Assembly (NCBI GenBank): GCA_035936835.1
Contig: DASYVT010000224.1
Coordinates: forward strand, 1 to 33,343
Length of the DNA: 33,343 nucleotides
Reading direction: 5' to 3'
DNA from: Candidatus Methylomirabilota bacterium
GTDB lineage: Bacteria > Methylomirabilota > Methylomirabilia > Rokubacteriales > CSP1-6
Made by a program: the position numbers and the translations under genes
Shown: positions 1-33,343 of the stretch, in pieces
Position numbering within the stretch: the first letter of the stretch is position 1
Layout of the letters: the number at the start of each line of letters is the position of its first letter
Notes under the pieces: model-generated
The model's database searches: none
Told to the model about the DNA's origin: nothing
The model's input: only the letters and a program-made list of their open reading frames with translations

Positions 1-664
1 TCACCGCCTCGTACACCTTGGTGGTCCTGTAGTCGATGGTGGCGCCCTCGACCACGCCCTGCTTCATGGACGTGTAGAGCTCCGGGAACGGCAGCGGGGT
101 CGGGTTGGCGCCCAGCGCGCGCATGGATTCGATCAGCGCGGGATTCTCCATCACGCGGATCTTCACGCCCTTCAGATCGGCGGGGGTGCGCACCGGGCCC
201 TTCACGGTCTGGATGCCGCTGTCGCCGGTGCTGAAGTAGCCGAGCACCTTGTAGCCGCCCTGCTCCTCGATGCGCTGGGAGAGCAGCTTGCCCGCCGGGC
301 CCTCCGCGATCTTCACCATGTGCTCCTGGTTCTTGATGAGGAACGGGAGCTGGACCACGTTGTAGGCGGGCGCGAAGTTGGCGAGGCCGCCCGCGCCGAT
401 GCACATGTGGATCGTGCCGAGCTTGATGCCCTCGAGCAGATCGCGCTCGCCGCCGAGCTGCGCGCCCCCGAAGACCTGCACCTCGAGCTTGCCGCCCGAG
501 ATCCGCTCGGCCACTTCCTTGAACTTGAGCGCGCCGTCCTGGTACGGATACGTGACCGGCGCGTGGTGCGCGAACTTGATGACGATCTTCTGCTGAGCGC
601 CGGCGTCGCCGATGAAGCCGGTGAAGGACAGAGTAAGGGCAAGGACGGCGAGCAAACGTTTCAT
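1..664 (-). CDS. TRAP transporter substrate-binding protein, DctP family (3' end outside window)
   Basis: Periplasmic receptor of a TRAP transporter, which delivers organic acids to a DctQM-type membrane unit. The protein begins MKRLLAVLALTLSFTGFIGD and has a signal peptide of about 23 residues (cleavage near GDAGA-QQ). The mature part opens with KIVIKFAHH and later carries the family stretch RTPADLKGVKIRVMENP, followed by ALGANPTPLPFPELY, which in DctP proteins lines the carboxylate pocket with its Arg. About 221 codons are present of a usual 320-340; the C-terminus lies beyond base 1. The ATG at 664 is preceded by GGAGG. It lies 56 bases after the HpcH/HpaI aldolase on the same strand, so the pair probably forms one catabolic operon importing and cleaving a hydroxy- or oxo-acid. 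The substrate cannot be told from sequence. Confidence 0.9.
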   Translation of the reverse strand, partial: MKRLLAVLALTLSFTGFIGDAGAQQKIVIKFAHHAPVTYPYQDGALKFKEVAERISGGKLEVQVFGGAQLGGERDLLEGIKLGTIHMCIGAGGLANFAPAYNVVQLPFLIKNQEHMVKIAEGPAGKLLSQRIEEQGGYKVLGYFSTGDSGIQTVKGPVRTPADLKGVKIRVMENPALIESMRALGANPTPLPFPELYTSMKQGVVEGATIDYRTTKVYEAV

Positions 665-720
665 GGGACGTTCCTCCGGGTCAGGTGCTCGGGGTCGCTT
701 CGGGTCACGGTCGAGCCGCG

Positions 721-1488
721 CTACGCGGTCGCCGCCTTCAGATCGTCGAGCTGCCTGCGCACGCCCGCGATCATGCACGCCAGATCGGACGTGAGCATGA
801 CGAGGTCGAAGCCGCGCTTCACCGACCCCGCCGCGAACGCCGCGCTCGCGCAGTGCATGGCCGCCTTGATGCCGTGCTTGTGGGCCGCGTCGCGGATCCG
901 GTCGCAGGTGGCGATGTGCACCGGATCCGGGTTGTCGCCGCGCGGGGCCATGCCGAGCGCGAACGAGAGATCGGCGGGGCCGATGTACACGCAGTCGAGC
1001 CCCGGGGTGGCGCAGATCGCGTCGAGGTTGGCGAGGCCCTCCTTGGTCTCGATCATCGCCATGACCACCATCTCGTCGTTGGCCTTGGCCACGTAGTCGG
1101 CGCCGCCGTAGTGCACCGCGCGCACCGGCCCCGAGGAGCGCATGCCCACCGGCGGATAGCGGCACGCGGCCACCGCCTTCGCCGCGTCCGCCGCGGTATT
1201 GATCAGGGGCACGAGGATGCCGTAGGCGCCAAGGTCCAGCGCCTTCATGATGGGCGCCGGGTCGTTCCACGCCACCCGCACTACCGGCACCGTGTCGGTC
1301 TGCGAGATCGCCTGCAGCATCGGCCAGAGATCGCTCATGTCGGTCGTCCCGTGCTGCATGTCCACAACCAGGGCGTCGAAACCCTGGCGGGCCATCACCT
1401 CGGCGGTGAACCCATGGGACACCGAGAGCCAGCCCATGGTGACACACCGCCCGTCGCGCCACATCTGCTTGATCTTGTTCGGTCGCAC
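721..1488 (-). CDS. HpcH/HpaI-family class II aldolase/citrate lyase-like protein
   Basis: A 255-residue metal-dependent aldolase of the HpaI/RhmA type, which cleaves 4-hydroxy-2-oxo acids to pyruvate plus an aldehyde. Visible signatures are LVVDMQHG at residues 40-47 (His46 corresponds to the catalytic His), Arg71 in VVRVAWND, the metal-binding Glu147 in MIETKEG, and Asp173 in YIGPADLS. Length is normal for the family. The start is GTG at 1488, preceded by GAGGTG; no better in-frame start lies upstream. The TRAP receptor follows 56 bases downstream, consistent with import and cleavage of one substrate. The exact substrate is unknown. The 215 bases up to the divergent lactonase gene hold no gene that I can support. 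Confidence 0.9.
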   Translation of the reverse strand: MRPNKIKQMWRDGRCVTMGWLSVSHGFTAEVMARQGFDALVVDMQHGTTDMSDLWPMLQAISQTDTVPVVRVAWNDPAPIMKALDLGAYGILVPLINTAADAAKAVAACRYPPVGMRSSGPVRAVHYGGADYVAKANDEMVVMAMIETKEGLANLDAICATPGLDCVYIGPADLSFALGMAPRGDNPDPVHIATCDRIRDAAHKHGIKAAMHCASAAFAAGSVKRGFDLVMLTSDLACMIAGVRRQLDDLKAATA

Positions 1489-1702
1489 TGTCGCACCTCG
1501 CGTCGTCGGATGGCCGGTCGCCCGGCGGGTGAGCTTCAGGTGGCCACGATTCTACGCCGAAGGGCGCGGAGATGGGAGAGGGGTAGAGCGGGGCGGACGG
1601 CGGAAGGGATTGTCATCACGGGCGGCTTCGTGTACTGCTATTCGCAGGCAGGATGCTGGAGATGGCGATCGCTACCAGGAGAAGGCCGAGAGGGAGGAGA
1701 TC

Positions 1703-2809
1703 ATGGGTGAAATGGGTCGTCGCGCGTGCTGGGCTCTGCTGCTCGCCGTGGTGTCGGGGCCGATGATGGCTTCGCCGGCGCGGGCAGCCACTTTCGTATA
1801 CGTCGGCAACGCCGAGAGCAACGAGATCTACGTGCTCGAGCTCGACCGGCAGCGCGGCGAGCTGACGGTCGTGGAGAAGGTATCGATCCCCGGCATCGAG
1901 AAGCCGGGCGACTCGACGCCAATGGCGGTCAGCCCCGATCGCCGCTTCCTCTACGTGGGGACGCGCGGCGAGCCGAAGGTCGCGGCCGGCTTCGCGATCG
2001 ACCCAACGACCGGCAAGCTCAAGCACGTTGCCAGCGGTCCGCTCGCAGACAGCATGGCGTACATCTTCACCGACCGCACCGGCCGCTACCTGCTCGGCGC
2101 GTCGTATCCCGGTCACAAGCTCACCGTAAACCCGATCTCGTCGCCCGGAACCGTCCAACCGCCCAAACAGGTGCTGTCGGGCTACCCAAACGCGCACTCG
2201 ATCCTCGCCGATGCGGCGAACCGTCACGTGCTGGCACCCACCCTGGGCAACGACCGCGTCAACCAGTTCACGTTTGATGCTGCCAGCGGCACGCTGGCGC
2301 CGAACACGCCGGCGGCGGTCGAGGTGAAGGAGAAAGCCGGTCCGCGACACTTCGTGTTCCACCCCGGCGGCAAGCTCGTCTACGTCCTCGGCGGGGTCGA
2401 CGGGGTCGTGTACGTCTTCGACTACGACCCCGGCACCGGGAAACTCACGGCGAAGCAGACCGTCAGCGCGCTGCCGCCCGACTTCCAGGGCAAGCCCTCG
2501 GCCGCCGACCTGCACATCACGCCCGACGGCCGGTTCCTCTACGCCTCGGAGCGCACGTCGAGCACGCTGGCCGGCTTCAAGGTCGATCCGGCGAACGGCA
2601 CGCTCTCACCCATCGGCAGCGTGCCGACCGAGAAGCAGCCGCGCGGCTTCAACATCGATTCCTCCGGGCGCTACCTGCTCGCGGTCGGCCAGCTCTCTCA
2701 CGGCCTGTCGAGCTACGCGATCGACCCGGCCAGCGGGAAGCTCACCAAGCTCAAGGAGTACCCGATGGGCAAGAACCCGAACTGGGTCGAGATCGTCGAC
2801 CTGCCCTGA
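1703..2809 (+). CDS. Exported lactonase-family (7-bladed beta-propeller) protein
   Basis: A 368-residue protein of the Pgl/3-carboxymuconate-cyclase-like lactonase family (PF10282). A signal peptide of about 28 residues ends at SPARA-ATF, so the propeller is probably periplasmic. The blades repeat a pattern of TFVYVGN, RFLYVGTRGE, GRYLLGASY, KLVYVLGG, RFLYASERTSST and GRYLLAVGQ, each followed by a phrase like DPATGKL; about seven such units are seen. The family hydrolyses sugar lactones or acts on carboxymuconate, but many members are untested. The start ATG at 1703 has GGGAGGAGA just before it. A RidA gene follows after 11 bases and the AhpD-like selenoprotein after that, so the three probably share a transcript. 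Confidence 0.9.
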   Translation: MGEMGRRACWALLLAVVSGPMMASPARAATFVYVGNAESNEIYVLELDRQRGELTVVEKVSIPGIEKPGDSTPMAVSPDRRFLYVGTRGEPKVAAGFAIDPTTGKLKHVASGPLADSMAYIFTDRTGRYLLGASYPGHKLTVNPISSPGTVQPPKQVLSGYPNAHSILADAANRHVLAPTLGNDRVNQFTFDAASGTLAPNTPAAVEVKEKAGPRHFVFHPGGKLVYVLGGVDGVVYVFDYDPGTGKLTAKQTVSALPPDFQGKPSAADLHITPDGRFLYASERTSSTLAGFKVDPANGTLSPIGSVPTEKQPRGFNIDSSGRYLLAVGQLSHGLSSYAIDPASGKLTKLKEYPMGKNPNWVEIVDLP

Positions 2810-2820
2810 GAGGGAGTGCC

Positions 2821-3207
2821 ATGCCCAGGAAAGAGATCGTCCGCGTCGATGCAGCGGCGGCGAATCCGAACCTGTCGCCGGCCACGAAGTTCGGCAGCCT
2901 CGTCTTCGTGTCCGGCCAAACGGGACGGCATCCGGTCACCGGAGAGCTCGGCAAGGACGTACGGGAACAGACCCGCAACGTGCTCGAACGGATCAAGACG
3001 ATCCTGACGGCGGCGGGTACGTCGCTGGACAACGTGCTGACGGCAACGACGTATCTGACCAAGGTGCAGGACGTCGCAGCATACAATGAGGAGTACGCGA
3101 AGTACTTCCCGGCCAACAAGCCGGCGAGGACGACCGTGACGGTGGCGGCGCTGAACTCGCCCGATCTTATCGTGGAGATCACGGTCACCGCGTGCATCCC
3201 TGACTGA
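2821..3207 (+). CDS. RidA family protein
   Basis: A 128-residue RidA/YjgF/UK114 protein. Family members hydrolyse reactive enamine/imine intermediates to keto acids and ammonia, or act as steps in ring-cleavage pathways. Features seen are FVSGQTG (residues 29-35), TRNVLERI with TAAGTSLDNV (51-72), and PARTTV with Arg103, matching the conserved Arg that binds the substrate carboxylate, plus Glu119 in IVEITVTA near the end. Length is typical (about 128). The ATG at 2821 follows AGAGGGAG, 11 bases after the lactonase stop. It sits between the lactonase and the AhpD-like gene, suggesting a role in that pathway rather than general housekeeping. A second, divergent RidA lies at 4250. Confidence 0.93.
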   Translation: MPRKEIVRVDAAAANPNLSPATKFGSLVFVSGQTGRHPVTGELGKDVREQTRNVLERIKTILTAAGTSLDNVLTATTYLTKVQDVAAYNEEYAKYFPANKPARTTVTVAALNSPDLIVEITVTACIPD

Positions 3208-3240
3208 CGCAGCCTCAACCTGGAAAGAAGGAGGACGACG

Positions 3241-3759
3241 ATGGCAAGGATCGAGCCGCTGAAAATCCACGAGGTCGACGACGAGATCCGGCATGCCTGC
3301 GAGGAGGCCGAGCGCCAGACCGGCACCTCGGCGAGCACGCGAACCTACGCGAAGAATCCGGCCGTCTTCAAGGCGCTCGGCGCATTCCGCGCCGCGCTCG
3401 GGCGCGAGGGCACGATCGATCCGGTGCTCCGCGAGCTGGTGCGGATCAAGATCGCCGGCCTCAACGCCTGCCGATACTGACTCACGCTGCGCTATGCCGG
3501 GGCCCGGCATGCGGGAGCGACGGAAGCGAAGATCGCCGCGATCAACGACGAGAGCTCGGACCTCTTGAGCCCTCGGGAGCGAGCCGCCCTCAGGTTCGCC
3601 GAGAAGCTCGCCGTCGACCACCAGAAGGTCGACGACACGCTGTGGTCGGAGATGCGCCAGCACTTCTCGGAGGCCGAGATCATCGAGCTGGTCGCCCACA
3701 CGACGCTCTACATCGGGTTCGGCCGGTTCAACGAGATCGTGGGGCTGGATCCGGCGTAG
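3241..3759 (+). CDS. AhpD/carboxymuconolactone-decarboxylase-like selenoprotein (in-frame TGA at 3478-3480 read as Sec)
   Basis: Reading through the TGA gives 172 residues. Before it: MARIEPLKIHEVDDEIRH up to LNACRY; after it: LTLRYAGARHAG, then LSPRERAALRFAEKLAVDH and FSEAEIIELVAHTTLYIGFG, all typical of one CMD/AhpD-like domain. The TGA is codon 80, three residues after Cys77, giving C77-R-Y-U80. In cysteine members of the family this site is the redox CxxC; the window's own relative at 8233-8811 has C86-T-Y-C89. AhpD-like proteins with a CxxU motif are a known bacterial selenoprotein group. A hairpin fitting the bacterial SECIS consensus starts five bases after the TGA. The domain is whole on both sides of the TGA and has no other lesion, which argues against a pseudogene. 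Expected role: thiol/selenol peroxidase or reductase. The start has AAGGAGG upstream, and the gene is the third of an operon. Alternative: a sequencing error of TGC or TGT. Confidence 0.82.
3485..3519 (+). promoter_or_regulatory. Putative bacterial SECIS element in the AhpD-like gene
   Basis: Directly after the TGA (3478-3480) the RNA can fold as: 3485-3488 with 3516-3519, an internal mismatch, 3490-3492 with 3511-3513, a single bulged U (3493), then a perfect seven-pair top stem ATGCCGG (3494-3500) with CCGGCAT (3504-3510). The apical loop is GGC. The loop begins 20 bases after the TGA, within the 16-37 range of the bacterial consensus, and its first two bases are G. A bulged U in the stem and Gs in the loop are also features of the E. 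coli fdhF element bound by SelB. Base pairing was done by hand. Confidence 0.7.
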
Positions 3760-3771
3760 CCGCCGCGCCGG

Positions 3772-4073
3772 CTAGCCCTCGAGCGGGCGCCGGTGGTCGG
3801 CGGTGGGCAGGGCGAACGGCCACTGCCGGCGGAACTTCGAGTCCAGGCAGTGGCGACCACAGGCCACTTTCTCCGGCTCGTCGAACACGCTGCAGCGCTT
3901 CACGCCGACGAGGCACGGGAACCCGAGAAATTGCTTCGTCTCGAACTCGACCTCCACCTCCTGCTTCTTCCCGGCTCGCTCGCGGGCGCGTACATGCCTG
4001 GCGCCGGGCGGATCCTCAGCGAGGGAACCATCGTCAGCTCGAGCTCGGCCAAGAGATCGTAGTGCAGGCTCAT
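3772..4073 (-). pseudogene. Small Cys-containing protein gene, apparently frameshifted
   Basis: An ATG at 4073 with a strong GAGGAGGT seven bases upstream opens MSLHYDLLAELELTMVPSLR, which then runs into an Arg/Ser-rich shadow. The coding character passes to the frame ending at 3772, which reads KKQEVEVEFETKQFLGF, then PCLVGVKRCSVFDEPEKVAC, then GRHCLDSKFRRQWPFALP. The two halves join somewhere near 3960-4000 if one base is gained or lost, giving a protein of about 100 residues with four Cys. A GTG at 3957 could instead start a 61-residue intact protein. I do not recognise the family; the Cys and His spacing suggests metal binding. It is convergent with the selenoprotein gene, only 12 bases away. 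Confidence 0.4.
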
Positions 4074-4235
4074 AGCGGCACCTCCTCAGTCTGGAGTCCC
4101 AACGCTTCCTCATTCTCGCCGGGAAGGTGGAGCCTTGGCCATCCGTCATTTCGCTCCATTTTCTAGTGCGAACGCACCAGGGCCATGAAACGCGTTCCGT
4201 CCGGCCAGCCCGAGCCGCACGTGACCATACGGTGC

Positions 4236-4241
4236 TAGACT
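4236..4241 (+). promoter_or_regulatory. -10 element of the second RidA gene, likely leaderless
   Basis: TAGACT lies eight bases before the ATG at 4250, with TG one base in front (TGC-TAGACT, close to an extended -10). No ribosome binding site stands between it and the start codon. A weak -35 (GAGCCG) can be placed at 4212 with an 18-base spacer. The geometry puts the transcription start at or within a few bases of the ATG. Confidence 0.4.
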
Positions 4242-4249
4242 CCCGGGCC

Positions 4250-4642
4250 ATGGACCTCGAGTTCCTGATGGTGCCGGGCGCGCCGCCGCCGCCGCCCACC
4301 GCGCCCTACAGCCACGCCGTCCGTGCGGGCGACTACCTCTTCGTCACGGGCCAGATGCCGTCGGATCCCAAGACCGGCGACAGGCTCGTGCCGGGCGGCA
4401 TCGTCGAGCAGACGCACCAGGTGATGAAAAATCTCCAAGCCGTGCTCACGGGCGCGGGCACGAGCCTCGACCGCGCCGTCTTCGCGCGGGTCTACCTCGT
4501 GAACTTCCAGGATTACTCGGTAATGAACGGGGTCTACGCGACGTACTTCACGCCCGGGCGCCTGCCCGGCCGCACCTGCGTCGGCGTCACGGGCCTGGCG
4601 CTGGGCGCCCTCGTCGAGATCGACCTCGTCGTCAAGCCGTGA
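4250..4642 (+). CDS. RidA family protein (second copy)
   Basis: A 130-residue RidA-family protein. It has YSHAVRAGDYLFVTGQMPSD near the N-terminus, a TGAGTSLDRAVFARVYLVNF segment in the middle, and PGRTCVGV with Arg108 (the conserved carboxylate-binding Arg) and Glu123 in LVEIDLVV. It differs strongly from the copy at 2821: a proline-rich start (APPPPPTAP) and a longer loop before the Gln of VEQTHQVM. The ATG at 4250 is chosen because the family's N-terminus begins there and a -10 hexamer lies eight bases upstream. It is transcribed alone; its 3' end nearly touches the convergent exonuclease III gene (six bases). Confidence 0.9.
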   Translation: MDLEFLMVPGAPPPPPTAPYSHAVRAGDYLFVTGQMPSDPKTGDRLVPGGIVEQTHQVMKNLQAVLTGAGTSLDRAVFARVYLVNFQDYSVMNGVYATYFTPGRLPGRTCVGVTGLALGALVEIDLVVKP

Positions 4643-4648
4643 GCGGGG

Positions 4649-5413
4649 TCACCCGAGCTCCAGCGTGATGGGGCAGTGGTCCGAGCCCTGGACGTGGGGC
4701 AGGATCCCGGCGGCCTTGACCCGCCCGCGCAGCTCGTCCGAGACGAAGAAGTAGTCGATGCGCCAGCCGACGTTCCGCGCCCGCGCGCCTACCCGTCGCA
4801 CGTCCCACCAGGTGTAGTGGCCCGGCTCGCTCACGAAGATCCGGAAGGTGTCGTGGTAGCCGTGGGTGACGAGCTTCGACACCCACTCCCGCTCGACGGG
4901 CATGAAGCCCGGGCTCTTCTCGTTCTCCTTGGGGCGCGCCAAGTCCAACTCGGTGTGCGCCGTGTTGACGTCGCCGCAGACGATGACGCCCTTGCCTGCT
5001 GCGCGGAGGCGCTCGGTGAGAGCCAGGAACTCGTCGTAGAAGGCGAGCTTGTGGGCGAGGCGCTCCGGGCCCATGCCGCTGTTGGGAAAATAGACGTTGA
5101 AGAGGTGGAAGTCGGGATACTCGGCGTGGACGATTCGCCCCTCGGCGTCGAGGACGCGCGAGCCGAAGGCTGTCGCGACGGCGAGCGGCTCGGGCTTGCT
5201 GTAGGTCGCCACGCCGGAGTACCCCTTCTTCTCGGCCACGCTCCAGTAGGATCGATAGCCCCCGAGGTCCTTCATCTCCGGCGTGATCTGGTCCTCCTGG
5301 ATCTTGGTCTCCTGGACGCAGAGGACGTCGGGCTTTTCTGCGGCGACGAACTCCGGCAGCCCCTTTTTCCAGGCCGCGCGGATCCCGTTGACGTTCCAGG
5401 AGGTGAGCTTCAC
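4649..5413 (-). CDS. xth: Exodeoxyribonuclease III
   Basis: A 254-residue EEP-superfamily nuclease that cuts DNA at abasic sites and removes 3' blocks during base-excision repair. Seen: KLTSWNVNGIRA at the N-terminus (Asn7), the metal-binding Glu35 in LCVQETKI, YFPNSG, GDVNTAH with the active-site Asp-Asn pair, WWDVR and GWRIDYFFVS near the C-terminus, and the final GSDHCPI with the catalytic His. All catalytic positions of ExoIII are present and length is typical (about 255-268). The GTG at 5413 overlaps the TGA of the AtuA gene as GTGA, implying translational coupling. It is the last gene of a minus-strand run from 8811. Co-translation with a catabolic-type gene is unusual for xth. Confidence 0.95.
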   Translation of the reverse strand: MKLTSWNVNGIRAAWKKGLPEFVAAEKPDVLCVQETKIQEDQITPEMKDLGGYRSYWSVAEKKGYSGVATYSKPEPLAVATAFGSRVLDAEGRIVHAEYPDFHLFNVYFPNSGMGPERLAHKLAFYDEFLALTERLRAAGKGVIVCGDVNTAHTELDLARPKENEKSPGFMPVEREWVSKLVTHGYHDTFRIFVSEPGHYTWWDVRRVGARARNVGWRIDYFFVSDELRGRVKAAGILPHVQGSDHCPITLELG

Positions 5414-7170
5414 CCGAGGAGCGCTTCTGGGACGTCCACGACCTTGGCGCGCAGGTACTCGCCCAGGCTCTTGGCCTGAGGGTCGCTCCGCGTCGAGGCC
5501 GACACGCCCTCGCCGAGCAGGCGCTGGATCACGAAGTTGACCGCCAGGAGGTTGGGCAGAAGGTAGCGCTCGACCTCGAGGCCGCGCGCCTCGGGCAGGA
5601 GCTGGCTGAGCCGCTCGGCGGTCAGGAACTGGCTGAGCCACGCATACGCCTCAGGAGTGCGCGCCCAGACGCCGACATTGGCGTTGCCGCCCTTGTCTCC
5701 CGAGCGCGCTCCCGCGACACGCCCGAGCGGCGCCCGGACCGTCCTGGCGCCCGACGCTGGCGGAATGACCGCTGATTGGGGGAGTGCGGGGGCCATGTCT
5801 GGGCCCCCGCTCATGGTCGTCGGAATGGCGATCTCGCGCCCACCCACGTGCACCAGCTGTTCGATCAGCCCCGACGGCACCAGCGCCGGCCAGTAGACCG
5901 CGTAGGCCGTCTCTTCGGTCGGCGGCGAGGTCATGTGGAAGCCCGGGTAGTGCGCCAGCGCCATCTCGATCGCGCGGTTCGACCAAACGCGCCCGACCTT
6001 GGCGCCGTCGGGATCCTTTACCGTGATCTTGAGCAGGGCCTGCGCCGACTCGTTCGACTCGGGATCCTCCTGGTCCGAGCGGCGCAGCGAGACCGCGACT
6101 TCCGCGAAGCGCTCGCGCCCGCCCACCATGCCCCAGAAGGTGTCCTCGATGAGCTTGGCCTTCTCGGGGATGTCGAGCCCCGTCAGCACGAAGGTCATGG
6201 TGTTCTTGTAGCCGCCGACGTAGTTGAGACACAGCTTGGTGTCGGGCGGCGGCGGCTCGCCCTTCACGCTCCTCACGCGCACGCGATCGGGTCCGTCCTG
6301 GGCGAGACGAATCGAGTCGAAGCGCGCGCTTACGTCGGGGTTGAGATAGCGCGGCCCACCGATCTCGTAGAGGAGCTGGGCCGTGATGGTGCCGACGGAG
6401 ACGAGCCCGCCCGTGCCGGGGTGCTTGGTGACGACGAACTCGCCGGAGGCCTCCATCTCCGCCACGGGGAAGCCGATCTTCGTGTACGTCGGCACCTCCT
6501 GGAAGAAGGAGTAGTTGCCGCCGCAGCACTGGGCGCCGCATTCCAGGATGTGGCCGCAGACGACGCCCGCCGCGAGGCGGTCCCAATCGTCGCGCTTCCA
6601 GCCGAACTTCCACGCCGCGGGGCCGAGCGCCAGCGCGGCATCCGTGACGCGGCCGGTGATGACGACGTCGGCGCCCTGGGCCAGCGCTAGGGCGATGCCC
6701 CAGCCGCCGAGGTAGGCGTTGGCGGTGACGACGGACGCGCGCAGGTCTTTTAACGGACGGCCTCGGTCGAGGTGCGCCAGCGCGTGGCCGGTTCGCTGCC
6801 ACTCGTCGAGCTTCCCCAGCACGTCGTCGCCGGTGATGTAGGCGATCTTCGGCTTGAGCCCCTGCTTGACCGCGACGGCCTGCACCGCCGCGGCGCAGCC
6901 GGCGGGGTTGAGCCCGCCCGCGTTCGCCACGACCTTGATCCCCTTGGCGAGGCAGGCGCCCAGCACCTGCTCCATCTGGGTCACGAAGGTCGTCGCGTAG
7001 CCGGTCTCCGGCTTCTTCGCGCGGCTCTTGTAGAGGATGGCCATGGTCAGCTCGGCCAGGTAGTCGCCCGTCAGCACGTCGATGGGTCCTCCCTCGACCA
7101 TCTCCCGCGCGGCCGACAGCCGGTCGCCGTAGAACCCGCTGCAGTTGGCGATGCGGAGAATGTCGGCCAT
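5410..7170 (-). CDS. AtuA-family protein (acyclic terpene utilisation-like), with C-terminal AtuA-like domain
   Basis: A 586-residue protein. Residues 5 to about 400 match the AtuA/DUF1446 domain: RIANCSGFYGDRLSAARE, then DVLTGDYLAELTM, VVANAGGLNPAG, and DVVITGRVTDAALALGP. The last 110 residues form the second domain often fused to it, opening with GRVAGARSGDKGGNANVGVW. In Pseudomonas AtuA is needed for citronellol/geraniol breakdown; the biochemical step is not settled, and homologues occur in many acyl-CoA clusters. The ATG is at 7170. A PF04392-type receptor lies upstream and exonuclease III is coupled downstream by a GTGA overlap. No partner carboxylase or acyl-CoA genes are nearby, so the substrate is open. 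Confidence 0.88.
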   Translation of the reverse strand: MADILRIANCSGFYGDRLSAAREMVEGGPIDVLTGDYLAELTMAILYKSRAKKPETGYATTFVTQMEQVLGACLAKGIKVVANAGGLNPAGCAAAVQAVAVKQGLKPKIAYITGDDVLGKLDEWQRTGHALAHLDRGRPLKDLRASVVTANAYLGGWGIALALAQGADVVITGRVTDAALALGPAAWKFGWKRDDWDRLAAGVVCGHILECGAQCCGGNYSFFQEVPTYTKIGFPVAEMEASGEFVVTKHPGTGGLVSVGTITAQLLYEIGGPRYLNPDVSARFDSIRLAQDGPDRVRVRSVKGEPPPPDTKLCLNYVGGYKNTMTFVLTGLDIPEKAKLIEDTFWGMVGGRERFAEVAVSLRRSDQEDPESNESAQALLKITVKDPDGAKVGRVWSNRAIEMALAHYPGFHMTSPPTEETAYAVYWPALVPSGLIEQLVHVGGREIAIPTTMSGGPDMAPALPQSAVIPPASGARTVRAPLGRVAGARSGDKGGNANVGVWARTPEAYAWLSQFLTAERLSQLLPEARGLEVERYLLPNLLAVNFVIQRLLGEGVSASTRSDPQAKSLGEYLRAKVVDVPEALLG

Positions 7171-7206
7171 CGGATCAGCCCCTCACCTTCATCGCCCCTC
7201 ACCCTA

Positions 7207-7229
7207 CCCTCTCCCCAGAGGGGAGAGGG
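7207..7229. repeat. REP-like perfect palindrome between AtuA and receptor gene
   Basis: CCCTCTCCCC at 7207-7216 and GGGGAGAGGG at 7220-7229 form ten perfect pairs around a three-base AGA loop, just after CCCCTCACCCTACC. This C/T-rich half followed by its palindrome is a widely scattered extragenic repeat form in many GC-rich bacteria. It lies in the 69 bases between two same-strand genes, where it could stabilise mRNA or attenuate AtuA. Only one copy was noticed in this window. Confidence 0.55.
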
Positions 7230-7239
7230 AAACGGATGG

Positions 7240-8229
7240 TCATCGGATCACCTGGTCGGCGCGGCCGCTGAGGGACGGCGGCACGGTCAGGCCCATGGCC
7301 TTTGCCGTCTTGAGGTTCAGGACCAGCTCGAAGATCGTCGGCTGCTCGACGGGCATCTCCGCGGGCTTGGCGCCCTTGAGGATCCTCTGCACGTAGCCGG
7401 CCGCGCGGTGATGGATGTCGACAATGCTGGGCCCGTAGGAGACAAGCCCGCCCGCATCCACGAACTCGCGGATCTCGTAGACGGCGACGAGACGGTGTCG
7501 CCCCGCGAAAGCAACAACGCGCGCGCGCTCCGCGACCAGCAACGGGTCGTCGTCAACGAGGAGGGCGCCCGCGCGGCTCGTCCGGATCGCCTCCAGCGCG
7601 GCATCGAGCCGGCCCGCCTCCCGCACGCCGAAGTCCTCGATCTCCACGCGGAGCCTCGGGGCCAGGCGCTTGAGCGAGGCCAGCTCCTCGACGCTGGATG
7701 CGCTGCCGGGGTTCCACAGGTAGGCGATCCGCTTCACCTTGGGGTTGAGCTCCTTGATGAGCTCGAGCCACTTGCCGTTGAAGTCGTCGCCGGTCGCCAG
7801 TGACAGGCCCGTGATGTTCCCGCCCGGGCGCGCGAGGCTCTTGGCGAAACCCGAGCCCACGGGGTCGGTCGAAGTCGAGACGATGGGAATGGTCTTGGTC
7901 GCCTGCTGGGCCGCGTGCGTGACGATGGTGCCCGGCGTGACGAGAAGGTCGAGCTTGAGCGCCACCAGCGCGGCGAAGATGATCGGCAGGCGGTCGGGCC
8001 TGCCGTCGGCGTAGCGGTACTCGATGACGAGGTTCTTCCCCTCGACGTAGCCGAGCTTGGCGAGACCCCGCTTGAGCCCGTCCAGCGTCGTGGCGTCCGA
8101 GCCCGCGGGGCCGAGCCACACGTAGCCGATGCGCGCGATCTTGGCAGGCGTCTCGGCATCCGCCGCCGCGAGAAACGCCGCCAGGCCCAGCAGGAGAGCG
8201 GCCGCGAGCAGGCCGCGCGCGAGGCGCAT
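7240..8229 (-). CDS. ABC transporter substrate-binding protein, PF04392 type
   Basis: A 329-residue exported receptor of the ABC_sub_bind (TrpX-like) family. A signal peptide of about 25 residues ends at AAADA-ETP. Mature landmarks are ARIGYVWLGP, LKRGLAKLGYVEGKNLVIEYR, DLLVTPGT, TIPIVSTSTDPVGSGF, SLARPGGNITGLS and, near the end, GLVSYGPS and PTIFELVLNLKTAKAMGLTV, all characteristic of the family. Members bind tryptophan or other small organic ligands; most are untested. Only three bases separate it from the peroxidase-related gene upstream. No permease or ATPase is adjacent. A second member of the family is the integron cassette gene at 25193. Confidence 0.92.
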   Translation of the reverse strand: MRLARGLLAAALLLGLAAFLAAADAETPAKIARIGYVWLGPAGSDATTLDGLKRGLAKLGYVEGKNLVIEYRYADGRPDRLPIIFAALVALKLDLLVTPGTIVTHAAQQATKTIPIVSTSTDPVGSGFAKSLARPGGNITGLSLATGDDFNGKWLELIKELNPKVKRIAYLWNPGSASSVEELASLKRLAPRLRVEIEDFGVREAGRLDAALEAIRTSRAGALLVDDDPLLVAERARVVAFAGRHRLVAVYEIREFVDAGGLVSYGPSIVDIHHRAAGYVQRILKGAKPAEMPVEQPTIFELVLNLKTAKAMGLTVPPSLSGRADQVIR

Positions 8230-8232
8230 GCC

Positions 8233-8811
8233 CTAGTCGCGCCCCATGGTATGGAACTCGCGGTTGGGCTTCATGTCGGCCAGATTGGCCATGCGGTTGG
8301 ACAGGTTGAAGAAGGCCGCGACGGCGCCGATGTCCCAGATGTCCGAGTCCGTGAAGCCGTGCTCGCGCAGGCGCTCGAAGTCCGCCTGGTCGATCTCCCC
8401 CGACCGCTCCGTCACCTTGACCGCGAAGTCGAGCATGGCGCGCTGGCGCGGCGTGACGTCGGCCGCGCGGTAGTTGGCGCTGATCTGGTCGGCGAGGACG
8501 GGGTTCTTGCTGAGGATGCGGAGCGCCGCGCCGTGGGCCACGGTGCAGTAGGTGCAGTCATTGACGCGACTCACCGCCAGCACAATCATCTCGCGCTCTT
8601 GCCGCGAGAGCCCCGAAGGGCCCTTCATCAGCACGTCGTAGTAGTGGAAGAAGGCGCGGAAGTGCTCCGGCTTGTAGCCGTAGGCCAGGAAGACGTTGGG
8701 CGTGAAGCCCGCCTTGGCGGCGTTGGCCTCGACCACCTTCCGGATGTCTTCCGGAAGCGTCTCGGGCGCGGGCACGGGGAAACGGCTGATCGGCGGCGCG
8801 TTATCGGTCAT
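8233..8811 (-). CDS. Peroxidase-related (AhpD-like, carboxymuconolactone decarboxylase family) enzyme
   Basis: A 192-residue protein of the peroxidase-related branch of the AhpD/CMD superfamily. The redox motif is intact: C86-T-Y-C89 followed by His93 in NDCTYCTVAHG, preceded by LSRQEREMIVLAVSRV. A second half (RQRAMLDFAVKVTERSGEID, then DIWDIGAVAAFFNLSNRMAN) is typical of this branch. These enzymes are thought to act as thiol peroxidases or disulfide reductases. The ATG at 8811 has GAGGAGA upstream. It heads a minus-strand run with the ABC receptor (3-base gap), AtuA and xth. It serves as a cysteine counterpart for the CRY-U protein at 3241. Confidence 0.92.
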   Translation of the reverse strand: MTDNAPPISRFPVPAPETLPEDIRKVVEANAAKAGFTPNVFLAYGYKPEHFRAFFHYYDVLMKGPSGLSRQEREMIVLAVSRVNDCTYCTVAHGAALRILSKNPVLADQISANYRAADVTPRQRAMLDFAVKVTERSGEIDQADFERLREHGFTDSDIWDIGAVAAFFNLSNRMANLADMKPNREFHTMGRD

Positions 8812-8837
8812 CACGGCACTCTCCTCGGAGACGGACA

Positions 8838-8873
8838 GTGAAGCCCCGGTCAATGGTTCGGCCGGGGCTTCAC
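8838..8873 (-). terminator. Stem-loop between the Tim44-like gene and the AhpD-like gene
   Basis: GTGAAGCCCCGG (8838-8849) and CCGGGGCTTCAC (8862-8873) form twelve perfect pairs around a 12-base loop. It follows the Tim44-like stop by about 20 bases and precedes the next start by about 27. No T-run follows on either side, so it may be a weak terminator, an mRNA-end stabiliser or a leader structure. Confidence 0.5.
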
Positions 8874-8894
8874 GATCTCTACGGTAGGCGCGAG

Positions 8895-9827
8895 CTAGGC
8901 CTGCTGGATGGCGCTGAGCCTCCAGGCATTGGGTCCGACGGGCCGCACGAAGGTCCAGAACTCCTCGAACTTCACGGGCTCGGTGCGGCTGCCCTCCACG
9001 ACCTGCCCGGAGCGCTCGTCGACCGTGTAGTCGAGGAGGCTCGCCAGGAAGTGGGCCGTGACGTAGTCCTGGCCGCTCTCCTGCCAGGCCTCGGTGACGG
9101 TAACCGAGCGCACCGCGATGCTGTCGAGCCGGTTGATCCGTCCCTGGCCGCGGAGACGGTCGCAGTCCTTCTGGAGTATGTCGGCCATCTCCGGGGTGAT
9201 CGAGGCCGACGCCTGGCTCATGTCCCGCGCCATCCACGCCGCCTGCACGCGGAAGAAAGTATCAGAGGCGGTGTCGCTGAAGCGCGCGGGGTCGAAGCCA
9301 GCGTCCATCTGACGGATGTGGCTCACGCCGCGATCGAGGTCGCTCGGGCCCGTATCCACGGCCTGCGCTTGGTACATCTGGGGCTGGCCCTGCGGTTGAC
9401 CTCCGCCATAGCCCTGGCCGTAGCTCGGCACGGGCTCGGTCGCTGCCCGGCGGTTCTTCATCATCCTGTAGAGGAGGAAGATACCGCCGCCGATCAGCAG
9501 GATCTCCATGAGGCCGATGCCGCCGCCCATACCGCCCATGCCGCCGCCGAAGAGCATGCTGCCGAGGAGCCCGCCGAGCGCGAAGCCGGCCAGACCGCCC
9601 ATGAGGGCCCCGCCCCAACCCGAGCGCTGCGGCTGGGGTTGCTGGACCGACGAGGGCGGAGTGGAAGGCTGGGTCGGTGTCGCGGGACTGGTGGGGGACG
9701 AGTAGCTGCGCGAGCCGCGGCTGCCGCCCGAGCTGCCGCTGCCGGCTCTGGCCCACGCGTCGGTGACGAGCAAGAGCGGAGCGAGCGCGACGACCACAAG
9801 GCACGCAATCGCGAAGAATCGCTTCAT
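8895..9827 (-). CDS. Tim44-like domain protein, exported/membrane-anchored
   Basis: A 310-residue protein. A signal peptide (KRFFAIACLVVVALAPLLL) is followed by a Gly/Ser/Pro/Gln-rich stretch to about residue 72, a Gly-rich hydrophobic hairpin (GGALMGGLAGFALGGLLGS, then GLMEILLIGGGIFLLYRMM), another Gln/Gly-rich linker, and from about residue 170 a Tim44-like domain (FDPARFSDTASDTFFRVQAA to EEFWTFVRPVG). The same arrangement is common in bacterial Tim44-domain proteins of unknown function. ATG at 9827 lies downstream of GGGGGAAAA, inside a C-run/G-run leader described separately. A promoter with TTGACA and TATACT lies further upstream. Confidence 0.85.
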   Translation of the reverse strand: MKRFFAIACLVVVALAPLLLVTDAWARAGSGSSGGSRGSRSYSSPTSPATPTQPSTPPSSVQQPQPQRSGWGGALMGGLAGFALGGLLGSMLFGGGMGGMGGGIGLMEILLIGGGIFLLYRMMKNRRAATEPVPSYGQGYGGGQPQGQPQMYQAQAVDTGPSDLDRGVSHIRQMDAGFDPARFSDTASDTFFRVQAAWMARDMSQASASITPEMADILQKDCDRLRGQGRINRLDSIAVRSVTVTEAWQESGQDYVTAHFLASLLDYTVDERSGQVVEGSRTEPVKFEEFWTFVRPVGPNAWRLSAIQQA

Positions 9828-9835
9828 TGAGTTTT

Positions 9836-9857
9836 CCCCCTTTGGGGGTTTCCCCCC
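9836..9857 (-). promoter_or_regulatory. Alternating G/C-run leader that can hide the Tim44-like ribosome site
   Basis: On the transcribed strand the leader reads GGGGGG, AAA, CCCCC, AAA, GGGGG and then AAAACTCA before the ATG. The middle C-run can pair either with the upstream G-run (ribosome site free) or with the downstream G-run, which is the only purine-rich ribosome-binding candidate (site hidden). The two hairpins exclude one another. Regulation is inferred. Confidence 0.35.
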
Positions 9858-9896
9858 TTGGGCCCCGGTCTCGTTCAGCCCCGGCGCCACGGCCAC

Positions 9897-9928
9897 AGTA
9901 TAGACGATGACCGGGAGCCCGGTGTCAA
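9897..9928 (-). promoter_or_regulatory. Promoter of the Tim44-like gene
   Basis: Minus strand: perfect TTGACA (9928-9923) and TATACT (9902-9897) with a long 20-base spacer. The -35 overlaps the stop codon of the tsaC-like gene. The leader to the ATG at 9827 is about 65 bases. The spacer is longer than the usual 16-18, so strength is uncertain. Confidence 0.5.
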
Positions 9929-10914
9929 GAGGCTGCCCGGCGCAGCCTGTCCATGATGGTAAGGCCGAGGCCTCCCTGGGGGACAGCCTCGACGAAGATG
10001 CCCTCGACTCCGGTCGAATCGAGCTCTCGGAGGACCGCAAAGAGGTCACGCGCATAGGCTTCGAGGTCGCCCGGCATGGTCCTCACCAGGAGCCCCGGGC
10101 GATCGAGGGAGACGGGGCGCTGGGCCATCAGGGCCACGGGCCTGCCGGCCTCGATCCAGGGGGCGACCATCCGCTCCCCGGCCCCCGCCTCGATGACGAT
10201 GACCTGGGCGCGGGGGGCATAGTGGCGGTAGCGGAGCCCGGGTGAGCGCCCCGCGACCTCCTCGTCGTCACCCTTGAGCACGGCAACCTCGCCGAGGCAG
10301 TCCCTCAGCTGCTCCAGCGTCACGCCGCCGGGTCTCAGCAGCATGGGCGGCTCAGTGGTCATGTCGAGGACGGTCGATTCCACGCCGACCGAGGTCGGCC
10401 CGCCGTCCAGGATCAGCTCGATGCGGCCGTCGAGGTCTTCCCGCACATGCTCGGCGCGAGTCGGGCTCGGCCGCCCCGAGCGGTTGGCCGAGGGCGCGGC
10501 GATGGGGCGGTCGCTGGCCTCGATCAGCGCGCGCGCCACGGGGTGGGACGGCACGCGCGCGGCCACTGTGTCGAGGCCACCGGTGGTGATGAGCGGCACC
10601 GCACCGGCGCGCGGCAGGACGAGGGTCAGGGGCCCGGGCCAGAAGCGCGCGGCGGCATCCCGCGCGCGCGGCGGGACGCGCGCCGCCACGCTCTCGAGCG
10701 CGGCCGCGTCCGCCAGGTGGACGATCAACGGGTTGCCCCGCGGCCGCTCCTTGGCTTCGAAGATGCGCGCGACCGCGGAGTCGGAGAGCGCGTCGGCGCC
10801 GAGCCCATAAACCGTCTCGGTCGGGAAGGCGACGAGCCCACCCGCGCGGATCACCTCCGACCCGCGCCGGACTCCCAACTCATCGGCCTTGAGAAAGAAG
10901 GTGCGCATGGACAT
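9925..10914 (-). CDS. L-threonylcarbamoyladenylate synthase (Sua5/YrdC/YwlC type)
   Basis: A 329-residue Sua5-type enzyme that makes threonylcarbamoyl-AMP from threonine, bicarbonate and ATP for the t6A37 modification of tRNAs. The YrdC-like domain spans about residues 10-195: GGLVAFPTETVYGLGADALS, the KERPRGNPLIVH nucleotide/threonine site, FWPGPLTLVL, VAARVPSHPVARAL, and PIAAPSANRSGRPSPT. The C-terminal Sua5 domain follows (RSPGLRYRHYAPRAQVIV onward), so this is the long form. Two starts are possible: ATG 10914 (chosen) or ATG 10908, two codons inside; neither has a clear ribosome site. The last 70 residues are slightly shorter than in many Sua5 proteins. Confidence 0.93.
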   Translation of the reverse strand: MSMRTFFLKADELGVRRGSEVIRAGGLVAFPTETVYGLGADALSDSAVARIFEAKERPRGNPLIVHLADAAALESVAARVPPRARDAAARFWPGPLTLVLPRAGAVPLITTGGLDTVAARVPSHPVARALIEASDRPIAAPSANRSGRPSPTRAEHVREDLDGRIELILDGGPTSVGVESTVLDMTTEPPMLLRPGGVTLEQLRDCLGEVAVLKGDDEEVAGRSPGLRYRHYAPRAQVIVIEAGAGERMVAPWIEAGRPVALMAQRPVSLDRPGLLVRTMPGDLEAYARDLFAVLRELDSTGVEGIFVEAVPQGGLGLTIMDRLRRAAS

Positions 10915-10959
10915 GGAGGCCGACCCTACCGGAGAGAGGCCCTGGAGGCAAGCTACCGC

Positions 10960-10989
10960 TTGACAGCGTCGGCGCCGCCCAACTAGCGT
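10960..10989 (+). promoter_or_regulatory. Promoter of the ComEA-like gene
   Basis: Perfect TTGACA at 10960-10965 and TAGCGT at 10984-10989 with an 18-base spacer. The start codon at 11046 lies about 50 bases beyond the expected transcription start, with GGAGG in the leader. The nearby TTTAAAT (around 11008) is an alternative -10 with no good -35. Confidence 0.5.
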
Positions 10990-11045
10990 GCGTAGCAAGC
11001 CAAGCGTTTAAATCAAGCCACGCGTCAACATCATGGAGGATACAC

Positions 11046-11390
11046 ATGACCAACCGACTGATCGCCGTACTCGCGGCCCTGCTGCTGGCCGCCTCTCTCG
11101 CGACCGCCCCCGACGCCTACGCCCAGGCCAAGAAGGATGCCCCGGCGGCGGCCGCCAAGGCCGATGCGAAGAAGTCCGACTCCAAGAAGGCGCTGTTGGA
11201 CCTCAACACGGCCTCCGTAGACGAGCTCAAGACCCTGCCGGGGATCGGGGAGGCCTACTCGAAGAAGATCATCGACAACCGCCCGTACCAGCGAAAGGAC
11301 CAGCTGGTCTCGAAGAAGATCATCCCGGAGCAGACCTACCAGGGCATCAAGGACCAGATCATCGCCAAGCAGGCCGCGGCGAAGAAGTAG
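11046..11390 (+). CDS. Exported helix-hairpin-helix (ComEA-like) protein
   Basis: A 114-residue protein. A signal peptide of about 26 residues ends at AYA-QA; then comes a Lys/Ala-rich linker (KKDAPAAAAKADAKKSDSKK), followed by a helix-hairpin-helix domain at about 50-108: LLDLNTASVDELKTLPGIGE and YSKKIIDNRPYQRKDQL, ending in a basic tail. ComEA binds incoming DNA during natural transformation; single-HhH exported proteins of this size are common and their role is usually unproven. The ATG has GGAGG upstream. A long stem-loop follows, separating it from the ARPP-1 gene. With an integron relic in the same window a DNA-uptake role is tempting, but no other competence gene is present. Confidence 0.88.
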   Translation: MTNRLIAVLAALLLAASLATAPDAYAQAKKDAPAAAAKADAKKSDSKKALLDLNTASVDELKTLPGIGEAYSKKIIDNRPYQRKDQLVSKKIIPEQTYQGIKDQIIAKQAAAKK

Positions 11391-11410
11391 GGCGCGCCGC
11401 CGGAACTTTC

Positions 11411-11464
11411 CCCTCCCCGCCCGGTCTAAGCGGGTAAATGCCCGGCTTGACCGGGCGGGGAGGG
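11411..11464 (+). terminator. 16-bp perfect stem-loop, possible terminator that also covers the next ribosome site
   Basis: CCCTCCCCGCCCGGTC (11411-11426) pairs perfectly with its complement at 11449-11464. The loop contains a smaller stem (CGGG at 11431-11434 with CCCG at 11441-11444). The 3' arm carries GGGGAGGG, the only ribosome-binding sequence for the ARPP-1 gene, whose ATG is four bases further on. It can therefore end ComEA transcripts or hold the next gene's ribosome site closed. There is no T-run. Confidence 0.6.
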
Positions 11465-11467
11465 AAC

Positions 11468-12517
11468 ATGGACAAGAACCGTCGGCAGTTCCTGCTTGGA
11501 TGTGGTGCGGGCGCGCTAGGAGCCCTAACAATCCCGGCGCTGGCCTGGGCGGAAGGCCGGCTGAGGGTGCTCGGCGAGCCGGTCGACGTCGAGCGGCCCG
11601 CGCTCGGCGGCCAGGTCAGCCAGGATTTCCAGCGCTGGATGGGCGCGGTGCGCGTGGGCCAGGCCGCGGCCCACGGCGGCCTCCTGGTCTTCTGGCTCAA
11701 CGCCAAGGAGCAGGCGCCCGCGCTCGAGGTCGCTACGCTCGACGAGGCGCGCAAATCCGGCGCGCTCCTGATCACCGAGCGCGACCAGGCGACGGTGCCC
11801 GAGCTCGTCGTCGAGAACCGCGGCAAGACACATGTCCTGCTCCTGGCGGGCGAGATCCTGATCGGCGGCAAGCAGAACCGCGTACTGCGCGAGGACATCC
11901 TGCTGCCGCCGTGGAGTGGCCCGCGCGCGATCGGCGTCTTCTGCGTCGAGCAGGGGCGCTGGAACGAAGGCCGCAAGGACTTCGAGAGCAAGGGCAGCTT
12001 CGCCCAGCCCGCGCTGCGCTCGAAGCTCATGGAGCGCCCGGACCAGGGCCGCGTCTGGGACAGCGTGGCCAGGTCGGCCCGCGCGGCGGAGGTGCCGGCC
12101 TCGCCCACCGGCAGCTACCAGGCCATCTATGAGGACGGCAAGGTCCAGGCGCACCTAGGCGAGGTCGAGCGCGGGCTGCCCCTTCGCGCGCCGGCTCTCG
12201 CCCACGGCGCCGCCGTGTTCGCCGGGACCTCGCTCCTGGGCCTCGACTTCTTCCACGCCCCGTCGCTCTTCGGGCGCGAGTGGCCCAAGCTCCTGCGCGC
12301 GCACGCTGTCGAGGCCTACCGGCGCCCGCCGACGCCCGACACGCTCGAGTCGAAGCTCCGCGCTCACGTGGAAGCCACGATCGACCAGGCCGCGAAGGTC
12401 GAGGGCACGCTCCGGGGCAATGCGGGAGTGGGCCGGCTCTTCGAATTCCGCTTGGCGGCAGGCCGCGGCGCGGCCCTCGTCTCCGAGAAACGCACGATCC
12501 ACACCGCTATTCTTTAG
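11468..12517 (+). CDS. Tat-exported ARPP-1 domain protein
   Basis: A 349-residue protein starting [20 protein letters not shown], a twin-arginine signal (NRRQFL) with a cut near AWA-EG. The rest matches the ARPP-1 domain (DUF6569): [56 protein letters not shown], and [10 protein letters not shown]. The domain often occurs with phosphatase-type partners; its activity is unknown. A Cys in the signal region (LLGCGAG) could make it a lipoprotein instead. ATG 11468 is chosen over upstream codons because it opens the Tat signal and has GGGGAGGG before it. Its stop overlaps the convergent FKBP gene by four bases. Confidence 0.82.
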
Positions 12518-12870
12518 GCGGAGTCAACTCCGAGGAGTTCGACTTCGAAGATGAGCGTGGCGCCGGGCGGGATGACGCCGCCCGCGCCGCGCTCGCCGTA
12601 GCCCAGGTGCGCGGGGATGATGAGCTTGCGCTTGCCGCCCACCTTCATCGTGCCCACGCCCTCGTCCCAGCCCTTGATCACGCGACCCTTGCCGACGGGG
12701 AATGCGAACGGCTCGCCGCGGTCCACCGAGCTGTCGAACTTCTGGCCGCTCTTGAGCCACCCCGTGTAGTGCACGCTGACCGTGTCGCCCTCCTTGGGCC
12801 GTGCCCCCGTGCCTTCGGCGATCTCGACGTACTCGAGCCCGCTGGCCGTCTGGATAACCTTCTCGTCCAT
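12514..12870 (-). CDS. FKBP-type peptidyl-prolyl cis-trans isomerase
   Basis: A 118-residue single-domain FKBP without a signal peptide, so cytoplasmic. The whole fold is visible: [58 protein letters not shown], then [16 protein letters not shown] and [14 protein letters not shown]. The active-site residues of FKBP12 (Tyr in VHYTG, Phe and Asp in FDSS, Trp in KGWDEG, Tyr in LGYGERG, Phe in IFEVEL) are all present. ATG 12870 is preceded by GGAGG. It diverges from the CPXCG mini-protein across 47 bases. Confidence 0.96.
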
Positions 12871-12917
12871 GGTCGGGAGTGCCTCCTGGCCGGCATCATA
12901 GCGCGTAGAATGGGAAC

Positions 12918-13094
12918 GTGACTTACAGTTGCGCGTTCTGCGGCGAGGACAACGAGGTCCTCGCGGACCCGAGCGGCGCCCGCCGTCAGACCTTCACCGA
13001 GGACTGTACCGTGTGCTGCCGGCCGAACCTGATCACGCTCGTTTTCGATGGGGACGACGTCCGCCTCGATGTGGTCCAGGAGTACGAGGCGTGA
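12918..13094 (+). CDS. CPXCG-type cysteine-rich small protein
   Basis: A 58-residue protein too short for most gene callers: GTG, then [20 protein letters not shown], a middle with RRQTFTEDC, and [17 protein letters not shown] to the end. Two Cys pairs (C-A-F-C-G-E and C-T-V-C-C-R-P) separated by about 23 residues match the Cys_rich_CPXG family (PF14255), a zinc-ribbon-like protein of unknown function found widely in Proteobacteria; the usual first motif is CPYCG, here CAFCG. The GTG at 12918 follows TAGAAT by six bases, suggesting a leaderless message. It ends 21 bases before the convergent gene at 13116. Confidence 0.8.
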
Positions 13095-13115
13095 GAGCGC
13101 CGCGGCGAGGCGGCC

Positions 13116-13754
13116 TCAGCGAGTGCGGCGGCCGACCAGCGCAGCCTCCAGCGAGCGGCGGTCCGCGCGCGTGAGAGCGCGCGCCATGGCGGGCGTCAGC
13201 AACTTCGTGTGCGGGATGTCGACCAGGTGCTCCGGGATCCACCACAGCGCAGCCTCCGACGTCATCCAGCCCGGGTGCATCCGGTCGAATCGCGCGAGGT
13301 TGACCGGGCGTGAGAACGTGCGGAGCGTCCGCCTCCCCCGCAGGTCGACGTAGCCCTCGAAGTAGCTCATCGCCAGCTCCCGGAGACCCCGGTACACGGG
13401 CTCGCGGTAGCGCAGCCCCGAGTAGTTCGACTTGGCGACGGCACCCCAGCTGCCGTGCTGGCTGAAGACGGCGATGACGTGGTCGGTGTCGTCCGGGACG
13501 GATTCGAAATCAAGGAGCAGCGGCGGGTAGCCCAGCACTCGGAGCGCCGCGGCCCCGAAGATGGCGCCCTCGAGGCAGTGCGCCGTGCGCTCGCGCAGCA
13601 CGCGGCCCGGGGACCACGCCGTGTCCGCGAGGTGGTACGGCATGGAGTCGAGCAGGTCCTGCACGCCGCTCGGGGTCTTGAGCCCGCGGAGGATCCGGAG
13701 CTCGGGCGGCGTGAACCCCAGAAACTTCTTCGCGACGCCGTGCGCCGCGCTCAA
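13116..13754 (-). CDS. Uncharacterised protein with transglutaminase-like Cys-His arrangement
   Basis: A 212-residue protein. The start is TTG at 13754, whose TTGA overlaps the stop of the gene before it; no ATG or GTG gives a sensible alternative. Landmarks: KKFLGFTPPELRILRGLKTP, LLDSMPYHLADTAWSPGRVL, RTAHCLEGAIFGAAALRVLG, DDTDHVIAVFSQHGSWGAVA, KSNYSGLRYREPVYR. The order RTAHCLEGA, then a DHVI strand about 45 residues later, looks like the Cys and His of a transglutaminase/papain-like fold, but the match is by eye and the catalytic Asp is not certain. It is coupled to the gene at 13751. Confidence 0.62.
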   Translation of the reverse strand: MSAAHGVAKKFLGFTPPELRILRGLKTPSGVQDLLDSMPYHLADTAWSPGRVLRERTAHCLEGAIFGAAALRVLGYPPLLLDFESVPDDTDHVIAVFSQHGSWGAVAKSNYSGLRYREPVYRGLRELAMSYFEGYVDLRGRRTLRTFSRPVNLARFDRMHPGWMTSEAALWWIPEHLVDIPHTKLLTPAMARALTRADRRSLEAALVGRRTR

Positions 13755-14320
13755 TGGGTCACCGGAGGCTCGGCGTGGGCCGGGGGCGGCTCGCCGGGTA
13801 TACCCGTGAACCGCTCCCGCAGCGTCATCCAGAGCTCGAGCCGCGACCAGGCCGCCTCGGCGACGTAGCGCTGGCGGGCGGGATCGATCCACGGGTTGGG
13901 GAAGAACACCGTCAGCATCTGCTCGCCCCGCCCGTTCCACATCCGGAAACCCCAGGAACTCGCGCGGCCGCCGCGGTCGAGGTTGCGGAAGAAGGCCGCG
14001 CGCGCGCACCGGCGCCACTCGGCAAGCGCGGGAGGCGTCGGCAAGCTCGAGCTTCCGCGGTGAGGGCCGATGCATAGGTGGAAGTGCCAGGACTCGCTGC
14101 CGCCCACCTGCACCGTCGCGTAGCCGTCGAGGAGCGAGATCATGGGCTTCTCGCCGAAGCGCCCCTCGAACACGGCGCCCTCGATGCAGGGGCCGAAGAT
14201 CACGTCCCGCCAGTGCGCCTCGAACATCTCCCGGAGGAGCGCCAGCAGCGCGGGCTCCGAGCACTCGACGTCGAAGTACTCGGTGCGCGTGCCGTCGAGG
14301 TTGGCCTGCGCTGACGTCAT
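13751..14320 (-). CDS. Uncharacterised protein with a W-H-F-H...H motif
   Basis: A 189-residue soluble protein I do not recognise as a named family. Landmarks are YFDVECSEPALLALLREMFE, VIFGPCIEGAVFEGRFGEKP, GSESWHFHLCIGPHRG at about 80-95, and RMWNGRGEQMLTVFFPNPWI. The His-x-His-x5-His cluster could bind a metal. ATG 14320 is preferred (GAGG six bases upstream) over the GTG at 14332. Its TGA overlaps the TTG of the following gene, so the two proteins are probably made together and may act as a pair. Confidence 0.68.
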   Translation of the reverse strand: MTSAQANLDGTRTEYFDVECSEPALLALLREMFEAHWRDVIFGPCIEGAVFEGRFGEKPMISLLDGYATVQVGGSESWHFHLCIGPHRGSSSLPTPPALAEWRRCARAAFFRNLDRGGRASSWGFRMWNGRGEQMLTVFFPNPWIDPARQRYVAEAAWSRLELWMTLRERFTGIPGEPPPAHAEPPVTH

Positions 14321-14336
14321 GGGCGGCCTCACCGGG

Positions 14337-14494
14337 CTACGGCATGAGGCCCGGCAGCGACGGGAACAGGTCGGACCCGCCGAAGCCGCGCCTCACCGGG
14401 ACGTGATCTTCGCGAGCGTGTCCTCCTGGGCGGCCACCAATGAGGGGACCGCCAGCAGCAACGCGAGGGCGGTCGCGGTCAGCAGTCGTCGCAT
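14337..14494 (-). pseudogene. Remnant of an exported solute-receptor gene (signal peptide micro-ORF plus tail)
   Basis: ATG 14494, with GCAGGAGG upstream, encodes only 33 residues: a complete signal peptide, RRLLTATALALLLAVPSLVA, then AQEDTLAKITSR and a TGA at 14395-14393. DTLAKITSR is how many family-3 amino-acid ABC receptors begin after the signal cut (usually followed by GxLVVGV). In another frame right after the stop comes RGFGGSDLFPSLPGLMP and a stop at 14337, which looks like an orphan C-terminal tail. The simplest reading is a gene that lost its middle by deletion, leaving start and end. Alternatively a short secreted peptide is still made. The 130 bases upstream to 14625 hold nothing else I can support. 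Confidence 0.5.
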
Positions 14495-14624
14495 GGAGAT
14501 GCCTCCTGCTCGGGTAGACCGTTCACAGCGGATCATGCAGAGCCCCTTTCACGACGACGAGGTGGAAGACGAACGCACCGTAGCACCTTTGCGGGGCGAG
14601 GCGCAACCGCGCCGGCCCGTGCCG

Positions 14625-15371
14625 TCATCGCGTGACCGAGATCCGCGGCGACGGTTGCCCGACGTGGATGTGCGCGCCGGACGCGGAGCCCGGCACGGCC
14701 CCCCAGGAGGCGATGAAGGGGATACCGGCCGCGCGCAGGTAGTCCATCAGTGTCCGCCCCTCCGGGCTGTCGGGGTGCACGGCGACGTCGAGCGCGTCCC
14801 GGTGGTCAAGGCCCATGCGGTCGTGCAGCGGCGTCTGGCCGTAGGAGCTCACGGGGAGCGGCCGGCCGAAGCGGGCCGCGAAGTACCGTTGGAGCCTAGC
14901 CGTGTCCGGTTTCAATGACCACGCGGCCGGGCCGTTGTAGCGGATCAGGCCGGCGCTCTGCTCGTAGCCTCCCGGGCCCAGCGGGCGGAGACCCGCCAGT
15001 GCGCGCGCGGTCGTCGCCTCGGCCATCGCCTGGTCGGCGGCGGCGATGGCCCGCCGGATCTCTTCGAGCTTCTCCGTCGCTCTTGCGACAGCCGCCTCGG
15101 TCTCCTCGAACTCCTTGCGCGAGATGATGCCGCGCTCGAGGAATTCCCGCCGCTGGTCGCGCAGCTTGTTCGCCCCCGCGAGCTCCCGCTCCCGCAGCGG
15201 CAGGAGGGCTTCGAGGCTCGCCCGGTATTCCTTGAGCGCGGCGACGATCTCGGCCGCGCGCTCTCTGGCTGAATCAGGAGCCGGCGTGGGGCCGGCTGCC
15301 CAGGGCGCCCGCGCAGGCAGGAGGGCCGAGACGAGGACGGCGGAGAGGATCAGCGCCCGGGGAACGATCAC
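14625..15371 (-). CDS. Exported coiled-coil protein with M15-like His/Asp/His motif
   Basis: A 248-residue protein. GTG 15371 (GTGA overlap with the dehydratase stop) opens a signal peptide VPRALILSAVLVSALLPARA. Residues 30-120 are a charged coiled coil (EIVAALKEYRASLEALLPLR, EFEETEAAVARATEKLEEIR). The C-terminal third has MGLDHRDALDVAVHPDSPEG and ends ASGAHIHVGQPSPRI; this His...Asp...HxH order resembles zinc sites of M15/VanY-like or Hedgehog-type peptidases that cut peptide cross-links. It may be a cell-wall peptidase held by the coiled coil, but no family could be confirmed. Coupling to an enolase-superfamily enzyme is odd for a wall enzyme. Confidence 0.68.
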   Translation of the reverse strand: MIVPRALILSAVLVSALLPARAPWAAGPTPAPDSARERAAEIVAALKEYRASLEALLPLRERELAGANKLRDQRREFLERGIISRKEFEETEAAVARATEKLEEIRRAIAAADQAMAEATTARALAGLRPLGPGGYEQSAGLIRYNGPAAWSLKPDTARLQRYFAARFGRPLPVSSYGQTPLHDRMGLDHRDALDVAVHPDSPEGRTLMDYLRAAGIPFIASWGAVPGSASGAHIHVGQPSPRISVTR

Positions 15372-16546
15372 CGCTGGCGGGGCGGATGGGACCGCACGGT
15401 CGCCTCGTTGATCTCGGTGCCCCAGCCCGGGCCTGTCGGCAGGCTCATGTGGCCGTCCTTGATGGCGGGTTTCACGGTCACGAGGTCGTCGTGCCAGGGC
15501 ACCGTGTCGGGATCGGTCTCCATGATGCGCAGGTTCGGCACCACGGCGCAGAAGTGGGCGCTCATCATCGTCGCGAGCGGCCCGTAGAAGTTGTGCGGGG
15601 CGACGTTGATCTCGTACGTGTCCGCCATGTTGGCGATCTTGACCGACTCCCCCACCCCGTTCCACGGCGTGTCGATGATCGCCACGTCCACGGAATAGTT
15701 CTCGAAGTACGGCCGGTAGTCCCGCCGCCCGAACAGGCTCTCGCACGAGGCGACGGGCATGGGCGCACGGCTGCGGATGTACTGGAGCGCCTTCGGGTCC
15801 CGCGTGTCCAGCTCCATCCACAGCAGATCGAAGGGCTCCATGGCGCGCGCCATCCTGACGAATCCTTCCGTCTTGTAGTTGAAGTTGAGGTCCACCATGA
15901 TGTCCATGTCCGGCCCCGCGCCCTCGCGGAAGGCGGCCAGCTGCTCCTGGATTGCCTTGATCACGTAGCGGTCGGGGTTCAGCTCGGGAAAGCCTTCGGC
16001 CGCGCGGGCGAAGCCCGGGGCGTAGTTGCGCGGGTTGTCGCCGAAGAGCAGGACGTTGGTCTTGAGCGCCGTGTAGCCCTTGGCGACCACTTCCTTGCCC
16101 AGCTTCACGATGTCGTCGAGCGTCTTGACCGGCGGGATCTGCATTTCCTTGTGGGCCCTGACCCGGTACGTCCCGCAGTGAGACCAGTAGAGGCGGATGC
16201 GGTCGCGCACGGGGCCACCCAGCATCTCGTACACGGGGATGCCGAGAGCGCGCGCCTTGACGTCGAGCATCGCGTTCTCGATGGCGGCGAGGGCCTGCTG
16301 GACGACGCCGCCGGACGCCTGGCGCCGGACGGCGTACATGTGGGTGACGTGCGCCTCCCAGGCGCGAGGGTCCTTGCCGATGACGGCGGGCGCCAGGCGC
16401 TCGATCACCGCCGAGAGGCCGGGACCGCCGAAGGTCTCGTTGTACTCGCTCCAGCCCACGAGCCCTGTGTCGGTCGTGAGCTTTAGGAAGTCGAAGTTGC
16501 GCGTTCCAGCATCACAGTGCAGCGATTCGAGCTTGGCGATTTTCAT
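15368..16546 (-). CDS. Mandelate racemase/muconate lactonizing enzyme family protein (sugar-acid dehydratase-like)
   Basis: A 392-residue enolase-superfamily enzyme. Metal ligands are visible as Asp219 (DLNFN), Glu245 (WMELD) and Glu269 (CESLFGRRDYRP), with His318 in APHNFYGPLA as a probable catalytic base. The N-terminal capping domain begins MKIAKLESLHCDAG and GLVGWSEYNETFGG. This pattern is found in galactonate-dehydratase-like members that remove water from sugar acids. ATG 16546 has GAGGTCAC before it and a promoter TTGCCG/TACTGT upstream. The following gene is coupled by GTGA. Substrate unknown. It diverges from the DedA gene. Confidence 0.92.
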   Translation of the reverse strand: MKIAKLESLHCDAGTRNFDFLKLTTDTGLVGWSEYNETFGGPGLSAVIERLAPAVIGKDPRAWEAHVTHMYAVRRQASGGVVQQALAAIENAMLDVKARALGIPVYEMLGGPVRDRIRLYWSHCGTYRVRAHKEMQIPPVKTLDDIVKLGKEVVAKGYTALKTNVLLFGDNPRNYAPGFARAAEGFPELNPDRYVIKAIQEQLAAFREGAGPDMDIMVDLNFNYKTEGFVRMARAMEPFDLLWMELDTRDPKALQYIRSRAPMPVASCESLFGRRDYRPYFENYSVDVAIIDTPWNGVGESVKIANMADTYEINVAPHNFYGPLATMMSAHFCAVVPNLRIMETDPDTVPWHDDLVTVKPAIKDGHMSLPTGPGWGTEINEATVRSHPPRQR

Positions 16547-16568
16547 CAGGGCGTGACCTCCGACCACG

Positions 16569-16597
16569 ACAGTAGCGGGGATGCCGACGGTCGGCAA
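16569..16597 (-). promoter_or_regulatory. Promoter of the dehydratase-like gene
   Basis: Minus strand TTGCCG (16597-16592), 17-base spacer, TACTGT (16574-16569). The same block, including most of the spacer (GGCATCCCCGC), recurs before the aldo/keto reductase at 19247, which supports the call. The distance to the ATG is 22 bases, leaving room for a ribosome site. Confidence 0.6.
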
Positions 16598-16684
16598 GTC
16601 GGCGCGGGCGGCCCGGGCTCCCGGTTGGGCGGCGTTTGCGGTAGCGTTGAGGACGGCCGTCCTGATAAAGATGTTCATACCACA

Positions 16685-17302
16685 ATGCTCGACCGGCTCA
16701 TCGAGTTCGTCTGGAGCATCGGCTCGTGGGGCTACGTGGTCGTCTTCCTCGGCGCCTCGCTGGAGTCGGCCGCCTTCCTCGGCCTTCTCGTCCCCGGGGA
16801 GAGCCTTGTCATCGTCTCCGGGGTTCTCGCGTCGGCGGGCCTTTTCGAGCTGCCCACGCTGATCGCCGTCGTGTCCGCCGGCGCCGTGGTCGGCGACTCC
16901 ATCGGCTACGAGCTGGGGCGTCGCCTCGGGCGCCCGTGGCTCCTGCGGCGGGGCGCGCGGCTGGGGTTCCACCGGGCCCGCATCGAAGCCGTGGACGCGT
17001 TCTTCAAGCGCCACGGCGGCAAGGCGGTGCTCATCGGCCGCTTCATCGGCTTCCTGCGCGCGCTGGCGCCATTCGTGGCGGGCTCGTCGCGGATGCCGTA
17101 CGGCCGTTTCCTCGCCTACAACGTGGCGGGCGCGATCCTTTGGACCGTCGCGTGCGTCTTCCTTGGCTACTTCGTCGGCGCGGCCTGGCCGATCGCGGAG
17201 AAGTGGGTCGGCCGTGCCGGCCTCGTGCTCGGAGTCGTCGTCGTCGCGGTGGCCGCGTGGTGGCTCCGCCGCCGGCATCGGAAGCGCCGCGGTCGATCCT
17301 AG
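16685..17302 (+). CDS. DedA family membrane protein
   Basis: A 205-residue inner-membrane protein of the DedA/VTT family, some members of which flip undecaprenyl phosphate or phosphatidylethanolamine. Seen: ESAAFLGLLVPGESLVIVSG, the GDSIGYELGRRLGRPWL motif, FKRHGGKAVLIGRFIGFLRA, and LAPFVAGSSRMPYGRFL, with Gly- and aromatic-rich membrane helices and a very basic tail (RRRHRKRRGRS). The two re-entrant loop motifs with Glu38-like and Arg residues are complete. ATG 16685 has no good ribosome site. Its stop shares the CTAG with the convergent dehydrogenase stop. Confidence 0.93.
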   Translation: MLDRLIEFVWSIGSWGYVVVFLGASLESAAFLGLLVPGESLVIVSGVLASAGLFELPTLIAVVSAGAVVGDSIGYELGRRLGRPWLLRRGARLGFHRARIEAVDAFFKRHGGKAVLIGRFIGFLRALAPFVAGSSRMPYGRFLAYNVAGAILWTVACVFLGYFVGAAWPIAEKWVGRAGLVLGVVVVAVAAWWLRRRHRKRRGRS

Positions 17303-18258
17303 GGGCGCAGCACCCGGAGCGGCGCGCCGCCGAGGTACGCGTTGATGTCTTCGAGGGCCTGCCCGTAGAAGACCCGGTAGGTCTCCTCGGTGACGTAGCC
17401 GAGGTGAGGCGTGATCGCAGTGTTGCGGAGCCGGCGGAACGGATGATCGGGAGGCAGCGGCTCCTCGTCGAAGACATCCAGCCCCGCGCCGGCGATCGTG
17501 CCGTCCTGGAGCGCGCGGATCAGCGCGGCCTCGTCCACGATGGGGCCCCGCGAGGTGTTGACGAGGTACGCGCTCCGCTTCATGAGACCCAGCTCGCGCG
17601 CGCCGATGAGCCCGCGTGTGCGCTCGCCCAGGACCAGGTGGATCGAGACGAAGTCCGAGCGCGAGAGCAGCTCGTCTTTCGGCACGAGCGTTGCGCCCAC
17701 TAGGGCGGCGCGCTCGGCCGTGAGGTTCTGGCTCCACGCGAGCACTTCCATCTCGAACGCGCGCCCCACGCGCGCCGCGCGCGAGCCCAACGTCCCGAGA
17801 CCGAGGACGCCAAGCGTCTTGCCGTTCAAGCCGAGCCCGACACTCGTCTGCCAGCGCCCCTCGCGCGTCGCGCGGTCCTCGGCGGGGATGCGGCGGGCGA
17901 GCGAGAGGATCAAGCCCCAGGCCAGCTCGGCCGTCGGGTACGGCAGCCCCGCCGTCCCGCAGACGAGGACGCCGCGCTCGGCCGCCGCCTTCATGTCGAT
18001 GGAGGCGTTGCGCATGCCCGCGGTGATGAGGAGCTTGAGCTTGGGCAGCCGATCGAGCAGCGACCGCGGGAACGGCGTCCGCTCGCGCAGGGCCATGATG
18101 ATGTCGAAATCGGCCAGCCGCCTCGCGAGCGCGTCCTCGTCGGCGAGATGGTCCTTGAAGACCACGATCTCCGTGCCTGTCGGCAAGCTCTTCCACTCGG
18201 CCATGGTGAGCGCCACACCCTGGTAATCGTCGAGAAGCGCCACGCGCGCCACGGTCAT
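17299..18258 (-). CDS. D-2-hydroxyacid dehydrogenase family protein
   Basis: A 319-residue NAD(P)-dependent 2-hydroxyacid dehydrogenase. The Rossmann motif is GKTLGVLGLGTLGSRAARVG at about 142-161. Catalytic residues sit in LVNTSRGPIVDEAALI (Arg), GLDVFDEEPLPPDHPF (Glu) and AITPHLGYVTEE (His), as in the family. The N-terminal half (LLDDYQGVALTMAEW) is typical of a subgroup common in Rhizobiales and beta-proteobacteria. The ATG at 18258 overlaps the TGA of the aldo/keto reductase (ATGA), so the two oxidoreductases are translationally coupled. Substrate unknown. Confidence 0.94.
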   Translation of the reverse strand: MTVARVALLDDYQGVALTMAEWKSLPTGTEIVVFKDHLADEDALARRLADFDIIMALRERTPFPRSLLDRLPKLKLLITAGMRNASIDMKAAAERGVLVCGTAGLPYPTAELAWGLILSLARRIPAEDRATREGRWQTSVGLGLNGKTLGVLGLGTLGSRAARVGRAFEMEVLAWSQNLTAERAALVGATLVPKDELLSRSDFVSIHLVLGERTRGLIGARELGLMKRSAYLVNTSRGPIVDEAALIRALQDGTIAGAGLDVFDEEPLPPDHPFRRLRNTAITPHLGYVTEETYRVFYGQALEDINAYLGGAPLRVLRP

Positions 18259-19247
18259 CGCGGGTCGTCGCCGTAGCGGTATTCGCGCGTCATCTCGTCG
18301 AGCCGCGCCTTGAGGTCGGCGGACAGCCCCTTGTCGGCGGCCGCCAGCACGTCGTCGAGCTGCTCGGGCCGGCTTGCCCCGATGATCGGCGCGGTGATAG
18401 CCGGATGAGCCAGGACCCACGCGACCGCCATCTGCGCCATGGACATCCCGGCCGCGGCCGCCAGCGGGCGCAGCTCTTCCACCGTGGCGAACTCCCGCTC
18501 GTGCCAGTAGCGGTCCTGGTAGCGCCCTGCTGCGGTACCGAGGGTGAAGCGGGTGCCCGCCGTCGGACCCGTCTCCCGGCGGTGCTTGCCCGAGAGGAAG
18601 CCCCCCGCCAGCGGGTTGTACGGGATGACGCCGATGCCCTCGACCCCGCAGAGCGGCAGCAGCTCGCGCTCGATCTGGCGGAAGAGCAGGTTGTAGCGCG
18701 GCTGGACCGAGTCGAAGCGCGCCAGCCCCTGCGCCTCGCTCCGGCCGAGCGCCCTCGCCACCTGCCACGCGGGGTAGTTCGAGCAGCCGACATGGCGCGC
18801 CTTGCCCGCCCGCACCACGTCGTCGAGCGCGCGCAGCGTCTCGTCCATCGGCGTCTCGGGGTCGGGGTGGTGGATCTGGTAGAGGTCCACGTAGTCGGTG
18901 CGCAGGCGGCGCAGCGAGCCCTCGATGGCGTCGAGGATGTGCTTGCGGGAGGCGCCGCGGTCCCAGGGCCTAGCACTCATGGCGCCGGCGCACTTGGTCG
19001 CGACCACGAAGTCGTGACGCCGGCTCCCGAGCCACCGGCCCAGGATCTCCTCGGTGCGGCCCACGGTGTCGAAGGTGCCGCCCAGCGGATAGACGTCGGC
19101 CGCGTCGAGGAACGTGATCCCACCCGCTGCCGCCCGGTCGAGGATGGCGACCGAGGTCGGCTCGTCGCACTGAAGCCCGAACGTCATCGTGCCGAGGCAG
19201 AGGCGGGAGACCTGGAGGCCGGTGCGGCCGAGTCGGACATGGCGCAT
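18255..19247 (-). CDS. Aldo/keto reductase
   Basis: A 330-residue NADPH-dependent aldo/keto reductase. The tetrad is present: Asp and Tyr in FLDAADVYPLGG, Lys in DFVVATKCAGAM, His in DLYQIHHPDPETP. Cofactor loops include VGCSNYPAWQ, GVIPYNPLAGGFLSGKHRR and APIIGASRPEQLDD. The ATG at 19247 stands nine bases after a -10 hexamer, suggesting a nearly leaderless message. It is followed without gap by the hydroxyacid dehydrogenase. A second reductase with a Tat signal lies at 20487; the two are only distantly alike. Confidence 0.94.
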   Translation of the reverse strand: MRHVRLGRTGLQVSRLCLGTMTFGLQCDEPTSVAILDRAAAGGITFLDAADVYPLGGTFDTVGRTEEILGRWLGSRRHDFVVATKCAGAMSARPWDRGASRKHILDAIEGSLRRLRTDYVDLYQIHHPDPETPMDETLRALDDVVRAGKARHVGCSNYPAWQVARALGRSEAQGLARFDSVQPRYNLLFRQIERELLPLCGVEGIGVIPYNPLAGGFLSGKHRRETGPTAGTRFTLGTAAGRYQDRYWHEREFATVEELRPLAAAAGMSMAQMAVAWVLAHPAITAPIIGASRPEQLDDVLAAADKGLSADLKARLDEMTREYRYGDDPR

Positions 19248-19256
19248 GGGACCCCG

Positions 19257-19285
19257 AGAGTAGCGGGGATGCCCGCGAACGGCAA
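19257..19285 (-). promoter_or_regulatory. Promoter of the aldo/keto reductase operon
   Basis: Minus strand TTGCCG (19285-19280), 17-base spacer, TACTCT (19262-19257), nine bases before the ATG. Sequence is nearly the same as the promoter at 16569-16597. Confidence 0.6.
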
Positions 19286-19361
19286 GTGGGCGCCGCCGGC
19301 CCTCACCCTCGGCGAGAAAAGATGACACAAAACTCCCGGCTGGAGCCTATGCTTACGGGGT

Positions 19362-20432
19362 ATGAGCCACCGCAAGTCCATGGTGCTGGTTCTCGCTGTG
19401 GCGCTGGGGATCGCAATCGCCCAGCCTGCCTGGGGGGCGTCGCCGAAGGAGGTGCTGGAGACCTTCTTCGGGGGCGCGAACGCGATCCTGCGATCCGCCG
19501 ACGCGGAGAGCGGGACAGAGGCGCCGCGACAGGCCATCCGCGCGCTCGTCACCGAGATCTTCGACTACCGGGACGCCGCCGCGCGCGCCCTCGGCCCAGC
19601 GTGGCAGTCGAGGACCCCGGCCGAGCAGGCGGAGTTCGTCCGGCTCTTTGCCGACTTCCTCGAGCGCGGCTACCTCGCGTTCGTCGGCACGAAGGCGAAC
19701 GTGAGCGGCGGCATGCAGATCCGCTACCTCGAAGAATCCATCACCGGCGACTCGGCCGCCGTGGCAACCTCGCTGCTCACCCGCAACGGAAGCGATCTCG
19801 ACGTCGACTACTTCATGGTCCGACGGGGCGGGCGCTGGATGGTCCGGGACGTGGTCGTCGATGGGATGAGCCTCATCGCGAACTACCGGGCACAGTTCAA
19901 CCGGATACTCAGCACCTCGTCGTACGCGGAACTCGTTGCGAGAATGCAGGGCGATACGCTCGAGGTCCCGCAGCCGACCGTCGCTGCGGCGGCGCCGGTG
20001 GCGCCAGTGGCGCCAGTGGCTCAAGTAGCGCCAATGGCTCAACTACCGCCAATGGCTCAAGTACCGACGGTCGCGCCCGCGCCGGAGGTGGCGCGGGCCC
20101 CGACGGTCGAAGCCATCCGCGTGAGCGCGCCCGAGCCCGCGATCCCCGTCCAGGCAGCACCGAACGGCGCGAGCCGGGTGGCCGCGAGCCACTACTGGAT
20201 CCAGGTGGGAGCGTTCAGGACGGTGGGGGCCGCGGTGCAGCTGGCTGAACGGCTTCGGCGCCAGGGCATGGCGGCCTCGAATGACCCGCTCACGAGCGCG
20301 CCGGGGCATCCGGCGGGGGCGCTCGCGCGGGTGCGCGTGGGCCCCTTCGCGACTCACTCGGACGCCCAGTCGAAGCTTCGCGAGCTCATCGCGCGCGGCT
20401 ACGCGCCGTTCATCGCCGAAGCCCGCGACTGA
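19362..20432 (+). CDS. MlaC-like (Ttg2) protein fused to a C-terminal SPOR domain
   Basis: A 356-residue exported protein. A signal peptide of about 25 residues ends at AWG-AS. Residues 26-195 form an MlaC domain (EVLETFFGGANAILRS, DYRDAAARALGPAWQSRTPA, FLERGYLAFVGTKANVSGG, VVDGMSLIANYRAQFNRIL), the periplasmic phospholipid shuttle of the Mla system. Residues 200-270 are a low-complexity Ala/Pro/Val linker. From about 276 a SPOR domain follows (HYWIQVGAFRTVGAAVQLAE, LARVRVGPFATHSDAQ), which binds denuded septal peptidoglycan. I know of no standard MlaC carrying a SPOR domain. ATG 19362 lies eight bases after TATGCT. No other mla gene is nearby. Confidence 0.88.
   Translation: MSHRKSMVLVLAVALGIAIAQPAWGASPKEVLETFFGGANAILRSADAESGTEAPRQAIRALVTEIFDYRDAAARALGPAWQSRTPAEQAEFVRLFADFLERGYLAFVGTKANVSGGMQIRYLEESITGDSAAVATSLLTRNGSDLDVDYFMVRRGGRWMVRDVVVDGMSLIANYRAQFNRILSTSSYAELVARMQGDTLEVPQPTVAAAAPVAPVAPVAQVAPMAQLPPMAQVPTVAPAPEVARAPTVEAIRVSAPEPAIPVQAAPNGASRVAASHYWIQVGAFRTVGAAVQLAERLRRQGMAASNDPLTSAPGHPAGALARVRVGPFATHSDAQSKLRELIARGYAPFIAEARD
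19991..20065 (+). repeat. Short-period coding repeat in the MlaC-SPOR linker
   Basis: Imperfect 9-base units such as GCGCCAGTG and GCTCAAGTA are repeated about eight times and encode A-P-V / A-Q-V / P-M-A type triplets. The run forms a flexible linker between the two domains. Copy number could vary by slippage. Confidence 0.65.
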
Positions 20433-20486
20433 CGTCGAGCCCGCGGTAGGATCGGCAACTTCACCGTCTTCCTCCTTTCTGATTCC

Positions 20487-21506
20487 ATGGGTTGCGCGCG
20501 CGAACCTGGGCGCGGCCGACCTTTCTCGCAGCCTTCTGGCTGTCCGTCGCGTATTGCGCGGGATCTCCTGATCACCTACGATTGCCGCCGTGATCGACGT
20601 GTTACCCGGCGCGCCTTTCTCAAGACCGGTGCCGTTGCCCTCGGAGCCACGCTGATGCCCGCTGAATCGAGCGGTGATGGTGTCCTCGAGCGGCGCATTC
20701 CAAAGACGGGCGAATCGGTTCCCGCGATCGGCCTGGGAACCTGGCAGGTGTTCGACGTCGCCGGCAATGCCGCCGCGATGGCCCAGGCGAGGGACACGCT
20801 CAAAGCCTTCGTCGGCCTGGGCGCCCGCCTCGTCGACAGCTCCCCGATGTACGGATCGTCCGAATCGGTGACGGGGCAGCTCGCGTCCGAGCTGGGCGTC
20901 CGGGCGAAGCTGTTCGTCGCGACCAAGGTCTGGACCAGCGGGAGGCAGGCGGGCATCCGTCAGATGGAGGACTCGATGCGGAAGCTGCGCGTCGAGCGCC
21001 TCGATCTGATGCAGGTGCACAACCTCGTCGACGCGGACACCCACCTTGCGACGCTCTCCGACTGGAAGGCATCCGGCCGGGTCCGCTACGCCGGCGTCAC
21101 CCACTACCACGCCGGGGCCCACGCGGAGCTGGAGAGGTTCGTCAAGCGGGGAGACATCGATTTCATCCAGGTCAACTACTCGCTCGCCGAGCCGGAGGCC
21201 GAGCGGCGGCTGCTCCGGGCCGCCGCCGACAGCGGCAGCGCCGTGATCGTCAACCGCCCGTTCGCCGAAGGCGCGATGTTCCGGCGGGTAAAGGGGAAGC
21301 CCGTGCCCGAGTGGGCGAAGGAGATCGGCTGCGCGAGCTGGGCGCAGTTCTTCCTCAAGTGGATCCTCGGGCAGCCGGCCGTCACCTGCGTCATTCCGGC
21401 CACGCGCAATCCGGCGCACGTTGTCGACAACGTCAACGCCGCCGCCGGCCCCCCGCCGGACGAGGCGATGCGCAAGAAGATGTCGGGCTACTTCCACTCG
21501 CTGTAG
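20487..21506 (+). CDS. Aldo/keto reductase with twin-arginine signal (start uncertain)
   Basis: The reading frame encodes TRRAFLKTGAVALGATLMPA, a good Tat signal, followed by an aldo/keto reductase domain: VPAIGLGTWQVF, Asp and Tyr in LVDSSPMYGSSES, Lys in FVATKVWTSG, His in LMQVHNLVD, and PAVTCVIPATRNPAHVVDN near the end. Such Tat-exported reductases are common in soil bacteria. No good start exists just before the signal: the codon in the expected place is GTT. ATG 20487 is the nearest upstream ATG and lacks a ribosome site. A promoter-like block points to GTG 20590, which is out of frame by one base. ATG 20655 would skip the Tat signal. After the stop, 269 bases to 21776 hold only possible decayed coding sequence. 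Confidence 0.82.
   Translation: MGCAREPGRGRPFSQPSGCPSRIARDLLITYDCRRDRRVTRRAFLKTGAVALGATLMPAESSGDGVLERRIPKTGESVPAIGLGTWQVFDVAGNAAAMAQARDTLKAFVGLGARLVDSSPMYGSSESVTGQLASELGVRAKLFVATKVWTSGRQAGIRQMEDSMRKLRVERLDLMQVHNLVDADTHLATLSDWKASGRVRYAGVTHYHAGAHAELERFVKRGDIDFIQVNYSLAEPEAERRLLRAAADSGSAVIVNRPFAEGAMFRRVKGKPVPEWAKEIGCASWAQFFLKWILGQPAVTCVIPATRNPAHVVDNVNAAAGPPPDEAMRKKMSGYFHSL
20554..20582 (+). promoter_or_regulatory. Promoter before the Tat-type aldo/keto reductase
   Basis: TTGCGC (20554-20559), 17-base spacer, TACGAT (20577-20582). The block at 20569-20593 matches 23 of 25 bases of the one before the alkylsulfatase at 29706-29730, with the same hexamer spacing. Expected transcription start is at GTG 20590. 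Confidence 0.55.
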
Positions 21507-21775
21507 CCCGCCGCCTCTTCGACAACGCCGGCCCGCGGGCCACGCAGGCGCGCGATGAGGCACTCGCCCTGTGCGCGCGGCTGCTCCGCGCCACCGGACC
21601 CCCAGCCGAAGCGGCGGCACTGGAAGCGCGGATGCTGCCCCAGCACCGGGCGGGCCGCACGCGGCCGAGCTTCAGGCCGTGTGCCGGCGGCTCGCGACGT
21701 CCGCACCGCCCTGCTAGCGCTGGTCCTTGACGACGGCGGCGGTGGCGGCGCACTATCCCCGAAAGGAGGCTCGAC

Positions 21776-23317
21776 ATGCGTAAGCTCGCGGCGTCGATCG
21801 TTCTCGCTTCCGTCCTCGCGCTGGGGCTGCCGCGCGGCGAGGTCGCTGCGCAGGGCCAGCCGGAGGGCCAGTTGACCATCGCCTTCGACGCCTCGATCGC
21901 CCCCACCTTCCTCGATCCGGCCGAGACCCCGGGGATCGGCACGCCGTTCGTGTTCCTGTATGCCCTGCACGACGCGCTCATCAAGCCGCTGCCGGGCAAT
22001 GACATGGCGCCGTGCGTGGCCGAGTCCTGGAAGGAGAGCCCGGACGGGCTCGTGTACGAGTTCAAGCTGCGCGAGGGTCTCCGGTTCCACAACGGCGATC
22101 CCGTCACGGCCGAGGACGTGAAATTCAGCTTCCAGCGCTACCGCGGGGCCTCCGCCAAGCTGCTGCACGATCGGGTGAAGGCCGTGGAGATCGTCGATCC
22201 GCACCGCGTCCGGTTCGTCTTGCACACGCCGTGGCCCGACTTCCTGGTCTTCTATGCGACCCCAGCGACCGGCGCCGCGTGGGTCGTGCCCAAGAAGTAC
22301 ATCGAGAAGGTCGGCGAGGACGGCTTCAGGCGCCAGCCGGTGGGGCTCGGGCCCTACCGGTTCGTGCGCATGAATCCGGGGATCGAGCTGGTGCTCGAGG
22401 CGAACGAGCAGTACTGGCGCAAGAAACCCACGATCAAGCGCGTGGTCATCAAGGGAGTCCCCGACCGCACGACGCGCCTGGCCATGCTGAAGACCGGGGA
22501 GGCGGACATCGGCTACCTGATGGTCGGCCTCGAGGCAGCCACGATCCAGGCGGACCCCAAGCTGCGCCTCGCCAAGGTCATCGCGCCCGCGGCCTGGTGG
22601 CTGGAATTCCCCGAGCAGTGGAATCCCAAGTCCCCGTGGAACGACCGCCGTGTCCGGCTCGCGGCCAACCTGGCCATGGACAAGCAGGCTCTCAACGAAG
22701 CGGAACGGCTCGGGTACTCGCGCCTGACGGGCTCGATCATCCCGAGCGGCATGGAGTTCGCTCTGCGCCTCGATCCCTACCCCTACGACCCCACGCACGC
22801 CAAGCGACTCCTGGCCGACGCCGGCTATCCCAACGGCTTCGACGCGGGCGACCTGACCCCGCTCCCGCCCTTCACCACCATGGGCGAGGCGGTGGCGACC
22901 CAGCTGGCCGCGGCGGGCATCCGCACGCGGCTGCGCAGCATGGAGCGGGCGACCTTTTTGGAGGCGTGGCGGTCGAAGAAGCTCGGCGGCGTCATCGTGA
23001 CGGTCTCGGCCGCGCCGGGCAGCACCGCCGTGCGCCTCGAATCCTTCGTCATCAGCAGCGCGCCGTACGCCGCCGGCGGGTATCCCGACATCGACGATCT
23101 GTTCCGCCAGCAGGGGCAGGAGCGCGACCGCAATAAGCGCGAGACGCTGCTCCACCAGATCCAGCGGCTGATGCACGAGCGCGTCATGTTCGGCCCGATC
23201 TTCGAGCCCGCCACGCTGCACGGGGTCGGGCCGCGCGTCGAGGAGGCCGCAATCGGTCTCAGCACCCAGCTCTACTTCGCCGCGCCCTACGAGGACATCC
23301 GCCTCAAGAAGCCGTGA
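21776..23317 (+). CDS. ABC transporter substrate-binding protein, peptide/nickel family (SBP_bac_5)
   Basis: A 513-residue periplasmic receptor of the DppA/OppA class. A signal peptide ends near EVAAQ-GQ. Family landmarks are LYALHDALIKPLPGNDMAPC, VAESWKESPDGLVYEFKLRE, GLRFHNGDPVTAEDVKFSFQ, VGLGPYRFVRMNPGIELVLE, and DKQALNEAERLGYSRLTGS. It lacks a Cys lipobox. The ligand may be a peptide, opine, sugar or nickel chelate. ATG 21776 has AAAGGAGG upstream. No dpp-type permease or ATPase genes follow; the next gene is a divergent cupin, so this is another orphan receptor. Confidence 0.94.
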   Translation: MRKLAASIVLASVLALGLPRGEVAAQGQPEGQLTIAFDASIAPTFLDPAETPGIGTPFVFLYALHDALIKPLPGNDMAPCVAESWKESPDGLVYEFKLREGLRFHNGDPVTAEDVKFSFQRYRGASAKLLHDRVKAVEIVDPHRVRFVLHTPWPDFLVFYATPATGAAWVVPKKYIEKVGEDGFRRQPVGLGPYRFVRMNPGIELVLEANEQYWRKKPTIKRVVIKGVPDRTTRLAMLKTGEADIGYLMVGLEAATIQADPKLRLAKVIAPAAWWLEFPEQWNPKSPWNDRRVRLAANLAMDKQALNEAERLGYSRLTGSIIPSGMEFALRLDPYPYDPTHAKRLLADAGYPNGFDAGDLTPLPPFTTMGEAVATQLAAAGIRTRLRSMERATFLEAWRSKKLGGVIVTVSAAPGSTAVRLESFVISSAPYAAGGYPDIDDLFRQQGQERDRNKRETLLHQIQRLMHERVMFGPIFEPATLHGVGPRVEEAAIGLSTQLYFAAPYEDIRLKKP

Positions 23318-23371
23318 TCTGTCGCTAGGGCGGCGGCGAGAGCGAAGGCCGCGCCCTCGCGAGCCGACACG

Positions 23372-23734
23372 CTAGATCCAGACGTCGGTCGGGGCGGTCT
23401 TGTCGCCGCCGGCATCGCCGGTGTTGACGGTCCCGGCCGTTTCCACGAGCATCGCCCGGCATTCACTCTCTGCCGAGGTCATGTGCTCCACCCCTTTCGG
23501 GATGACGAACATCTCTCCCGCCTTGACCGACACGCTGCCATCGCGGAAGTGAATGGCCATGGCCCCGTCCAGCACGATGAACACCTCGTCGGTGTCCTTG
23601 TGGTCATGCCACACGAAATCGCCCTGGAACTTGACGAGCTTGAAGTGGTAGTCGTTCATCCGGGCGATGATCTTCGGCGACCAGTGTTCGGAGAACTTCG
23701 AGAGCTTGTCCTCAAGGTTGATCGGTGTCCTCAT
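23372..23734 (-). CDS. Cupin domain protein
   Basis: A 120-residue single-domain cupin. The first metal motif is [18 protein letters not shown] (His, His, Glu) and the second [16 protein letters not shown] (Pro-x-Gly-x-x-His); together they form a His3Glu-type metal site. Small cupins of this kind may be isomerases, dioxygenases or binding proteins; no reaction can be assigned. ATG 23734 has AGGAGGGAGG just upstream. It diverges from the MetE-like gene with 89 bases between the starts. Confidence 0.92.
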
Positions 23735-23823
23735 AGGCCTCCCTCCTCCGAGGAACCGAGGATAGCGCCTTCCTGTGACGGGCTCAAGAACGTGCTAATC
23801 TCGGGCGCGGGAGGAGCGGACGA

Positions 23824-24981
23824 ATGCTGAACGCCACGCGCGATCTCACGCTGCCCACGACCGTCACCGGCTCCTGGCCGCGGCCGTCGTGGTTCACCGA
23901 GGTGCTGCGGGGGCGGCCGTTCAAGGAGGCGCTCGGCGACTCGCGCTTCCGCGAGCAGTACCTGGACGCGGTCAGCTGCATCGTCAAGGAGCAGGAGCTG
24001 GCGGGCCTCGACATCCTCACCGACGGCGATTCGCGATTCGATCTCACGGTGGGCGGCAAGTCGTGGTTCTTCTACCCGATCGAGCGGCTCCTCGGCATCA
24101 CCGGCCACGTGGACCGCGCCGCGGGCGCGGGCTGGACGACGATCCAGCCGGGGCGGATCCTCTACGAAGTGATGGAGGCCTATCAGCCCGCCATCGCCGG
24201 CGAAAAGCTGCGCGGCGGGCCGCTCCAGTACGCGGCGCTCTTCAAGGTGGCACAGCGCTTCAGCGCGCGGCCGGTCAAGTTCGGCTCCATCAGCGCCCAG
24301 ACGATGGCCAAGATGATCGCCAACAAGCACTACGCCACGGACCGGGAGCTGGTGCTGGACGCCGCGGACATCATCAACGCCGAGCTGCGCGAGGTGGCGA
24401 CGGCCGGGTGCCGGGTCATCCAGGTGGAGGAGCCGCGCCACCACATCGCGGCCGCCGACGGCATCTCGGATGGCGAGCTCCAGTTTCTGACGGATGCGCT
24501 GAACCGCGAGATCAAGGGTGTCGAAACGGAAATCTGGCTGCACACCTGCTGGGGCAATCCGAGCCAGCAGCCTATCCACTGGCAGCGGCCCTCCTACGAG
24601 CGCGCCCTGCCCTACCTCCTCCAGACCGCCGCCGACGTTATCACGCTAGAATGCGCGAGCACGGGCGGGCGCGACCTGCCGCTGCTCGGGAAATACCGCA
24701 CGGACAAGAAGATCGCCATCGGCGTGGTCAACCACTCGACGGCCGCCGTCGAGCCGCCCGAGGTGGTGGCCGACCTGATCCGCCGGGCGCTGGAGTACGT
24801 GCCACCCGAGCGGCTGATCCTCTCCAGCGACTGCGGCTTCGGGCGTGAGGGCCTCTCGCGCCGCATCGCCTTTTACAAGACCGTGGCGATCAACCTCGGC
24901 GCCAACATCGTCCGGCGCGAGCTGAAGCTGCCCGAGGTGGACATCCCTGCCGCCGACCCCCGCTACACGTTCTCCGGCTGA
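23824..24981 (+). CDS. Cobalamin-independent methionine synthase-type (MetE C-terminal-like) methyltransferase
   Basis: A 385-residue protein related to the C-terminal, catalytic half of MetE. Zinc ligands are in place: His240 and Cys242 (LHTCWGNP), Glu276 (TLECAST) and Cys337 (SSDCGFGRE). Other landmarks: LPTTVTGSWPRPSWF, LDILTDGDSRFDL and CRVIQVEEPRHHI. The N-terminal half of full MetE is absent, as in core-MetE or in family members that use other methyl or thiol substrates. Homocysteine use is not proven. The ATG has GGGAGGAG upstream and TAATCT at 23796-23801. The gene ends about 100 bases before the outer end of the integron relic. Confidence 0.9.
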   Translation: MLNATRDLTLPTTVTGSWPRPSWFTEVLRGRPFKEALGDSRFREQYLDAVSCIVKEQELAGLDILTDGDSRFDLTVGGKSWFFYPIERLLGITGHVDRAAGAGWTTIQPGRILYEVMEAYQPAIAGEKLRGGPLQYAALFKVAQRFSARPVKFGSISAQTMAKMIANKHYATDRELVLDAADIINAELREVATAGCRVIQVEEPRHHIAAADGISDGELQFLTDALNREIKGVETEIWLHTCWGNPSQQPIHWQRPSYERALPYLLQTAADVITLECASTGGRDLPLLGKYRTDKKIAIGVVNHSTAAVEPPEVVADLIRRALEYVPPERLILSSDCGFGREGLSRRIAFYKTVAINLGANIVRRELKLPEVDIPAADPRYTFSG

Positions 24982-25086
24982 CCGCCGCGCGTGTGGCTGA
25001 GAGCGCCAGCCTTGACGCTTGAGGCGGGCTTGCTCGTCATCCCGCCGCTGCCCTGCTTCCTACCGATCTCCCGCGTCTAACGGCGC

Positions 25087-25158
25087 GCCCAACGAGCACG
25101 CTCAGCGGCCAGGGGCGAGCGACGCGAGCCCTTGGTCCGCTGCAGCGTGAAGTTCGAC
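25087..25158 (-). repeat. attC-like site of cassette 3 (PF04392-type receptor)
   Basis: Plus-strand arms ACGCTCAGCGGCCAGGGGC (25098-25116) and 25128-25148 pair with two extra bases and one mismatch, around the loop GAGCGACGCGA. Minus-strand end boxes are R'' GTCGAAC (25158-25152) and R' GTTGGGC (25093-25087), which fits GTTRRRY. A second box, GTTAGAC (25081-25075), lies just beyond. The site starts 34 bases after the receptor stop. Confidence 0.78.
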
Positions 25159-25192
25159 GCCCACCAGATCGTCGCTGGTTCATCAGCGTGGC

Positions 25193-26185
25193 TTACTGTA
25201 TGACCTCATCTGCCCGCGACAGGATCGACGGCGGGATGTTGAGCCCTAGCGCCTTGGCCGCGCGCAGGTTCATAACGAGCTCGAACTTCGTCGGCTGCTC
25301 GACGGGCAGGTCGGCGGGCTGGGCGCCTTTCAAGATCTTGTCGACAAAGACGGCCGCGCGCCGATTGATCTCGATGAGATTCGCGCTATAGGAGATCAGC
25401 CCGCCGGCCTCGACATAGAACCGGAGTCCATACATGGCGGGGAGCCGGCTCTTGGCAGCCAGCTCCGCGATTCGCCGGGCGTGCGGGTCGAGGAGCCCGC
25501 CCGGGAACACGAGAAGGGCGCCAGCGCGCGCGCCAGTCGCCGTCTTGAAAGCCGCCTCGATCTCGCCAGCGTCTCGAATCTCGAGCGAGAGCAGCTTCCA
25601 CCCCCGCTCCCTGGCAGCGGCTTCGGCCACCTGCCAAGACAGGAGGCTGGTCCATACCCGGAGGACCGCCACTGGCGCCGCACCCGGGACGAGCTCCTTG
25701 AGCAGCTCGAGTCGCTTCCCCGTCGTCTCTACCATCTGAAGGCTCAGCCCCGTGAAGTTCCCGCCCGGGCGTGCGAGGCTCTGAACCAACCCCTCCGCCA
25801 CCGGGTCGCCGGCGCCCGTCATGATGATGGGGATCGTCGACGTCGCCTGCTTGAGCGCGGCCAGCGTTGGCCCTGGGGCGACGATCACGTCCACCTGCAG
25901 ACGGACCAGCTCGGCAGCGAGGCTGGGGAAGTGCTCCGGTCTTCCCTCGGCCGAGCGCACCTCGGTCACGAAATGCTCCCCATACACGTAGCCGAGCTCG
26001 CGCAATCCGCGCAGGAGTGCGTTGAGGGATGGGTTCTGTGGCTGGGGCCCGACCATTTCGGAGGTCGTCACAAAGCTACCGAGGATTCCGATGCGATAGA
26101 CCTTGCGCGCGGGCTGGGCGCGGGCGGCGCGCGGCACCGCGAGGGTCCCGAGGGCGAGGCTGCCGATGAAAGCGCGCCGGTCCAT
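25193..26185 (-). CDS. ABC transporter substrate-binding protein, PF04392 type (cassette 3 cargo)
   Basis: A 330-residue receptor of the ABC_sub_bind family. It starts MDRRAFIGSLALGTLAVPRA, a Tat-like signal with a cut near ARAQ. Mature landmarks: KVYRIGILGSF, LLRGLRELGYVYGEHFVTEV, VIVAPGPTLAALKQATSTIP, GDPVAEGLVQSLARPGGNFT, and near the end GLISYSANLIEINRRAA and PTKFELVMNLRAAKALGLNI. It is a paralogue of the protein at 7240 but clearly divergent. ATG 26185 is used; GGAGG lies 12 bases upstream, slightly far. A longer start at the cassette's beginning is possible. It lies inside an integron cassette between two attC-like sites, with no permease or ATPase. Confidence 0.92.
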   Translation of the reverse strand: MDRRAFIGSLALGTLAVPRAARAQPARKVYRIGILGSFVTTSEMVGPQPQNPSLNALLRGLRELGYVYGEHFVTEVRSAEGRPEHFPSLAAELVRLQVDVIVAPGPTLAALKQATSTIPIIMTGAGDPVAEGLVQSLARPGGNFTGLSLQMVETTGKRLELLKELVPGAAPVAVLRVWTSLLSWQVAEAAARERGWKLLSLEIRDAGEIEAAFKTATGARAGALLVFPGGLLDPHARRIAELAAKSRLPAMYGLRFYVEAGGLISYSANLIEINRRAAVFVDKILKGAQPADLPVEQPTKFELVMNLRAAKALGLNIPPSILSRADEVIQ

Positions 26186-26265
26186 CAGTCGATCACGTCC
26201 TCCATTCGCAGCAGAAGCGATGCCGGCGTCCGCGGGCCACGACATGCTGGACCCTTCGCCAGTGC

Positions 26266-26335
26266 GGCGAACGTCCGCAGTCACCGGCCGGAGCGAGCGA
26301 AGCGAGCTTCGGTCCGGTGGACTGCGAAGTTCGAC
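26266..26335 (-). repeat. attC-like site of cassette 2 (NIPSNAP)
   Basis: Plus-strand arms CGCAGTCACCGGCCGGAGC (26276-26294) and 26306-26326 pair with two extra bases and one mismatch, around the loop GAGCGAAGCGA, which differs by one base from the loop of the site at 25087. Minus-strand end boxes are R'' GTCGAAC (26335-26329) and R' GTTCGCC (26272-26266). R' departs from GTTRRRY at the fourth and sixth bases. The NIPSNAP stop is 58 bases before it. Confidence 0.75.
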
Positions 26336-26393
26336 GGTGTGTCATCGCGGCCCTGGCGTTGATCGGCCGAAGCCGGGACCTCTTTCATCGCAC

Positions 26394-26825
26394 TTAACGC
26401 GACGGAGAATAGTCCGTCACCTTCATGTACACACGCTCGGGCGCTTTCGAGAGAATCTTGCCATCGGCCTCGCTGGCGTCGCGCACCTTGATCCACTCGG
26501 GATCGGCCACGAACGCCTTCCAGCTTCGGTCCGCTGCTTCCTGGCTCTCATGAGACAGAAAGTAGATGAGCGTGTTGTCCTTGCGCGCGTCGTCCGTTGG
26601 CACCCAATACATCTCGTTCCTCATGCCCTGCTTCTCGAAGAGTTTCATCGTGTGCTCGGCGAATCGCTTGTGAAGGGCCGGCAGTCGGCCTGGCAGCACC
26701 GTGTACGTCCGCAGCTCATAGACTCTGGTCTTCTTCTCCTGGCCCACGGACACGCCAGCCGCGAACCCTATCAATCCGACTGCGATCATGGCGGTCGCGC
26801 CCAAGACGAACTGCTTCGCCTTCAT
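26394..26825 (-). CDS. NIPSNAP-family protein with N-terminal membrane anchor (cassette 2 cargo)
   Basis: A 143-residue protein. The N-terminus KAKQFVLGATAMIAVGLIGF is a signal peptide or anchor, ending near VSVGQ. The rest is one NIPSNAP/dimeric alpha-beta-barrel domain: KTRVYELRTYTVLPGRLPAL, HKRFAEHTMKLFEKQGM, DNTLIYFLSHESQEAADRSW, and FVADPEWIKVRDAS. NIPSNAP proteins are widespread in soil bacteria without a known reaction; export suggests a periplasmic role. ATG 26825 has GAGGAGGAGG upstream. The gene lies alone in its cassette behind a 160-base leader rich in palindromes. Confidence 0.9.
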   Translation of the reverse strand: MKAKQFVLGATAMIAVGLIGFAAGVSVGQEKKTRVYELRTYTVLPGRLPALHKRFAEHTMKLFEKQGMRNEMYWVPTDDARKDNTLIYFLSHESQEAADRSWKAFVADPEWIKVRDASEADGKILSKAPERVYMKVTDYSPSR

Positions 26826-26875
26826 TGTGAACCTCCTCCTCGTTGACTTTCGTTAACGGCTGTTCCACGCGATTC

Positions 26876-26944
26876 GGCGTCCCTCGAAGGGACGCCCGAC
26901 CGAGGAATGGGCGCCCACCCTGGGCGGCGCCGCGCGCGGCGCCG
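26876..26944. repeat. Two strong palindromes in the NIPSNAP cassette leader
   Basis: GGCGTCCCT (26876-26884) and AGGGACGCC (26888-26896) form a nine-pair hairpin with a three-base loop. CGGCGCCGCGCGCGGCGCCG (26925-26944) is a perfect 20-base palindrome. Both lie in the untranslated leader of the NIPSNAP cassette, on a strand that must be transcribed to reach it. They could be a terminator, a decayed attC or regulatory RNA. Confidence 0.5.
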
Positions 26945-26988
26945 TTTCTCAGAGCGTTCTGCCTGAGCCATTCAACGTCTCGTAAGCC

Positions 26989-27078
26989 GCCGAACGCTAC
27001 GGCTGAGCGGCCGGCGGGCCGCCGATGACTGCTCCGTCGAGCCGCCTTCCCGCGGTCCGCTCCAGCCGTTCGTTAGAG
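26989..27078 (-). repeat. attC-like site of cassette 1 (amino-acid-type receptor)
   Basis: Plus-strand arms ACGGCTGAGCGGCCG (26999-27013) and CGGTCCGCTCCAGCCGT (27053-27069) pair fully apart from two extra bases in the second arm; the loop is long. Minus-strand end boxes are R'' CTCTAAC (27078-27072) and R' GTTCGGC (26995-26989). Ten bases at R'' are the exact complement of the first ten bases of the cassette at 27918-27909, as expected if one circle was opened there. The receptor stop is only five bases before R''. Confidence 0.82.
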
Positions 27079-27083
27079 AGCTT

Positions 27084-27884
27084 TCATTGAGATCCGGCCT
27101 CAACGGCGCCACGTAATCCAGCCCGCTCGACCGCGGCTTTGACGAGCCCCTCGGACCTCGCGTCCTCCACGAATTTGCGCGCGTAGGGCATCGCGATATC
27201 GCGTCCCTTTGGGAGGGCCATCCCCTGCCGCTCGGTGGCGAAGCGGCCCTCGAGGACCCGAGAACCGGGCAACTGATCCGAAATTTGGAAGAGGTTAGCC
27301 TTGTTCGCAGCAAACGCGTCGGCTTTCCTCGATTTCAGCATCTCTACTCCGCCGGCAAGGCCTGGGCCTCGGACGACCGTAGCGTTCTTTAGTTCTCGAG
27401 ATAGAAAGATATCGACTGCGCCCTTCTCCGGGACACCAACTCGAATCCCTGGCCGGTCAACATCGGCCAACGTCGAGATGGAAGAGCCGCCTGGGACAAG
27501 GTAGCCCAGTTCGATTTCTATGTGCGGCGCGGTGAAGTCCATATCCTTCGTCCGCTCAGGGAGAATGGCAAGGAAGGCGATGTCCCACTGGCCAGTCCTC
27601 GCGTTGTCGACAAGGGCCCCGATTGATGGGTACACAACCGGCTCAAACGGGACCCCCATTCGTCGCGCGAATTCTTTCCCGAGATCAAATCCCACTCCTT
27701 TCATCTCACCCGACGCGGGGTCCTTTATCACGGATGCGGGACCGCCAAGATAGAGGCCCACGCGAAGCTTGCCGGTTGGAGCCAAGGCCTGTCGCGCTTC
27801 CGGAGTAGGTGCAGTGACGGCAGCTGCACAGCCTGTGAGTAGCACGCCAAGTATCGCAACCATCGGCCAATAAGTTATTCGCAT
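27084..27884 (-). CDS. Lipoprotein amino-acid-type ABC receptor (SBP_bac_3; cassette 1 cargo)
   Basis: A 266-residue receptor of the polar amino-acid/family-3 class. Lipobox LLTGC places the modified Cys at residue 19. Landmarks: GKLRVGLYLGGPASVIKDPA, MKGVGFDLGKEFARRMGVPF, DIAFLAILPERTKDMDFTAP, and the end YARKFVEDARSEGLVKAAVE. Such proteins bind amino acids or related acids for an ABC importer or act as sensors. GC content in the gene is visibly below that of the window. ATG 27884 follows GGGAGGG. The cassette begins 33 bases upstream, just after the presumed attI. No transporter genes are next to it. Confidence 0.9.
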   Translation of the reverse strand: MRITYWPMVAILGVLLTGCAAAVTAPTPEARQALAPTGKLRVGLYLGGPASVIKDPASGEMKGVGFDLGKEFARRMGVPFEPVVYPSIGALVDNARTGQWDIAFLAILPERTKDMDFTAPHIEIELGYLVPGGSSISTLADVDRPGIRVGVPEKGAVDIFLSRELKNATVVRGPGLAGGVEMLKSRKADAFAANKANLFQISDQLPGSRVLEGRFATERQGMALPKGRDIAMPYARKFVEDARSEGLVKAAVERAGLRGAVEAGSQ

Positions 27885-27911
27885 TGCACCCTCCCAGAAG
27901 TAACCGTGGCT

Positions 27912-28058
27912 CTCTAACTAGAATTCGGCTGACCTGCGTAGCACCGCTGACGAAGCGCGTGCCGACAGCGTAACACGGTGCCCGGTATCATAGTTCTAGC
28001 TCGATTAGCATTGAAGAAGGCGCACTTCGCCGGCGCGTACAGGCTGCCGGGCGCCTTG
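27912..28058 (-). other. Presumed attI region with cassette promoter-like sequence
   Basis: The stretch between the integrase stop and cassette 1 holds no open frame that I can support. Its end is the core GTTAGAG on the minus strand (27918-27912), where cassette 1 joins. A promoter pointing into the array can be placed at TTCAAT (28015-28010), 17-base spacer, TATGAT (27992-27987); the -10 is strong, the -35 weak. The region is AT-richer than its surroundings. Calling it attI rests on position alone. Confidence 0.5.
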
Positions 28059-28301
28059 CTATGCAGACCTCGGATACACGATATGCGAGGTCTGCGTATC
28101 CGGTGGAGGGTCGGGCTCGGCGTCATGGGGCGTCATCCGAACCGCGGGACTCTGGACCCCGGCTGGCCCGGGGTTGAGGACGTGCGTGTAGATCATGGTG
28201 GTGCTCACGTCGCGGTGCCCGAGGAGCTCTTGGACGGTTCGGATGTCGTGGCCGTCCTCCAGCAGATGGGTTGCGAAGGAGTGGCAGGAGGCGCGCGCAT
28301 T
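28059..28301 (-). pseudogene. Integron-type tyrosine recombinase (IntI-like), C-terminal fragment
   Basis: About 81 codons up to TAG (28061-28059). The sequence reads [20 protein letters not shown], then [20 protein letters not shown] and [12 protein letters not shown], the hallmark end of integron integrases with the LGH His and the catalytic Tyr of IYTH. The N-terminal 250 or so residues are missing: the sequence breaks off about 15 bases before the stop of the receptor gene at 28328. Inside the fragment the normal CHTLRHSFATHL appears as CHSFATHL, lacking four residues that include the catalytic Arg, perhaps by deletion between two CAC repeats. It cannot be active. It reads toward the cassettes. 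Confidence 0.88.
28062..28095. repeat. Inverted repeat at the end of the integrase fragment
   Basis: GCAGACCTCG (28063-28072) and CGAGGTCTGC (28086-28095) pair perfectly around a 13-base loop. It overlaps the last codons of the integrase fragment. It may serve as terminator of intI or as part of attI; no T-run follows. Confidence 0.45.
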
Positions 28302-28327
28302 CGAGCAGCGGCAACCTGACCCCCCGA

Positions 28328-29575
28328 CTACTCGCAGTACTTGCAGGGCGGGTAGTTGCGGTCGTAGACCGGGGTCTTCAGATACTCGTCCCGGTTGTAG
28401 GTCCAGAACTGCGACACGTTCGGGTACGTATAGATCACGCTGTTCTGCAGCTTCCCGCCCACCCGCTCGACCCTGCGGATGTAGACGTTCTGGATCGGGT
28501 TGCCCAGGTCGTCCATCTTCATCGGCCCGCGCGGTTCGTCGCTGAACTCCACCTTCCGGAGCGCGGCGAGGAGCTTCTCCTTGTCCTCGGCCTCCCCGTT
28601 GATGCTCCTGAGCGCCTCGTAGTAGAAGCGCCCAGCCGTGTACCCCTCGGCGGAGTACAGAGACGTGCCGCGGCCATAGCGCTTCTCGTAGGCAGCCGAG
28701 AACTTCTTGTTGGCCGGGTTCTCCAGCACGGAGCTGTAAATGAGGGAGGTCATGACCCCGACGGCCTCGTCACCCATGCTCTTCAGGACGTTCTCGTCCG
28801 TCAGCGTCCCGATCCCGACCAGCGGAATCTTTCCCTTGAGACCAGCGTCGCTCCACGCCTTTACGAAGCGCGGGGAGAGGCCGCCTGTGTGGCACGCGTA
28901 GACGCCATCGATGTCCTTCTTCAGCGAGGTCAGGTACGGCGCGTAGTCCTGCATGTTCAACGGGGTCCAGATCCGCTGCACGACCTTGCCGCCCAGATCT
29001 TCGAACACGCGCTGGAACCCGCCGTTGGACTCCCAGCCGAACGCGTAGTCCATGCTGATCGTGGCCATGCGCCGCAGCTTGAGCTGCTTGTAGGCATAGT
29101 CCCCGAGCGGGTGCGTCGCCTGGCTGCCGGTGAAGGACGTGCGCACGACCCACCGCACCGGCTTGCGCTGGGTGATGTCGTCCGGCGCCATCACGGGGTA
29201 GACGGTCGGGATCTTGTTCTGCTCGAGGTACGGCGCGATGGCATAGCCGGTGGCGGCCAGCAGCCCGCCGGCGACAGTGTGCACATTCTCCTGCTCCACG
29301 AGCCGCCGCACCTTGGTCAGGGCGCCGGTCGGCTCCGGATCCGAATCCTCCACGATGACCTTGACCTCGCGGCCGGCCACCTTGTAGCCGACCTCTTCCC
29401 AGAAGAGCGTGAACCCGTCCGTCATGTCCTTCCCGGTCTGGGAAAAGTTGCCGGTGAGCGGCCCGAAGTACCCGATCCGGATGGGGCCGCGGTCGGCGGC
29501 CCGGCCCAGCCGTGGCCTTCCGGCCATGCCCACGGCGGCTGCGCCCATCGCGACAAGGAATCGACGTCTACGCAT
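28328..29575 (-). CDS. Branched-chain amino-acid/urea-type ABC receptor with Tat signal
   Basis: A 415-residue receptor of the LivK/UrtA (Peripla_BP_6) class. [20 protein letters not shown] is a twin-arginine signal with a cut near RAA-DR. Landmarks: [44 protein letters not shown]-like [36 protein letters not shown], and [16 protein letters not shown]. The C-terminus is odd, ending YPPCKYCE with a CxxC. Members of this subgroup bind amides, urea or aromatic acids. ATG 29575 has AAGGAGA upstream. Its stop lies about 27 bases from the start of the truncated integrase, so the array was broken at or near this gene. No liv-type permease is nearby. Confidence 0.93.
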
Positions 29576-29690
29576 GGCTCTCTTCTCCTTGTCCCCCGGG
29601 TGCGGGACCGCTCAAGGACCTCTGGCGATATCTGGCCCACGATAGTGTGACGAGGCGCGCCGCGCCGTCAAGTAGGGCTGGAACGGCGCG

Positions 29691-29719
29691 TTGCAAGCCG
29701 GGTCGTGATCCCCTACGAT
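29691..29719 (+). promoter_or_regulatory. Promoter of the alkylsulfatase gene
   Basis: TTGCAA (29691-29696), 17-base spacer, TACGAT (29714-29719). The block 29706-29730 nearly repeats that at 20569-20593. The expected start of transcription is at GTG 29727, an in-frame codon, with ATG 29772 45 bases further on behind GGGGAGG. Confidence 0.6.
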
Positions 29720-29771
29720 TGCCGTCGTGAACAAACCGGATTCCACCAGGCGCGCTGTAGGGGAGGACGCG

Positions 29772-31727
29772 ATGACCGCTCCGGGTTATGACCCGAAGGA
29801 CGCCACGCCCGTCACGCGCGCGCTCAACCGCGCCGTGATGGACGCTCTGCCGTTCGGCGACACCCAGGACTTCGAGGACGCCCGGCGAGGCTTCCTGGGC
29901 TCCCTCCCCGAAGTGGAGATCAAGAACGACCGGGGTCGCGTCGTCTGGAGCCTCAGGGGCTATGCCTTCCTGGGCGAGGAGCATGCGCCGCCCACCGTCA
30001 ACCCGAGCCTCTGGCGCCAGGCCCGGCTCAACATGAGCCACGGCCTGTTCCAGGTCACCGACCGCATCTATCAGATCCGCGGCTTCGACATCTCGAACAT
30101 GACCATCATCGAGGGCGACCGGGGGCTCATCGTCGTCGACCCTCTGATCTCGACCGAGGTGGCGCGCGCGGGCCTCGATCTCTACTTGGCGCATCGGGGA
30201 GGGGCGCACCGTGGATTGCGGCCGGTCACAGCGGTCATCTACACCCACAGCCACACCGACCATTACGGCGGCGTGCGGGGCGTTGTGGACGAGGCCGATG
30301 TGCGAGCGGGCGCCGTCGAGATCTGGGCGCCCGACCGCTTCATGCACGAGATCGTCTCGGAGAACGTGCTCGCGGGCACGGCGATGATCCGGCGCGCGCA
30401 GTTCCAGTTCGGCGGCACCCTGCCCAAGGGGCCGCGCGGCCAGGTGGACGCGGGGCTTGGCAAGGCCACGTCGCGCGGGACCGTCACGCTCATCCCGCCG
30501 ACGCGCATCGTGACCGCGCCGATCGAGACGCACCGCATCGACGGCGTCGAGATCGTGTTCCAGCTCGCCCCGGAGACGGAGGCGCCGGCCGAGATGCACA
30601 TGTTCTACCCCGCGCTCCGGGCGCTGAACCTCGCCGAGAACGCCACGCACAACCTGCACAATATCTACCCCATCCGGGGCGCCCAGGCGCGCGACGCCAA
30701 CGCCTGGGCCCGCTACCTCAACGAGGCGATGGACCGCTTCGGCCGCGACACCGACGTCGTCTTCGCCCAGCACCACTGGCCGGTGTGGGACAACCACCGC
30801 GTGCTCGACTTCCTCGCCAGGCAGCGCGATCTGTACAAACACCTGCACGACCAGACCGTGCGCCTCATGAACCACGGCTACAAGGCGGCCGAGATCGCCG
30901 AGCGTCTCGCCCTGCCGAAAAGCCTCGCCGCGACGTGGCACACGCGCGGATACTACGGCACGCTCAGCCACAACGCGAAGGCGGTCTACCAGCGCTACCT
31001 CGGCTGGTACGACGCCAATCCCGCCAACCTCAACTCGCTGCCTCCCGTCGAGCGCGGGCGCAAGTACGTCGAGTACATGGGCGGCGCCCCGGCGGCGATC
31101 AGGCGGGCGCGCGAGGATTTTGAGCGGGGCGAGTACCGCTTCGTCGCCGAGGCCATGAGCCACGTCGTCTTCGCCGATCCTTCGAACACGGAGGCGCGCC
31201 ATCTCGGCGCCGACGCCCTCGAGCAGCTCGGCTATGCGGCGGAGTCCGCGACCTGGCGCAACGCGTATCTTCTGGGCGCCTTCGAGCTGCGGCAGGGCCA
31301 GCCCAACGTCGTCGCGCGGGCCCCCGTCAGCCCCGACGTCGTCCGCGCGATGAGCCTCGATCATGTCTTCGACTACCTGGGTGTTCGGCTCAACGGCGAG
31401 AAGGCCGAGGACCGGCGCATCGTCATCAACTGGGCGTTCTCCGACCTTGCCCGGACGTACGTGCTGAACCTCGAGAACTGCGCCTTGACCTACCTGGCCG
31501 ACCGGCGGAGCGCCCGCGCCGACGCCACCGTGACGCTCGACCGGGCGACACTCGACCGCATCATCCTGGGCGAGGTGCCGTTCGCCGAGGCCGTGCGGCA
31601 GGGCCTCGCGCGCATCGAGGGTGAACCCGACATGGTCGCCGAGCTCTTCGGCCTCCTCGACGACTTCGCCCTGATGTTCGAAGTGATCGAACCCAAGCGA
31701 ATGCCGTCAGGAGGCGTCACGTCTTGA
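29772..31727 (+). CDS. Linear primary-alkylsulfatase / SDS-hydrolase family metallo-beta-lactamase-fold protein
   Basis: A 651-residue alkylsulfatase of the SdsA1/BDS1 family, which hydrolyses long-chain alkyl sulfates such as SDS to alcohol and sulfate. The MBL zinc motif is T-H159-S-H161-T-D163-H164. Others: NMTIIEGDRGLIVVDPLIST, ENATHNLHNIYPIRGAQARD, FAQHHWPVWDNHRVLDFLAR, and the C-terminal SCP2-like domain from about 530 (MSLDHVFDYLGVRLNGEKAE to the end). No signal peptide, unlike the secreted Pseudomonas SdsA1, so it is probably cytoplasmic. ATG 29772 has GGGGAGG seven bases upstream; GTG 29727 would add 15 residues and sits right at the expected transcription start. Its 3' end overlaps the convergent membrane gene by 11 bases. 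Confidence 0.93.
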   Translation: MTAPGYDPKDATPVTRALNRAVMDALPFGDTQDFEDARRGFLGSLPEVEIKNDRGRVVWSLRGYAFLGEEHAPPTVNPSLWRQARLNMSHGLFQVTDRIYQIRGFDISNMTIIEGDRGLIVVDPLISTEVARAGLDLYLAHRGGAHRGLRPVTAVIYTHSHTDHYGGVRGVVDEADVRAGAVEIWAPDRFMHEIVSENVLAGTAMIRRAQFQFGGTLPKGPRGQVDAGLGKATSRGTVTLIPPTRIVTAPIETHRIDGVEIVFQLAPETEAPAEMHMFYPALRALNLAENATHNLHNIYPIRGAQARDANAWARYLNEAMDRFGRDTDVVFAQHHWPVWDNHRVLDFLARQRDLYKHLHDQTVRLMNHGYKAAEIAERLALPKSLAATWHTRGYYGTLSHNAKAVYQRYLGWYDANPANLNSLPPVERGRKYVEYMGGAPAAIRRAREDFERGEYRFVAEAMSHVVFADPSNTEARHLGADALEQLGYAAESATWRNAYLLGAFELRQGQPNVVARAPVSPDVVRAMSLDHVFDYLGVRLNGEKAEDRRIVINWAFSDLARTYVLNLENCALTYLADRRSARADATVTLDRATLDRIILGEVPFAEAVRQGLARIEGEPDMVAELFGLLDDFALMFEVIEPKRMPSGGVTS

Positions 31728-33087
31728 GATCCGACTCGCCCGTCAGACGGGCAACGGCGGGCCGTGACGCCGGCTGTGCTGCTTCCCGCGCGAGCGTCTC
31801 GTTTCGACGGCCCAGCCACAGCCCGTTGACCAGCCAGAGCGCTGAGATCGGCACGGCTGCGACGCTGATGCCCGCCAGCCCGAGCCCAAGGAGCCCCATG
31901 CCAGCGTACGCCCAGGCGCCGATCTGGTCGCCCGCGCGGTAGACGAAGGTATCGATGAAGCTCTTGGCCTTGTATTTGTCTTCGCGCGGTACCACGGTGA
32001 AGCAGGTCTCGCGCGCGGGCCGCGCCACGGCGAAATTGCCGGCGCGCCGCAGGACCTGGAACGTGATGACCCCCCACAAGGTCGGCGCCACCCCGAGCAC
32101 GGCGAATCCCGCGACGCTCAGCGCCGGCAGCAGGGTGAGCGTGAGGGCGACGCCGAGCCTCTTGATGATCCGCCCCGTCAGGAGGAGCTGAATGAGAAGC
32201 GTGAGGACGTTGACCGCCAAGTCGATATTAGCGAAGAACGCCGTTCGCGCCGAGCGGTCCGTGAAGCTGTGTTTCGCGATATCGGCCTGCTGGAAGTAGA
32301 GAAACGTCGACAGGATCGTGAAGAGCAGCATGTACACCGTCAGGTTCAAGAGATAGGGCGATCGGACGGCGTGGGCGAATCCGGACAGCACCCTGCCGCC
32401 GACGGCCGCGTCGTCTCTGCCCCCTCCGGCCCGCTCGCGCAGGCCCCGCGCGATCCTCGCCAGGCGCCGGACGCTGAACACGGCCACCTCGAGCAGCACG
32501 GCCGAGACGAGCAGGAGGCGGCTCCGGCCGAGATGCTCGACCAGCGCGAAGGTCAACGACGATCCGACGATCCCGCCGATGGTTCCGCCCGCGGCAATGA
32601 AGCCGAACAGCCGCCGGCTCTGCTCGCTGCTGAACACGTCGGCGAGAAAGCCCCAGAACACGGACACGACGAAGAGATTGAAGACCGCCGCCCAGATGTA
32701 GAACATCCTGCCGGTCCACGCGTTGGCGGGCCCCGAGGTCGTCTCCAGCAGGATCAGAAAGAGCACGAGGTTGGCCATGAAGAACCGGTACGTCCACGAG
32801 ATGAAACGGACGGGCGCGAGGCGCGCCACCAGCGCCGAGAACGGCGGGTTGGCGATCAGCATGCCGACCAGCGTTCCGGTGAACAGCCACGGCAGGTTCT
32901 CGATGCCGCCCGCCGCGCCGATCTCGTCGCGAATCGGCCGGATGACGTAGTACGCGGACAGGATCGAAAAGAAATACAGCCACGACCATGCGAGCGCCGT
33001 CGCTTCGGCCGGCCTCACGTCGATCACGGTGCGGAGCACCCGGAGCGTCAAACCGCCGCCGGCGGCGCTGGACTTTTCGGTGGGCAC
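31717..33087 (-). CDS. Polytopic membrane protein, NTP/NDP-exchange (TLC)-like or MFS transporter
   Basis: A 456-residue protein with about 12 membrane helices, e.g. ALAWSWLYFFSILSAYYVIR, FFMANLVLFLILLETTSG, FNLFVVSVFWGFLADVFSSE and VYMLLFTILSTFLYFQQ. YYVIRPIRDEIGAAGG and SRRLFGFIAAGGTIGGIVGS are typical of ATP:ADP-antiporter-like bacterial proteins of the free-living type, whose substrates are unknown; AVARPARETCFTVVPREDKY follows the same pattern. GTG 33087 is chosen because AAGGA lies eight bases before it; the upstream ATG 33204 would overlap the divergent gene. The 94 bases to that gene should hold both promoters. Confidence 0.85.
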   Translation of the reverse strand: MPTEKSSAAGGGLTLRVLRTVIDVRPAEATALAWSWLYFFSILSAYYVIRPIRDEIGAAGGIENLPWLFTGTLVGMLIANPPFSALVARLAPVRFISWTYRFFMANLVLFLILLETTSGPANAWTGRMFYIWAAVFNLFVVSVFWGFLADVFSSEQSRRLFGFIAAGGTIGGIVGSSLTFALVEHLGRSRLLLVSAVLLEVAVFSVRRLARIARGLRERAGGGRDDAAVGGRVLSGFAHAVRSPYLLNLTVYMLLFTILSTFLYFQQADIAKHSFTDRSARTAFFANIDLAVNVLTLLIQLLLTGRIIKRLGVALTLTLLPALSVAGFAVLGVAPTLWGVITFQVLRRAGNFAVARPARETCFTVVPREDKYKAKSFIDTFVYRAGDQIGAWAYAGMGLLGLGLAGISVAAVPISALWLVNGLWLGRRNETLAREAAQPASRPAVARLTGESDLKT

Positions 33088-33181
33088 GGAGTATTCCTTG
33101 TTGGGTGTTCGCACGAACCGCCTGACATGGCCGATCAAGAAGGGTAGCAGTCTCGCATCCCACCAGGTGAGGAGATTTACG

Positions 33182-33343
33182 ATGAACTCGAACGGCGCAG
33201 TCAACGAAGGTCGCCGCCAATTCCTTCAGGCCGCCGCGGCCGCTGCCGCGGGCGCGGCCCTGGGCACCATCCCGCTGGCGGCGCGCGCCACCGCCGCGGC
33301 CGAGGGCGGCATGAAGATCGGAGTGATCGGCTCCGGCAGGATC
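33182..33343 (+). CDS. Tat-exported NAD(P)-binding (reductase-like) protein, 3' end outside window
   Basis: 54 codons are visible. EGRRQFLQAAAAAAAGAALG is a twin-arginine signal (RRQFL), cut near ARATA. After a Gly/Glu linker the sequence restarts with MKIGVIGSGRI, the first strand and Gly-rich loop of a Rossmann fold, as in F420-dependent NADP reductase-type proteins. ATG 33182 is preceded by GTGAGGAG. A signal peptide in front of an NAD(P)-binding domain implies folding with cofactor before export. The rest of the protein is beyond the window, so the family is provisional. Confidence 0.75.
   Translation, partial: MNSNGAVNEGRRQFLQAAAAAAAGAALGTIPLAARATAAAEGGMKIGVIGSGRI

Follow-up and report, generated by a model that had tools for sequence, protein, structure and literature searches.

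Sequence evidence for an AhpD-like selenoprotein in a Rokubacterial genome

The question raised by this locus is whether a TGA triplet that stands within a redox motif specifies selenocysteine (Sec), and what kind of protein would result if it does. The window, as we call the entire 33,343-nucleotide stretch of DNA that was analysed, corresponds to contig 224 in an assembly of 4.1 Mb that is 99.9% complete. An earlier note made from the letters of the DNA alone had proposed a selenoprotein related to the AhpD and CMD proteins, together with a hairpin resembling a bacterial SECIS element. The features on which this proposal depends are as follows.

3241 to 3759, forward strand: predicted gene for an AhpD-fold/CMD-family selenoprotein of 172 amino acids, with Sec at position 80 and a TAG stop codon (translation; Pfam CMD; orthologues; AlphaFold2 pLDDT 92.8)
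3469 to 3480, forward strand: C77-R78-Y79-U80 redox motif, with the putative TGA Sec codon at 3478-3480 (TGA in orthologous alleles; Cys codons in homologues)
3485 to 3519, forward strand: whole SECIS-like hairpin, including a lower stem and a bulged U at 3493 (RNA fold)
3494 to 3510, forward strand: predicted apical stem-loop of the SECIS element, ATGCCGG-GGC-CCGGCAT (synonymous invariance, covariation)

When the TGA is read as Sec, positions 3241 to 3756 constitute one frame of 172 amino acids that is closed by TAG at 3757-3759, and the context of codon 80 is ...NACRYU80LTLRYAG.... Ordinary reading yields 79 residues, precisely the fragment into which normal annotation had been expected to split the gene. 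The CMD domain (Pfam PF02627) occupies residues 40-121 and spans the TGA, scoring 65.7 bits against a gathering cut-off of 23, and the AhpD core domain model TIGR00778 is also passed (31.3 versus 27.8 bits). C77 and U80 fill the two redox-active CxxC positions used to recognize AhpD-like peroxidases (PMC3141380). The original description of a TGA at the second Cys of CxxC in an otherwise intact domain is therefore accurate. The protein passes none of the full-length NCBIfam models, and its scores are below the cut-offs both for TIGR01926 (peroxidase-related enzyme; 55.9 versus 81.8 bits) and for NF053654 (YciW-related (seleno)protein; 85 versus 310 bits). A scan of all TGA triplets in the window revealed no other convincing Sec codon.

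The assembly is a MAG, and such a TGA might be a fresh nonsense mutation in a pseudogene or a miscalled TGC or TGT. However, TGA is present at codon 80 in 18/18 distinct orthologous alleles (that of the window and 17 others) from Rokubacterial genomes of the same family, over a range of protein identities extending from 98% down to 53%. Those genomes that bear names are Candidatus Rokuibacteriota MAGs, and we take the lineage of the window to belong probably to the same phylum as Methylomirabilota. No further in-frame stops occur in the 15 full-length close alleles that were checked. Moreover, the ratio dN/dS over all pairs is approximately 0.24 on either side of the TGA (0.27 before and 0.21 after it when measured against the window), which indicates purifying selection on both parts of the gene and therefore argues that the portion following the UGA is translated in frame. 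The independent alleles already refute an assembly or sequencing error and take the place of the suggested look at reads over 3478-3480, and we consider this explanation, like a pseudogene, to have almost no chance of being correct.

Sec insertion in bacteria generally competes with termination, and thus the main product could in principle be the truncated 79-residue protein, with read-through being rare or regulatory. This is very unlikely, as codons 81-169 are constrained as strongly as codons 1-79, and selection therefore acts on the full protein.

A search for homologues with Cys aligned at position 80, which had been suggested as a check, was successful. These proteins carry TGC or TGT codons at this position, share 32-41% identity with the window protein, and display the motifs CANC (Novosphingobium), CPVC (Caulobacter), CAYC (Natribaculum) and CRYC (Niveispirillum). 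TGA at the site and Cys at residue 77 were observed in 36/36 of the fetched loci covering this position, a set that includes the window's own copy, six duplicate records, paralogues and one alphaproteobacterial copy. The alphaproteobacterial genome with this Sec copy also contains selB.

The same checks had called for selA, selB, selC (tRNA-Sec) and selD, and all four are present in the genome of the window. Specifically, selA (583 bits) and selB (373 bits) are clustered with tRNA-Sec (71.3 bits; ARAGORN also calls a tRNA, with anticodon TCA) on contig 235, and selD (348 bits) is located on contig 183. Because the full set is found in a genome that is 99.9% complete, the absence of selABCD cannot be held against the proposal. 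SelD itself is a selenoprotein with its own TGA, in the context SYAACAGUASKMGPG (L040, C183:11015-11956).

The machinery also bears on the idea that TGA is generally read as Trp or another amino acid with no involvement of selenium. The read-through frames are indeed open under table 4, but TGA terminates the neighbouring RidA and lactonase genes, and the in-frame TGAs of related genes stand at the single motif position that homologues fill with Cys. Together with the full Sec machinery, these observations make general recoding scarcely credible.

The hairpin located downstream of the TGA has the geometry first described for it: a top stem of seven pairs, a GGC loop that begins 20 nt after the TGA, and a single unpaired U beneath the top stem. 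The published model of bacterial SECIS elements specifies a loop of 3-9 nt, an upper stem of 4-16 bp, a G within the first two loop bases, a distance of 16-37 nt from the UGA and a minimum free energy of at most -7.5 (PMC13188914, Fig. 2). We applied these published constraints by script in place of bSECISearch itself, and the hairpin satisfies them with its GGC loop at 20 nt, 7-bp top stem and approximately -21 kcal/mol. Rfam yields no matches at the hairpin. The single-sequence fold of the region is not better than that of shuffled sequences (z -0.53), as the region is GC-rich, and therefore it is the comparison with relatives that is decisive.

Among the orthologues, codons 85-90, which encode the apical stem-loop, exhibit a synonymous variation of 0.010 compared with a gene mean of 0.174. 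This is the lowest value of any six-codon window (P about 7.5e-4, from random draws of six columns). We also built a gap-free alignment of 13 Sec genes, comprising orthologues and paralogues. The seven stem pairs are formed in 89% of its cells versus 38-46% in slid controls, although the genes were picked for equal loop distance, a choice that somewhat favours the structure. Double-sided stem changes number 24 versus 6.8 in shuffles, and the stem covariation score is 0.67 versus 0.19, with 0/500 shuffles reaching the observed score. The shuffle control is weakened by the relatedness of the genes, but the slid control, in which this relatedness is retained, gives just as clear a result. All 13 genes have G as the first base of the loop, and the lower stem is variable among orthologues. 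The fit to the SECIS model is thus backed by covariation in the stem. Overall, the sequence evidence is strong and firmly supports the view that the window gene encodes a genuine AhpD-like selenoprotein of a Rokubacterium.

To consider what this protein might do, we examined an AlphaFold2 model, whose input alignment left out one plasmid sequence. The model is all-helical and confident (pTM 0.87), and its best matches in the PDB are AhpD and peroxidase-related proteins (TM 0.80-0.87). A true gamma-carboxymuconolactone decarboxylase lacks the CxxC motif (PMC3141380). The window protein does not conform to this, as C77 and U80 are present and invariant in it, and solved CMD structures rank low among the matches. 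The relay residues of PA0269 are Glu36, Cys48, Tyr50, Cys51 and His55 (PMC3141380), and their counterparts in the window protein are Glu65, Cys77, Tyr79, Sec80 and Arg84. The relay His (His137 in Mycobacterium tuberculosis AhpD) has been called invariant in the family (PMC3141380). The window protein has no His four residues after the second motif position, where AhpD-like peroxidases are expected to carry one, and AhpD-type peroxidase chemistry is therefore not guaranteed. Conservation of Arg84 is 90% or higher in A1 and A2, and the residue is present in every full-length close allele. Arg also stands at this position in 3/4 of the Cys homologues examined, and is thus a subfamily trait. The same homologues led us to reject the notion that Sec makes the relay His dispensable.

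The integrity of the gene, conservation of the Sec codon, covariation of the SECIS, the Sec machinery, the fold and the position of the motif can all be read from sequence, and from these we infer a course for selenium insertion and catalysis. SelB carrying Sec-tRNA-Sec would bind the hairpin downstream of the UGA at 3478-3480, resulting in insertion of Sec80 instead of termination. Cys77 and Sec80 lie where a helix begins. Sec80 would replace the second, catalytic Cys of AhpD and attack the substrate, most likely a peroxide or other electrophile that is thereby reduced. Cys77 would serve as the resolving partner via a selenenylsulfide, Glu65 would occupy the place of the relay Glu, and a thiol donor would recycle the enzyme. 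We assign a probability of about 0.88 to the reading that the gene encodes a Sec-containing oxidoreductase of the AhpD fold (CMD family), decoded at UGA by means of the hairpin and most likely reducing peroxides or electrophiles. A Sec/Cys peroxide or thiol-disulfide oxidoreductase is its most likely role.

Genomic context could narrow these choices, and the earlier note had suggested a selenium-dependent step in an unexplored pathway from the position of the gene after a lactonase and a RidA gene. The neighbours are as follows.

721 to 1488, reverse strand: HpcH/HpaI-type aldolase gene, divergent
1703 to 2809, forward strand: 7-bladed beta-propeller lactonase-family gene (PF10282), with a signal-peptide-like N-terminus
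2821 to 3207, forward strand: Rid-family (RidA-like) gene, 33 nt upstream of the selenoprotein gene and on the same strand

The lactonase, Rid and selenoprotein genes are arranged in this order on the same strand, separated by 11 and 33 nt, which makes co-transcription plausible. Elsewhere, the orthologue is adjoined by a Rid gene in L045 and L048 only, and by a lactonase gene, before or after, in L049, L058, L067 and L068 (partial in L059). Divergent HpcH/HpaI aldolase genes are directly upstream in three loci: L053, L057 and L046 (same as L056). The closest relative, which is 98% identical and one of these three, has an aldolase in place of the lactonase and RidA, neither of which is directly beside the gene. 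Inspection of the sequences reveals a hydrophobic N-terminus resembling a signal peptide in the lactonase but none in the selenoprotein. We reject a conserved lactonase-RidA-CMD operon, as the neighbours differ among orthologues. The case for a step in an unexplored pathway is consequently weak and no specific pathway is supported, although the gene may be loosely associated with sets of catabolic genes.

The RidA stop codon, TGA at 3205-3207, shares its reading frame with the start of the selenoprotein gene at 3241, as do those in L045 and L048. Read-through of this codon was considered and dropped, as the TGA looks like an ordinary stop in the two orthologous loci too. In addition, the Sec copy of the alphaproteobacterial MAG (CNLU, L051) and the Cys homologue of a Caulobacter plasmid (CPVC, L083) have neighbour types in common, namely enoyl-CoA hydratase, thiolase and an EamA/DMT-type transporter. 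These two genes are possibly a Sec/Cys pair with the same function.

The most serious competitor accepts the selenoprotein and assigns it non-peroxide chemistry, such as reductive dehalogenation or thiol-disulfide exchange as a dedicated step of a catabolic module. Arg at the site of the AhpD His sets the protein in a distinct subfamily, the neighbouring genes frequently encode catabolic proteins (a lactonase, a Rid protein or an aldolase), and enoyl-CoA hydratase and thiolase genes accompany both the alphaproteobacterial Sec copy and the Caulobacter Cys homologue. The debrominase Bmp8 (6OHI) is among the close folds (TM 0.85) and is detectably similar in sequence (profile E 1.3e-10). However, the neighbourhood is not conserved, and the Bmp8 parallel extends no further than the fold and a weak resemblance in sequence (21% identity). 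We hold this chemistry to be a possibility worth keeping in mind but clearly the less probable one, and favour reduction of peroxides or electrophiles.

The gene is one of many in its genome. There are 19 CMD matches, 9 of which have an in-frame TGA, located in 9/9 at the second motif position: CRYU (window), CEYU (twice), CPFU, CTSU, CFDU, CATU, CDYU and NTHU. The NTHU gene (C233:10531-10707, in L023) is odd in having Sec without the usual partner Cys. One CEYU gene (NACEYU; L017, C235:24500-43000) is a two-domain CMD selenoprotein gene that adjoins the selA/selB cluster approximately 1.5 kb from tRNA-Sec. Two near-identical paralogues (C178:7383-7568 and C156:1688-1873; L028, L029) have neither Cys nor Sec at the motif, and one Cys form resides in the window.

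8236 to 8835, reverse strand: CxxC paralogue, a peroxidase-related enzyme (DCTYC) and Cys-form CMD protein (TIGR01926, 213 bits)

Genes for DsbA-like proteins with an in-frame TGA (L087/L088, C50:9981-10418; L086, C68:37528-38106) are probably further Sec genes of this genome; the C50 gene reads DYQUPYC (UxxC).

Across 57 genomes of the family, 150 CMD matches were listed and 144 carry exactly one in-frame TGA. Three of the six that lack TGA stop short of the site, and thus 144/147 listed matches that reach it (~98%) have TGA, in a tally counted by hand for which the position of the TGA was checked codon by codon in the fetched loci only. Outside this family, genomes of the phylum contain few CMD matches or none. 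The Sec form therefore appears to be the rule in this lineage, with nearly all of its many CMD copies predicted to use selenium. One might speculate that an Arg-type Sec-AhpD subfamily, with Sec instead of Cys in almost every copy, has multiplied in Rokubacteria and supplies dedicated selenium-dependent reductases for different catabolic modules, such as reductive dehalogenation or the reduction of peroxide intermediates, but we consider this rather unlikely.

There are practical consequences for annotation. Automatic annotation would yield a 79-residue fragment, and the NCBI seleno-AhpD models that the protein hits would miss it, their cut-offs being higher than its scores. The same difficulty affects a further eight CMD genes of this genome. 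Because ~98% of listed site-reaching matches in the family carry TGA, the majority of AhpD-type enzymes in this lineage are probably absent from its functional profiles. Sec and Cys paralogues of a single fold both occur in the lineage, and this natural series could be used to study the contribution of Sec.

The finding is less surprising than was initially supposed, as the gene is one of many Sec paralogues and its kind is in print. CxxU CMD-like selenoproteins (PF02627) were described in 2005 from the Sargasso Sea (PMC1088965) and are included in Table 1 of PMC13188914, and AhpD-like 2 of GOS has been catalogued (PMC2398784). They share with the window protein the CMD domain, Sec at the second CxxC position and a bacterial SECIS after the UGA. 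The Sargasso and GOS sequences, likened here by description, are marine, whereas the window gene belongs to a Rokubacterial lineage in which Sec paralogues are numerous. The protein is a member of an Arg-for-His subfamily, and its scores fall short of the thresholds set for the seleno-AhpD models it matches. Its best NCBIfam match, NF053654 (GroundWater_YciW), covers residues 1-156 at 85 bits, far below the curated cut-off, and the protein is not a member of that equivalog. PA0269 (2O4D/2IJC; ~31% identity) and M. tuberculosis AhpD (12%) share with it the fold, CxxC/U at the start of a helix and a Glu 12 residues before the first Cys, and PA0269 also has Tyr before the second Cys; the window protein differs from both in having Sec for the second Cys and Arg84 for the relay His. 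Finally, a Methylomirabilota MAG is credited with 63 predicted selenoprotein genes (Deng et al., 2026, as quoted in PMC13188914). To the extent that the quoted account describes it, that selenoproteome likewise places many Sec genes in one genome, and those examined here belong to the CMD, DsbA and SelD families.

Follow-up and report, generated by a model that had tools for sequence, protein, structure and literature searches.

The window analysed here (33,343 nucleotides; C224, one of the contigs of a 4.12 Mb draft genome assigned to Candidatus Methylomirabilota) almost certainly carries an integron gene cassette inserted at attI, in an array that has the form of a reverse integron. The first bases of this cassette and the R'' end of its attC site are exact complements over ten bases, and are the two halves of that attC in its closed-circle form. 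This pairing finding is right and ordinary; the setting is a less ordinary variant of the integron. On what is perhaps an even chance, we hypothesize a distributed integron, in which about ten attI docks, with intI gone or cut down to a stub in most of them, would still be loaded and unloaded by one intact integrase working in trans, with intI decaying, attI kept, and the content of the docks turning over between sister species.

The paired sequences are GTTAGAGAGC (27918-27909, minus strand) and GCTCTCTAAC (27081-27072, minus strand), each a single-copy 10-mer in the window, and both the letters and the coordinates of the complement as originally predicted were verified. The former (27909..27918) consists of the G of attI and the first nine bases of cassette 1, and is the R' half in the circle; the latter (27072..27081) is the R'' half of attC 1. 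The R'/R'' consensus is GTTRRRY/RYYYAAC, and cassette 1 is off consensus at base 7 on both sides, two departures that by sequence compensate each other. The GTTRRRY consensus is as given in PMC2674596. The complement might have been a chance match in a G+C-rich contig, and by length alone 10-base complements are indeed not rare here: at spacings of 300-2000 bases the strand has 278 exact ones, close to the mean of 215.5 in 40 first-order Markov controls. The pair in cassette 1, however, is the only one of these led by GTT (control mean 0.55), and it falls exactly on sites that are defined otherwise, by attI homology and attC structure. The evidence is therefore the position of the match, its length alone being weak. 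The relation also recurs in 77 cassettes against permutation controls (below), and the anchored and permutation tests together reject a chance origin, which we regard as vanishingly improbable.

The boundaries of the cassette follow from comparison with other attI sites of the same genome. The attI region of the window (27918..28105, minus strand) ends in the G of G|TT and has a 93% identical copy on contig C31 and a 73% identical one on C162, with the similarity in both stopping at G|TT; the first cassette is thus joined to attI at that point, exchange lies between G and TT, which makes 27917-26995 the cassette proper. The original prediction that the complement fixes both boundaries to the base is borne out for the 5' boundary by the attI comparison, but the complement alone leaves the exchange point unfixed. 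So delimited, cassette 1 (26995..27917, minus strand) is 923 bases long and runs from TTAGAGAGC, placed by the attI comparison, to the G of the next core site, placed by the attC model match; in the closed circle TTAGAGAGC would adjoin the G at 26995, which would yield an attC with ten paired end bases. Its gene (27084..27884, minus strand) encodes a protein of 266 aa of extracellular solute-binding protein family 3 (PF00497, E 4e-11).

Two further cassettes follow on the same strand. Cassette 2 (26272..26994, minus strand) carries a NIPSNAP-family gene at 26394-26825 (PF07978), and cassette 3 (25093..26271, minus strand) an ABC_sub_bind gene (PF04392, E 1e-38) in the frame 25193-26284, whose true start codon probably lies further inside the frame. 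The corresponding sites, all on the minus strand, are attC 1 (26989..27078; 64 bits, E 9e-11, and only 16.9 bits in the wrong orientation), attC 2 (26266..26335; 68.3 bits) and attC 3 (25087..25158; 73.2 bits), the final site of the array; these scores come from our own covariance model, and all three sites were among the ten same-genome sites from which it was built. All three form bulged hairpins (64-73 bits), with R''-L'' and L'-R' arms of which one contains an unpaired base. Upstream of attI lies what remains of intI, a C-terminal piece of about 50 residues (28137..28286, minus strand) covering positions 265-314 of the 315 of TIGR02249 (84 bits); the 50-residue piece alone scores 87.1 bits and matches PF00589 as well. 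The N-terminal five sixths of intI are absent from the window dock.

We measured the relation between each cassette start and its own R'' across a wider set of arrays. The model, built from ten sites of the window genome, was searched against 25 loci and 80 intI loci from named records, which gave 77 later cassettes with a defined start and a detected neighbour less than 3.5 kb away, a sample in which missed attC sites would lower the match; a minus match in L106 (overlapping a stronger plus match) and one at 1-74 of L061 (cut by the locus end) were excluded. Over bases 4-9, own starts matched their own R'' at frequencies of 0.79, 0.92, 0.79, 0.79, 0.73 and 0.68 (n=77), as against 0.38, 0.79, 0.41, 0.62, 0.34 and 0.30 for non-own pairs. 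Bases 4-7 of own pairs gave 254 matches versus 170.6 +/- 6.0, and bases 8-10 gave 134 versus 76.7 +/- 6.5, a value reached in none of 2000 permutations. Complements of 10/10 anchored on GTT/AAC were found in 14 of the 77 own pairs, the non-own rate being 0.0031. At base 10, own pairs stood at background (0.34 versus 0.35); nine bases are therefore to be expected, and the relation is genuine and extends over nine bases, while the tenth base in cassette 1 is luck. That these are integron cassettes and that their matching ends reflect the R'/R'' relation of cassettes in closed form, as first proposed, thus holds, with the relation recurring across the 77. According to PMC2727003, R' and R'' of most cassettes pair over 9-11 consecutive nt, further than the 7-nt boxes, and our ten bases, with a population signal of nine, agree with this; we see no substantive difference from the relation as reported there, except that here the start was measured against its own R'' in integrated arrays. 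The complementarity being already published, its main use is in placing cassette boundaries.

The match to the own R'' is 10/10 in cassette 1 and 8/10 in each of cassettes 2 and 3. The two mismatches that had been attributed to the latter pair are thus present over ten bases, but the 7-mers quoted in their support differ by one each, the sole mismatch of GTTCGGC with GTCGAAC being a G.T wobble. Reading such mismatches as a sign of age finds no support, as match and array position are uncorrelated (Spearman -0.07, P = 0.57, n=77). At the ten attI sites of the genome, first cassettes match at 6, 1, 4, 5, 5, 2, 5, 5, 6 and 4 of the six bases 4-9, a mean of 4.3/6 versus 4.7/6 for later cassettes. 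Two of these ten, on C31 and C147, match the first detected attC poorly, which an undetected attC could explain. Folding the cassette ends with their own starts, also suggested at the outset, was distinctive for cassettes 1 and 3 but not for cassette 2. In the circle, the bottom strand of attC 1 reaches -34.8 kcal/mol versus -26.0 in the array, and that of cassette 3 reaches -31.2 versus -24.0 kcal/mol, with none of 29 other starts as low in either case; cassette 2 folds at -27.2 kcal/mol in the circle and -27.6 in the array, and 3 of 29 other starts are as low.

The sequences, boundaries, layout and statistics above are direct readings of the DNA, onto which the recombination chemistry established for integrons can be mapped. 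Circular cassette 1 would carry an attC running from the R'' half GCTCTCTAAC to the R' half GTTAGAGAGC, the two pairing on one strand; an integron integrase would cut between G and TT and join the cassette to attI, after which the R' half (TTAGAGAGC) would stand at the 5' end of the cassette and the R'' half at its 3' end. Since insertion would split the halves in this way, a cassette start should be complementary to its own attC. With the local intI reduced to a 50-residue stub, the enzyme at the window dock would now have to come from elsewhere, and the simplest source, we infer, would be the intact intI on contig C123. The points that weigh against insertion at attI as the best explanation are the 8/10 matches of cassettes 2 and 3, the poor ones on C31 and C147, the fold of cassette 2, and the derivation of the attC model from same-genome sites that include the three of this array. 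The minus strand of attI showed no sigma-70-like promoter for the cassettes, Rfam gave no match at gathering scores, and no tRNA was found. Just behind the intI remnant, at 28050-28100, lies an inverted repeat, GCAGACCTCG...CGAGGTCTGC, that is conserved with minor changes in C31, C162 and G002:C3 and could be an integrase or regulator site.

The surroundings of the array have relatives in other genomes. Close orthologues of the upstream gene at 28328-29575 occur in four genomes with no platform following them, but the gene order around them differs, so that none provides a clean empty site for the window dock. This gene and the one at 23824-24981, which in the window converge on the integron, are neighbours in G028 and G006, where they are divergent and have no platform between them. 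No recent donor of cassette 1 was found, the best other protein match in 57 genomes being 47% identical. The NIPSNAP gene of cassette 2 (26382-26839) is 86% identical to a gene in G064:C123, at which the model found no attC; the similarity is limited to the gene plus some dozen bases either side, possibly a view of a gene becoming a cassette. ABC_sub_bind-like sequence recurs in the window (25193-26185 and 7239-8055) and in several cassettes, and 52 of 60 genomes of the order contain matches to the cassette DNA of the window, mostly to this part of it. Locus L187 (G036:C15), from another family of the order, has at 1837-1894 a site that aligns with attC 2, followed by the start of a gene like that of cassette 3, at 84%.

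The stub, attI and attC sites all lie on the minus strand; the intI remnant therefore points in the same direction as the cassettes, with attI behind its 3' end. Among the 80 intI loci, 35 had attC sites and could be classified, 12 with this reverse layout and 23 with the usual one, and none were mixed; the other 45, in which no attC was found, did not enter the count. In a tree of IntI with 31 rows, from which five of the 35 loci (L018, L034, L043, L080 and L093) were omitted for a stop in the matched stretch and to which the IntI of the genome itself was added, a single branch separates the two layouts (support 91/93; 86% of bootstrap trees). Among named relatives, the one closest to the intact integrase of the genome is from Rokubacteria (81% for L018).

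Copies of attI are spread over many contigs of the genome (C224, C31, C162, C123, C141, C147, C114, C46 and C88, and weakly C223), making about ten docks, most of them without any intI; a further contig, C170, has an attI copy without a detected attC. An intI above the family cut-off is found on C123 only. Stubs recognised by the family model remain on C224, C141 and C147, and some twenty codons survive on C31. Neither C114 nor C46 gives an intI match; the two have a stretch of about 275 bases in common (88%), which runs beyond what they share with C147 and into non-intI sequence present in both, so their common ancestor was probably already without intI, and their first cassettes diverge from the exchange point onward. 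In another comparison, G003:C393 has an intI where C162 is without about 958 bases, attI being kept at 94.7%. In G038:C201 (L105), intI has an internal deletion, with query residues 19-149 running directly into 300-353.

Loss of intI is usually taken as freezing of an array. Three docks of the genome without intact intI can be compared on both flanks with the same-genus genome G001: C31 with C152, C147 with C29, and C141 with C64. Their flanks are 91-97% identical over kilobases, except on the upstream side of C141, which is contig C85 (joined by a 141-base overlap) and is matched by segments of 267, 94 and 143 bases (88-97%). The interiors hold different cassettes, with similar scraps of at most 45 bases only, some of the differing interior lying beyond the last detected attC, where it may be non-cassette DNA. 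The best pair is C141 and G001:C64: both lack the same N-terminal part of intI, identity across stub and attI is 97.4% as far as the exchange point, and their first cassettes differ after it. The last attI bases of G001:C152 and G001:C29 are off the usual form, making these weaker pairs, and homology between C31 and G001:C152 ends four bases before the exchange point. An integrase acting in trans is the simplest account that these comparisons suggest for turnover at docks without intact intI.

Two other readings have to be weighed against it. The window platform might be a dead fossil, its cassettes having entered with a full local intI and none having moved since the truncation. This is a serious possibility, though we lean against it: a 50-residue stub is all that remains of the local intI, the window dock has no copy orthologous on both flanks in the genomes compared, and loss of intI in Xanthomonas accompanies stable arrays, as reported in PMC12444791; yet the genome holds one intact intI, and other docks in it without intact intI differ in their cassettes from their sister-species orthologues. 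Those differences might in turn have arisen from homologous recombination swapping entire arrays among strains or docks, or from assembly joins across the repeated 200-base attI, without any integrase in trans. The genomes are fragmented drafts, and within as well as between species attI copies of a given type agree at about 90-96%, but we think this origin rather less likely than not: in the three dock pairs both flanks match (88-97%) and the interior alone differs, which is impossible from a single mis-join, and at C141 and G001:C64 the change falls at G|TT, with first cassettes that match their own R'' at 8/10 and 10/10, respectively. If docks without intI do still swap cassettes, as in the distributed integron that we hypothesize, one integrase would serve many insertion sites, each with its own chromosomal neighbours, and activity may be commoner than assumed among arrays classed as pseudo-integrons or CALIN.

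Among the open-licence PMC papers that our searches listed, we recognised none treating Rokubacteria integrons or intI-less chromosomal attI docks that exchange cassettes; several of the elements described here nevertheless have known counterparts. Pseudogenes of intI and several intI per genome are reported in PMC2426708, and reverse integrons are known from Treponema (PMC3607928, PMC7691350). As described in those two sources, Treponema integrons share with the present array codirectional intI and cassettes, and an attI behind the 3' end of intI; here, by contrast, the closest named IntI relative is from Rokubacteria, the docks are many per genome, and intI is mostly truncated or absent. The window dock is not a complete integron, as no intact intI stands beside its attI; it is a cluster of attC sites without a nearby intact integrase, as in CALIN, yet it has an attI, which goes beyond the CALIN definition. 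In lacking a working local integrase it resembles the CALIN and the integrons with inactivated intI of Xanthomonas, and PMC12444791 states that CALIN can be mobilised in trans. The Xanthomonas arrays described there become stable, whereas the docks described here keep attI, and three of them differ in cassettes between sister species.
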